From the NCBI GenBank assembly GCA_004764695.1, contig SMSO01000031.1:6319261-6383260 (forward strand): 64,000 bases of DNA, written 5' to 3'. Origin of the DNA: Schizochytrium sp. TIO01 (taxonomy: Eukaryota; Sar; Bigyra; Thraustochytrida; Thraustochytriidae). The notes beneath the pieces were generated by a model. The model ran no database searches. It saw only the letters and a list, made by a program, of their open reading frames with translations, and was not told where the DNA came from. Made by a program: the position numbers and the translations under genes. Of the stretch, positions 1-64,000 are shown piece by piece (positions within the stretch are counted from its first letter, which is position 1; each line of letters begins with the position of its first letter).

Positions 1-212
1 GTCAAGTCAAGTGGGAAGCCCAAGACGACTACAAGAACATGCGGGACCGCCGGGAGACAATTCCGTGGTGGGGTGTTCACGGAATCGAATTTAAAGAAGA
101 GGGTACAGAGAAGCTCGGTGAGCACTCCACAAAATATACGGTAGACGTCTTGTATAATTACAATGCAGACAAGTCTGAGCATTGGGCCAACCGTAAATTA
201 GACTGGAAGTAA
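1..212 (+). CDS. 3' end of an unidentified protein-coding gene
   Basis: An open frame enters from the left edge in the frame whose first complete codon is at position 3. It runs 69 codons to a TAA at 210-212. The peptide is rich in charged and aromatic residues, including PWWGVHG, YTVDVLYNYN and a C-terminal KLDWK. The codons look like those of the other genes here, and the frame stays open to the edge while the other two forward frames close, which supports real coding. I do not recognise the family. The 5' part lies outside the window, so the start, any introns and the function cannot be judged. Confidence 0.5.
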   Translation, partial: QVKWEAQDDYKNMRDRRETIPWWGVHGIEFKEEGTEKLGEHSTKYTVDVLYNYNADKSEHWANRKLDWK

Positions 213-757
213 AATACCAAACTTATAGAAGTGATAGATGAATTAGGTACTATTTGGTTGTTGAGATATACTGTGTTTCCCCTCTTCCTGCTTGTGGTTT
301 GTTCTCCATCTTCAATAGATAGTTCTAAGCAATAAAGAATAAAGAAATAACCAGATATTATATTTAAAGTGATTGGACCATGGGAAATATTGCACGTCAT
401 GAATGCAAAAGGTGCCAATCTACAACGAGAAAATTAAGTGGGGCTTGCTTAGTTGAGTGGATTACATAATATAAGTACACATGTACTCACTATTTGGTGA
501 TTAAAGCTTGTGATGAGATGATGTCATACTTTCTTATTCCTGTTTGGCTTAATACAAGCATCATTGTAACACCATTTACAAACCTTGTTGTAGAATCGCT
601 ATACCTATACTCTGAGCAGTCATTCACAGCATGTCGAATGAGGCATTATTCCTCATGCATAAAAGGTTCTGCTACGTACAGTTGTAAACTTGTTATCAGT
701 GGTGCAGATTGCAATTTCGCAGCACTAATAAGTTGTTTTAATGGCTGAGACTTTCGG
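213..757. other. Intergenic, convergent 3' flanks
   Basis: This stretch lies between the 3' end of the left-edge gene and the 3' end of the REEP gene on the opposite strand. It is moderately AT-rich and should hold the two 3' UTRs. AATAAAGAATAAAG occurs near 331-344 and could serve as a polyadenylation signal for the left gene. I see no gene. Confidence 0.5.
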
Positions 758-1450
758 TTATTTTGAGGCTCCTTGAAGAGGCGGTTGAGCAGCTCCGATG
801 ACCTGTTGAAACGGCACAGCCTCATGGCATTTGAGAAAAGGCGCCAGAACGTGCGAGTGTACGTACAAAGCGCCACGCTTTGTCCTACTTTGTAACCACA
901 GCGCTAGCCCGATCTTAAGTGGATAATAGAATGGTGCAATGTGTAGTAAGCTATATCCAAATGCCAGTTCAATGAGATTAAGAAATGACATGCAGACCCA
1001 GTATGTGACCCACCTGATGACTTGAGCTTTGTCCTTGGTGACAAGAGTTTTGATTGAGGATTGCGCAGGATATGCAAAGCTGATAAGCTCACACCATTGT
1101 CTTGCCCCCCAGCCCATCCACAGCGAGATTGCAACCGCAAGTCCCGCCCAAGAGACTGCATCAATTTTCCGAATTCCTGTGGCTGCCTCAAAATGTTTCA
1201 AACCTTCGTAGTTCTCCAGCTCTTGAGCCAGGCTCGTTCTAAGTTCTGAAATACGCTTCTGTATAGACTTTGGCGTTTTATGCAGCGCCATAGCGCCACC
1301 ACTTTGTGCATAGAGTAGCGTTGGGGAGAGTGTAGTCCTGCTCAGCCTCTGGCCACTGTCTCCTGATGCCCAGATCTCCTCATCCTCATCTGCGGACGCA
1401 GACGCAGACGCAGCACCTGCGCTCTCGCTTGTGACCTCACTCGCACTCAT
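758..1450 (-). CDS. REEP/Yop1/HVA22 (TB2/DP1) family ER membrane-shaping protein
   Basis: The product is 230 residues if started at the ATG at 1450 (MSASEV); longer readings need a non-ATG codon. Residues 1-55 are Ser/Ala/acidic and probably disordered. Residues 60-85 form a charged helix. The TB2/DP1/HVA22 domain spans about 95-212. Its hallmark segments are visible: YPAQSSIKTL at 127-136, WVTYWVCMSFLNLIE at 147-161, and FYYPLKIGLALWLQ at 174-187 with the hairpin-type hydrophobic pairs. The domain ends in VLAPFLKCHE, the usual amphipathic helix. Proteins of this family wedge into the ER membrane and, with reticulons, stabilise tubules and high curvature. The gene is head-to-head with the WW/R3H gene across about 460 bp, so the two may share a promoter region. 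Family assignment is firm; which REEP subclass it belongs to is not clear. Confidence 0.9.
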   Translation of the reverse strand: MSASEVTSESAGAASASASADEDEEIWASGDSGQRLSRTTLSPTLLYAQSGGAMALHKTPKSIQKRISELRTSLAQELENYEGLKHFEAATGIRKIDAVSWAGLAVAISLWMGWGARQWCELISFAYPAQSSIKTLVTKDKAQVIRWVTYWVCMSFLNLIELAFGYSLLHIAPFYYPLKIGLALWLQSRTKRGALYVHSHVLAPFLKCHEAVPFQQVIGAAQPPLQGASK

Positions 1451-1913
1451 GATTAAAGCCACGAGCTCTCTGCCTAGTCTCGACTTTGATCTGCAAAATC
1501 TTCGACGATTTACGAGGCCTATTCCAGGCCGTTGAGGGATTGCTGGTTTATTTTATTTCATTTCATTACATTACATTTTTACATTGCCATCTAATCTCTA
1601 AGGTCCCTTCGCTTATGAACAAACAATTGAACTTCATCAGAAGATAGCGCTACTGGTATTTGTGATTCCAGGGACGACAAACGACATTCTCGTCCATGCC
1701 TTTTTGAAGAGATTTGCTGCAGAATGCAAAACAAGGCAGTGGAATTCTTGTTTTGTGCAGTTTTCTTTAACTTTTTATTTTAAAATATAGTACCGTACCT
1801 ACTAGTAGTATTTTGGAAGTCAAACTAAGTAATACTTTCACTTGAAACAATGTTCTCTTGATTCAATTCAATCGCGGAGGCAAATCCTAAACGAAGAATT
1901 GCGAACAGCAACG
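1451..1913. promoter_or_regulatory. Divergent intergenic region between the REEP and WW/R3H genes
   Basis: Two genes start outward from this roughly 460-bp stretch, so it must contain both 5' leaders and probably both promoters. It has an AT-rich core (about 1545-1590 and 1760-1810). The tandem word ttcattacattacatttttacat lies near 1561-1583. I cannot identify a specific element. The reading frame upstream of 1914 stays open but has no ATG, so it is treated as 5' leader. Confidence 0.4.
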
Positions 1914-2856
1914 ATGGACTTCGAGGAGGCCCTTCCTGCGGGCTGGAAGAAGGCATGGAGCAGATCTCGTCAGAAGCCATACTACTCTAACGCGGCCCTC
2001 AACGTGAGTTTGTGGAGCATTGAAGAAGTGCAACGTCTGGAGGCATCGAAGCCAGCACCAGCGGTCACTTCTACTTCAACCAAAAATGCTTCTGCTGCTT
2101 CGGCTGCAACAGATTTGGCAAATCAATCAGCAAACTCTACTGCAACTGAAGCTAGTTCTACCCTTTCTACAGGAGTAATGAAAATCACCAAAGTGCCTGC
2201 AGAAGCACTCAAAGATCTGGGCGCCTTCGAAGATTTTGTGCAAACCACAATCAAAGACTTTATGGGAGATGAAGCCAAAACTGACCTCGAGCTCCCACCC
2301 TGTGGCGAGGATAAACGTTATGTAATCAACGAAGCCGCGGATGATTTTGAGCTCATCCCAGAGACTGGTAAAAAGGACATGGGTACGCACATAGGCACCT
2401 TCATTACGCTCTACAAACCGGGCTATTCAACTCGCGAGAAGCGGGAGGCCAAGGCCAAAGCTGATATCGAAGCAAAGAATGCATCCGGGAAAAGTACTTC
2501 TCTTGAAGCATCCAGTGTCAATGCTCAAAATCAGAGTCAGCAGCAACAGCGCACGAAACGTTCTAGGCTTGATGAACCACCAGTAGCCTCTGAAAACCTC
2601 GGCGGAAGCGCAAAAATAACCAAGCTTGGGACCACTTCTCGCGATCGTCGCACGATTGAAGAAATCCAAAGAGTAAGTTGTATTGAAAACCATAGGAACG
2701 AGGGTGGAAGGAGGAGTCGCCAAGTAGCGATTTTTTAGCGCAATCAGGTCTAGGCACATCTTTTTCATCTTCATGAGACGTTCAAAATTAAAAGTGGGAA
2801 ATGACCAACTCACAGATAATCTCTAATTTCTTACACAGGACTTGAGTACCAAATAA
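1914..2856 (+). CDS. WW domain plus R3H-like domain protein (two exons)
   Basis: The gene starts at the ATG at 1914 (MDFEEALPAGW). Exon 1 is 1914-2672 and exon 2 is 2839-2856, giving 258 residues. A WW domain occupies about residues 6-40, with LPAGWKKAWSRSRQKPYYSN and a second Trp in SLWS; WW domains bind proline-rich or phospho-Ser/Thr-Pro ligands. After a Ser/Ala/Thr linker, residues about 105-185 resemble an R3H single-strand nucleic-acid module: a DFVQTTIKDF helix, LPPC, then DKRYVINEAADDFEL and a late ITLYKP strand. The signature Arg-x3-His reads Arg-x3-Asn here. The charged tail ends RDRRTIEEIQRDLSTK once the intron is removed, recalling the R-x-IEE tail of SPAG7-type R3H proteins. An RNA-related nuclear role is plausible but inferred. 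WW is secure, R3H probable. Confidence 0.75.
2673..2838 (+). other. Spliceosomal intron in the WW/R3H gene
   Basis: The donor AGA|GTAAGT follows codon 253 and the acceptor is preceded by the pyrimidine-rich ctaatttcttacacag. Removing 166 nt joins the frame to GAC TTG AGT ACC AAA TAA. Without splicing the frame continues into a basic, low-similarity tail ending at 2738. The strong consensus ends, and the recovery of an R-x-IEE tail like that of SPAG7-type R3H proteins, support splicing. It is the only intron I can place with confidence in the window. Confidence 0.75.
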
Positions 2857-3530
2857 AGATTAACGGTTTCCTTTTTTATCGAATCTAGGCACCCTTCTCG
2901 ACATGTCTCGGTTGGAAGGTGCTACACTAGACATTCGATGCATAACTTCTGAATCTCTCTTATTTATAGACGCATCAACACAAGAAAAGCCAAACTGCAG
3001 CAACTATCAACGCTCTCCTTCTCTAGAATCCTTACCAATATAGAAATAAATATTGGCTCGACAAGCAAGACACTTTTGGTTCCCTATTTTCCCCTGAAGC
3101 GAAGTCTCTGAGACGTGAATGATTTTTCGTTTAGTCCAAACATCATAGCAGGATTGTGAAGACCCAGTGACACTTCAGCACTAGTCATTTGGCACCTGCG
3201 ATAAAGAGTGAAGACAACAAAACAAAAGCTTATAGAAAGACTAGCTCTTTAAGAGCAGAGAAAACACCTAATGACAAGAGGGAAAGGAACAGCAAACAAG
3301 CCTCGACTCTGTAGTACAGCTGCAAGAAAAAGACACTGCCCTGAAGTGAACCTCGGAAAGACGAACACGAGGGTGAAAGATAGCAGACAAGAAAAAAAAA
3401 AATGGGCAAAGTGAAAACATAAAGAGCACATTTCATGTGAAGACTGAATGAAGTCAGACTATACCCCATAATTGAAACAATGAATCCATTAGCCAGTCAG
3501 TTTGTTAAATTTTCAGTAAGACTTTGCGTC
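2857..3530. other. Intergenic, convergent 3' flanks
   Basis: The 3' ends of the WW/R3H gene and the Rieske gene face each other here. AATAAA overlaps the WW/R3H stop codon (around 2852) and another A-rich block lies near 3388-3405. No coding or structural signal stands out. Confidence 0.5.
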
Positions 3531-4766
3531 TCAAAAGTCCTCATCTGCATCGAAATTTGAGTGATCAAATGACTCAAAACCTACTTGGACTTCGCCGTGG
3601 TCAACGCGACATGGAAAAACTGTCTGCTGGTACTCCGTCTTATTCAGGCACTTGCCAGAGCGAAGATCAAACCTCCAGCCGTGCCATGGGCAAGCAACGC
3701 ATGGACCAGTGCGGGGCGTTGCACCGCCACTGCCATCTTTGTACACAGTCGCCTGGATATCTTCAATGTCACCTTGAAACAATGGACCTCCTTGATGACA
3801 ACAGGAATTTTTGATAGCATAGAACATTCCCTTATACTTGAATAAAGCAACTGTCTCGCCATTAACTTCCGCGGATTTGCCCAAGGGAGGCCCTTCCCTT
3901 TTCAACTTTACTTGGCGCACCTGACCGGTAACAGTGTATTGTGATTTGTACTGTGGAGGGTTGCTGGCACTATCCAAAAGATCAGAGGCCTTGACACCCG
4001 TACCAAAATACATGTAATGCTTTTGATCATCTAAGTCAAGTTCGCTCATCCTGCTCATGTCCATAAACGCGCCGCCAAACGTTGTGTTAGATCTAGAGCA
4101 TGCTGTCAAAGAGTTCGGAGACGACGCATACCCATCACTATCGATTTTGTCCCCGTCAAAGTCTGTGAGCAGGTCGAGCTGCAGTGTGGGCCTTCCAGAG
4201 GCAGCAGAAGCAGCTGCCGCTGAAGTTCTGGCTACACTTGGAGGATTTGGTGGCGCAGTTTGAAACTTAGTATTCTGAATGACCGTTCTCACGCCGTTGC
4301 TTTGAGTAATAATTTTCGAAGGCTCACGCATTCCTGAATCATCACTCGCAAGGCCTCGTAACATTGCTTGCTTCTCATCTGAAGTGCCAGACCTAGACCC
4401 TCCAAGAGATCCAGATTTCTTTGAGAATGCTGACGACGGTGATGGTGCGAATGAAGATGTTCCTCTCAAGGAATTCCCAGGCCCCTCCGATTGCCATGTA
4501 TGCGACCCAGGTTTTGATGTGTTTGACGCATTGTCCAATTTCGAAGCAGACTCCCCAGATTTGCTCGCCCTAGAGTTGGACGAATTCTCAGAATCACGGC
4601 TTTCTCCGCGAGATGCGCCTCCAGAAATACGCAGTGGTTTCACAGAAAATCCACTTTCAGTTTTCTCAGCTCGCTCGCGATATTCTCGCACAAGAGGAGG
4701 CGTGTCCAGCCTAAAAAGTTGCCTTCCACCTTGCTGGCGCTGTTCACCTTTTCCTGTGTCGCTCAT
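3531..4766 (-). CDS. Rieske [2Fe-2S] domain protein with long disordered N-terminus (RFESD-like)
   Basis: The product is 411 residues from the ATG at 4766 (MSDTGKGEQ). Residues 1-240 are Ser/Gly/Asn/Lys-rich with no recognisable fold. From about residue 285 (TVTGQVRQVKLKREGPPLG) a compact Rieske fold begins. The cluster ligands are all present: Cys322-x-His324 in SCCHQGGPL, and Cys359-x2-His362 in CPWHGWRFD. GDIEDI between them is typical of the RFESD/nitrite-reductase-small-subunit type. No transmembrane segment or targeting peptide is obvious, so this is not the mitochondrial bc1 Rieske protein. No catalytic oxygenase domain follows, so the domain ends the protein and probably acts as an electron carrier. 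The partner is unknown. The long disordered extension ahead of a small ferredoxin-type domain is unusual. Confidence 0.85.
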   Translation of the reverse strand: MSDTGKGEQRQQGGRQLFRLDTPPLVREYRERAEKTESGFSVKPLRISGGASRGESRDSENSSNSRASKSGESASKLDNASNTSKPGSHTWQSEGPGNSLRGTSSFAPSPSSAFSKKSGSLGGSRSGTSDEKQAMLRGLASDDSGMREPSKIITQSNGVRTVIQNTKFQTAPPNPPSVARTSAAAASAASGRPTLQLDLLTDFDGDKIDSDGYASSPNSLTACSRSNTTFGGAFMDMSRMSELDLDDQKHYMYFGTGVKASDLLDSASNPPQYKSQYTVTGQVRQVKLKREGPPLGKSAEVNGETVALFKYKGMFYAIKNSCCHQGGPLFQGDIEDIQATVYKDGSGGATPRTGPCVACPWHGWRFDLRSGKCLNKTEYQQTVFPCRVDHGEVQVGFESFDHSNFDADEDF

Positions 4767-6269
4767 GTCGCACCTCCTGAGATGCAAAATACTTAGCAAG
4801 GGCAACTCTCACAGCAGCTGCAAAAGTATAGGCGTAGCCGGCACGCCGTTGGGAGTGCAGGACTCGAGCCACCTCGCAGCCGTTAATTATGATCTGAGTT
4901 TAATTGGGTTGGATAATGGGCTTGTGACGTGCTTTCTATATACGTCGGAGTCATGTGCAGCAGACCTTGAGAGGGCCTAGTGGGAGTCTTAACAATGAGC
5001 CTAGCGAAAGTTTTTCCCTCTTCCTGAACTATGACCTGAGAGTGAATACATCGATCAGCAAAACTTGAGCTAGCCCCTGACGTGGACGCAGTGATGGCAG
5101 CGCTAGCAATGGTAGGGCTTCGATGGGTAAATGCGACATGGCCATGGTGATTTCGTAAAATAAAAAGGTATAGTGGAAAAGTGAAATGGCGTTTGTTGTA
5201 CATCAAGTCTGCGTAATTTATGTGAATACAAGGTGGACAAATTGTTCTTGGAAAAATAAAACATGCAATACCTACATTGCAGATTCGTACCCGTCAGAGT
5301 CCTGTGCTTTGCAAAATGTTATATGGAATATACTATTAAAGATGAATCCTGTACTGTGAGACATCTTGGGGGAACAACTTCAGAATATTGCTTGTGATAA
5401 TTCGACTTTGAGACCCTTCTGTGAAACACCTCGACGTTTTCTGATGTTTCTTTCGCTGTAAGTGCAGCGAAATAACACATATAGCACCAGCTTAATAACA
5501 CATATAGCACCAGCTTACTACAAAACTTCGTGTTGACTTTGCGTAATGTGATTTTGTCATGTGATTGCAAAAAGTTTGCATTGTTGCAAGAAAAGCTGGA
5601 ATTAGAATAGCTACCTACATAAATGTCACAAGAATTCTAAATATACATATGCATAATAAAACATATAAAAGTATATGATATAATGTGGATTGTAGCAATA
5701 CAGACAGTTTTAGAAACATACACGATTTTATCGAAAATAAATTGGATCAAATGAATGAAGGAAAGAAGCTTTTTATGGTCTATTTTTTTAATCTGTATTT
5801 TTTTAATTTAAAATTAATTACCTTTTTTTTTTTTTTTAAATGTTAGGCAATTTTAAAAGCAACTAAAACGAAAAACGATGTATCCTCTGTTACACAATAA
5901 ATGTGCTGTGGAAAATCGCACGGCGCAAACCAAGAATGCATCACAAGGCATCAGTAAGTTGAAACGACAATGAGATCTAAGATTTCCGCTTGCTGATCAA
6001 GTCCATCACTGATTATACACATGTGTTTAGTGCGTCCCGGCCTTTACCTACCTTTTGTCTTTTCTGTTTCCAAAGTTTGCGAATATTCATGGTTCTTGGA
6101 AACTCAGAAACACAAAAAGGGTGTTCTTTTTTCAGGACACATAACCTCAAACATAAGTTGTATCTTAACTCGCGAGAGTCCCCTTTAACAGTTTTTTGCA
6201 CAAAGCCCGCCACGGGCGCTGCCAAAGGCGTTTGCGGAGACCAAGGTTAACGCTGCTTCGCTTGCCACA
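4767..6269. other. Divergent intergenic region with tandem duplication and AT-rich core
   Basis: About 1.5 kb separates the Rieske and glycosyltransferase start codons. The first few hundred bases beside the Rieske start are of gene-like composition, and 5570-5880 is strongly AT-rich, with a T tract near 5822-5838. It contains the 23-bp tandem duplication listed separately. No convincing gene is present. Confidence 0.5.
5471..5516. repeat. Perfect 23-bp tandem duplication
   Basis: The unit beginning AATAACACATATAGCACC occurs at 5471-5493 and again, without mismatch, at 5494-5516. It lies in the spacer between the Rieske and glycosyltransferase genes. Perfect identity suggests a recent slippage duplication. 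Confidence 0.9.
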
Positions 6270-7838
6270 ATGGCGGTGAGGAATTCTTATTTCACGTGGC
6301 GGACGCCGCGATCTCTGCGACTTGGCTTGGCAGCATTGTGGCTTATCCTAGCCTTCGCGCTGGCAGCATCTTTTATAGTGCTGCACGCAACGCTTGCTGA
6401 GGACAGATACAATTTAGATCTTCTCAGGAGCCCGGCACTGCGTCACGAAACGGTGGACAGCCTTTTGCGAAGAGGGTTTGTCAGCTCTCCCGAATCGAAA
6501 TCGAGGTATGAACAACAAAGAAGCGCAGATGTTGGTCTACAGCAGAAAAGCAAGCAAGGCGATAGTAGAGACCAATACAGTCAACAGAACTTTCATCGCA
6601 CTGAGGATGAAGATTATCCAGAGCTGCACGTAATTTATAATGTAGGGTGTGGCGGCCACAGCTCGTACCGTTTTCAGCTTATTCAGTCTCTAACACTGGA
6701 CTATTCTTGGGCGAAACATCGCCAACCGGGGCGATTAACTCGGATTGTTTCTGGCTGTGGAGAAGATCCAGTAAAACGAAAGGCTATGTCTCAAACGAGT
6801 ATCGAGGATCCGGAAGCTCTGGCTCGCTTTGACACCTGGTTTACAGAGGCAAATGATACTGTAAATGGAGTGAAGTACGTCATGTTTAATCGGCCTACCG
6901 CGCTGATCAAGTATTTTGCAACCCAAAAAACCTCCGAGTCAGCAATATATGCAGTTCTTGATCCAGATTTTGTTTTTCTTCATAAAATACCTGATGATGT
7001 GATCCGAAAGGTCCGCCCAGGGAAACCCGTGGCTGCATTCTATGCGCTTGGCTCTAAATGGGTTGAATGGGGGCAAAGTATTTGCCGAGGGGAGCCCCAA
7101 TATACTGATGCTGTGTGTGATAGATTTGATAGAGGTACTCGTATAAGATCAGCATCAGTTTATGAAGGTGGAGCTCCCTATCTAATGGTTAAGTCTGATT
7201 GGCAACGACTTTTACCAACATGGATTTCAGTTATGCCACCAACGCATAAGTTCTATAGCGGCATTGAGTCTGATATGTACGCTTACATGATTGCTTTTGT
7301 TCTTCTTGATATGGAGCATACTCTGGAGAAGAATCTTATGCGGACTTGTATGGCAAATTCGCGACAACAAGTAGACGACGGGACAACCTTTATTCATTAC
7401 TGCCAGCGTTACCACGTCCAAGAGACGCGTGGTGAAGCTTACAATGTAAACAATGCTTCCGAATTCCTCCCAAGCAACAAGTATAATCCAGAAACGTCAA
7501 AGTATTTATACGTCTTTAGTAAATATTGGATGCAGGCAATCGAGCCTCAAAAGTGGATTCTCGAGTGTGAGAGCCCGCTCCTGATTCTGCCGCCCAAATT
7601 GCCAGAGTCGCACTTTTACTCTTTGAACAGCCCATCTCTACAGCGAAAAGATTATCGCGTTCTTAATGAATTAGTACCTGCTGTAAATGATGCGATTTCA
7701 GCTTACAAGCGCAAGATTTGTCCTGCTCAAGGCAAAACACCAAACTTTCAGCGTGAAATGATTTTACACGAATCTCATCGTCACACAAAACATTTGCTCA
7801 ACTCAATTATACCGCTGTCTGCGCAGTCGGAGGAGTAA
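6270..7838 (+). CDS. Peptidyl hydroxyproline/serine O-glycosyltransferase-like, Golgi type II membrane protein
   Basis: The product is 522 residues starting ccacaATGg, a good initiation context. Residues 17-40 form a single hydrophobic anchor after a short basic tail, the topology of Golgi type II enzymes. A polar stem of about 75 residues follows. The catalytic region opens with LHVIYNVGCGGHSSYRFQ at 119-136, the signature of the plant and algal HPAT / peptidyl serine galactosyltransferase group (GT95/GT96). Next come an acidic DPD triad at 231-233 (AVLDPDFVFLHKI), likely the metal/nucleotide-sugar site, and GGAPYLMVKSDW at 300-311. IHYCQRYHV at 375-383 also matches the family. Members transfer arabinose or galactose from UDP-sugars to hydroxyproline or serine of secreted proteins. 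Which sugar is used here cannot be told from sequence alone. Confidence 0.85.
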   Translation: MAVRNSYFTWRTPRSLRLGLAALWLILAFALAASFIVLHATLAEDRYNLDLLRSPALRHETVDSLLRRGFVSSPESKSRYEQQRSADVGLQQKSKQGDSRDQYSQQNFHRTEDEDYPELHVIYNVGCGGHSSYRFQLIQSLTLDYSWAKHRQPGRLTRIVSGCGEDPVKRKAMSQTSIEDPEALARFDTWFTEANDTVNGVKYVMFNRPTALIKYFATQKTSESAIYAVLDPDFVFLHKIPDDVIRKVRPGKPVAAFYALGSKWVEWGQSICRGEPQYTDAVCDRFDRGTRIRSASVYEGGAPYLMVKSDWQRLLPTWISVMPPTHKFYSGIESDMYAYMIAFVLLDMEHTLEKNLMRTCMANSRQQVDDGTTFIHYCQRYHVQETRGEAYNVNNASEFLPSNKYNPETSKYLYVFSKYWMQAIEPQKWILECESPLLILPPKLPESHFYSLNSPSLQRKDYRVLNELVPAVNDAISAYKRKICPAQGKTPNFQREMILHESHRHTKHLLNSIIPLSAQSEE

Positions 7839-8326
7839 GACCAAAATCTGAAGGGTGCTAGAAAATTCTATCAAACAACAGTTGTGCCAAATGAGCCCTT
7901 CTTTGCATACGCGGAAGAGAAGGAAGCAAAACAACAGAAGTGAGACGTGGAAAGGGGATTCTTACAACTGTAGGATTATTCTTGTACGATACACAGAGAC
8001 CTCGAAAACTGATTCCAGATCTGCGACCGACTTTATCCTAAAGTTCGGCCTCAAGAGCAGTATGCGAGCAAGAGCTGCTCTTATGCATTGCTGAAAGCTA
8101 ATGAAGCATGCAGATCTGTACGACAAAAGTGCGCTTATGAATTTCCATGACTGTGCCAATCATTTATAAATAGATGCCACATTGGTTTAAAGATTGCAAA
8201 ATAAATTTCTTTCTTTTTTCTTTTCTTATTCATTTTATAGTAAACAATTTCTGTCGTGCATTGCAAGAATGTGGAGGTAAACTCACATCTCCTTGTGGTG
8301 GCGTAGCGACTAGTTCCAACGCGCAA
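7839..8326. other. Intergenic, convergent 3' flanks
   Basis: 3' ends of the glycosyltransferase and FHA/SAP genes meet here. AATAAA near 8201 and a T-rich run at 8206-8235 may terminate the left gene. No gene seen. Confidence 0.5.
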
Positions 8327-11155
8327 TCACAAGGACTTAAACGCTTCACGTGCTGCCTTGAGCTCCTCGATGTCCACATCCTCAACATCACCATCAAGGA
8401 AGCGCACGCGAAACATTTCCTCAGGCTCCTCCTCCGTAGCGGGCAAGAAGCCTACAACAACAGCAGGACAGAGTACCCCATCGAGGTCGCGTGCTACGGG
8501 CTCAAAAAGAAGTTCATGACCCTCCTTTAGGAAGGTTTCACCATCATCAGAAGTCTCCACGACCTGCTGTTCTTCGGCAATAATAGCTTTCTGCAAAAGC
8601 TCAGCAAGCTCAGCCTTAAGACCCTTGGCAGGAATACCACGCTGAGTGAGCTCAGCCTTGAGTTCGGTCACCTTAAGCAGAGAAGGGATCATGATGCCAC
8701 GGCGCGGGCTGCCAGGTGCTTCTGCAACAGCATCTTCGGAGACATCCTCAGAAGTAGCACCATTCAAAATCAGGCTACGCTGTTCCTCCGGAAGGCCTAC
8801 GAGGAATTTTGCGAGCCGCTCTACCAGCTCCGCTTTCAAACCCTTGGTCTCAAGATCGGCATCCTTAAGCATAGTGCGCAGTTCAGCTACCTTGAAGCCG
8901 TTGCACTGAGTACGCAAGGCCGCGAACTCCTCTGACTCCTCTTCGACCTCTTCCGCTTCACCAGCTCCAAGGAGTTCCTCCTCCTCCTCACCGTGGTTAG
9001 CGTTGTGCTCACTTGGCTCAGGGGCCTTCTTGACACTTGCCTCAGCAATGCGCATAGACTTGCGGCGAGCAGGTGGGGCAGCAGCGCGGGGCTCCTCATC
9101 GGCACTCACATCCTCATCATCTTCGGAAGCAGATTCCATCGCAGCACTCTCCTCATCATCTTCGATCTCGAGAGCGCGCTCCTGCATTTTCTCAAATGCA
9201 GATGGGTCCTTGGTCAAAGGAGACGGTGCTTGAAAAGATGCTTCAACCTTCTGGCAAGCCTCCTCTTCTTCCTGAACTTCACCTTCGATTACGGTGTTCT
9301 CAAGTTGGTTGGCAAGCGCAGCCATCACATCGGTATCCTCAGCTTCGCTAACCTCGGCCTCGATATGGGACTCCTGGAGGTGCTCCTCTTCTTCCTCACC
9401 TTCATCGTCAACTTCTTCGTCATTAGCCTTTACAGGAGTGGTTACCTTGAGGGATACGACATCATCGACCTCATCGTTGTTATCACCCTCACACTCGGAG
9501 TCAAGCATCTCCTCCTGGTCGTCACCATGGGACACGGTCGAAGCTCCATCAGACTCGTCACCGTCGCGCTCGTAGTCGGAGTACGTCCAGTGCACAGCGA
9601 CGCTTGTGGCAGCGGAGTGTGGCGTGTCGGAAGGCGTGTCGAAGACCTTGTGGGTGCCCTCGAACCGGGTCTGCTGCTTAGGAGTTCTGCAAGCCTCCTC
9701 CTCGTCAAGCTCTTCTTCCTCCTCCTCGTCATAGTTCTCGACATAGTCGCCCTCATATCCAGTCTCCTGCTCCTCTTGCGTGGTCATCAATTCATCCTGA
9801 AGGGTTGCGGACCGAAGGCGCTGCGTGAGCTCATCAATAGACCAGTCAGCGTACTTGTCAACATTGTAGCCGCACGCCTTAAGCTGGGCCTCAATATCAG
9901 CGCGCGATGGAGATGCAGCAGAGTTCACGAGCTCATCCTCATCCTCGTCCTCAAAATCATCATCGTCCAAAAGCTCATCATCATCTTCGTGATCGTCAGA
10001 GTGCATGCTGCCGGCAGCAGATGATTCAAGGTCATCGTCATCATCCGCGAGCTTGTTGAGGTCGAGTGGTGTGGCAGCAGCTCCGCTTTTCCGGGACTTG
10101 AAGAACTTTGCAGCAGATGCCGGAAGGCCTGTAAAACGCTCTTCTTCAATATCCTTACGCAGGGGTGTAGCCAATACCTTCTTCACTTCGGGCTTTTCAA
10201 CAGGCTTCGCGTTACGAATCTCTTCGCGAATGGGCGTGCTAAGGGCGCTCTTCTTCTTGGAAAAGATATCCTGCTGCTTGCTGGTATCTCGAGCCTCGAT
10301 GGCTTCACGCATGGGAGTTGCCAGTGCGGTTTTCTTGGACTCGCCAGCTCTGCTTTTCTGGTCCTGTGTCTTGGCTTGATTGTTGTTACTCTTCTTGCTC
10401 TGCTGCTCTTGGTCTTGGCCGCTCTTGCGAATTGGCGTTGGCAATGCGGATGATGGACTTTCGTTCTCCTCGTTCTCGGACTTGTTTTTCTGGTTCACAA
10501 GGGCCTTGCGAATCGGTGTCGGCAGGGCGCGACTATTCTTGGCCTTGGCCTTAGATGCCGACTTGGTCTTACCAGGCGTGCTCTTGAGTGCTCCAAAGAT
10601 GTCATCGACCATCTTGCTCACCTCATTGGCCTTCTCACTCATTTCCTCGATGGTCCTGGCTTCACCTCGGTTCTGGTTTTGGTTCTTTTCCTTGAGAGCG
10701 GACCTGCTATTGGGCGTCTTCAGCTGCTTGGACTGTTTGGACTTCACGCTCACGACCTGGTTGATGTTTTGCGAAAAGTGCTGCGAACTGACCCACTTGA
10801 ACCTGCGGTCCGCGATGGTAATGACATCGCCAGACTTGAGCACGGTCTCATCATCGACGACGCTGCTGTTGACCATGGTCATGTTCTTCTTGGTGAGGTT
10901 CTGCATAGAGATGTTGCCGTTCTCGTCGAGGCAGATGAAGGCGTGCTTGCGAGACACGTAAGGAAGCCCAATGCGAATGTCACAGTCGTCAGTGCGACCG
11001 ATGAGGGCCTTGCCGTAAAACGGAAGGCGATCTCCCTCGTCACCGTTCCTGTCGATGACAACAATCTCTCCGTACATAAGCTCGCCAGTGGCATCTTCAT
11101 CACGAAGCGAAGACTTCGCTGGGGTGGCCATTGCACGCTGCATCGTCTGCGACAT
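8327..11155 (-). CDS. Ki-67-like FHA protein with CDK-site array, SAP motifs and C-terminal Tudor-like fold
   Basis: The product is 942 residues from the ATG at 11155 (MSQTMQ). An FHA phosphopeptide-binding domain spans about 48-121. Key residues are visible: Gly53-Arg54 (LIGRTDDCDIRI), Ser68-Arg-Lys-His71 and the following Asn-rich turn, ending GDVITIADRRFKW. This is close to the FHA domain of Ki-67. Between 213 and 335 are five copies of [A/V]-L-x-T-P-[I/M/L]-R-[K/E] (Thr213, 240, 280, 307, 330), each a full CDK consensus. The middle is very acidic. SAP-type DNA-binding helix pairs lie near 752-781 and 828-855, with a possible third near 415-447. Residues 875-940 (GHELLFEP, FRVRFLDGDVEDVDIEEL) look Tudor-like. 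A role on chromatin, probably mitotic, is inferred. Exact orthology is unproven. Confidence 0.8.
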   Translation of the reverse strand: MSQTMQRAMATPAKSSLRDEDATGELMYGEIVVIDRNGDEGDRLPFYGKALIGRTDDCDIRIGLPYVSRKHAFICLDENGNISMQNLTKKNMTMVNSSVVDDETVLKSGDVITIADRRFKWVSSQHFSQNINQVVSVKSKQSKQLKTPNSRSALKEKNQNQNRGEARTIEEMSEKANEVSKMVDDIFGALKSTPGKTKSASKAKAKNSRALPTPIRKALVNQKNKSENEENESPSSALPTPIRKSGQDQEQQSKKSNNNQAKTQDQKSRAGESKKTALATPMREAIEARDTSKQQDIFSKKKSALSTPIREEIRNAKPVEKPEVKKVLATPLRKDIEEERFTGLPASAAKFFKSRKSGAAATPLDLNKLADDDDDLESSAAGSMHSDDHEDDDELLDDDDFEDEDEDELVNSAASPSRADIEAQLKACGYNVDKYADWSIDELTQRLRSATLQDELMTTQEEQETGYEGDYVENYDEEEEEELDEEEACRTPKQQTRFEGTHKVFDTPSDTPHSAATSVAVHWTYSDYERDGDESDGASTVSHGDDQEEMLDSECEGDNNDEVDDVVSLKVTTPVKANDEEVDDEGEEEEEHLQESHIEAEVSEAEDTDVMAALANQLENTVIEGEVQEEEEACQKVEASFQAPSPLTKDPSAFEKMQERALEIEDDEESAAMESASEDDEDVSADEEPRAAAPPARRKSMRIAEASVKKAPEPSEHNANHGEEEEELLGAGEAEEVEEESEEFAALRTQCNGFKVAELRTMLKDADLETKGLKAELVERLAKFLVGLPEEQRSLILNGATSEDVSEDAVAEAPGSPRRGIMIPSLLKVTELKAELTQRGIPAKGLKAELAELLQKAIIAEEQQVVETSDDGETFLKEGHELLFEPVARDLDGVLCPAVVVGFLPATEEEPEEMFRVRFLDGDVEDVDIEELKAAREAFKSL

Positions 11156-13075
11156 TTTTGGCTTCTCTATTCCGTAGTTGTTTTTGCTTTGATGCCAAAT
11201 CAACGTTGAGCTTCGTGCGCTAAAGAGTGCGTAACCGCCACAAATATAAACTTCAAACGGCGGCTTCGGTTGCAAACTTTTAGCACAAGTTGCACTGGGT
11301 GCTTCTTGTAAAACCGAAGGTTTATTCTTTTGGGAACGCTGCCAAGAACCTTGCAGATCGCAAGCTGCCTCGCGTCAAACTTGCGAGTCTTGCGCTGGTT
11401 GATCCCCGCGCCTTTTCGAGCTTTTCTTCACGTTTACGTCGCCTCCAGCGACACAAACGCTTCTCAAGTCTAGACCTTTTCTCTGGAAACCAGTTGCGAG
11501 TTTGGTTTCACAATCTTCGCTGCCTTACTGTCTGGTCCCATATTCCCTTCATCTTCAGCCTAGTGCATTCTCTAGGACCCCACTAGCCCTCGCTATCAGT
11601 TTCCCTCAATTTACTCTATCTCCGTTATCCATGACCACGCGGAAAACCGCCCGCCTCAATGCACCTTAAACTGCCCTCGCTCCTCCTTACGCGCTATAGA
11701 CGCAATATAGAAAAGACTTACGTTATTCCCCCTTTCTGAAATTGACCTCTTTAAGCGCGGTCGTGATGCTACGATCATAAATGTTGTGATATGATATTGC
11801 GGGGCCACACGAAGATAATGGCGTATATCGAGCGCTGGAGCTGAGGTTAAGGTGGGACACATCGCGCTGGTAGCACGGCGGAGACCAAGCATTGCACATC
11901 TGGAGCCAAAGTCATGAAGAGTGAGAATCATAAATGCGAGACCCAAGCGATGGGAGCGACGCTGATATATAGGTGTAGAAGATGGGCGTTTTGTATGTTC
12001 TAGATTGCAACGTTTGGTGACGCTGCGAGTTCTTTCCACATGTGTAGAATCTCTTTGAAGTCAAAGTGGGATTGGCGTGTTTTGCATCTTGCAATTGATC
12101 ACCAAATCAAATTATTGAAGAGCTGGTGCATTATGAAACTTCACGTTATGCTCACGATAACGCGGTGACAGAAACGTCTACTCGAAGCCTTCAGTTTGTG
12201 TTCCACATCTGTCATGCCATATGTGATTCCATGCCATTTTATAATACTCAGTCTCATATTTTGCTTTAGGATAATGTTTATACGCGTATAATATGCAGGG
12301 CGAATATTTTAGTTTGTTTTAATTTTTAATTTTTTTAAATTAAAATTAAAATAAATTATAAGGAGAAAATCTATTTTGTTTTAATTTAGAAAATTAAAAC
12401 AAAATACCTTTGTTACCTATATATACATATACGTATGTACAGAATGAGAATCTTGAGGACTCTGGATTGCCAAGCTGATCGAACGAGCTGTACAAGCGTA
12501 AGATTCACCTCCTCTGCAACACCAAAGCCCAGAGAGAAAGAAAAAACAATATCGCCACACTGATATGCACCCTTTGAGGAAAATTAAGAAAACAGGTGTT
12601 AAATATCTCTGTGTTGCTTAGACCGGGATATTTGTCTAATCAGGGACGCTAGAGAACGTGTGCGTCCTGGCCCATTTGAAGACGAACTCTTGGCAAAACT
12701 CGAACTGCACCACTCTGACTCCGGTTGTGCATGCTAGCTGGAGACCGAGAGAGGAGTTTTAGTTTTGGGGGTATAGCTTTGCTTGTGTTGGAGTTGTTTA
12801 CGCTCGTATCTGCTTGCAGTCAGGATCAGCAATCGGAGCGCATCAAGATCCAGTTCTTGCTCAGTACCTGGTACATCCTTGTTTCCCCCCCCCAGAACTC
12901 GGACACCCTTACTGGTTGACACGCGTGCTTAGAACTTGTCTTGGCTGACGGCGGGTAAAAAGAAGCAATTGTTCTGACCAAGTCTTTTCACTGGCATTCC
13001 TTGCTGACTGCGAAGTCTCTTGTTCTTGTTCGGGTTAAAGGTTCTTTGATTTTCATTGCAAAACTGAGGGACACA
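11156..13075. other. Divergent intergenic region
   Basis: About 1.9 kb lies between the FHA/SAP start and the next gene. The part next to the FHA gene (11160-11600) is of gene-like composition and open in short frames without a recognisable product. 12290-12420 is almost pure AT and holds a long hairpin (listed separately). A C9 run lies near 12885-12893. The 5' leader of the 13076 gene stays open upstream but lacks an ATG. No RNA gene recognised. Confidence 0.45.
12372..12406. repeat. 16-bp perfect inverted repeat with 3-nt loop
   Basis: TATTTTGTTTTAATTT at 12372-12387 is followed by AGA and then its exact reverse complement at 12391-12406. A second, near-perfect AT hairpin lies just upstream (about 12318-12355). 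The element is in the spacer, not near a stop codon. Confidence 0.9.
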
Positions 13076-14671
13076 ATGGATCTTAGCTTACAATATGGAA
13101 ACTCGGAAAACGAGGCAATGTATAATTCTATGCAACCCAGCGGAGATAAACAGAGTACACATAAGAACAATGTCAAAGAGGCTTTCCCAATGAACATCGT
13201 TTCATCATCTGCAGAATTGCTTGTAGAACAAAGCATTCTAGAACTACGGGACAAGCTGAGCGCCTTGGAATGCCCTGAAGCACTTCGTAGCGAGGACGGC
13301 TGTAAACAATTTATCTTGGAGTGTCTTTTACATGGTTCACCCCAAGAAAAACAACCTGATCGTGATAGTTGCTTAGTTTTTGATAAGGAAGACATTGCGA
13401 CCGTGGACCCAGCTTGTCTTCAAATACTCTGTGCAGAGATTGCCACAGAAGGTTTCAAGCCATTTTCTGAGCTTGCTTCAGAGCTTGGAGTTGCAGCAAA
13501 TTGTATGGGTTCCAAAATCACCGCGCACGAAAAAAATGTACTGGAAAGCTTCCTGCGAGACGAGAAGAGTAGCCATGGAAAGCGTGGGTTGGAGCGATTT
13601 GCAGGTGAGCTGACTGGTAAGTTTGTAGATATGATCGAGCACCTTCTTAAGAGCTGCATGACCTTAGACGAAGAACATATCCTTCATCAGTTTCAAAATC
13701 GATGGCTGCGTCTTGCAGGCTCGCCATGGTTTGCACATCTTTGGGGTCTATGCGTAGCTGAGGCAAACGGATCACTGGGCCGCGAGGAGGTCCTCGAGCG
13801 TCTAGAGCTATTGTCACGTGACAGCTCGCGCCAGAATGAACCTCATACCAAGATCATTGATGCAATTGGAGCTTTACCTGAAGCAGAAGATCATATTCCA
13901 GCTGATGAGCGTCGACTGTGCGCTACGTTGGCTTGCCAATGGAAAGTTATGTTTCTTCACGCTCAAGAACAACGTCACACCTTTCTCACAGAAATGCTGC
14001 CACTCAAGGATCCCCCCGCAAGTTTACATTGCCGTGAGGTTGTTTTCCAAGAAGAAGTTGTACTTTATCATTTAGCAGGCTTTTTTATTCGCCAATATTG
14101 CCGGCTTGTTGGTGAGGTCCCCAATACAAGCAAACAAGTCGAATGGCTTCTTGTGAGTTTAGGCCGCATTGCTGATATCGACGCGGATAACGCAGATAAT
14201 ATGATACAGGATGTCATCCATCAGATTCGCTCGAACGAAAGTCATGACACAGCCGACCCCTTGATGAAGACAACGGGGCTCCTTGCCAACGAAGACAACC
14301 TAAAAACTCAAGTTTTATTTGCACATGCTCGTGAGTATGTGGGACAGCAACAACAACTTATTCATCCGTCTAAGCCAGTACTCGCATATATGAGCGCTTT
14401 AGAATCGAAAGTGCGCAGCTGGATCTGTGTGGGCCAGATAGTCCACAGCAATGTCATTGCTCGAGCGGAAGCAGCTCTCGAAAGTGATGACGACCTTTTG
14501 TATCTCTTGTCATGTGCCTTGGTAGAGCACGTGAGATTCTCTGAGGAGGAGAACTCAATCTTCACTCATCAGGACTCCATTTTACACGTGCACTCTGTCT
14601 TTGTGCAAATCGCGACTGAAATCAGGCTCCGTCGGCATCTCAACGGCCGGGCTGTACCGATGCAGTCATAA
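13076..14671 (+). CDS. Unidentified 531-residue protein
   Basis: The first ATG of the open frame is at 13076 (MDLSLQYG). I do not recognise a domain. The protein is mostly helical in character, with balanced charge, regular Leu spacing and several Cys and Trp residues: FQNRWLRLAGSPWFAHLWGLC near 220-240, WKVMFLHAQEQRHTFLTEML near 303-322, and VVLYHLAGFFIRQYCRL near 340-356. That last segment faintly recalls the terminal LxYLAGYVxRK motif of some domesticated transposases, but nothing else supports that. There is no signal peptide, membrane segment or low-complexity tract beyond the first 40 residues. Codon use matches neighbouring genes and the frame is long and uninterrupted, so it is very likely a real gene. 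Function unknown. Confidence 0.7.
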   Translation: MDLSLQYGNSENEAMYNSMQPSGDKQSTHKNNVKEAFPMNIVSSSAELLVEQSILELRDKLSALECPEALRSEDGCKQFILECLLHGSPQEKQPDRDSCLVFDKEDIATVDPACLQILCAEIATEGFKPFSELASELGVAANCMGSKITAHEKNVLESFLRDEKSSHGKRGLERFAGELTGKFVDMIEHLLKSCMTLDEEHILHQFQNRWLRLAGSPWFAHLWGLCVAEANGSLGREEVLERLELLSRDSSRQNEPHTKIIDAIGALPEAEDHIPADERRLCATLACQWKVMFLHAQEQRHTFLTEMLPLKDPPASLHCREVVFQEEVVLYHLAGFFIRQYCRLVGEVPNTSKQVEWLLVSLGRIADIDADNADNMIQDVIHQIRSNESHDTADPLMKTTGLLANEDNLKTQVLFAHAREYVGQQQQLIHPSKPVLAYMSALESKVRSWICVGQIVHSNVIARAEAALESDDDLLYLLSCALVEHVRFSEEENSIFTHQDSILHVHSVFVQIATEIRLRRHLNGRAVPMQS

Positions 14672-14973
14672 AGAGGCAATTTACACCCTGTATATAGCAA
14701 GCACATCAGTGCAGTGCATAGAGTCGTATCTGTCCCGAGTTTGTCAAACTTATTATAACAGCATAATCCTTGTCCATTTTGGCTCCACTTCTCGCTTGCA
14801 TTCTCGCCAACTTAGTATTGCAATACCTTCACCGGCACGTATGCGCAATTCATTTGTCGGGTCTCCACTGCCAGCCAGAGTAGTTGTCCTCAAGTCAAAC
14901 TTCACAAAAGACGCATGGCCGAATCATCAGCTCTGCCAAGATCAGGCACGCGGTCCCACACGTGAATCCTGGC

Positions 14974-15010
14974 CTCGCCGGTGGTCTTGGAGACCCGGCG
15001 AGCTTTTTTT
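14974..15010 (+). terminator. GC-rich hairpin followed by T7: possible Pol III-type end
   Basis: CTCGCCGG at 14974-14981 pairs perfectly with CCGGCGAG at 14995-15002 across a 13-nt loop. One C and then seven T's follow at 15004-15010. In a eukaryote a run of T's after a stable stem is the form of an RNA polymerase III transcript end. I could not identify a small RNA upstream, so this is a structural observation only. Confidence 0.35.
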
Positions 15011-16011
15011 GTGCGTCATCCTCAAGGTATCGAATTGGCCCTGGAATTGCCTGCCTTTAAGGCGTCTCAATCCTAACCACCGCCTGCTTTCGTTAAGCTT
15101 AATAGGCCTGTTCTCGCTCGGTCGCATCGCCGTGCATATGCACCACGTACACCTTCATAGGCGGGTCTCGGCGGTTGGGCCCCTTAGTTTAAGGCGGTCT
15201 CATCTAACCACGGGCACGTACGATGAGAGTGCTTTTATTGATCTATAATGAATAAATAACAAATAATCAATCAGCAATCAATCGCTGAGGGGTGTGCCTT
15301 CCAACGCTCGCTCGATTCCCTCAACGTTCGGCGCTGATCGGTCTGCGTCTGCCGACTTCCGAGGGAGCGTCCAAAGCGTGTCGGCACGAGAGCCGCCCTT
15401 CAGCAGCTCGTTAGAAAGAAAGAAGCGGCGCCTTCGACTTTCCGCAACAGTTCTCATGAAGAATAATAGACAGTTAAAAGTGCGCACACAGAACCTTTTA
15501 ATTCAATCAACTGTAAAACAAACGAACTAATAACAGAGAATGTGCGATATGATGATACATAAGCACACATGTTCCATCTCATTTTATTCTAGCCAAGAGA
15601 TCGATCGCCCTCGAAACTGAGCACGCGAGCCCACGCTTCTTCACGAGACGGTCTTCTTTGGGACCCGCGTGGCTATAGATCTGTGTGTATGCGTGTCTGT
15701 GTTTATACACATATGTTTGTTCTCAAGCTCGAGGTGGCTGGCTCACTCAGTCAGGATTCCGCTTTCTTGGAATTGATTGCCATTCTCAGAACAGGAGATT
15801 GATCGATCGATCAGCCAATCAGTTCTTCAAGATGGTCTGAAGAGCACCAGCGACCGGAGAGACCCAGTTCTAGAAACGCGTTGGCAGTTGGCGTCGAGGG
15901 CCTATTTCTTCGAGTGAGTGAGTGGAGTGCCTCACGCCGTTATCCACGCAGGAGAACCCGAACTTGGACCTGAGTTTAGTGCCGCACAAAACGGAAATAA
16001 AGTTCATAAAT

Positions 16012-16122
16012 TTATAAGTTAATGAATGTTTATCTAACTAACTCACTAACTTAATAAATAAAGTTCATAAATAAATAAATAAATAAAGTTCATAAATAAA
16101 GTTCATAAATAAATAAAGTTCA

Positions 16123-16157
<35 letters not shown>

Positions 16158-16200
16158 ATGAATGAATGAATGAATGAATGAATGAATGAATGAATGAAAA
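16012..16200. repeat. Composite microsatellite, AAAT then GAAT units
   Basis: Interrupted AAAT and AAATAAAGTTCAT units from about 16012 lead into an uninterrupted (AAAT)n and then (GAAT)n array ending near 16200. It is simple-sequence DNA in the reductase upstream spacer. Confidence 0.9.
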
Positions 16201-16674
16201 TAACAGTATAATGCATAACACAACTAAATCAGCAGCCTTGAAACAAGAGCATTCGAAAGGATGCAATCAATCCAAGACTTCGGTTCATGGCGCACAAACT
16301 CCCCAAAGCCTCTGCGGCGCTTTCATTCGTCAACAGCCTCTGTTCGTGGAGGTGTACTTCGTCTCTCACAGTCTTTCGAAAGAGAGATATTTAGCGAAAA
16401 CGAGAATGAGCTTTGAAGAGAGCGGTGGTTAGGTTAGTTATAAACTAATGAACGAATAGATAGATAGATATAAACAGATGAATGAAGAGGTACAGGGCAT
16501 TACATTTTCATCTGCGAAAACCCGAACGAGTTCTCGAGATCGCAGCGGCAAATTGAGCCTCTCGGACCGAAGACTGACTGGGCTGCCGCGAGCCTGCTCT
16601 GCCCCTCCCTTTGTCTGTCCCAGTTTTGGCTCTTGAGCGAGTGAGTGAATGAATGAGTTCATGATGTAAAAGCT

Positions 16675-16729
16675 TGTTTGTTTGTTTGTTTGTTTGTTTG
16701 TTTGTGTTTGTTTGTTTGTTTGTTTGTTC
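16675..16729. repeat. (GTTT)n microsatellite
   Basis: About thirteen GTTT units run from 16675 to 16729, with one interruption (GTGTTTG) near 16704. The tract is simple-sequence DNA in the reductase upstream spacer. Confidence 0.9.
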
Positions 16730-17410
16730 AAAGGAGCCTTGCCTAACCACCATCAAACTGGTAGTATTAACCCTATGTGTGGGCTAGTCGAGCTCGGTGG
16801 TTAGGTTGTTATCAATAAAATGATTTTCCTTTCAACTCCTAAAATAACAATCAAATAAACCTCTCTTAGGATAAGTATGGTTTCCGAGCTCTATATGAAA
16901 ATAAGCAGAAAACAAACAAAGAAAAGAGAAACTCGTTGATCTATCTATGACATCATATGCCGATCTTGGAAAGCTCTTCAAAAGTTAGAGAAAGAGAACT
17001 CTTGTCTGAGTTTTCAAAAGAGTTTTAAGAATTTGAGATATTAGCGCCTAATATAGAGAGAAGTGGTGGTTAGGTTGGAGGGAAAGGAAAGGAAGCGGTG
17101 GTAGGGTCCACATAAGGTATAATGTAGGATCTGCCTAACTACCTGGACATGAAATAAGAGTTTTAAAAAGAACAATTGATCGATTTGGACTCGAGTTCGA
17201 TTGGAGCAGCAGAACCTTTGGCAGCAAACCCAAAACCGCGACAGGTCGCCTTGCACGCAAGGCACCGAGCGGCAACAGCGCATAGCGAAGGCGAGCGAGG
17301 TTGCGACGTTACGTCGCCTGCGAAAGGCTTCTTTCCAAGCGAAAGGAGCTACTGTATTGAGACTTGCTCGAGCGTCGCGAAGACCGACCGAGCAAAGGTT
17401 AACCGACTAA

Positions 17411-17436
17411 CTAACGACCACCGAAGCGGTCGTTAG
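17411..17436 (+). promoter_or_regulatory. 9-bp hairpin just upstream of the ribonucleotide reductase start
   Basis: CTAACGACC at 17411-17419 and GGTCGTTAG at 17428-17436 are exact reverse complements around the loop ACCGAAGC. The element ends 47 nt before the ATG at 17484, so it probably lies in the 5' leader or core promoter. The arm resembles the GGTGGTTAGG word repeated upstream. A regulatory role is inference. Confidence 0.45.
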
Positions 17437-17483
17437 ATATATATTGTTCAATCGATCAAACTAAGATCACTGATCTATTCAAG

Positions 17484-19868
17484 ATGGCCACCACCGATGA
17501 GAACGGCAGCGCCATGTACGTTGTCAAGCGCAACGGCAAGCAGGAGGAGGTCAAGTTTGACAAGATCACCCAGCGTATCCGCAAACTCTGCTACGGCTTG
17601 AACAGCGAGTACTGCGACCCTGTCAAGATTGCCCAGAAGGTAGTCCAAGGCGTGTACTCTGGCGTTTCCACCACTGAGCTTGATGAGCTCGCAGCCGAGA
17701 CCGCCGCTTACGCCGCAACGCAGCACCCTGACTTCAGCATCCTCGCTGCACGCATTGCTGTGAGCAACCTCCACAAGAGCACTAGCGAATCTTTCTCCGA
17801 GACAATCGCCAAGCTCCGCCACCACATCCACCCCCGCAATGGCGAAAATGCCCCGCTCATTGCTGAAGACGTCTACGACATTGTCATGGCTAACAAGGAC
17901 CGCATCGACGCTGCCGTCAACTACGACCGCGACTTCGAGTACGACTTTTTCGGCTTCAAGACCCTCGAAAGGTCCTACCTTTTGCGCCTTGACGGTAAGA
18001 TCACTGAGCGCCCTCAGCACATGCTCATGCGTGTGGCCATTGGCATCCACAAGGATGACATCGACCGTGCCATTGAGACTTACGAGCTCATGTCTCAAAA
18101 GTTCTTCACCCACGCCACGCCCACACTCTTCAACGCTGGTACTCCTCGTCCCCAGATGTCTAGCTGCTTCCTTGTCCACATGAAGGAGGACTCCATCGAG
18201 GGTATCTTCCAGACACTCGAGACCTGCGCCAGAATCTCCAAGTACGCAGGAGGTATTGGTGTGAACATTCACCAAATTCGTGCCTCCGGCAGCTATGTTG
18301 CAGGCACCAACGGCAACTCCAACGGCATCATTCCGATGCTCCGTGTCTTCAACGACACTGCTCGCTACGTCGACCAGGGTGGTGGCAAGCGCAAGGGATC
18401 TTTCTGCATGTACCTTGAGCCGTGGCACCCGGATGTCTTTGACTTCATGGAGGTCCGTAAGAACCACGGTAAGGAGGAGATCAGAGCCCGCGATCTTTTC
18501 GTCGCACTCTGGGTTCCTGACCTTTTCATGGAGCGTGTGGAGAAGAACGGAGAATGGACCTTTTTTTGCCCCAACGAGGCTCGTGGACTCTCGGAAGTTT
18601 ACGGAGCCGAGTTTAACGAACTCTATGAGAGATACGAGCGTGAGGGCAAGGGACGCAAGACCATCCGTGCCCAGGAGCTTTGGTACCATATCTTGAACTG
18701 CCAGATTGAGACCGGTGTGCCCTTCATCTGCTACAAGGACGCTTGCAATCAAAAATCGAACCAGAAGAACCTCGGTACCATCAAGTCCTCCAACTTGTGT
18801 ACAGAGATCATTGAGTACTCCGCGCCCGATGAGGTCGCCGTATGTAACTTGGCATCAATCAACCTTCGCAAGTTTGTCAAGGCTGAGGAAGGTGTCTACG
18901 ACTTCAAGGCTCTCTACGACATCACAAAGGTTGTCACTGTGAACCTTAACCGCGTCATCGATAACAACTTCTACCCTGTCGAGGAGGCTAAGCGCAGCAA
19001 CCGCCGTCACCGCCCCGTGGGTATCGGTGTTCAGGGTCTTGCCAACGCTTTTATGGAGCTTAGGTACCCCTTTGAGAGTGCCGAGGCTCGCAAGCTCAAC
19101 CGCGACATCTTTGAGACAATCTACTTCGCAGCCTGCGAGGCGTCTTGCGAGCTTGCCCAGATTGAGGGCCACTACGAGACTTTCCCGGGTTCCCCCATGA
19201 GCAAGGGTATCTTCCAGTTCGAGATGTGGAACGAGAAGCCTAACCCTGAGCTTGGCTGGGACTGGGATGGCCTTCGCGAGAAGGTCGTGCAGCACGGTGT
19301 CCGCAACTCTCTCTTGGTGGCTCCCATGCCCACTGCATCCACATCGCAGATCTTGGGCAACTGCGAGGCATTTGAGCCGTACACCAGCAACATGTACTCC
19401 CGTCGTGTTCTCGCTGGTGAGTTCACGGTCGTGAACACTCACCTCCTTAAGGACCTGATCTCTCGTGGCTTATGGACTCCCTCCGTGCGTAACCAGATCA
19501 TGGCTGACCGTGGATCCGTCCAGAATGTTGCTGAGATCCCTGATGACCTCAAGGCCCTGTACAAGACTGTTTGGGAGATTAAGCAGCGTAGTCTCATTGA
19601 CCTCGCGGCAGACCGTGGTGCATTTATTGACCAGTCGCAGTCCCTCAACATTTACATGGCTGACGCTAACGTTGGCAAGCTCACCTCGTGCCACTTTTAT
19701 GGCTGGAAGCGCGGTCTCAAGACTGGCATGTACTATCTCCGCACCCGCCCTAAGGCTGATGCTATCCAGTTCACCGTTGACCAGGATGCACTTGCTGCTG
19801 CCCGCGCCGGTGCCGAGGTTAAGCCCGAGGTTGTCGAGGAGGAGGAGTGCCTCATGTGCGGAAGCTAA
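17484..19868 (+). CDS. RNR1: Ribonucleoside-diphosphate reductase large subunit, class Ia
   Basis: The product is 794 residues, the usual length for eukaryotic R1. An ATP-cone allosteric domain lies at about 12-100 ([21 protein letters not shown]). The redox pair is Cys228 (PQMSSCFLV) and Cys454 (VCNLASINL). The catalytic triad N437-x-C439-x-E441 is intact (SSNLCTE). [12 protein letters not shown] at 615-626 is the phosphate-binding signature. Tyr750-Tyr751 provide the radical-transfer pair, and the C-terminal Cys789-x2-Cys792 (CLMCGS) is the swinging-arm thiol pair. The enzyme reduces ribonucleoside diphosphates to deoxy forms together with the small subunit, which is not in this window. Codons strongly favour C in third position compared with neighbours, which suggests high expression. 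The initiation context aagATGg is good. Nothing is missing. Confidence 0.98.
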
Positions 19869-21055
19869 TAAGGCCCGGTGGTGCCAAATCTAGTTTTTGA
19901 GCATTCATTCGGTTCTCTCCTCTGTAATTTCCCTGCTCAGTTGTAAGCAACATTTGGAGGTATAGACAACATATACATACCTCTTGGCGTTTCAAACAGA
20001 GAAAGGGGAGCAAAGAGAGAATCAAGATGAATACCTCTTGCTAGCTTTAGCACGAACACCAACCTCCTCACTCAAGCAATCAACAACAATCACACACAGT
20101 TTTACCCCATCATACCCAACCCAAAGAGGAAAACGAGAGGATCGAACAGCAAATGACCAAGACCCTCCGCTCTCTTTCGTTTTGTTTTATCGACTCTATT
20201 GCCAAAAGTTCATACTTTAATTGCCTTGGGCCGAAAGATGAACGAATTATTCGTTCGTTCTGCAAATTGATCGATTTTGCCTTGCACGACCTTGCACAAA
20301 AGATAAAAATGTCAACGCAAATACTAGCCTTTTACTATACTTTTTCTTTCATGTCCCTTGAGTTCCACGTACCTAACATTCTGTTCTATCTGTTCTTGTT
20401 CGCCTACTGTATACTATCATTTAATGTCAGTTTCTTGGACTTTGAACATTCTCGACCTTCACTTTTTTTTTAAAGATTTGTCTCTGTTATTCTAACTTTG
20501 CAGCTAGATCTCTTAATTTTTCGATTAGCCTTATGAAATTAAGTCTAGTTTTGCAGAATGCCCAATCCCCATTAGCCAAGGTTCTTTATAAATGTGCACA
20601 GCTGAAACCTACTGACTGAATAATAACAATCAACTCTGCTCAGCACTAAGTAAACAATATAATCAACTTTCCTGAGTCTAGCTTAGTGTATAGATTCTAT
20701 TGCATTTCCAAAAACAAAAGCAAGAATAGAGTCGTAGGATAAGAGTTGCCATATAGTATGTGTTCTCATTTTAACAATATATATTAGGCAATCCGATGGA
20801 TCCCGCCAGCGCTACAACCAAGGTTGCGGAATGGTCTATACAATATTGTACCAGGGGTCTAATTTTAATTAAAAATTATAAAAACGTGTTTTATACAAAA
20901 GCTTTGCAAGTTCTGTTTTCTCCAAATAATGAAGCAATGCATGAAACAAAAAACAAACTGGGCATTAATTAAATTTAGGAGTCAACATTTCATCACAAGG
21001 CTGCTTCGCTCGGAGCGACACTACTCATCACAAGGTTGCTTCGCTCGGAGCGACA
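19869..21055. other. Intergenic, convergent 3' flanks
   Basis: The 3' flanks of the reductase gene and of the myosin-like gene meet here. The sequence is AT-rich from about 20200 to 20990, with no coding signal. The right end carries the 35-bp tandem duplication. Confidence 0.5.
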
Positions 21056-21060
21056 CTACG
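20991..21060. repeat. 35-bp tandem duplication across the stop codon of the myosin-like gene
   Basis: The unit beginning CATCACAAGG occurs at 20991-21025 and 21026-21060, with a single internal mismatch (C21001/T21036) and a different last base. Each copy contains the palindrome TCGCTCGGAGCGA. The TAG stop of the minus-strand gene (21056-21058) lies inside the right-hand copy. Confidence 0.85.
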
Positions 21061-24000
21061 AGCCATTTGGCGAGCAGCACTCTTCATGTCCTTGGTTGTT
21101 TTCCGCGTACTTTTGCGACTGCTCGTACTCTTGCGACTGCTTCGTACTCTTGCGACTCTTTCGACTCTTGACACTCTTTCGGCTCTTGACACTCTTCAAA
21201 CTCTTTCGCGACGATCTGGTATTGTCTGGATCCAGATCTTTGACTTTATCCTCAGTGGATTCCAACTCCTCACTGCTATCTTCATAATAAGAGGATGAAT
21301 CTGAGTCGTCAACATCTTCGAGCTCGACTTCCTCAATCTCATCAGCATCAGCAAGTTCATCATCGCCAACCGTGACAAGCTCATACTCGTAATCTCCGTC
21401 ATCGTCATCATCATCATCGTCGTCATCATCCTCAAAGTCTTCGCTCGTATTGCGACGACGGTTCCGCTTACTTTTGCGTCTGGATGATCGAGAATCGCTG
21501 GTCTGACTTTCATAATCACTATCTTTATCTTCTGGTAAGGAGATTTCATCATACTCGAGAATATCGTCAGAGCCTATTCGGAGACGCACATGCGGGTCAC
21601 CAGCCATAGCTCGCAATTCCAGAGTGACCTGGCGATAGTTCGCATTGAGACGCTTTTGGTCTTCCTTGGTAACAGGAGCGTTATCAAACTCGTACAAGAT
21701 ACCAAGCGCCTTGGCAAGCTCGGGGAAGTCGTTTGCTGTCATACCGATTTTTTGACATTCTTGAGTGAGACTGTATAAGTTCATACGGTTTCTTTCTACA
21801 ATAGCCCCCTTGAGCTTCTCAATTAACTCATCTTCCTTAGCCATTCGCTGCAGACGCATTTTCGCAAATTCCACAAGATTGTGTTGAAGATCCCACTTCA
21901 CAGAGAGCGCAATACCTTCTTGCAAGAGGTGAGCATCACGAGAGTCAACTCCGCGGAGAAGCATATCTTTGATTCTAGCATGCATACGGCGGATAAGCTC
22001 GAGGCGAGCAAGAACTTGTCGAGCCCATGCTACTAGGCGGAGTGAAACATCCTCGTTCACGTACTTCACTAAAGTTTCAAGAATATAAAAGGTTTTGGTA
22101 TTCATGTAGACCGAGCCTGATTTAAGGCCAACAGCGTACTGACCTTGTACAATATTTACCCCTGTGAAGGCTTGAAGCATCAATGGCGCGATGGGGCCTG
22201 TTCCCCGCGGGATCGGGCCAATGACTTCAGGTCGCACAATACGAGCGTAACGCGAGATAAAATCATCACTCGAGACACCCTTACCGCGCAAGCCTGGATA
22301 TACATCTTGCGTAACAATGCCCATAATACCAAGTTGTTTAAGCTGTGCCGTAACATAACGGGCGTTAAATCCCTCCGACGGGTTGCATTGTGGATTGCTT
22401 CCCAACACAAGCGATATGGTAGATGTTAGTTTTACTAAGCATCTGCACAGCACGATCAATTTCAAGTTTCAAACTACGCGCCGTCTCAATTTGACCTGCA
22501 TTAGAGTCATCAGCCTCGTCGCTTAGGTCGAGAATGCCAGCATCGACACTATCTTCAGTATCCTCGTCCACTTCTCGTCTAGCCGTGGTGCGAAGAATGT
22601 TTTGCAGGTAGTGGATCTGAGATCCCTCCTGCAGCAGATCATAGACTTCTCGCGGAATGTGATTAGAACGAATACGGTCCAAGAAGCCGCTAATAGAATA
22701 CGAAACAACTCCACTGTAATGAAGAATTTTAAAGTCCAATGGGTGCGGGTCCAACAGGTGTTTGTTGGCACTGAGCCGGGCAATTTTGTTACCAAGGCTG
22801 CGATCGCTACTACCGGGGGCAATGACTTCCTCCTCAATAAGTTGCAAAATACCGATAGGCTCTTTCTTTTTGTTGGAGCCAAATTCTGTTTCGGAGCCAC
22901 GGGTGCTCACATTACCACGTGTGATGGAGAATCGTTGAATGATATCATTTACTCGACGGGTACTCATGGGTGCATTGGTGTGAAAGTTCCTGCTTGAGCG
23001 ACTCATGGGTCTCATCAAAAGTCGGATACACTCTGCATTGCTTGAGGGTGGATGGACGATATCGAGTCCATCTTCCTTGAGCCAATGCGTTGTAAGGCTC
23101 CCGAGTTCCTGAATGAAGAAAGAATGGAAAGCTTCGAGGCGGTAGTTTTGGAAAAGCTCTTCCAATGATGTTTTCTCCACTTCAAGGGTGCCGTTCTCAA
23201 AGACTCCGATTCTGCCTACATTACCAAGGTTTTTCTTTTTGATAGTGCGCTTCGCAGAAGCACGGACATTAGCTGCAGCAAGCTTATTCGCTGCATCTAG
23301 CGCAGCGTCACGTTCTTCAATAGCAATTCTTTCAGCCTCCAGGACATCGTCAATAACTGCGACTTCTTTGTTGATACGTCTGAGAAGATGTCCAAACAGT
23401 TTATGATAGACCACACGCGCAATACCATCACGGAGTGAGTATTTATCCTTAATAGGTCTAACTTTTTGGAATTCCTCACCAGCAACTATCAGAGTCCGAA
23501 TATTCAGTGCGCGTTTGAGTTCTCGAGCAGTAACACCAAGGATGAGGCGGTCGTTATCCTCTCCATCCTCAGCATCTTCAAAGTGCTCGCGAGGCGCTTC
23601 GTCAGGATCTTGATCAGGATCCTCCTTGAAGACCATTTCCTGAACCTCAATAATCCCTTTCAGGATATCCTCAATATCCTTATGCTCCCCTGCACTCATG
23701 CCAAGTTCAAGCATTGCGGATTTGAGCTCTGCATTGACGCTCTCGTCTAGAAGCATCTGAAATGCAGGAAATGATTCAATGCCAAGATCGGTGACAGGGG
23801 AAGAGTTAAAGCCAAAGGCGTTGTATACTGCACCGAGAAGTTTGGGCGACAGCTCATCCTCTGTTGTTGATTTTCGTCGACGCCCAAATTTCTTGAGTCC
23901 GCCAAAAAAGCCTCGCGAGGTCTTTGATTTCGAAAACAGGATCTTCACTTCAGTCCATCGGATAAATGCATCACCACCAAAGGCGTGCAAAATCTGATCA

Positions 24001-24767
24001 GCGGCCTGGATCCTACGCCACCACTTGGCATCTTTTGGTTGAGCTAGCTGGATGGCGCGTAGAATGATGAATTTGGTCACGTCGCGTTTTCCAGCTTCCA
24101 TGATTCCATGTACCACAATAGTCTGCGAAGATGTGCCTTTTGATGCGCACAAATTTTTGTAAGTGCGCTCGACGATAGAGGAGAATGACTCTGCGCATAG
24201 ATCAGAGAGGTCTCCCATGCCGCTGCCAAAAGATGTAATTGTCTCTGTATCAGCACCCAGAATATTTCCATCTTCGTCAGTTTCATCATCAGGAAGATCG
24301 GAAAGTGTGGCTAGCGAGAGAATGTCTGTCTCGTATGAAATATTGGTGAAGACAAGAATGTTGTTTGCCAGAGACATGAATGAGTAGCCACGGTCGTAGC
24401 GTAGTCTAAGATTATGAAAGATTGCTGGATGCGAAAGGTCCCTAAATTCACTCGACATATGTCCAAGGCACTGGAGACTTTCCTTACCCATGGGCACTAG
24501 TCCTGCTATGACGTCCTTTTGAATTTTCATTTCCCTGTTTTTGCCTCCGAACCGTGTTTTCACCAATGCGACCTCGTCTCCACGATTGAAGTTCTTTTGC
24601 ACTTTCGCTGGTCGCCACAGATAGTCTTTATCAGGCATCCACACGAGTGTGCCCTTCGGGAACGCTTCGTACGTCGGGTCCTCCGAAATCTTCTCCACGA
24701 AGTCCCTTGACTGCCTCCACCATCGTGGTCCGGCGTCAGCTGCTTCGGCATCTCCATCCTGCGACAT
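21056..24767 (-). CDS. Myosin-like protein with degenerate motor; apparent frameshift
   Basis: From the ATG at 24767 (MSQDGDAEA) the frame runs 800 codons to a TAA at 22365. The homologous sequence switches frame after Cys787 (NIYHIAC), about 22404-22407, and continues 449 codons to 21056; together about 1,236 residues. Myosin landmarks are in order: an SH3-like N-terminal barrel (LVWMPDKDYLWRPAKVQ), HNLRLRYDRGYSFMSLANNILVF, the LGVTARELKRAL segment, RDGIARVVYHKLFGHLLRRIN, LHYSGVVSYSISGFL, and the GLRGKGVSSDDFISRYARI converter. ATP motifs are broken: Walker A reads GIMEAGKR (221-228), switch I lacks its NxNSSR, and switch II reads RIGVFE (519-524) where DIxGFE is expected. The tail is helical, then poly-Asp, then Lys-Ser repeats. 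It may be a non-motor myosin or a decaying copy; good frame preservation favours the former. Confidence 0.75.
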
Positions 24768-27700
24768 CTCGGCCGTGAAAGTCTCCAGCAGGCCGGCCTC
24801 AGGCTGACTGGTCCCAGACCCCTGCACAGACCGTCCTGGCCCTCGCAGGTATTCTCTCTGCCCCCACCGCCTCGCCAAAGGGCTTTGCCGCCTCCAGCGC
24901 GTGCACAACGAAAGCGCTTTTTCTGCTCGTTCGTTCTTCTCCAAATTTACAACTCTTTCAATTTAAAAATAAAATAAAATAAAATAGAAATTAAAACTAT
25001 TCTTTAGCTTTACATTCATTAAACGCCTAATGGCTCCTTAGCCAAAACATCCATACAAACATCCAAACGCGCGCGTGTGTTCCTAAAAAGCTAAGAGCAA
25101 TTCACTGCTCTTCCGTCCATATAAGCACAACAATACTGACGGAGCACTCTCTTTCTTGACTTTCTATGTCCTCTTCTTCCTCCTTTCAGGGAGTGAAAGA
25201 AAGAAAAACACAAACTTTGTTGGTTAGGAACAAATAAAAGGACGAGCGAGCGAAATGCCGCACGTGCACAGCCCACCAAATGAAAACGCAGCCTACGACG
25301 GACCAAACGTATCCTCGCGAGGAGGGGCCTCGCACTGCCGTACTCTCTGCAGATGGCCACAGGTGGTGTCGTGGTCGATTGGCATCCCGTCACTGGCCTT
25401 TCGAGACCTCCTGTACGAGGGCCTGGCTGGATTGGCCATGATCATGATCCCACGCGCTCTGGTCACTGTTTTTTAACTAAAAGGAATAGAACGACTTTAT
25501 TCCCCCAAACTTAAATTTCATGCTTATCTTAATAGTATCGTCTATACACCTCTTAAATGTTCCAAACGTTCTAACAAATAGAAGATGATTTAATGCTAAC
25601 AGTTTCTTTAATTCTGAAACAAATGTTTTAAACTGATACCTGTTATGGTTTAGAGTAAGGATACCTTATATTGAACTGATTAAGTTGTGGCTACAATTAT
25701 CTCTAGTCCATGGACGTTGACTTTGTGCAATGGGAGGTAGAGGAGACAGTGAGTACCTTTCCTATTTCTCACTTCTTAGTGGATCGCTTTGAACAATCGC
25801 TGTTTTTGAGTGAGCGCGCACATTTCAAGTTGAAGAAATACAATCCCGGCAGGACACGAATCAGTTCCAGTTCCAAAGCTTGACTCGGAAAGCTCGAAAG
25901 CGAATGCGGTCAAAGCGTCGAATTGGCCGGTGACCTCGAAGAGCAGCACCACCGAGGTTTACTGGGTTTCTTTGAGGGGGCTTTCAAGTTGTGCACACTC
26001 GTTCTTGTCTTTTTCTCAGCGTGGGAAAAATGTGAGGAAAAGGGGGCTCCAAATTTCTTCTTCTTTTATCTTTAAAAAAAAAAAAAAGAATTTATGAAAT
26101 CGCTCCTAAAGTAATACAGAATATAATATTAGCCGCGGGTTTGTACATTGAGAAGTCGAGTGGGGCTCCAGCATGCCTCTAAGTATGAGCCAAGAGGGCG
26201 CGATCTTTGGCATCGCCACGGTCGATGAGATCACCGGGCTGGGTCAAACGTCCCATCACCAAACTGGATTTAGTTGCGAGCGTCGTTCACCTTTTGCTCA
26301 CTTGTGCACCTTTTGTTTGTTCTTTTGTTTGTTTGTTTTTCTTGAACATAAAAGTGAAATAAGAAAGGGGGTTGTGCTTTCCTTCTTCAGGACTGCTTCT
26401 TCACACGTTATGAAGTTCGTTTAGAGCTGCAGAATTCAAGCAAAAGGATGTCAACGATTCCTTAAGCATCCCAAGTTGGTTTGCTAAACCCCCTGCAGCG
26501 CAGGCGAGCTGTTGTCACTTTTCTTGTCTTTAGAACAGAATTTCATTCCCTCTCTGATTTTGTATGTTCGTGATCCCCATCCAATTATATAAATAGCGAG
26601 AAATAGCGAGATCTCCAGCGACGCTATGGCAATATTGCAGTTTTGCAACGCTGTGTGACATACATCTGATCGAAGCGCCCAAGAGAGCTTGGAACGAAAT
26701 AAGGTGCGTCATACCTCAGACGAAGAAGTTGATCAATTGCAGAATCGACATGAATCAGCATACTTTGTAGGTTGAGTGGCGTGAGGAGATAATCCTGATA
26801 GCTCGATTGACGCGCACGAGATCTCATCTCATACAAGATCTAGTACTGGCAGTAGCTATAATGACTCTTTTCTAAAGCCTATCTCACCGTAGTGTGTACC
26901 AGTCGCTTTCAGGATGTAGCAAGTATTTGAGCGAGTTATTATATAATACAAGCTCAATCAGAATGATTCTAAGTTCAACAACAGCTCAGCCTCTCCTTGC
27001 TGCTCAAGCTAACCTGCACATTCTTGCACTGATGATTGGAGTTGAAGCCCAACTTAAACAGATGGTGCACAAGGAAGAGGAAGGTGTCCCCCCCAGGCCT
27101 TTCGGGTAAGTTCCACCTCCTGATCAACGATTGAGGAGGCTTCACCAGCTTGGTTCAAGTTCTGAGGTGTTCACTCACTCTACGGCAGGCAAGTGCTCTT
27201 GGTGTGCCTTCAGGTTGGCTCATTGTGCAGCCGAGCAATCCCACCCCTCCTCAGCCCACTAGTACGTAGAGTGCCCTGGCCAAGTTGAGCAACTAAGTCC
27301 ACATTATGTCCTTCTTCTGGCTAGCGCGTGCAAGAGTAGGTACACATTATATGCGAGCGTTGACGTCGCTCAAGTTCATCGTCACCATCATAAGCATCAT
27401 CGTCACCAGCATGTGGCTATCCACGAGTACAAATCAGCAATGAAGGCTCTGCGGCGGAGGTCACCAATAGGAGAAGTAGCAATGCACACAAATGGTGGCT
27501 TGATGAGTGAATGCTCTAGGGTACTTTCACTTGGGGCTTTCATTGATGGTGCTCGCGTCTCGCACACCCAGCAGCTCGCTCGGTTTGGCGGGGATGGAAG
27601 GAACTCGAGGCGTGAGTTGGAACAGCACACGCTTTACAGCTACAAGTTCAACTAATGTTTATCGCCGCCTAGCTAATGAAAAACTAAGCTTGTGCTGTAA

Positions 27701-28927
27701 ATTTGCGCGCTTGCTCTCGTTTTCGATGCGTATGGAAGCCGGGCTCGAAAACATTTGGCAGCCAGTGACTAGCTCGTTGGAGAAATGCGCTGGGTATCAG
27801 GACTTTATGCGCCGGATCTCTCTTTAGAGTAGTGCCATAGTTCTTCCTTGGCATGAGTTGATTTCTTTGGGTGCCAAAACAATCACTCCCCGTACATCTG
27901 ACTCTCACTGGTGTACGTGCTTATCTAGCTAGGTACCTTTTTGACCTTGGTGGACAAACTTGAGAGAGTGGCGAATTCAATTAGGGTGCGCGCTTCTCGA
28001 CGTGCGATCGACGGACTTGGTTCGGTCTGCTTACCGGACACGCCAAAACTTGTATGTCTCAAAGGTTTTGTTAACCAAGCTTATTTTTATTTGGCTTGCA
28101 TATATAAACTTCAAGATTATTTGAGAGTTAAAATTTGCATCAACAGATGATTGCTTCATTTTATTCACAAGAAATCATTTTGAAGAAACGTATGGCAGAG
28201 TGGCGAGTTTTAGCGGGCTCACTTGCAATTGTCTGATTCGTTTATGTTGCTATTTGGTGTAGAAATAGTAGTCTATGGAATATTAAAAGCAAGCTGGCCA
28301 TACTTGTCAGAAATTGCGGTGTAAAGGTCGCAGATGACAGGACGGCTGTACACACCTGCCGAACTAAGCATAATACCACTGGCAGATCGAAGGCTTATTT
28401 ATCGTATTTATTTGCATAAGCATCGAGTCTCCAGGGGCATATAGCTGCATTAGATGATCTAACAGGCTGTCAAGAGGGTGTCTTACAGGTATGAACCTTT
28501 CATTTTTGTCTCTCATTTTTGTCTCATTTTTATTTATTTTCTTAATAACGCCCCTCCAGCTAGCTAGGTTTGATACTTTCTAGAAGCTAGTTGATCCATC
28601 GCTTGCCTAATTGATATGACCGATCGATTGAGCAATTTCGCGACTGGGGAAAGTCTCCAGCAGGTTAAAAACTATAGAAAGATACGAGTGCCTATATGAT
28701 ATAAGTAATGCATGCAATGAAGATGATCGAGCTGAGAAAATAAAAGTCACAATGTAGTCCTCGTGAGACACTACTACCTAGTCGAAACAAGGAGAAAGAA
28801 CGTGACAGAAAGGTATCAATTATGTGATTCAAAAGTTTAAAGTTTGAAGGTGACTGCATATAGTGAGTTTTAGATTGCTCGTTGTTGTGTTATGAAACTC
28901 AAAGACGGGCAAGTAACGAACTTTAAA
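24768..28927. other. 4.2-kb spacer without a convincing gene
   Basis: This region lies upstream of the myosin-like start and downstream of the EGF-like gene. It has an A/T simple stretch near 24963-25000, an A13 run near 26071-26085 and scattered GTTT units near 26321-26340. Short ATG-started frames (for example 25255-25476) have no recognisable product. No RNA gene or transposon ends were recognised. Confidence 0.45.
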
Positions 28928-30181
28928 TCAAGATGGAATGTTGAGTCTCTGCTGGGTAGGTGAGCGTAAGGTGCTGAGAGCAGAGATCGCTCTGACAGAA
29001 TTCGAGTTAGTTAGGCGAGTATCGCTGTGAGTTTGAATAGAGTTATCAATGAACTCATCGAGTAAACTCATCTCCAAAATCTGTACAAAATTCTCAACAG
29101 ATTCAATGTTCCGCTGTACTATACTGGGGAGGTCCTTCTTGATATTCAGGTGACTTTTCTTAACATACTGGTACTCGCTATGGATATCGATGGATTGTTG
29201 AGAGGTTATCTCGAAAACATTATCCTTTTGCCCAAGGACAAAACGGGGTAATTTCGCAATCAATATGTTACTTGCGATTAGGCTCCCCATATTATGACGG
29301 AGAGCTGGGATACTTGTAGCAACAATAGGGATTGCAATTGTATATATACAGCTCAGCAACCCGGCTTGATACAGCATCCTTGTTCGCTTATAGGATGCAT
29401 ATAAGCGCTGCCTTGTAGCAGGATTCCATTCATATACTGTGCCTAAGGCAACTTTTTGCTCTGCATAAATAGGGTAAATTAAGCTTTGTAGAGCTATTAA
29501 AGCGCCGAGTGCCTGGTATGTTGTAAGGCTGCAACCTATAACGTTAATATGGGGAGAACCTAAGGCTGTTCCAAGTACCACAATATTAGATATTACAACC
29601 TGAAACGGAATAGCAACCTGCAAGTGCAATGTCCGAAGACGGCATCGTCGACGTGACCTTGCGACAGTCCTCATGTGATTTTTCTTCATGAGTTCAAAAT
29701 AACCAGCATATCGAACGAGATAAAGAACTCCTAGAATACACTCGCAGGCAATGTGATTGAAAACCAAATAAGTAGGAAGAACATCCTGTCCGATTGCATA
29801 ATTTGTTCTTCCGAATGCCAACATACCTGCTCCAATAACAAGATACACCTGGGAAAACATACTGATGGCAACACTATTTATAGGTCCGTACTTGGTGAGG
29901 AAGCTGTCATCTCTTGATGTAAACCTCCTTAGAAGCGAACCACCCGAAGAAGCAGACTTCAGAAATACTGCGAGGCGAATACATTCCTCAATAAATAACG
30001 CAAACCAGATCTTCCGTTCTATTCCTACTACCACAAAACAATATGAAGAAGGGGCGTCACTACTTATAATGAACCCAGTCTCGTGGGCAAACCCATAAGT
30101 ACAAGTGCATGTCAGGTTGGCATCGCAAAGACCATGTGGAGCGCAAGGAATATCATCGATAGTGCAGTTGTTGCTGGTCAT
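28928..30181 (-). CDS. Multi-pass membrane protein with N-terminal EGF-like motif
   Basis: The product is 417 residues from the ATG at 30181 (MTSNNCT). The upstream frame stays open to 30289 without another ATG, so a spliced 5' exon carrying a signal peptide is possible. Residues 6-48 hold six cysteines (6, 13, 19, 25, 27, 48) in an EGF-like spacing, C-x6-C-x5-C-x5-C-x-C. Six or seven hydrophobic segments follow, including about 57-75, 103-123, 131-152, 180-200, 212-232 and 258-280, separated by short basic loops such as RSRRRCRLR. The C-terminal 100 residues are polar and probably cytosolic. The layout (extracellular Cys module, then roughly seven helices) is receptor-like, but no GPCR signature is visible and I do not recognise the family. 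Confidence 0.6.
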   Translation of the reverse strand: MTSNNCTIDDIPCAPHGLCDANLTCTCTYGFAHETGFIISSDAPSSYCFVVVGIERKIWFALFIEECIRLAVFLKSASSGGSLLRRFTSRDDSFLTKYGPINSVAISMFSQVYLVIGAGMLAFGRTNYAIGQDVLPTYLVFNHIACECILGVLYLVRYAGYFELMKKNHMRTVARSRRRCRLRTLHLQVAIPFQVVISNIVVLGTALGSPHINVIGCSLTTYQALGALIALQSLIYPIYAEQKVALGTVYEWNPATRQRLYASYKRTRMLYQAGLLSCIYTIAIPIVATSIPALRHNMGSLIASNILIAKLPRFVLGQKDNVFEITSQQSIDIHSEYQYVKKSHLNIKKDLPSIVQRNIESVENFVQILEMSLLDEFIDNSIQTHSDTRLTNSNSVRAISALSTLRSPTQQRLNIPS

Positions 30182-31481
30182 TCTGATTTTGCGAGTTCTG
30201 CTACTAGTTCTTGCCAGACAAGTCACAAGGAAAACGTGTTGGCCATGGAAAGTTCGTCCAACCGTTGCAGCGAAATGTGCAGATTTCAAACCTCTAATGC
30301 CTGATATCTATTTCCCCAAAATGGGAGCGGGCGTACTGACCTTGAGACCAGATCTAGTTATTCCCTGCCCAAACTCTCAATGTGTGCTTCCTTGCTGACA
30401 TGGATCGAATTATTCTTTGCAAGATATATCCAAATCCATGAATAGTCTTTGGGAAGACTGAACCCAATAAAAGGACCCAGGGAAACATGTGTGCTAGCGT
30501 TCTACATAGAACGGTATCATCTTTGAAAAACAGAAATATACGTTAATGAACATCGTTTATGTATAACTTTAACTGTACAAAAGGCAACAGTGGTTATTAT
30601 ATTATGCTATAACGCTGGGCATCTATATAAAGTTTATATATTGTGCCAATGTTAATATTAATTTGCTTTCTGTACTTGAGACCGAATGAGCACGAAGGGG
30701 AAGGGTGAGCGCCCACTTCAGCCCGAAGGGGGGCCAGGGGGAGGCGGAGGGGAATGGCTACAGCCGTTCCCAAGCTACGTCGTTTAAGGCACAGTTCTTG
30801 CTGCAGAATTACCTTCATAGCAGTACTCGAGCCAAAAAACTAACAAACATGCCATCGACTGCACTGACATAATTATGGAAAATGAAAATTCCATGACCCC
30901 ATTAGTTAAGTTAATTCCGAATTTTGTGCAACGTCGTAATAAATAGCTTTAGATGGATGTGGTCTGAATGATCGAATTTCGACGCAAGCAACTTGAAATT
31001 CGAGCAATCAAGAAGCTGTCATGCCAGAAACCGTCTCCCTGAATCAGTGGTTTCACTTTGCTTCAGTGCCATTTTCTTTTCCATGCCCCTTCAAGTTTCT
31101 TCTTCGCAAAACTGTGCCCCTCTGAATCTCGCCGTTCAAGTAGTTAGTGCCCTACTCAACAATTGTGGTAACAGCTCTTTTATCTAAGAGATCCGTTGAC
31201 AGCTCCGTGCGTATTGCAGAACTTGTAAATATTTTCTCTTTCCTTATTTTATTTAAAAAGAAAAGAAAAAGAAAAAGAGTTTAAGCATTTATGATCTTTC
31301 TTTCTCTTCAAAGTATACTTTAAAAGTGATGCCTTCATATTATGAATACCACATACTTTCACATTCTTTTATTTTTAGTGTGGGCATAGCCCCGTAGTTA
31401 AATTTTCTAAGTGTTATATTTTTATTTGTTTATTTTAAAAAGAAAGAACAAAGAAAACATAGAGAGTATTTTCCAAAATTT

Positions 31482-31506
31482 TTCTTTCTTTCTTTCTTTC
31501 TTTCTT
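31482..31506. repeat. (TTTC)n microsatellite
   Basis: Six uninterrupted TTTC units in an AT-rich part of the spacer. Confidence 0.85.
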
Positions 31507-33832
31507 AAAAATTAAATTACAGAAGAATCATAGAGTCCTTTTCGAGCCTTGAGAGCTTATTACTTTATCAATTTCTGTATTTCAACTAAAAAATATATAC
31601 CTCTTTACAAAATAACGAATGGGAGTATGATTTATACGCCGAAGAGTAAGTTTTTAAGTTATTGATGCACCAACGAGAAAGAAACATAATTGTGATGTAA
31701 CATTCTTGAGAAAAACTACTATGCCTACAAGAAAAAGGCCGCTAACTCCCTCGAAGCCGCTCGGTACGATAGCGTTGCTGCCGCAGAGCTAAGTCTGAGC
31801 GTTGTGGGCGGAGTAGTCTCCTGCTCTACAGAGGAGCGGCTTTCGTTAATCTCCGGCTCTTCGGATAGCGCCTGACCGTGCGAATGACATGGTACATGTA
31901 CGAGACCATTTGCAAGTTTCCCCTACTCCACAATATCCCGGTCCGTGGCAATGATCCCCCCTCTGTATGATGTTATAAAGTTAGGTTTTGGAATTAATGC
32001 CCGTACCAGACGCGCGCATCTCGAGTGCCGGCGGCGGACATCGTGACTTTGCGGTCAGACAATTTCGGACCCGAGGAAATGCATCTAAAGCTGGCCTGCT
32101 TTTGGATTTTCTGCCGAATTGATGTCCTGACGAAGCCGGCGCTGTCGAGGAATTTCTGGCTCTGTTGCAGCCTCTTTGGGACAGAGATGTGGGTTTTCCT
32201 GAGCATTTGGCTATGCAGATTTCGTCTCAATCTCAGCAGTTCATGCGATTCTTATTCATTTATTTATTTACATATCTTAATTTAGTTTAATTAAAAATAA
32301 ATAAAAATAATAATAAACTTTAAAAAAACGAGAGATAATTGTTTTTAATGATGTCTGGTTCTTAAAGTTGATCAATAATATTCTTAGCAGATAAATAGAG
32401 CAGAAAGCTGGCTAGATTGGACGCCCTCCATCGACACGGTTCAAGGGCGCACGGAGCCAGGCCATCAGCCTCCACTAGCTTCATGTTTGTGCCAAAAAAG
32501 CTGTCGCACCGGTCCTCAAGAAACTTACATATCAGCTCCTCGCCACCTGGCTAGGGTTTAGTAATTCGTGGAGAAAGCACCGCCATTCCCATTCTTGGGC
32601 ACATGTCAACAGGAATTACAGAGAAGATTATGCCTCAAGTGCTGTCGTTGTGCGAACAACGAGAGTAAATAAAGTTTATGGCTATCTATGGTGGTTGATA
32701 ACATCTTCTTCATGACGAAGACCGCGACATTGCAGAGGTGCACCAGGAGAGGTGCATTTGGATCGAGAGCGAGTGAGTGAGAGCGTGCTCGTGCCAGTTT
32801 GTGACAAGTGTGCGAATGCGTTGATCATTCTCGGTAGCGCTGGGAATCTTGAAGCACCTGTGTAAGACCACATTTGCATGCTCACTAATTCCGAAATCGC
32901 ACAGGATCCTCTTATGTTATGTAAGTTCATCTGTTGGAGCTCTTTGCGACGAGCGCATGTGAGGCTTCCCTGGCCCCAAGGCGTTAGGAACCCACGTTGA
33001 ATCGGCGCTAGCGGTCACATCCACGGCACGGCAAGCAACACCGCGGCACAATCTGCATTGCATTTCGCTGCATTCCAGTAAATTCCATGACACGACATCG
33101 CATGACATCACATGACATTTCGCAAATGACCGGCGCCGGGAACAGCTTTAAGCAAGATCGCGATCGACTCATCTAAAGGCGTCGGGTTTACAAAGTTATG
33201 GCAGTCGCCGTTATTTGTTCTCGAGTACAATACCTCCGTCGTCGTTCTACCCAAACGACTGCCACCACCACCGCTCAGGTCATTTCAATCGCCAAGCACG
33301 GCCAGGATCTTCTTGAGATCCAGCCCAGATGTGGCTAACTCACTGACCAACCTATCGGCCAACCAACTAAACCCCTTGTCCGCATTTATGCAATTCGAAG
33401 GCATTGCAGATCTCGCCGCTTGCCCTGAAATTACGACCCTCTCGAGAGTCCTGTCAGCCGTGATGTACGTGAGGACCTCTTTGGCATCTGCATTTCCACA
33501 ACCTGAATTTCAGGCTTTAAGGGCAGCGCCATTCGATCTCCGGCTCCGTTCGTCCCATCATTTCGAGGCGCTCGAATTACACCGCAGCAACATTGCAATT
33601 TATCGCGGCGTCGAGGCCTCTCGCGAAAGGTTATTGATTGGAATGTGCGAATGGATTTGGATGCATTTCAAGAACCTGAAAAGGAAGGCCTCAGTCGGTC
33701 TTCAGTTTCGTGGCGAGAGAAGAGCTCAATCGAAGCGCTCAACTCCAAGAAAGAAGAAAGCCTTCACGCGAGAAGGCGTGAATTTCAAGGAATTCATGGC
33801 TTCGTGGAATGACTTCATGAGCGAAGGATCGA

Positions 33833-33912
33833 ATGAATATGAACGAAAGAATGAATGAATGAGTGAACGAATGAACGAAAGAATGTAATGTATAAATGAA
33901 TGAATGAGTGAA
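33833..33912. repeat. Imperfect (GAAT/GAAC)n array
   Basis: GAAT and GAAC units with GAGT and GAAA variants run across about 80 bp at the edge of a GC-rich island. The array makes several frames here artificially open. Confidence 0.8.
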
Positions 33913-36303
33913 TGGCTGTTCTGAAATGGGATGGGTCCCGCACAACAAATCAGAGGCACGCACGAGCGCCCACGTGCACGAGCTGGACAGGATCTTCAAC
34001 TCGGCCTTGGCGTCGACCTTCGCCGACTCGCCCGACGCGCGAATAAGCACGCAAAGAAAGATCCCCATTCATCGCTCGATCGACCTCTCGATGGATCGAA
34101 GCATCGAAAATCTCTGCATTACAAAGGTACATTTTGTTACTCCACCTTATTCATCCCATCCCTTACAAGCGAGAATCTTACAGTCGCACACAGGACCTCC
34201 AATCCGCCTAGCCCTGGCCTACGCCTCTCTAAGCCCCCTCCCCGCCTAAGAACGCGCCCTCCTGCTCAGGCCCTAGTCTTCTGGCAATCCGCGGTGCCGT
34301 AGCGGCGGGACCCCGCGGTGATGTGTTGGAAGCGGCGCGGTGCGTTGATGAAGAAGAAGGTTGATCAGAGGAGGAGGAATCATGTAAGTAAGTTTGAAGG
34401 CAAAACCGACGCACTGTTAAGTTAAAATGGAGGGCGAAAGAAGGTTTTTATGCGAAGTAAGTGCCTTTGGAAACCAAGAACGAACCTGAGGTTGAGCTTT
34501 GTTTGGATTGGTCGATCTTGGAGAAGAGGCATTTGAGAGTGGGCCTTCGGCCGGTGAATCGGTCAACTGCGCCAGTCGATCGCCCGAATAAGCAGTCCAA
34601 AGTCACAGAAAGAAAGACCTTTCGTACGCATCGCATCGCAGATCGATCAGAATCAGTCAAATGTGAATGAAGCTGACGTAAGAAATTGGCGGAGTGAGCG
34701 AAAAGAAGAAAAGAAGATTTTACATAAACTAATAAATAAATAAATAAATAGATTAATTAAAAATAATAATTAAGCAACAGTCAGATAGATACACAGTCAA
34801 AATAAAGTCAGAAAGAGAGCCAGAAATTAACTATCTATCGATACACATACCGTGGCGGTGAAAACGCCTTCGAAGATTCTCTTTGAGATGGAGATAGATA
34901 GATAATAGATGGGTAGATACTCACTTATAACTTACTGACTTGCTGTCTGACTTATTTACTCTCCTTTCGAGCAGATTGAACTTCTGAAGAGCTCTTTTCT
35001 TCTTCTTATCTTTCGCTGTCTATTCTGTTTTCCTCTCCTTTTAATTAAAATCAATGTCAATATTTCTATTTCTTTTCTTTTCTTTTTTTAAAAAGAAGAA
35101 AATCGAAAGAATTATAACAGTTGTTATACCAAAGAAGGCAAAGCTCACAATAGTGGAACCCGTGTAGCATCAATTCGTAATAATTCATCATATTCCGGTT
35201 CTTGTAGCGGCAGACCTCATCAACTCGGTCGACGGGAAAGAATCTCAGAAGAACCTCTAAAGAAACCAAAGCCCCTCATACACCCGGTCCCTTATGCGCG
35301 GCCTCCGTCGTGATTGCCCGTTCAGGCCGCCTCCCATATCGCTCCCATATCGCTCCACCGTCGTCTTCTTTCGCGATTCTCTGCGGCAAATCGCAGTCCA
35401 AACCTCAGTCGAGGCCTACGATGTGCTCCTCAGCCCCTTCGCGTGTGCCTCTTCGACCCCTCAAGCCTCCAATTGACGGGCCCACTCCCCTTCCGCGCAG
35501 AGCTTTTCGCGCCCCTTCCCGCCTTATTGGACAAGGGCGGGCGCACGGTGAGATCGCCGCTGCGCCTCGCAAAGGGCGGCGGCGTGTCACCAGAATAGGT
35601 GTCATGAAGGGTTTTTCTTTATTTCCTCCTCTCTTTCAGGTCTGTAGATGAATGAATAATAATTTTGTTGTATTGGATAAGCGCTTCTTTTATGGATGGA
35701 GATTTTGTTTAATTCTTATTCTTCTTTAATTTTATAGAAACTGGTCTTCTTCGCTTTTCGTTGGTGTTGTTGCTTTGCTTTGCTTTGCAGAAGGAGGTGG
35801 CTTTGGCAGCGGAGGAAGGCGGTTTCAAGAAGGGGAGCGTGGCTTAGGCCCTTCCTTTGGGGCAGTTCTTGCGCTTTGTTACGAGCTTTTCAATCACAGG
35901 TCAGTTCGTCATTTCGAGTTTTCGAGGTATGTCGAGAACTCACATGAAAAAAAAATGAAAAAAAGACAGAAGCACTAAGGAGAACTTTTAACGCAAAGTA
36001 AAAAAAAACAGCAGATTTTTCATTCACTCATTCATTCAATTCCTTCCGATGAGGCGAGTTTGGAGTCTTTGCGTCGGTCTTTCGGCAGATCGCCCTTTCA
36101 AACTTCGTCGTCATGGCTTCTCAATCGTACTTCTGCACTCTATAATTCTATCTATCTACTCTCTGTTATGTATGCATTCCGGCTCCTCCTCCAATCGAGC
36201 TTTTCCTAGCTTTATTTATTTATGCATTTATTTATGTAACTATTGTTTATTTATTGTTTATTTATTCATATAAAGTTGTTCATATGATCCTCGATTCCTT
36301 TTT

Positions 36304-36341
36304 ACTTCTTCATACTTCTTCATACTTCTTCATACTTCTTC
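36304..36341. repeat. 10-bp tandem repeat ACTTCTTCAT
   Basis: Three perfect units and a partial fourth run head to tail. Confidence 0.9.
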
Positions 36342-36629
36342 TTTACTCGCCTTTCTAATCGTTTCTAAGTGGAAAAGCAGAAAAACAGAGGTACTGCGCA
36401 TGCATGCTCTGCGAAGGAAGGGCTAGCGTCGGCGCTTCGACAGGAATCGCAGCAAATGCCATCGAAAGAACGGCACGTCGATCTCGAAGAGATCTTTTGC
36501 GCAGAAACCATCGAAGTGCTCTCTCGAGGAATCACAGGTCTGCAAATATTGATACCTGGTTTTTATTATTCTTACTCTTAAAAAATAGAAAATAAAAAAT
36601 TACTATTTTAAAATGAATGAAATATGTTA

Positions 36630-36631
<2 letters not shown>

Positions 36632-36683
<52 letters not shown>

Positions 36684-36688
36684 GTATA
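36632..36688. repeat. (TA)n followed by (TATG)n
   Basis: About twenty TA units are followed by four TATG units, about 580 bp upstream of the first exchanger start codon. Confidence 0.95.
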
Positions 36689-37265
36689 AACTACTGTTCA
36701 AAAGCGATGACTTCGCTCTGATCTGATTAATTAAAGCACATTTGTTTGTTTTTCAAGTAATTATTAACAAAGAAAAGAAAAGTAGAGGAAAATTTGTGAA
36801 AACAGAAACAAAAAAGAGTGGAAAACAAATAACAAACATAAAAAACGAAGAAAGAAAAATCGACGTGAAGGACGACTTCGGGGTGGTTGTTTCCTTGGAG
36901 CTCCCTGCATAATCAAAAGGCTTTCTCGGCGACCCTGACGAGTCCGCTTCTGTGGCCATAGCGCTCGGTGCCTTCGTGCAGGCTGGCTTCGTGCAGCGTG
37001 GCACGGGTACCGGTCGGCTTGACGTGGAGGCGGGGGTCTCAGTAGACCAGTTCACAGCTTAGTACCCAGTCGGCAAGCCTCGAGCCGCGAGCTCGTGCTT
37101 CAACCCAAACAACTTCGACGTCGAGGTGCCTGCAAAGTTGACTTTGTTGTGTGCTTGCTTGCCCTCTGGTTGCTGGGTTCTACACATTGTCGAAGGAAAC
37201 TCTGTATAGCAAGCAGATCAAGATTGGGTTCCTCGAAATTGCCTTCATCAGAGATAGACATAATC

Positions 37266-39935
37266 ATGGAAAACCGAAGCCTGGTATCGGTGACTGAGGA
37301 CGTCACAATGAAGCACAATGCTAGCGCGTTAGTTGACGACAATGCTAGGGAGGCGCGGAGAGCGAAGATCCGCACGAAACTTCGCGCTAGAATTGGGTTC
37401 TTGGGTATCGGTCTTTCGGCACTTGTCGTGCTTGGGCAGCTGGGGTGGTTTGCTCAAGGTAATTCGCAGTATGAAACCGGTCGCCGCGACAGCCGCCGCC
37501 GTGAACTATCGTCTTCTTCATCATCAGGCACAGAGGATGCATTCTGTAGCGAAGATCCTGGCATGGCCTCATTTTGTGTGGTGAATGGCACTAACCTCTG
37601 CACTGGTGATGATGAATATACGCGTGTTTGCTGCCTAAATAAAGACGAGTGCCGCACATTTTATGGCGATGTATGTCCAGAGTCATACATCTGCGATGCG
37701 GAGCTAATGCCTGGATCTACAGGCTACGGCAGGTGCTTAAAGGATTGGGAAATGAACGGCGGTGCATGGGCCTACGTCATTATCATGTTTTACCTCTTCC
37801 TTGGTCTTGCAATCGTTTGCGATGACTATTTTGTCGCATCCCTTGAAAGTATTAGCGAGTCACTTAACCTCTCTGAGGATGTTGCAGGAGCCACCTTTCT
37901 CGCAGCGGGTAGCAGCGCACCCGAACTTTTCGTTTCGCTGGCAGATAACGTGATTGCAAACCCACCCAAGGATGTCGGTATTGGTACCATCGTGGGTTCT
38001 GCTATCTTCAATATTTTAGTTATTATCGGCCTCACTGCAATGCTTGCCGGTGATGTGCTTCACCTTGATTGGCGCCCCCTTGCACGTGACGTGAGCTTCT
38101 ACATTGTCTCTATTGTAGTGCTGCTGGCTGTAATCATTGACGGTGATGCCCATTGGTGGGAAGGTCTCATTATGCTGCTCATCTACGCACTTTATATTGG
38201 TTTTATGACCGTCAATGCTCGAATCTTTGTGTGGATGGACCAAAAATTTGGCAGTTCCAGGCCTCAGGAAGGTTCCACTCCTGACGGCGACACTCCCGTA
38301 CCCAAGCTGCCTGTCGATGATATTGAGACCGCCCCCGCACTTACTACCTCACCCTCCTTAGTCACTACCCCGGCCTCCAACTACACTAACCTGGACACTG
38401 ATAGCGGTGCTGTCGAGCTTGCTCTCACTGATTATGAAACATCAGAAGACCTTAACTCCAAGGTAAACTTAGACAAGGTTTCAGGAGAGGGCACAAGTCT
38501 CAACTCCGTACAGCCGGTCACTACCGTGTCTAATTCCACTTCCTATTCAGCTTCCTCTGAAGGTGTCGTTCGTGCAGCCGAAACTCTCCTGGGAAGTTCC
38601 GCTATGCCTGCCCAAGGTCCTGCCGTTCGTCACACTGTGGAGACCTCGAGACCTACAGCTGCTGTTGAGGCAGCCGCTGAAGTCGCGCGTCTCGAGCGCC
38701 GCAACAGTGAAACTCACGTTCGTGAACACTCTTCAATGGCTGGCCATCAGAATCACTACCGTGGCGATGGTAGTGCTCGTTTTGTGGCAGGTTCCAATTC
38801 TTCCAACCCTCTTTTTATTAGCCGTAATCGTGGGTTCAATCACAGCATGCGTTTCAGTCGCGAGGGCTCAGTGCGCAGTGGAGTGGCTCCTTTTGGCCAC
38901 AACGAGCAACACCCCAATATGCTTTCTGCACACCAGAACTCTTCTCGCAAGAGTGTCACAGATGTCGCACAGGCCGTCATCCGAGCCAGTCTTGAGAGCA
39001 AGTCGTGGGCGGATCACTCCCAACAGGCTATGGAAGGCAAGCAGCACAGTTCTGCACCCGACGGAACACACTCCGGCCGAGGAATTTCCGAGGGCCAAGG
39101 CTCCTCAAGCAACGTAGTTCCTGACAACAGCGGACAGGGACTCGCTCTTACCAAGGTGGTTGCTCCCGACCCTGTCGTTTGTGAGGAGCAGGAAGACGAA
39201 CAGGAATCATACTGGGCTCCTCTGCACTGGCCTTCGTACGAAGGAAACAGCGAGAAGGAAGGAGCCGAGGCCTCAGGAAACATGCCGAACAAGCTGTCCT
39301 TCGTTGGCCGCTGCTGCTACGGCTGGAAGTCACTCTGGGCATCGCGTTTGTACTACGTGATTTCCTTCCCATATAACTTCATGTTTCGCTTCACAATCCC
39401 GGACTGCACCTTCGACGTCTTCGGAGAGGACAAGGAAGGCGCCGAGCCCAATCGCCGTATCGCATTCTCACTCACATTCACGATGAGCATCGTGTGGATC
39501 GCTGTGCTTTCTTACTTTCTTGTGTGGTCAGCGAGTAAGTTCGGCTGCACTGTGGGCATCCCTTCCTCTGTTATGGGCTTGACCTTTATTGCAGCGGGAA
39601 CGAGTGTGCCCGACGCAATATCCTCCATTATCGTCGCTCGCCAGGGCCAGGGTGACATGGCAGTTGCGAACTCGATCGGCAGTAACATCTTTGATATTCT
39701 CATTGGCCTTGGTCTTCCTTGGTTCCTTGCAGGTCTCATTTACAAGAACTCTTCCAACGTCCAAATTGATGATATCACTGTTGGTATGTCCTTTCTCTTT
39801 GCAATTGTCGTCGTGCTAGTTATCGTGCTCAAGATCGCGCGCTGGCGCCTTAACAAGATCGTGGGCGGAGTTCTGCTTTTCTTGTATGTCTTCTACATTA
39901 TCTTTGAGCTCGTCATTTACCCTCACGTCGAATAA
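37266..39935 (+). CDS. K+-dependent Na+/Ca2+ exchanger-like (NCKX/SLC24), paralogue A
   Basis: The product is 889 residues from the ATG at 37266, a start chosen because the paralogue at 60929 begins at the equivalent point. A first membrane segment lies at 43-63. A lumenal or extracellular domain at 94-157 has nine cysteines (94, 104, 112, 122, 123, 129, 137, 143, 157). The first exchanger half contains alpha-1 (GATFLAAGSSAPELF, Glu220). A long polar loop spans about 330-695. The second half holds alpha-2 (GLTFIAAGTSVPD, Asp783) and GSNIFDI with Asp810; its counterpart in NCKX2 is linked to K+ dependence. These proteins export Ca2+ and K+ in exchange for Na+ across the plasma or a vesicle membrane. 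The loop is far longer than usual and Ser/Thr-rich, so probably regulatory. Family assignment is firm; ion selectivity is inferred. Confidence 0.92.
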   Translation: MENRSLVSVTEDVTMKHNASALVDDNAREARRAKIRTKLRARIGFLGIGLSALVVLGQLGWFAQGNSQYETGRRDSRRRELSSSSSSGTEDAFCSEDPGMASFCVVNGTNLCTGDDEYTRVCCLNKDECRTFYGDVCPESYICDAELMPGSTGYGRCLKDWEMNGGAWAYVIIMFYLFLGLAIVCDDYFVASLESISESLNLSEDVAGATFLAAGSSAPELFVSLADNVIANPPKDVGIGTIVGSAIFNILVIIGLTAMLAGDVLHLDWRPLARDVSFYIVSIVVLLAVIIDGDAHWWEGLIMLLIYALYIGFMTVNARIFVWMDQKFGSSRPQEGSTPDGDTPVPKLPVDDIETAPALTTSPSLVTTPASNYTNLDTDSGAVELALTDYETSEDLNSKVNLDKVSGEGTSLNSVQPVTTVSNSTSYSASSEGVVRAAETLLGSSAMPAQGPAVRHTVETSRPTAAVEAAAEVARLERRNSETHVREHSSMAGHQNHYRGDGSARFVAGSNSSNPLFISRNRGFNHSMRFSREGSVRSGVAPFGHNEQHPNMLSAHQNSSRKSVTDVAQAVIRASLESKSWADHSQQAMEGKQHSSAPDGTHSGRGISEGQGSSSNVVPDNSGQGLALTKVVAPDPVVCEEQEDEQESYWAPLHWPSYEGNSEKEGAEASGNMPNKLSFVGRCCYGWKSLWASRLYYVISFPYNFMFRFTIPDCTFDVFGEDKEGAEPNRRIAFSLTFTMSIVWIAVLSYFLVWSASKFGCTVGIPSSVMGLTFIAAGTSVPDAISSIIVARQGQGDMAVANSIGSNIFDILIGLGLPWFLAGLIYKNSSNVQIDDITVGMSFLFAIVVVLVIVLKIARWRLNKIVGGVLLFLYVFYIIFELVIYPHVE

Positions 39936-40752
39936 ATTAGCATTAGTACTACCACCACCGCTCATACTCCTGCTTTCTCTATTATTTGTCAAAACTAAAG
40001 AACTATAATTTGTAGTAACCAATCTTCTTCACTGTTGCCTATCAGCGCCCTCGCTCCTCTCGATTACCGCTGCCTTGACTTGCTCCTCTCTGAGTTAGGG
40101 TATTGCTGCGTCTAGGAGCATCCCAGCCACCTTCGCTTTAGGTTCTCCGAACTTCGGGGCCCCTTGTTTCTACCCGGAGTATGTGGTTCCCCAATTCCCC
40201 TCCACCCCGAATGAGAAAGCCGCTTGCTCAGTTCCCCAAATGTGGTTTCGATGTTGCTGCTGCTGCTGCACCTATGGTGGGTATTTCTTGGCTCGTTTCT
40301 TCCTTCCGTAGGATTTCTTCTGCCCCACTCGCACGAACCACATCATTCACCACTCACTGTAAAAATGTCCTCGTATGTATTGGTTGCTTTGATGGTGGCA
40401 ATGTCCCCCTCGCAATCGAACCGTGCATTTTGCTTGGGCGGCAACGCTGAAAACTGCGTGGTAACCTAAAGAAGCTTGTGATACAATTCAGGTTTCTGAA
40501 TAGGTGGCCTCTGAACTCAATAGTAAGGAAGTTGCCCATCAAATTCCACAGTTTACAAACCGCCTAGGTTGTGGGTCTTATTAGCGAGTCTGAGAGTAAA
40601 ATCGCAATCGGGCAAAATGATTCTTATCTTATAGTGTTGAACGAAAATGTCGATAAGCAATGTCACAAACAAACAAGGAGCTTCTTTATTTATATTATAG
40701 TATAGAACAAAAATGTTGATAAGCGGAGACTCCTGTCTTCGCTTGATGATGC
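39936..40752. other. Intergenic, convergent 3' flanks
   Basis: The exchanger's 3' flank (AATAAA overlaps its stop codon at about 39931) faces the 3' end of the ankyrin gene. No gene recognised. Confidence 0.5.
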
Positions 40753-41778
40753 CTAAATTGCAAGGTATGAAATACAGCGATTTAAGACATCGATGGGGAG
40801 GCCAGATGATAGAGAAAAAGACTCTTGTGTGTCGCGGCAAGTTGCACGTAAGAGCTCCCAACGCATTGCCAGACAGCGTTGCTCAAGAGTCGTGTTCGAG
40901 GAAGCAATCATCAGGAGACGCCGTGAGCCTGGGAGTTGGTCGATTCGAGCCCACAACCCAGTGGCAATATTCTCACCTGTAGCGCCATGATCGATGAGAA
41001 GAGCCGCGCATTTATGTCGTTTAGTTCGGATGTCATCCTCACAGTCCGTCAAAGACAGTGCAAATACATCTTCAAGCTCAGCTTTTGGCATTCTAGGTCC
41101 TAGGTAATTTAACAAAGATCGAAGCATCGACACGTTGCCTAGCCTCACGGCGCTGTAAAATGCGGTGCGGCCGTTCACATCTCGCCACATGACGTTTGCC
41201 CCGCGTCGCAAGAGGAGCGTGAGTAATTCGACACGATCACTCTCTACAGCAATCTGCACAAAACCTCTTCTCTGATCATCAAAAACTCGCTGCCGTGGTG
41301 TCTCGGTTCGCTGGTGCGGCATTGTGGGCATTTGCATCCCAATCCGGGCACTTGCACCTGTTTGGCCAGCGTCTCGTCGCTGTCGAACGGATCGTCTAAA
41401 TCCGTTTGATGCATGATTAGCTACAACGTCAAGTTCAAGCTCTTCTTCGTCTTCATCCTCGTTTCCGGAGCTAGAGATAGACCCTGTTCCACTTCGTAGT
41501 CGAGAGGGCCATCTAGAGTGCCTCCTCATTGTGTTTACGCCATCATGGCGGTCATCATCATCCTCACTGGGGCTTAAGCTCTGGCCAAAAACATTGTTTA
41601 CGCCGCTCGTGCTGCTAGCTGTGCTCGTTGAAGAGTGCCTTCTTGATTCTTGCCTCTGAAGAACCTGCTCGGTTTCCATTGTGTCCGTAACCTCGTCACG
41701 TTGAATATTGCTGACTTCGTCAGGATTCACTCCTCCCGTTAAGCTCGTCTGCGAAGTTTTGCGAAATCTTCGCATCAT
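40753..41778 (-). CDS. Ankyrin-repeat protein
   Basis: The product is 341 residues; two adjacent ATGs (41778, 41775) begin MMRRF. Residues 1-165 are Ser/Arg/acidic and disordered, with a run of Asp/Glu near 106-117. Two ankyrin repeats are visible: FVQIAVESDRVELLTLLLRRGANV (173-196) and the next helix pair TAFYSAVRLGNVSMLRSLLNYLG (205-227). A more degenerate third may lie near 235-268 (KRHKCAALLIDHGA). The C-terminal GLPIDVLNRCISYL has the spacing of a SOCS-box-like or similar helical tail, but this is weak. It is probably a protein-interaction adaptor; the partner is unknown. It ends convergently with exchanger A. Confidence 0.75.
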   Translation of the reverse strand: MMRRFRKTSQTSLTGGVNPDEVSNIQRDEVTDTMETEQVLQRQESRRHSSTSTASSTSGVNNVFGQSLSPSEDDDDRHDGVNTMRRHSRWPSRLRSGTGSISSSGNEDEDEEELELDVVANHASNGFRRSVRQRRDAGQTGASARIGMQMPTMPHQRTETPRQRVFDDQRRGFVQIAVESDRVELLTLLLRRGANVMWRDVNGRTAFYSAVRLGNVSMLRSLLNYLGPRMPKAELEDVFALSLTDCEDDIRTKRHKCAALLIDHGATGENIATGLWARIDQLPGSRRLLMIASSNTTLEQRCLAMRWELLRATCRDTQESFSLSSGLPIDVLNRCISYLAI

Positions 41779-43202
41779 TCAAGTGAAGCGGGATTTTGCT
41801 GAAGCAAGTAGCAGCAGGGCCACAACCTACTCCTGCTGGTACTCCTCAATTGAAGATATCAAGATACCACGCTCTAATTGATTGCAAAAGTTGGATTCTG
41901 AGATGACGCTATCGCCAAATGAAGATCCAGATTATTGTGTGCTTGCAAAGAATTAAATGCAAAAACAACGCGGTTTCCCGTAAGGTAAGGCTTTCCTTAT
42001 TTATCACAGCACTCTCATGGATCTGCGGTTAGGAAGCACAATACGTTGAGCCTCTGCGAGCCACACCCAAACGCAACCAAAGCCTTTTTCAGCGTCCTTA
42101 AAGAACGAACGCAACGAAGGAATCGGGAAATGCACGTGATCCTTGCTGCCACAAACTTTGACGTAAAACTAGTCGAAGCACAAGGGGGGAGAATCTTGTT
42201 TGGTGATTAACATACGACGCCAAGCCGTTGCTAGCGGCTCTTCACCGCGTTGCCGCAAATGCGGTTCTGTGCAGAGTTCTTTCACACGACTTCTGCTACG
42301 TTGGCTTTTGTCATTTTTTATTATTTTTTTAATAAAATAACTTTTTTATCTTTCTTTTTGAGTCTTCAAGTTGAATAATAACTTAAAATCGTTTTTCTGT
42401 TTCTCAACTCTCGTGGAAGCTTAGAAAGTTCTCCAAACTCGTAGAGCTATTGCATAATTTCGATGTCGTTGCTCTCTATAAACTTTAAATAGTTCTTTAG
42501 AAAAAGAGAATTGTATTAGAGATTTGGGAGAAGGAAATAGGAGAGTATCTCGTGTGTAGTTTTAACTCGGAACAAAGTTCAATTATCCAGATCGGCGCTG
42601 TTGATAAGTTCAGGATCCCAGGAGGCCCATCTTATGCCTGTTAAATAACTTGTTATTGATTTGATATTCGAATACAAACATTTATATTAAAACAGAGAAT
42701 TAATACATATCATTAGTGAACGCTTCTTCACTTTAAATTGTTTATACACTCTACTCTATTCTAAGTTCACGGATCTCAATTATTTTTAGAACAGGAGAGC
42801 AGCTAGAAAGATCAAATTTTGTCCGTTGAACCTAAGAGTTGACACAAATTAAATAATTATGTGATTGCAGATAGGTAGAATGTGAGAACAGGAATAAGAA
42901 CTCACTCAGTTCAATAGTACAAATTTCATCTGTTCACATTGCAATGCTTAGTGCTCGTTAATTGCTGTTCGTGATGCCTTTGCGATTCTACATGTTCCTT
43001 GGACATTATTGACAAAACTAGCTAGTAAAGCAAATAGGTGCGTACGTGCCGCAAAGCTGCAAGCGGCAGCTTCTTGCTGGTGTGTGGCATCCTGCTCCCA
43101 TCATAAAGCTTGCGTCGGAGCTGGTTGCCTGATAACTGAGTTGTCATTTGTATTTCCTACACCTTTTGGACACGAAGTTGCGCTCGCTAAACTCCTGAGA
43201 AG
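41779..43202. other. Divergent intergenic region
   Basis: 1.4 kb between the ankyrin and MORN/EF-hand start codons. It is AT-rich between about 42300 and 42900 and includes a 7-bp TTATTTT/AAAATAA hairpin at 42321-42340. No gene recognised. Confidence 0.5.
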
Positions 43203-44495
43203 ATGGCTGAGGGCGAAGAAGACAGTGCCGTGTACGCTGTGCAGTATCTCGATGGTCACAAAGAAAAGACGAATTGGTTGTCTCGGGCAGGTCTGGCCAT
43301 GATTACGTACGCAAATGGGGATACCTTTGAAGGTCGCTTCAACAGCCATCGTCAACGTGATGGCAAAGGTAGATACACCTGGAGCTTGGAGGATGGTCAG
43401 ACAGCTACTTACGACGGCGAATATCGCGCAGGTCGTCGCCATGGTCTGGGCATGATGCGCTACCCTGATGGCAGTACATATGAGGGACTGTGGAAAGATG
43501 ACGTGCGTGAAGGCCGAGGGACGCTCGTCTATGCCAATGGTGATACCTATACAGGACGCTTTAGTGCTGGAAAGCCGAATGGGCACGGCGCCTATCAATT
43601 TGCTTCTCCCAAGTCTTACTTGCTGGGTAAGTGGGTTGATGGAGAGTTCATTCGCGGTCGCTGGGCAAAGACAGATGGAAGTGCCTACTACGGTCAGTTC
43701 AAGAATGGCCAACCCATTAATAATGGTTTGTTCTATAATCCAAGTGGTCTCAAGCAAGAGGCCCGGTATGAGGAAGCGAAGCTCGGCGAAGAGGAGGAAG
43801 CTGATCCAGAGGGTGAAAACGTCCCGTTGTCTCGTACATTTGTCGCTGGACGTGTCGAAAGGTCTCGTGCAGGACCGGACTATTATAGCTCTGCGGTAGT
43901 CGACCCGCAGGATAGCGAGGATTTTGTTCTCTACGCACATAAAGTCGAATCCCCGGAGGAAGCAAAATCCGAGGAAAAGATTGCTGAGCCTGTTTCAAGC
44001 GAGATTGTAGAGCAAGAAAGCAGTATGCTTCAGAGTTTGTTTCAGAGCATTGATTCATCTGAGGATGGCAAGATTTCCCTTGATGAACTCATTGCGGCGT
44101 TGCAGAGTGCTGATAATGAGCACTTCCAGCCTCTTCTTGATGCGGTGCCTCTTTTGAGGGAATCTGACTTGCATGATTCTGTTAAGGAAATTGATCAGGA
44201 CAATGATGGACGACTCTCTTTGGACGAGTTCATTGACTACTTTTATGCAATGAAGCTTTTTACCCTTGTTGATGAAGATGGATCTCGACAGATTCGCCAC
44301 AGTGAGCTCCAGAATGCAATGCGAGAGCATGCTGAATACTTCCCACCAGCTCTACTTCGCTCCACCTCCGGTAGCCAGACTTCTCGCATTGCCATATCTA
44401 GCTTAATTTCTGCTGGGGACAGTGATGATGATCGTTTGCTTTCTTTTAAAGAGTTCCTCTATCTACTCTTCTCTGTTACTCCTCCTGAGGAGTAA
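43203..44495 (+). CDS. MORN-repeat protein with four C-terminal EF-hand loops
   Basis: The product is 430 residues, initiation context gaagATGg. About six MORN repeats span residues 37-178 (YANGDTFEGRF, YDGEYRAGRRHGLGMMRY, YPDGSTYEGLWKDD, YANGDTYTGRF and others). MORN repeats form an elongated beta-sheet that binds membranes or partner proteins. An acidic linker follows at 193-275. Four EF-hand-type loops begin at Asp284 (DSSEDGKISLDE), Asp331 (DQDNDGRLSLDE), Asp357 (DEDGSRQIRHSE) and Asp406 (DSDDDRLLSFKE). The first two have a full set of calcium ligands. Loop 3 lacks the position-6 Gly; loop 4 has Arg at position 6. The architecture suggests a calcium-responsive scaffold at membrane or cytoskeleton. 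The MORN part recalls radial-spoke-head proteins, but EF-hands are not part of those. Confidence 0.85.
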   Translation: MAEGEEDSAVYAVQYLDGHKEKTNWLSRAGLAMITYANGDTFEGRFNSHRQRDGKGRYTWSLEDGQTATYDGEYRAGRRHGLGMMRYPDGSTYEGLWKDDVREGRGTLVYANGDTYTGRFSAGKPNGHGAYQFASPKSYLLGKWVDGEFIRGRWAKTDGSAYYGQFKNGQPINNGLFYNPSGLKQEARYEEAKLGEEEEADPEGENVPLSRTFVAGRVERSRAGPDYYSSAVVDPQDSEDFVLYAHKVESPEEAKSEEKIAEPVSSEIVEQESSMLQSLFQSIDSSEDGKISLDELIAALQSADNEHFQPLLDAVPLLRESDLHDSVKEIDQDNDGRLSLDEFIDYFYAMKLFTLVDEDGSRQIRHSELQNAMREHAEYFPPALLRSTSGSQTSRIAISSLISAGDSDDDRLLSFKEFLYLLFSVTPPEE

Positions 44496-44893
44496 GGGTC
44501 GCCCTGACATAACAACAATAAATTTGTATTCATTCATTGTTCTGTTTTTCCCATGTTATTGTTACAAATGTTCAGTGCAAAGGCGTAGACTTTAATTGTA
44601 TCAAGACAGCGCTAATCTTTAAGGCTATGTTGCGCCAAGGTAAAATGCGTCGGATTTGTCCCTTCACAAAATTATTCATTATTATTATTATTATTAAATT
44701 AAATCAAGACAACTCCAGAATGCACCTGGTCACTCGGTTCTCCAATGTGTACAATACAATATCTTTCGTTTTAGAGTAGGCAACACCTATTTAAAGAATG
44801 AACTAGAAAGAGAACTTTATATTGTTAGTTCAAAAGCAATTTGGTTGATATTTGACATAAAGTAGGGTTTGGAACAGAAAGAAGAGTACAACC
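44496..44893. other. Intergenic, convergent 3' flanks
   Basis: AATAAA near 44517 is a likely polyadenylation signal for the MORN/EF-hand gene. A short (ATT)n run lies near 44674-44694. No gene recognised. Confidence 0.55.
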
Positions 44894-46675
44894 TTAGTTT
44901 AATTCGAAAAATTCGCCAGCCTTCCGCTTAGACTTGCGGTTCTTAGGGAGAACGCGCAATGGAGAATGGTACTTTGAAAGAGGCTGGTGCTGAGTGTCTT
45001 CCGTTTGAGGCCAAGGTAAATCGAGTTTGCGGATTGCCTCGTATGTTTGCGGTCCCACAGTATCACGCTGGATAAGATCAAGACGGAGCTGCGCAAGCAT
45101 TTGAAAAGGAAAGACAACCTCACTGCGCCATGAGCACTGCTCGATAGGTTGGTTTTCATAGTCAATCCACGAAGATTCGCACATTTTCACGGACTCCTGA
45201 AAGCGGGTAGGCCACCTTGCTTCAAACTCGCCGTTCCCTTGATCTTCAAAAACAATAGGAGCAATACTCCAATCACATTCCGGAACCACAGTAATTCTAG
45301 CATCAGCAGCACGGACAACTTCTTGAAAATACTTTGCCGGGGTCAAGTCTGACATATCTTTCGAACTAAAGTAGCGGTGCTCGGCTAAGCCTCGCAGAAT
45401 CTCTGTTGCACGCGCACGTCCAACAACAAAGTCGTTCCAGTTTAATCCATTCTGAGAATGAAGACATGTGTTAGTCACAAAGTCATTTGACGTGACGACA
45501 TCAGGAAATCTAAAAGGTGCGAATGCCACCGAGTTTTCGTTCATATGCATAACTACGTCGAACGAAATTTGTTGCTCGTGCTCAAGGGATTCAAGATAGA
45601 TCATGGCTTTGCGCATCCGCTTGGCCTTAATCTGAAAGTCAGTTGAGTAAATGGTGGATTGTGTTTGCTGGACCTTGGTTCGTGGTTTTTGCAGTACACT
45701 CTCAGTCTCATTGTATCGCAAAACGCAATGGAAGTTAAAGAATGCTTCTTTCTCGGTGCGTGCAAGACCAAAAATGATCTTTCGTGTTCGTTGCCCTGAG
45801 CCATAAGGAACATGCTGAATATTGAATGTAACCTCATCATCTCGTGCAAGGTGAAAGTTACGTCTTGCCCATGCTTCGATTTCCTGGTCTGCCCAGCTCA
45901 CGAGAGAGTAAGGGCTAGGATAAGGCTGCGGAGTAGGTGTATCTGCAGGGTTGATGGCTTTTTGAAAAGCATCCAAAACGAAAATAACGTGCACATCATA
46001 CCCTGCATCAATCTGGGGTTGGACAACATTTCTGATCTTGCTTTGGATCTCCAAATGTCTGGCCTCACCTGTTACAAGAACAGCCAGCTGCTTTCGTTTC
46101 TTCGGAATCTCTAAACTAGGGCTGTGAGAAACAGGTGGAACGGGAATTATATCTTCCTGGTGCTCTAAAGTCTGTCCGCTTAGCAGCTGTGCAATCGCGG
46201 TTAAAACCGAGTCTCGGCTTGCTGAAACGAGTTCCTCGATGCGAGAGTAATCAATTTGATCCCGAAGTACTTCAACCCTAGGAGGAATATAGTCTTCTGC
46301 TGCGAAGGATGCATGCGAGGGTTGTCTTGGTGGAAACTCTTCGTCTTGTTGAACATCTGCTTTTTGTTGCGTGCTTTCAGCTAGTTTTGGAGCAGCACTA
46401 ACCTGGAGATAGTCTGGGATTTGGGGCTTCAACAGCTGCAAATCTGTAATAGGCTTTTGAAACGAGATATAGTCTTTTTGACGCAACAGTCTGGCGTGTT
46501 GCGAGACCGAGACAGAATGTGCTGTAATCAGCCAACTCACACCAACTACAGCAGCCAAAAACAGCAGGAGTGGCCTTAGTGTAGAAATTGCCACTTCGAC
46601 TCTACGTTTCATTGTATAGCTGTTCTTGCGATCAAAGCCTCCTCCAGTCGCAAGCAGCTTTCCGCTCAGAGCCAT
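44894..46675 (-). CDS. Type II membrane protein, glycosyltransferase-like
   Basis: The product is 593 residues from the ATG at 46675 (MALSGKLL). A basic N-terminus and one hydrophobic segment at about 33-52 give Golgi type II topology. A Pro/Gln-rich stem runs to about 190. The lumenal part opens with KQLAVLVTGEARHLE near 195-208, a beta-strand and loop typical of Rossmann-like sugar transferases. It continues with YDVHVIFVLDAF. FDVVMHMNENSVAFAPFRFP near 370-390 occupies the place where related proteins carry an R-x-R-x-D motif (here M-H-M-N-E). Several cysteines in the last 200 residues (for example VPECDW, VKMCESSW, EQCSW) could form disulphides. The family resemblance is weak and the donor and acceptor are unknown. 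An enzyme of cell-surface or extracellular glycan synthesis is the likeliest role. Confidence 0.6.
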   Translation of the reverse strand: MALSGKLLATGGGFDRKNSYTMKRRVEVAISTLRPLLLFLAAVVGVSWLITAHSVSVSQHARLLRQKDYISFQKPITDLQLLKPQIPDYLQVSAAPKLAESTQQKADVQQDEEFPPRQPSHASFAAEDYIPPRVEVLRDQIDYSRIEELVSASRDSVLTAIAQLLSGQTLEHQEDIIPVPPVSHSPSLEIPKKRKQLAVLVTGEARHLEIQSKIRNVVQPQIDAGYDVHVIFVLDAFQKAINPADTPTPQPYPSPYSLVSWADQEIEAWARRNFHLARDDEVTFNIQHVPYGSGQRTRKIIFGLARTEKEAFFNFHCVLRYNETESVLQKPRTKVQQTQSTIYSTDFQIKAKRMRKAMIYLESLEHEQQISFDVVMHMNENSVAFAPFRFPDVVTSNDFVTNTCLHSQNGLNWNDFVVGRARATEILRGLAEHRYFSSKDMSDLTPAKYFQEVVRAADARITVVPECDWSIAPIVFEDQGNGEFEARWPTRFQESVKMCESSWIDYENQPIEQCSWRSEVVFPFQMLAQLRLDLIQRDTVGPQTYEAIRKLDLPWPQTEDTQHQPLSKYHSPLRVLPKNRKSKRKAGEFFELN

Positions 46676-49600
46676 TTTTGATTTGCTGCTTCTCACCTAC
46701 GCTCCACGCCCAATGGCATACAGAGAGCCTAATGTGAGTTTGTGATTTGCTGCTGTATTCTCGGTGGGTATAAATCCATAGAGAGATCTATGAGCGATCG
46801 AGCCGAAGTCAAGACGTTGACGCGGAGTTCATGGGTGCACAATCGAAGGGATTTTTGACTGCCATTAATTTCTTTTTCCAAAGAGCTTGAAACTCAAAAG
46901 AAACATCTTAGTAACTCTGAGGAAAGAGCAGATATCAAAAGGGACAAAAGAGGGTCAATCGTGACTACCGTTGCATAGAATTGGACCTACTACTACCTAT
47001 CTAGTGAATATTATTAGTAATGCTCCTAATTGCGTGGAATTATTGCCGATAAGAGAAGTCGAGACCGAGTTTCTCCTTCTAACATTGCCATAGGCCCATT
47101 CATCGTCATTCAGTTTTGGGGCTTCGTTCTGCTCGGACTAGGTCTTTTCACTCTAGCATATCAAGCAACTGATTTAAAATGTCTGTTGGTCTTGAGGCTA
47201 CAGTTGCAAGTACGCAAGGAAATGATAAAATGATCGTTTTCCCGGTCATTAGCTGTGTGAAAAGCTTCTTGAAAAAGCATTGTGACAACGTCACGACGTT
47301 GGTGGTGCGCCCTGCTGAGACAAATGCTTACCCTCTCTCTTGGCGTGTGTCGATATCCCACTTTTTACTCGATAGTGCTTCTCTAGATAGTCCGACATTG
47401 GTGACGACTCCATCTTGTCCGCCGGTGAGCTCCTCGCTCCAAAGAACTTCTTTCTCCAAGAGGTTTTCAAGATCAGATGCTGGTCCAATCAACTGAAGTA
47501 ATACCAAAAATCAGAGGCCTTGTTGACTTCCTATGCTGCTTCAAAGGCGCCCTTAAATCATACCAAGTGAACTGGGTTGTGCAATGTATACAGACCGGGG
47601 GTGATGTAACATAATAAATCCTCCAAGGTTGATAGGTTGATACCTGCTTGTATTGCATAACGACAAAGAGGCTGCATAGTTCCTAAGGTGCGACAAGTTT
47701 TGTAGGATGAAATTTGTAACAGCTCTTGTAGAAACGACATACTTTTTTAAGGGAGGCATGAACGAAATGACCCACTTCTGGGACTTTCCCGCATTTGACT
47801 CTCTTATCTCCTCTCTTAGTTCTCCATATGCCTTCGTGCAAAATTGTGGACAAAGATCTCGGGCCCGCTCCGGGGAGATGATTTTCTTCTGCAGTGTGGT
47901 ATGCGAAGCATCGTCCTTTGACGCTAAGAAGTCCTTTATTGTAACGTGGAGTGCGAGGCTATTTATGCATTTGCAGAACCTTCCTTTGATCCAGCCAGGG
48001 AAAAGACTCCAAAAAAGCGAGAAGGTGGTGCTACTATCAATTAACAACGCTACCCAGCTTTCTAGCTATGACACGCTTCTTCCATACAGCAATATGAATG
48101 TCTCATGTGTTATAAGAAAAGTATGATGCCTGATGCCATATCAAGGGCATTTGCTATCCACAGCACCTTGTTTGGAGTTGTACAGCTTGATATTGTTGGT
48201 GTACTTTCAGAAAGCCAACACCGCTTTAAGGAGCTAAGCGAGACGTGTTGGACATTTCAAACTAGTTCTACCGCATTTGATAAGTAAGCATTATATCTTA
48301 GACTGGAATCGAATCGCAAGAAATATCAAAACTACCTGATACCTGCGCACGCTTGGTAAGGGATCACTCCATTTAAGGTAGGATCTGCAAGAGGCTGGAG
48401 ACTTTACAATCCCCCTCGTACATATTGGGATGAGAACTATTTAGTAGCAGTACTATCAGATGGAGCGAACATAAAAGATCGCTGCAATAGAAACAAGACA
48501 TATTGCATTACGTAAACCGCCGGCTCTGTGAAAAAAACTCTCCGGTTTCGTCAGGCATCTCCCCCGCAAAGAAAAAAGAGAATCAGCCAACCAGCGACAC
48601 GCAAATAGAAACGTAGGCAAATTACACACGCCAGAATATAATATTAAAGTGCTACAAATGATTCCAGCAAAAGTGCTACAATCAATTTGAAGGCAAAATC
48701 ATGCACACCTTTATTTTATATTACTGTTTGGCTTTTCTTGCAGAAAGAAATACGAAAAAGCAAGAGACCTGTAGTTTTCATGATGTTTTTAGTTTTAGTC
48801 CGAGCAGAGCACCTTAGGGCGAGCGAGCAATTTTGTCTCACAAGTTTTAATGGCTTAGAAAAGAATCAAGGAGCTCCTTATAACGGCATCTCCCTTAGAC
48901 AGGTGCATCATTCATTTTCACACGCCCAAGTGCTCATAACTTTAGAGCTTACTCATGCTTCGTCGTTCCAATTTGGAAAATTGTGTAGCACCATTGCTTC
49001 GATTCGCCTGCGTCCAAGTTCTCACTTGCAGTGCAACTGACGCAGCATGGTATATAGGCCTAAGGGGATAAATCGTTAGGAAGCTTCGTGTTTTGGAAAG
49101 TAAAAAGCAAATATCTACCAAGACCTTGCTAGAAAGAGTTGTAGCCCTGGAAGTCGAACAAAACACTACTTTCAATGCACCTCAGAGGCCGCCGAGGGTG
49201 GGGAAGTTTGCAATTGGTGAGCGAGGGAATTTGATTACTTGTCTTTGTAAGCTTTGGATCTCAAGAAAAGGAAGAAAATGCTTTGATCGAAAAACAACCA
49301 CCACTTATCTTGCCCTGATGGTGATTAAGAAAATGTAAACAGTTATGAAAGAGGACAAATTTACGAGCCTTACCAAGGCATGGTTGCCATGGTTTCTTAG
49401 AATGCAATGGATTTTCATGCTTTGTGAGAATTCTTCGTTCCATCTCTTCAAATATGCTTTCATTTTCATTATTATTCATATTTTTAATTAAATATCGTAG
49501 TTCAATTAGTCGAAGTTCCCTCGCCTCGATTGGACCGGGAAGGCCAACCCGTGTCCATCGCTAACAACTCATTTGACGAAGAGGAAGATCAACGAGAAAA

Positions 49601-52600
49601 GCACACGCGGGCCAAGAAGTGGTGTAGGTTTAAAGCTTCTTTGCACAGTTTTTGTACTTGAGTGGCTGTGAGTATTTTTATGTTTATTAAAGTATTCAAT
49701 GGTGGGCAAGTCGGAGCCTGAGGCCAGTGGATGACCGGCAAGAAGAATGATGGGTTGCAAGCTAGTTTCGCTATTAGAGCGTTAGGGCGCAAGATGTCGC
49801 GCTATCACATGCTTTGTAAGGAGGTTCTACCACCTACTCGCAGGAAACTATGGGCGTGTGTGTTTTCCTCAGAGTGCCTTTGGATCAGGACTGTTATCAG
49901 GCTGACCCACTCACTGCATCAAAAGATTGCTTCCATTCATTAATTGAATGAGGGAATTGATTCAGAGTTCAATTTCCGGCTACCGTCATGGCCAATCTTA
50001 TATCTTCTTCGAGTCCTTCGATCTTTTCCTTCAGGAGATATTCATCGCGCACGCTCTAAATTGCTGTATATACTCACTCGTAAACTGTTGAGCTTCAAAG
50101 TAGTGGTCACGAAAGAACTTCATCTAGGGTGGTGTGGCATTCTACAAGTACATGGTTCTATACGAGCACAGTGTCCAGGTGAAAGTGGTACTAGAATCAT
50201 AATTTAAGCTGGTCCAATCAACTTTAGGCAACAAGATGATTGGGTAAGGAAGCAATACTTGATGGTCGTATGCCGCGACAATAGTATTGATCTTACGCTA
50301 TACTGCAGAAATGACTAGGCCGGAAAGGATTGTGTATGATGGCTGGCCAAGAAATAGCTACACCACGGGTATAGTTACGAAAGTATGCTGATGACGAGCA
50401 ATCGAGGCACGCTGGACGTACGAAACATCTTTAAGTCACTGGCGCTCAGTCATTACATGTTTGGATTCGGAGATACATATCCGATGCAAGATCGATTGCC
50501 TCACGTGGCCCACCACCATTTGACCTTACCTCACCTGCATGCGTGTTCTCTGGATTCGGAACCACTAATGAACTTAAATAAGAGTGTCTCCTTGAGGACT
50601 TTACTGACAAGTAAGGTTGCCTTGTTATAAACTTTTCAATGTTTTTAGCTAGAGTCCCTGCAAGACAATGCCGCTAGCCTTGGATATTGATGAAAACATT
50701 ATCCTTGACGCATCTTCGCAACGACAATCTAAATTGAAGATGGGTTTAATATTTTTATTATATATAAAATCGGACACATTCTGTTTCTTTTTCGGAAGGA
50801 TCATGATGTCTTCAATTCTTAATTTTTTCATGTTAATATAAAAAAAAATAAAAATTAAAAATGTTAATAATTTAAGAAAAAGAACATCTATGTTAAAATC
50901 ATCCTAACCATTCATGATTCCAGAATCTGATCGTAGTTTCATCGCAGATATCGAGATTCGCTTCTACCGCAAGCTAGGTAAGGACCGAATATCGCTACCA
51001 TTGAACGCGGCACGTGCAGAGAGCTTTTGCATCAGCCGCCACTATTCATGGTTGAGGAATAGATATTTATGAGCCTGATTGATCATGTTGACCTCGTTAA
51101 CCTGAGCGATTATTTAGGCTTTAACTATTTTGACCAAATTCTTCTGACTACCCTCAAAAAGATAGTAGTAGTTCCGGCTTTGTATCGCGCGAAGCGTCTG
51201 CTTCGATTCGTCATTTTGACATCCACCAATTTTGTAAGTTGCGACTCAGCGTTATATATTATAGATAGGGCCCAAATTGAGCAAGAGCCCACTTTTGTTC
51301 AGAAACCCCTTTTTTCTCACGAAAACGGGAGGGTATTTTCTCAGCATTCTAGGTACTCCTTGATTTCACCACAAAAGCACCTCCATGGAGCTTGTTCTTT
51401 GCACAAAGAAGGCCTCGACCACATAGTCTGCCAGCCCACTTGCATATTAACAATACGATCTTTTTGATAAAGCTAAGCTTGTATCGTAAATATCGTAGTA
51501 AACGCCACTTGAAAGAATTGGATAGAAATTTTGCCAGATCTTGAAATGTCACTGGAGCATCAGAATCGCAAAACAAAGGATTGTCGCTTTGTATGGCATA
51601 AGTGACTACTATATTATGTAGACTGATGCCCACTTCATTAAGAGGTATATTCAAGATTACTCCGTTGTGAACCTGCAACTGGTCAATAAAATTAAGGATA
51701 GTAAGGCACATTAAATGGGTGTAACCAGATTGGATTTGAAACTATATGGTGATGTCCAAAAGATGCAATTGATGAGTGACATGTTCTGACTTGAGCTTTT
51801 ACCTAAGCAATTACAAGGATTGACAAGCGTAGCTTGTCACTGGTGCGAGTAAAGAGGCTGCAAGAACTCTATACCTTGCTTATACTGATGTTTTGGTCTA
51901 CTGCAGAAGAGAATTCAAGACTATACTAGTCAAGTTTCTTATTTAGAAAAATCAAACAAACTCCTCGAAAGGATCATCCGCTACTCTGGGCTTGGTGGGT
52001 TCTGGGCGCCATTTTATAAGCTCAGTAAAAGAGCTCTTGTCTTGTCTCTGTGATTCTTAAATTCACCTGATGCCCACGTCGAAATCTTGATTATCGAAAT
52101 ACAATGTGGACCCGATTACAATTCAATTTAAAACTGGTCGCCCAAGTGTTTATCTGGCTGGTACACCCTTTGTGAAAAGACTAATGCCACGAGAGCGCAT
52201 AAAAGACTTTCGAGCGTTTCGATCGTTTGTTTTGCGGCCTCTTTGCAGAATGCTCCTCGGTGTCATACTTTTGAAACTGTTTTGTCAACCATACCTTATG
52301 ATCTTCCAAGCCCATGCTAAATCAAACTTGAAAGGAAAATAAAAATATAAGAACAAAATTTAGCAGTAAATCATACATCAATCTTCTTTATCACTTAAAA
52401 CTTTTAATATTCTATAATTAAAATAAAAATATTTTACTTTTATTTTTAGAGATGTTCTGATTAATATTATACTGAACTTTATTATGATTAAATTTTTCTT
52501 GTTATTTTTATTTATTGAGGTTATGAGTTTATCACTTGCATATATGTAATAACATTTATTATTATTTTATTTTTTATAGTAAGCATTTATTTTAAATGCT

Positions 52601-54707
52601 AATATATGAAAAAGTAAGATCATTTTCTACTACAAAATCTTACATTTGCATTTGTGTCATTCAACTGCCTGAAGAGGCTAGTAGGTAAGGTAGGTACTAT
52701 GGCATTTCATCCTTTAGAGGTTGCGAGAGTCCAGTTGACAGAAGCATAGGTAGAGAGGTTTACACACACCCCTGCGATCCAACTTCCTTTTCACGAAAAC
52801 TTCCCTCATTCAACTTACTCACCCACACTCAGCAGAGTGCACACCGTTCTTCGTTCGGTTTGCTAATGACATTTGCTAGTTTATAACTACGACTTACTCT
52901 GCCACCACTAACGAAGCACTTAACAGCCACTCTACAATTGCACTTTGTTGCGAATCCACTGATCTCCACCCTGCTGCAATGCTGCCTGCTTATGACTTAC
53001 TAGGCTTAAAATGCAGCCAAGGTCTTCGTATCGCCGAGAAACTGAGTGAAACCAAGATGATACATCGTTCGTGGGACGTGCGCTTCATTCATGGGCCTGT
53101 CGCTTGAGGTTGCCTAGTCTGACTCAGAAAAAGCATCGCTTTGATAAGGCGTGTATGTAAGACCTCATAGTGATCTACCAACTGATGATTAGTCTTACAA
53201 AAACAAAAAGGTGGAGCAGCCACAACTTAACAAGTGTTTCACGCGACTCTAAATGTTCTGACTGACTTTTTCTTCGCGAGATGCGATTAAAGTATGATTT
53301 ATGCTCTTCTTGCCAGGATGCAAAGCCAAAGCATAACAAAACAAACTTAAAAGGCTTAGCCTTTAATGTTTAGTAAACCTACCTAAATGAGTTTTAAAGA
53401 AGCACGGAGCGCTACCAGTGCCAGTAACTACGTATAAACACCCGAAGGACAGGACTTGCTGTTTAATTTTCATCGTCGTCAAGTACTGACTACGTGGTGA
53501 TAGAAGCACATGAAATTGAAGGGCTCGACAAGAATATACTACCTGCAGTATGTTTAGGAATTAGCTTAAGACTTTTCCAGGGTAAACCAGCGGGGTTACG
53601 AAGTGCATGGACATACTATCTCTGGCTCTTGCTTATTGTCCTGTAATACAGCTTAATCCTGTCTAATGATACGAATGATCCGTATGTATCATTCGTTAGA
53701 TTACGTCTTTCAGAGTTGTAAACATATCTGTATAGATCATACTATACGATTGATACTACAAGGTACAGAAGTTCTGGCTTTCAAGAGACGAATGAAGAAA
53801 TACGAGAAGCATGTCGAAGCACCAGATTGCTGATGAAAGTGATTGAATCTCCATCTTCAGGGTGCACTAGCAAGACTTTTGGCAGTCCTACGATCTGTAA
53901 TTGGTTTATTCTGGGAATCGATTGGGCATATGGGTGCAAAGCTCAACTCAATCTACCGGCAGCAACGGCAGTTTTACTTGGAGATCCGGGACTCGAGTGA
54001 GAGAAACCTAAGCGGTTCAATTATTTGCAGCATGCGCAGTTGCTGAAGATAACGAGGTGAAAAGCACTTAACACATACATGTCTTCTGTTGATGTGTTTT
54101 ATCGACCTGCTTAATCGCTGCTTTGGAAGCGCACTTCTTTTCCTATACGATAACTCATGCTCTGCGCAGAGCTAATCTGCCAAACAACGAAATTAGCGCT
54201 TGCGCTGTGGATGTTTGAGAAGTGCGAATTCGCAAGCTGGCATAAACTCTTCGTCTCTAAGTTGATCCGTCCTCGGAAATAGTGGTGTGTATGCGAGCGC
54301 GTGCAGCATCAGAATAGCAACTACTGTAGTAGTTCCTGTAAGAAGCAGCGGAAATAATTTGCGTTAGAATTTATCGGAGCGATGTTTAAGTCATAGGCAT
54401 CTTCTGTTAAGCGGAACTTGGATCTCGGGAGGAGGTAGCAGAAGGGCTCTCTCAGCCCATCTGATACTTGTCTTTGCAGGCTATTTTGCCTCCTCAAACC
54501 TTTCGTGTTTCCATAATTGCCTTTACACCCTTCAACAATCCACGTGTGCGCTAGACTGAACTGGCTCGACGCAATGCTGCATCTGAAGGCCCAAGTCATA
54601 CCTATCTACTCATGCAGAATCAAACATAAGGAGGGAGTCTTCGCGGCATCTTCTCCGAGTTGAAGTGAAGTGTAGTTTCGCAAAGCTGTGCTTTTGGCAG
54701 AAACATT

Positions 54708-54733
54708 TACCTACCTACCTACCTACCTACCTA
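54708..54733. repeat. (ACCT)n microsatellite
   Basis: About six uninterrupted ACCT units in the gene-poor region. Confidence 0.85.
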
Positions 54734-54986
54734 ACATATCACTTCGAGTTTCACTCTGATTGTGAAGTTTTCATATCATAGCAATCATTAGATCATGAAT
54801 GATTTGGAAAAAGGAAATGAAAGGAAATAATTAATAAAATAAATAGCAAAAGCACGATGATAGAGTCTCCTTATAGCCATTTGCAAGAATTCATAGCACG
54901 TGCCACCTCAACCGTGCTCACCGCCCAGCCAGATTTGAGCTAGTCCCCATTCGTGTCATCGGTCGCACGCTCACCCACTCACATAT

Positions 54987-55010
54987 TCACTCACTCACTC
55001 ACTCACTCAC
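54987..55010. repeat. (CACT)n microsatellite
   Basis: About six uninterrupted CACT units, 250 bp from the ACCT tract. Confidence 0.85.
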
Positions 55011-58000
55011 AAGGTATTCTAATAGGATTTCCTTCGCGTGTCCGCTCGATCGCCGGTCTGAAGAGTTCGCGGGCGCTCGCTTAAACGTTTTCTAATAAAC
55101 CATAAAACGATAAGTATGTGTACGAAGGCATTTCTGCGTGCTGCACTGCGAAATGCATTCCAACAATCAACCAGAATGCAGCCATCACTTGAACGCAAAA
55201 CACGCTTAGCCGGGAAAATGTTCCGAGTGATCCAAGTTGGTAAAGCACGATCTGTCGTAGTTTTATACTGTACCAATGATTTCGCTTGCCAAGTGACTCA
55301 GTAAGAAGCCTATTTCGACCAGGCACTAGAGAAAGCCAAAGATTTTACACAATCAAATCGATCGATAACCTCGATTAAGAGATTCAAGCAGGCTTAGGAA
55401 AAGGTTGTTTTAATTTTGACTGAGAATCTATAACCTAGACTGGAAGATACACGTAGGTAGGTACCTGGCTTCGTGATGATCCGCTCTGACTTTGGAAGCC
55501 ATATAGGCTGGCTTCTTTTTACGAGAAATTCTTGTTTATGCCTTTTAAGAACACCGACCAGGCTAGACGTTTCTGTGTAATTAATCAAAACAACGAAAAT
55601 ACGGATTTCAATTTCTAAAATGTAAATTTTCAGGTATTCGTTTGCTTCAAGCTGGAGGTGTACTGCAAAGTCCTAAATTTAGCAGTTGAATTTAGGCAGC
55701 ATCAGGTACTAGACATAGTACAAGGGATTACAAGCACACTGGTTTGCCAGACTCTCTTTCTAGCTTTTCTTATTTTGTAGCGTCTCATAGGTTAAAGCAT
55801 AGCACTACGCATCCTAAAGAGTGGTGCGCATATTTCTTTAGACGGTTGCAGGATAACTAATTTTAAAAGAAGTTACGTATTGATAATTGGCGTCCTTACC
55901 AGGAAAACGAATGATTAACCACGACAAGAGCTCAGAAAAGGTTCGCTTCCATTTAAATGGATTTTGGAGTTTAATATCTTCAAGCTTGCAAGAGCATATG
56001 CAAGTTCAACGCAATATTCACAGATTCTAGGTTCCCAATTGAATTTGGCACATTAACTTGCTTTTTTATAAGATGTCATCAAGGTGCACGAGGAACCTAA
56101 CATATTTATGCATCCAATTATAAAAGTTGCTTCGGCTCGCAGAAGGCATTAAGGTATTCTCCATTTATAGACAATATGCGCATCATTGAAAAGTCGAGGT
56201 CAAGAGTTGTTTGAAATCGTGTAACCATAGAGTGTTGTGGTAACAAGCAGCTGCGTTCCACATGTACCTTCCCAAAGCCGTTCCAGCACAATACCCTTTA
56301 TAAGCACGATACTAAGAACGGCATCAGTTAACTGCTTTTTATAGAAATCGCAGGTGGTTTCGCTTTGAAGATCTTACTTTATGCCTTTTCTTTTACCTTA
56401 AAATATATATTTATATAAAGCTTTTAATCCATTTGGCTCTAGATTACCAAAACCAAGCTCCTCCTATGGACTACTATCAAGGAAGAAAACTGATGGAAAG
56501 ATTTGAAGTAAAGTATCAGCTACCATTTACGAAGATAACCTCTATTCCGTATGGACAATGAAAGGCTGCCTCAAACAATTCAGACGTGCTTCATATCCAG
56601 ACTCTGAGGCCCTAAAAATTGATTTCCTGTTTCGATTTGGCAGCACTACCATGAGAAACCCTGTATTCTACTGCCGCTGTACTTGCAACGCATAATTATG
56701 CGCAAGGGCAAATGAGAATCGCCAACTTCAACTTTCAAGCCTAGTCGACCATCGCTTTCTGCTCGTAGCGTATAAGCTCGTGAAAGTCTGATCCATCCTA
56801 ATCTCATTGCGGGTTTAAGATATTTGGTGTGAATTCAAAACTACCTAAGCTCACTCTTAATTCTGGGCTCGGCGCCGCAACGCAAGGCTGAGAATTATTA
56901 TCATCTATAGACATATAATTTTATTTTTTTAATAAAATTTCTAAAGTTAATAATATTATTCTAACTATTACTTTAGTAATATTATCTTTTTATTAATAAT
57001 AAAAATACATGGAAATTATGATATGATGCTATTCTTCAAATCACCACTACCTTGCTACAATCTTGGAGATACTTAGAACGCACGACCTGAATACATGCCT
57101 ACTCCTCCAGGTTATGACTACCAATAGGAACTCTCTTGTAAGCAAGCGCAAGCTCACGTAAATAGCAGCGAAAGTATCAAGTTGCTTTCGATGCTCATCA
57201 TCGAGTCGTCATCTGCAATTCCACCTTGATCCAAAGATCCCAAAAGTGCCAAAGTGCAATCAAAGACTTCGTGAACTTTATAAATGTGTAAGTGCCGCTA
57301 GCACTCGCTATTTTGCGCGCCATCGTTGTCATATAGCAATGCGCTAGGCACTTCTAACGCTTGAGTCATTCTGAATGATGTAATAATGCTGTTCACCGTC
57401 AGTCCTGGCGCGTGGGATTCTGAAAACCTCAAGCTTGTCTGAATTTCCGGGCTGCAGCAGAGGGTATAATCAACGCTTTGGCACGGCTTTTGCTCGCCGC
57501 CAGGAGAATAGTTCAACGCATTTTGCACAGCACCGGAAGGGCTCGAAAAGTACGAAGCTTGATGAACATAAAAGTAGTCCTCGAGGAAGATCTCAAGATA
57601 GATAAACGGAAGCAATACTGGGTCCATAGAAGCTGTTGATCTTGAAGGAAGGATTGCAAGGTCGGTCGATGGCGCTTTTAGTACACCTCCGCCAAGCATG
57701 CGGCAGCGTCGAATTATACCATGATAACTAATTAATAACTAATCGTTGCACACCCTCGCTAACTTGCTGGCTTATCCATGATTCTTTTTATTTTATTTTA
57801 TTTTCATATTCCTTTTTCGGAGTTTTTTTTTGTTAATTTGATTTAGTTTTTTAATTGATCATGATCTTCAAGCTCAGCAAAGCAACTTTCAAGGAATGGC
57901 TGGCGTTTCATCTGGTTATGAGATTTTCCAATTAGAACGGCCCGATGGAAGCATTGGAAAGGGGAACTTGAAAAGGGGTTAAATGCGTTTGATTGTTCAC

Positions 58001-59889
58001 TAGGCATCACCTTTCAGAGTTCCGTTCGAATTTGATTCGATTTTTATTTTTAATATGTTGTTTTTGAATTAAAATAGTGTATCTGTTTTCAAACATTTTT
58101 TTTAAATGCGACTTATCAATTACTGGTGGTTGCTTCTTGAACAAATATAAATAAATGCTAGGGGAAATGGAAATAAACATATGCAGTAAAAATCGTAGTG
58201 TTAAAAGTTGACAGAACCTCGCTCGTCGGGGCAAACCGTTTGGTAGCACGCAGCAGACGGAAGTTCAGGTGTTCCGTTTGAGCAAAACATTTGCGGTCAT
58301 TGGAATCTAACGAGCCACGTTCCTGGACAAAAGAGGCCCTGGCAAGAAACAAATTACAGCTTTAAACTTAAGTTTAAGCATCCATCATGGAATCATGGAA
58401 AGACAAGAAATAATGGCGCGACACCCCGCTTCTATGTGTGGCTTTCTTTCCATGGTAGATGTTCGGGTTATCTTCAGCTAGTTATACTTCCAAGGTATGC
58501 ATAGATCATGATGATATTCCCTCGTTGGAAAATTCAGGTTCGAGTCTTTGTTGCAAACGCTTTGTTCGAGCTTGAGCTCAAGACGGAGTACCTCTGTCTC
58601 ACTGTGATCCGGCTATTTATCGCCTATGAAAGAGCTCGTACACCCTATCAAATCAAATCAGAATTAACAACGCTTGCGCTTTGAGATGATCTCTGGAATA
58701 CGGACGCCTCGCTAGAGCGAGTGAGCGCGTGACTTTGGGGAAACATCAACATCGAGAGAAACCTTTCGAAACGAGAATGAGTGCCAAGTAGTTAGTTACA
58801 CTAAGATTCGCCTTGCTGCTGCAGTACAAAGGTATGTAGAAGGCACCATGCTCCACTTTCATCGTTTATCGCCATTCCTGCAGCAACTTGAGAGCTTTTG
58901 AGCACTGTGAAAAACAACTTGAAATGACTGCATAGTTTGAAAGGCTATTCCTAAATTCATCCATACGTCAGCTCGTGCACCTGTTATGAACAGTGGCATT
59001 TCAGGTTTTAGTGGACGGTCGTAGAAATACAGTATCGCAACGAATAGCGGCGGCGAGAATGATTAATCGTGAAGTGTCACGTACCTAGGTAGTGGCAGTA
59101 GTAGAAGAACTATTGTGGATCGAATCACAGAAAGCTCACTCGATGGAGGTGATTGCCCCTAATGAAATTGGGAACAAGTATAAGAGTACGCCTCGCTTCC
59201 CACTTCTGCAAGCACTTCCCTCGCCGGGTTGACTGACCGCGATACTGCTGGCAAATCAACCTTCCCGAGGACAAGGAACTGACTTGCGGCTCGCACTCCG
59301 ACCACGCGGGATCGACCTTTTTACCGACCCACTCGAGCTCGAGCTCGCGATGCCGTCTGCTAGTTGATTATATATTTTATTGCATGCGCTGCTGCTGCAA
59401 CAACACGTGCTCCCTCGCACAAATAAATGTTTAATCTCTATGTCAACTCTAACTATAGAAGAATAAAATGAAATAAAATAACATACTTCTCATATTTCGT
59501 ATATTCATTCTCCTTTAGTATTTACTCTTTCTTTCATACCTTATACTAGGCACTATCTACTCTAAATTATATATATATTTTTTAATAATGAGGAAAGAGT
59601 CAAGTTTTGATATGTTATCAGATAGCTTGGCAAAACGTTAGAAATTCCGCACCGCTGTTGGCCGTGCATGATAGATTAGGTGATTAATGTGAATCAAGAT
59701 ACTGTTTCGAGTGGCTATGAATAACAATAATCATAAACGTTTTCTTCCTAGTTCTTTGCTTGCTTACAACCTCATCGTAGATTCCCCGTTGAAATCAGAA
59801 AAAACAATCAGCTAGAAGATTCATAAATCAAGTTGTTGGGGTGACATTATTATTTATTTTTTTTAAATAAAATCCTTCCCTTTTTTCCC

Positions 59890-59930
59890 CCCTTTTTTTT
59901 TTTTTTTTTTTTCTTTTTTTCAAGCATAAA
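59890..59930. repeat. Long T tract
   Basis: A run of C's then more than twenty T's, interrupted once by C. It lies about 1 kb upstream of the second exchanger. It could be the reverse complement of a retroposed poly(A) tail, but no element is recognisable beside it. Confidence 0.7.
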
Positions 59931-60928
59931 AGTAAATTGTAAACCTGTCTAACCATCAAGACTTGAAACCTAGCCCACTCGTGACTTTTGCCGTGTCGAA
60001 GGCCCCAACCTAAACCTTGAAGGATCTCAAGGCTGCTTTTTAGCTAACTTCGAGTCTCTTTTATATTTTTCTATAACAAGTCAATAGACCTGCAGCAACT
60101 CTCTCCTTAGTTAATTTCATTTAGGCGCTGAAAACAGAGTAGATAGATTCATTCTCTTCTCCCTCATTTTGTCGACCCCATTCACTTTCTTTATTCTGCA
60201 TGGGAAACTTTCTAAAATACCTCAAAATAAAATGTTTCTCGAATCGCCACCAGGGTGATTTACTGTAGACACTATCGCATATCCTAGGACTATATTTTCA
60301 AGAAAGAGAATGGACGTAAAGATTTTGAAACTAATACTTTTTTTAAGTTGTATCTATATAACACTACTGGGGTAGTAGCACTTGGGCACGCTCTGCACGC
60401 GCTCAAGTATTTGTTTATACATTTATTCTCAAAAAACATTTTTAAAAAACAAAAAACAAAAAACATTGAAGAAGCGCAAGGAACTACGGATACCTGCGTC
60501 ACTTTTAAAGTTTGGAAAAGAAGCTTTCAGGTCTACCGAGGACTATCTCGAAGACGGAACCTTGGTCGCAAACCCCAAACAAGATCAACTTGTTGGCCAT
60601 CTGTGCACCACCAGGCTAGCACCCAACACAAACTCGTTGACTGTCTGTCTGTCTATCTATCTGTAGACCACAGAAAAAAGAATCAACGGTAGTAGTCCTT
60701 GAGCATACATAGGAATAAAACATTTTTTGTCTGCTACCAGCTAACAAAACCGGCATTGCACGTGCAAGGCAAACCAACAAACAACAAAAGCAAAACCCAA
60801 ACTAGCAGAGAGGCGAAGAGAGAGAGAGAGCTCTCTTAGCCCTCAAGGCACATATTATATCTATATATATATAGTACACAGATACTCCCAAGCAGGGACC
60901 GACGTCGTGCCGGTGCACCCTAGCTACG

Positions 60929-63184
60929 ATGGGAACTACAACACCCCAGATGGCAGCCGCGGAATGGGATCTCCAGGATTCTCTTGTGTCTGATGCCGAA
61001 GCACGCCAAGCTCGTGTGGATGCTTTACGCATTAAGTTTCGTGTGCGCATTGCGTTCTACGCCATTGCTTCCGCAGCGGTCATCTGTGTAAGCCAACTTG
61101 GACTATTGGGATCAAGTAACAACAAGATTCAACAGCAACAGTCTTACAATGCGTATAATAATCCCATGGATGTCTTCATTGAGCGTCGTGCGCTTGGTGG
61201 TACAACTACATCTGATTGTCAGGACGATGCAGACATGCTTGCATTTTGCACAGTGAACGGCACATTTGTCTGCACAGGAAGCAGTGAGTACACCATGGTG
61301 TGCTGTCGTAACGACAACGAATGCCGCACCTACGAAGATGACATTTGCGCAGAATCAGAGATCTGCAATGCTGAGCTGAAGCCTGCTGGAAACGGCTATG
61401 GTGAGTGCATGGATTACTGGGAGACCCACGGAGGTACTGCAGCATACATTATCATTATGTTTTACCTCTTCTTTGGCCTCGGTCTTGTATGTGATGGATA
61501 CTTTGTTGCCTCCCTTGAGCGAATTAGTGTAGCTCTTAAACTTCCTGAGGATGTTGCAGGTGCCACATTCTTAGCTGCCGGTAGTAGTTCTCCCGAGCTT
61601 TTTGTTGCTCTCTCTGATAACGTTATCTCAAACCCCCCCAAGAACGTTGGTGTTGGAACTATTGTTGGTTCTGCCATCTTTAACATTTGCATGATCATCG
61701 GTCTTTCTGCGCTTCTCGCGAGAGAAACTCTGCAACTTGATTGGCGTCCGATTCTCCGCGATGTATTCTTCTATGTGGTCAGTATCATTGCTCTCATTCT
61801 TGTGATTCTCGACAGTGAGGCACAGTGGTACGAGGGTCTCATCTTCCTTGTCATCTATGCTTTCTACGTTGCTACGATGGCTCTCAACCGCCACGTACTT
61901 GCATGGATGGACCGTACGTTTACTTTTGGTATCAAGAGGCCTGCAGACTCTTCTATTGTTTCTTCAAGCGCGGAAGACGATGCCGAGACTGAGGCTAACA
62001 AGAATGCCGAAGACGCCGAAGCAGCGATTACTCCCATGGAACGCTCTCAGCACCGCGCTGTGTTCCAAGAGGCTGCCGAGGCAGCCCATACACCCAAGAA
62101 CCGTGCGCTTCACCGCGATGTTGCTTCTTCTGCTGCTCGTGCTGCCCGCAATGACCTCGGCTCTTCCTACGATGGTAGTATCCGCTTCGCAGCCGACGAG
62201 GAGTCTTACAATGCTCTCTTTCTCAGTCGTAACCGTGCTTTCAACAACAACCGTCATTCCATTCGCCGGCGTGAGTCTGCGAAGCGCTCCAAGATGACCT
62301 CCAAACTTACGAGTATTGGCCCGAACCCGTACGGTGGCGACCCATCGCTGACCCACCACAACTCCATGAACTCTCACGCCAGTAATGTGGTGGATGGCTC
62401 GGGTCGTTCAAAGAGTATTGTTAGTGAAAACCCATTGCGCACTTCTGAGCCCCGTGAACATAGTTCCATGTCAGAGACGTCCTCTACGAAAGAGGGTTAC
62501 TGGGATGTGCTCAAGTGGCCTACTGTCGAAGATGACGATGGCGAGCTCAACTGCTTCCAGCGTTACTGCTGTGGTGGTTGTCGTTTATGGCTGTCTCGAG
62601 TTTACTTCATCATAGGATTCCCGTACCAACTCCTTTTCCGTATTACTATCCCCGACTGTGCCTTTGATGTATTTCACGAGGACAAGGCTGGGCAGCCTGA
62701 GAATCGTCGCATTGCTTATACCTCCGCCTTCGCCTGTGCCGTTATTTGGGTTGCTGCTCTTTCCTACGTACTTTCCTGGTCTGCACAGAAGTTTGGTTGC
62801 ACTGTTGGTATTTCCTCATCTGCTATGGGGCTGACCTTCTTAGCAGCTGGTACAAGTTTCCCTGACTGCATTTCTTCAATCATCGTCGCGCGTCAGGGCC
62901 AGGGCAGTATGGCAGTGGCCAACTCAATCGGTAGCAACAACTTTGATATCCTTGTTGGCCTTGGAATTCCATGGTTTCTTGCTGGACTTATTTACAAGAC
63001 TCCCTCTGGCGTCGACACTTCGGACGTGACCACTGGTGTCTCCTTCATGTTTGCCGTTCTTGTGGTTCTTCTCATTGTTCTTCGCATTACGCGCTGGAAG
63101 CTCAACAAGTTCCTGGGATCTATTCTTGTCGTTTTGTACATTCTCTACTTCATCTTTGAGCTTGCTATCTACCCGCTTATTTGA
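60929..63184 (+). CDS. K+-dependent Na+/Ca2+ exchanger-like (NCKX/SLC24), paralogue B
   Basis: The product is 751 residues, initiation context tacgATGg. Its layout matches the exchanger at 37266. A membrane segment lies at about 41-61, and the nine-cysteine ectodomain (97, 107, 115, 125, 126, 132, 140, 146, 160) has identical spacing. Alpha-1 contains GATFLAAGSSSPELF (Glu223). Alpha-2 contains GLTFLAAGTSFPD (Asp646). The GSNxFDI motif has Asn671 where paralogue A has Ile, followed by Asp673. The central loop (about 335-550) is roughly 150 residues shorter and differs almost completely, except for a conserved LFLSRNRAFN segment. The closing helices (KLNKFLGSILVVLYILYFIFELAIYP) align with paralogue A throughout. 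It is the product of an old duplication, probably with its own regulation or location. Confidence 0.92.
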   Translation: MGTTTPQMAAAEWDLQDSLVSDAEARQARVDALRIKFRVRIAFYAIASAAVICVSQLGLLGSSNNKIQQQQSYNAYNNPMDVFIERRALGGTTTSDCQDDADMLAFCTVNGTFVCTGSSEYTMVCCRNDNECRTYEDDICAESEICNAELKPAGNGYGECMDYWETHGGTAAYIIIMFYLFFGLGLVCDGYFVASLERISVALKLPEDVAGATFLAAGSSSPELFVALSDNVISNPPKNVGVGTIVGSAIFNICMIIGLSALLARETLQLDWRPILRDVFFYVVSIIALILVILDSEAQWYEGLIFLVIYAFYVATMALNRHVLAWMDRTFTFGIKRPADSSIVSSSAEDDAETEANKNAEDAEAAITPMERSQHRAVFQEAAEAAHTPKNRALHRDVASSAARAARNDLGSSYDGSIRFAADEESYNALFLSRNRAFNNNRHSIRRRESAKRSKMTSKLTSIGPNPYGGDPSLTHHNSMNSHASNVVDGSGRSKSIVSENPLRTSEPREHSSMSETSSTKEGYWDVLKWPTVEDDDGELNCFQRYCCGGCRLWLSRVYFIIGFPYQLLFRITIPDCAFDVFHEDKAGQPENRRIAYTSAFACAVIWVAALSYVLSWSAQKFGCTVGISSSAMGLTFLAAGTSFPDCISSIIVARQGQGSMAVANSIGSNNFDILVGLGIPWFLAGLIYKTPSGVDTSDVTTGVSFMFAVLVVLLIVLRITRWKLNKFLGSILVVLYILYFIFELAIYPLI

Positions 63185-63780
63185 CCATAGAAACGAAGTA
63201 GCTAGATATCGACACTCATTCTAATAATATCATTTAATTGTTTGTCTCATTTTCAATTCATTGTGAAGGATTCATTTTCGTTGCTCAAGTTTTGACGATA
63301 TATCTTGGGTTGTGCTTTCACAAAGACTCTTTTCTTCCAGACCATTATGAATGCCCAGTAAAGCACTTTGAGTATATTCCCGCAACAATCCAATTAACAT
63401 AGCTTGTCTGCCCTTTCCCGACACGAATTTGTAGCTTGTCAGGAAGAAGCATGAACCCGATAAGAAAGTGGTGAGAGATATGATTAGCTCCATAATGTTA
63501 AATACATGTAAAATCACTTTTAACTCGGTTATTTAGAGAGAGAAGCCCCATATTGAATGTCAAGCAGCATACCGGTTAGCGAGCTCAATCTTGGCATTTT
63601 TGTTGCAAAGGATCTTCCTACTAGTTACTATGAATTTGTGCAACTAAAATAAGCAAACTCAACAGAACCATGCTTTGCTTATCTCTAAGTGAAATTTGTA
63701 ATCTTCCTCTTTGCGGCTTAGATTTACCACTTAAAGATGGGTGGCTGGGTTGAGAAAACGCCATCACTTATTCAAATACC
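63185..63780. other. Intergenic at right edge
   Basis: The 3' flank of exchanger B, then sequence of ordinary composition. A minus-strand frame at 63272-63517 lacks a proper ATG at its start and is not convincing. An in-frame TGA at 63751-63753 closes the upstream side of the right-edge frame. Confidence 0.45.
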
Positions 63781-64000
63781 ATGAATCTCGAGACGTGTGC
63801 CGAAAATTGCCGGACTGGGTTCGGTGTTGGTATCTGCAAGGCATTTACTTATGAAATTTATGTCGGCAAGAGGCTTTATTGCTACTTCTTCGATGCCTAT
63901 ACCGCACATTTCCTGGGGCCTGAATTTAGAGACAAGTCCTTTGTAGTCAGTACGGGAGCAACCAACGGTGCGGAAGAAGAATTTCTCGATGATAGTCTAT
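63781..64000 (+). CDS. Right-edge partial frame resembling a PAN/apple module
   Basis: From ATG 63781 the frame is open for 73 codons and runs off the window. It begins MNLETCAENC and continues with CKAFTYEIYVGKRLYCYFF. The order Cys-x3-Cys, then CKAFTY, then a later Cys-Tyr-x-Phe is the pattern of PAN/apple disulphide modules in secreted or surface proteins. No signal peptide is present before it, so this may be an internal exon of a larger gene. The call rests on one short module; the rest of the gene lies outside the window. Confidence 0.4.
   Translation, partial: MNLETCAENCRTGFGVGICKAFTYEIYVGKRLYCYFFDAYTAHFLGPEFRDKSFVVSTGATNGAEEEFLDDSL

Follow-up and report, generated by a model that had tools for sequence, protein, structure and literature searches.

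Several myosin-related proteins with impaired motor function have been described. Myosins in which ATP hydrolysis, the converter, or actin binding is disrupted exist, and dozens of stramenopile myosins are unclassified (Kollmar & Muhlhausen, PMC5583752). SchsMyoE is an “extremely divergent” orphan that was excluded from trees (Kollmar 2017). In Trypanosoma cruzi, MyHd (“myosin H-derived”) has been called a pseudomyosin; it is predicted to be inactive, lacks an ATP-binding P-loop, and is located at the cytopharynx (PMC7300353). The class-18 myosins Myo18A and Myo18B have a deviant P-loop and switch I and negligible ATPase, and have been proposed to act as a scaffold or brake (PMC11112018). The coiled-coil tail of Myo18 co-assembles with class 2 (PMC11112018, and partly general knowledge). 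Outside the myosins, the Kinesin-14 partners Vik1 and Cik1 have non-catalytic motor domains (PMC4338441).

The disrupted myosins, MyHd, and Myo18 indicate that pseudomyosins are already known, and the gene analyzed here would add one more. It lies in a stretch of 64,000 nucleotides, hereafter the window. Like T. cruzi MyHd, the window gene is a protist orphan head predicted to be inactive, a likeness by description; in contrast to MyHd, it belongs to another lineage and keeps part of the P-loop backbone, with switch I deleted. A deviant P-loop and switch I are also found in Myo18A and Myo18B, but these form a Holozoan class with milder motif changes and a coiled-coil tail, whereas the tail of the window gene is acidic and KS-rich. 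The divergent orphans of PMC5583752 answer to the same description, and the comparison is by description only. Vik1 and Cik1 provide an analogy only, in that a non-catalytic motor fold assists a catalytic partner; theirs is a kinesin fold on microtubules, and no homology is claimed.

Gene layout and myosin identity

The myosin-like gene runs on the minus strand from an ATG at window position 24767 to a stop at 21056. A sequence-only reading of this DNA had given these coordinates correctly; however, it had overlooked a +1 shift that splits the head from the converter, neck, and tail. The first frame, ORF1, encodes 800 aa and ends with QPVGGI and a stop, and the myosin similarity carries on one base over in ORF2 (440 aa) with SEGFNARYVTAQLKQLG. 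These two observations place a +1 shift, that is, one extra base or two missing, at about 22378-22365. As assembled, the sequence encodes a protein that the frameshift cuts short ahead of the converter. The features of the gene are as follows.

22365..24767, minus strand: ORF1, N-terminal barrel through SH1-helix region of the head, with its stop just past the frameshift site (translation; Pfam Myosin_head)
24483..24665, minus strand: N-terminal SH3-like barrel VWMPDKDYLWRPAKV, residues 35-95 (paired with the N-terminal region of myosin Va by the solved-structure search)
24084..24107, minus strand: degenerate P-loop GIMEAGKR, Lys kept, Thr replaced by Arg (profile alignment)
23922..23978, minus strand: switch I position with NxNSSRFGK deleted, sequence GGDAFIRWTEVKILFSKSK (profile alignment)
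23364..23432, minus strand: conserved helix RDGIARVVYHKLFGHLLRRINKE ahead of switch II (profile alignment)
23232..23366, minus strand: insert of about 45 residues, Ala/Glu/Lys-rich, immediately before switch II (insertion relative to the paralogue profile)
23181..23216, minus strand: degenerate switch II, GRIGVFENGTLE in place of GxLDIFGFE, with Gly for Asp and Phe-Glu lost (profile alignment)
23100..23177, minus strand: relay-helix counterpart EKTSLEELFQNYRLEAFHSFFIQELG (profile alignment)
22782..22862, minus strand: retained lower-50K region EPIGILQLIEEEVIAPGSSDRSLGNKI (best Pfam stretch, 635-795; profile)
22665..22739, minus strand: retained HYAGxVxY element LDFKILHYSGVVSYSISGFLDRIRS (alignment)
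22485..22592, minus strand: strongly acidic loop 2 counterpart (charge comparison)
22365..22378, minus strand: +1 frameshift site, inside CAACCCGTCGGAGGGATTTAA (sequence and translations of both ORFs)
21056..22378, minus strand: ORF2, with converter, degenerate neck, and tail (translation; profile match)
22058..22378, minus strand: converter-like segment FNARYVTAQLKQLG...SVYMNTKTFYILE (profile match)
21959..22045, minus strand: IQ-like neck LVAWARQVLAR, lacking the IQ Gln and Gly (profile alignment)
21380..21439, minus strand: acidic run with 11 consecutive Asp (translation; low-complexity DNA with matches at many unrelated genomic sites)
21140..21211, minus strand: (K/R)S-rich repeat SRKSLKSVKSRKSVKSRKSRKSTK (translation)

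The search of ORF1 against the Pfam Myosin_head family, a check that the sequence-only reading had proposed, gave 93.5 bits (E=1.3e-26) over three stretches. A profile built from 42 same-genome paralogues scored the window gene at 186.5 bits, while 100 shuffled copies reached at most 3.0 bits. This match was collinear from the barrel through the neck, as far as residue 936 when the two frames are joined, and bears out the earlier claim of a myosin order from barrel to converter, with the converter lying in ORF2. Both structural segments that had been listed as kept, RDGIARVVYHKLFGHLL and LHYSGVVSYSISGFL, are present, as are the poly-Asp run and the Lys-Ser-rich C-terminus that had been described for the tail. 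In the solved-structure search, all matches listed were myosins (best E=7e-13). Judged by these profile matches, the window gene is a genuine, extremely divergent myosin head. Another P-loop-like fold with a chance resemblance to myosin might be imagined, because identity is at most 22-24% even to the nearest paralogues and the single-sequence AlphaFold2 model (pLDDT 33.9) was uninformative; however, the distance from the shuffled copies, the collinear match, and the myosin-only structure matches leave this reading with next to no probability.

The ATP site and the paralogues

A Pfam search of the 64-Mb genome detected about 46 other myosin-head loci, giving about 47 myosin genes with the window gene. 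This set is large and intron-poor, which gives the impression of a stramenopile protist; one intron was seen among the paralogues, in L019 (some 270-290 nt). The loci were read and then aligned on a profile of the best paralogues. The P-loop G-E-S-G-A/S-G-K-T/S (one GDSGAGKT), switch I N-x-N-S-S-R (one NDHSSR), and switch II D-x-x-G-F-E were each kept in 44 of the 44 canonical heads, and departures from the three-motif set were confined to the window gene, L045, and L046.

The profile alignment against the 44 canonical heads supports the earlier proposal that all three nucleotide-site motifs are degenerate on a myosin fold. The P-loop consensus GESGAGKT is not present in the window gene; the reported Walker A sequence, with Arg for Thr/Ser, was found at residues 221-228, where Gly, Gly, and Lys remain. 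Switch I had been described as absent near GGDAFIRW, and this sequence does occur at residues 264-271 with the motif gone; more precisely, the alignment has a gap across TxRNxNSSR and then pairs (F)IRWTEVKI with the strand that follows switch I. The best interpretation of this gap is that switch I has been cleanly deleted. Switch II lacks DxxGFE and reads GRIGVF, the RIGVFE noted earlier as having no Asp being present in the switch II position. The window head keeps 5 of 19 invariant residues in the active site and 30 of 71 elsewhere in the profile alignment. Hydrophobic positions were still hydrophobic in 112 of 129 cases (background, 41%), a count that leans on the profile-fitted alignment and for which the shuffle control is no test, since the shuffles stay unaligned.

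The kept Gly, Gly, and Lys could be taken to mean that the protein is an active motor with rearranged chemistry, in which the P-loop Lys binds nucleotide and other residues stand in for switch I and switch II. A candidate stand-in is KSKTSR, which MAFFT pairs with NxNSSR although it lies some 14 residues beyond the switch I site in the downstream direction. We regard an active motor as highly improbable, because the Thr, the whole of switch I, and the switch II Asp are lost together, and Myo18, with milder changes, already has negligible ATPase (PMC11112018).

The other two departures differ from the window gene. L045 (G000:C33:4382500-4387000), a 3002-aa frame, has likewise lost switch I (SSVRCADTTCYTK) and switch II; in contrast to the window gene, it keeps a P-loop-like GMSGSGKS and has an IQ motif. 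A PH match in L045 was below threshold. L046 (G000:C4:521500-525500; 802 aa) is also a divergent head, a partial one scoring 49.8 bits, in which none of the three motifs was aligned, and its branch length in the quick tree is extreme. In this tree (SH-aLRT only), the window gene is placed on a very long branch beside an 11-paralogue clade with support of 94. Two of the three motif-less heads, both long branches, join each other there, possibly through an artefact, and the tree is no demonstration of one origin for all three. The window gene has no near copy in its own genome, the best match being 24% identical (C6:2299616). Its tail is unique in the genome, and matches to its DNA elsewhere in the genome are confined to the poly-Asp stretch. 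Prokaryote genome contigs and viral contigs contained no orthologue.

Selection and the frameshift

Simulated mutation of the paralogue L041 without selection (822 codons), run to 24% amino-acid identity, produced a mean of 31.6 in-frame stops (range, 19-46), with stops counted before any indels. ORF1, at its comparable identity to the nearest paralogues, has 0 in-frame stops in 800 codons. Synonymous codon usage lies at the paralogue median both before and after the shift, with z values of 9.2 (ORF1) and 8.0 (ORF2) over a composition-only null. The missing stops and the coding-like codon usage indicate that the divergence, including the motif loss, occurred in a translated and selected gene. 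This is indirect evidence of selection on the protein despite the motif loss. Slow neutral decay of one copy is ruled out by the same two results, 0 stops where about 32 are expected and coding-like codon usage.

The frameshift in the window gene may have arisen during assembly or through a recent disabling mutation. By the reading of the junction, a single-base difference in a CCC or GGG run would explain it, and there is no long homopolymer here. The 44 canonical heads contained just one other single-base frameshift, in L042 (G000:C31:2410000-2412900), a canonical myosin split by a one-base shift at GGGGG (a G5 run, about nt 2150-2165). The L042 frameshift may itself be an assembly error or mark a broken gene. 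It suggests that such indels occur in the assembly, unless L042 is broken, though they are rare per kilobase.

This rarity and the position of the shift outside any long homopolymer speak for a rival reading, a gene that has recently died: a divergent head, already ATPase-less or weakly active, would have been disabled by a +1 frameshift and would now be an early pseudogene. Such a recent death deserves serious weight but is unlikely, since no further lesion was found in about 1,240 codons and codon usage is coding-like on either side of the shift. Even if the gene has died, the motif-less head would still have been long selected beforehand.

The overlapping ORFs, both with coding-like codon usage, speak for a functional frame change, in which the full-length protein arises by programmed +1 frameshifting, or by splicing of a very short intron, and the 800-aa form is an alternative product. 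A GT..AG stretch of 34 nt at the junction, picked out by eye, would also restore the frame if removed. However, no slippery site was recognized, 34 nt is far below the length of the L019 intron, and its excision would take about 11 residues out of the conserved segment that precedes the converter. Both the 34-nt intron and programmed frameshifting were therefore held unlikely, and we give a functional frame change very little credence.

A putative pseudomyosin and its surroundings

We favor, with a probability of about 0.6, the reading that the window gene encodes a pseudomyosin, a catalytically dead head kept for its fold, probably as a nucleotide-independent binding or partner module, with the frameshift being either an indel of the assembly or a lesion of very recent date. 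A duplicated myosin head, which by the quick tree would have branched early beside the 11-paralogue clade, would have lost ATP coordination, with a P-loop without the Mg-binding Thr/Ser, no switch I, and a switch II without its Asp. Divergence of the head would then have continued while selection kept the protein intact. It is predicted not to hydrolyze ATP and would thus have no power stroke.

In standard myosins, loop 2 is often basic and makes the first contact with actin. The loop 2 segment compared here has a net charge of -10, the lowest among the 45 aligned heads. The Pfam search gave no IQ match in the neck of the window gene. With so acidic a loop 2 and a neck without the IQ residues, strong actin binding and light-chain binding are both doubtful. 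The head may therefore have been retained as a nucleotide-independent interaction module, and the charged tail could be a further contact. Since the strong acidity of loop 2 speaks against the usual tight attachment to actin, a binding or partner-module function, as heterodimer or scaffold, appears likeliest from the sequence.

By analogy with Vik1 and Cik1 as partners of Kar3, the window gene, L045, and L046 might form a small pseudomyosin set with differing ATP-site losses that serves as non-catalytic partners of the expanded active myosins. This extension is speculative and improbable. We know of no earlier case in which catalytic and non-catalytic myosin heads pair, and such a pairing would be new if true. 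If intact, the gene would provide a natural test of the uses of the myosin fold without nucleotide chemistry, in a genome whose roughly 44 intact paralogues would serve as internal controls. The three departures from the canonical ATP site within one genome bear on how frequently motor folds are reused as binding modules.

The adjoining gene in the window (17484-19868) is a single unbroken frame for a ribonucleotide reductase large subunit with an ATP cone. The window also contains a pair of related Na/Ca exchanger genes, about 21 kb apart on the same strand (37095-39935 and 60929-63184). The genome also contains at least 40 equal-scoring full-length 5.8S rRNA matches spread over many contigs, several of them near contig ends.
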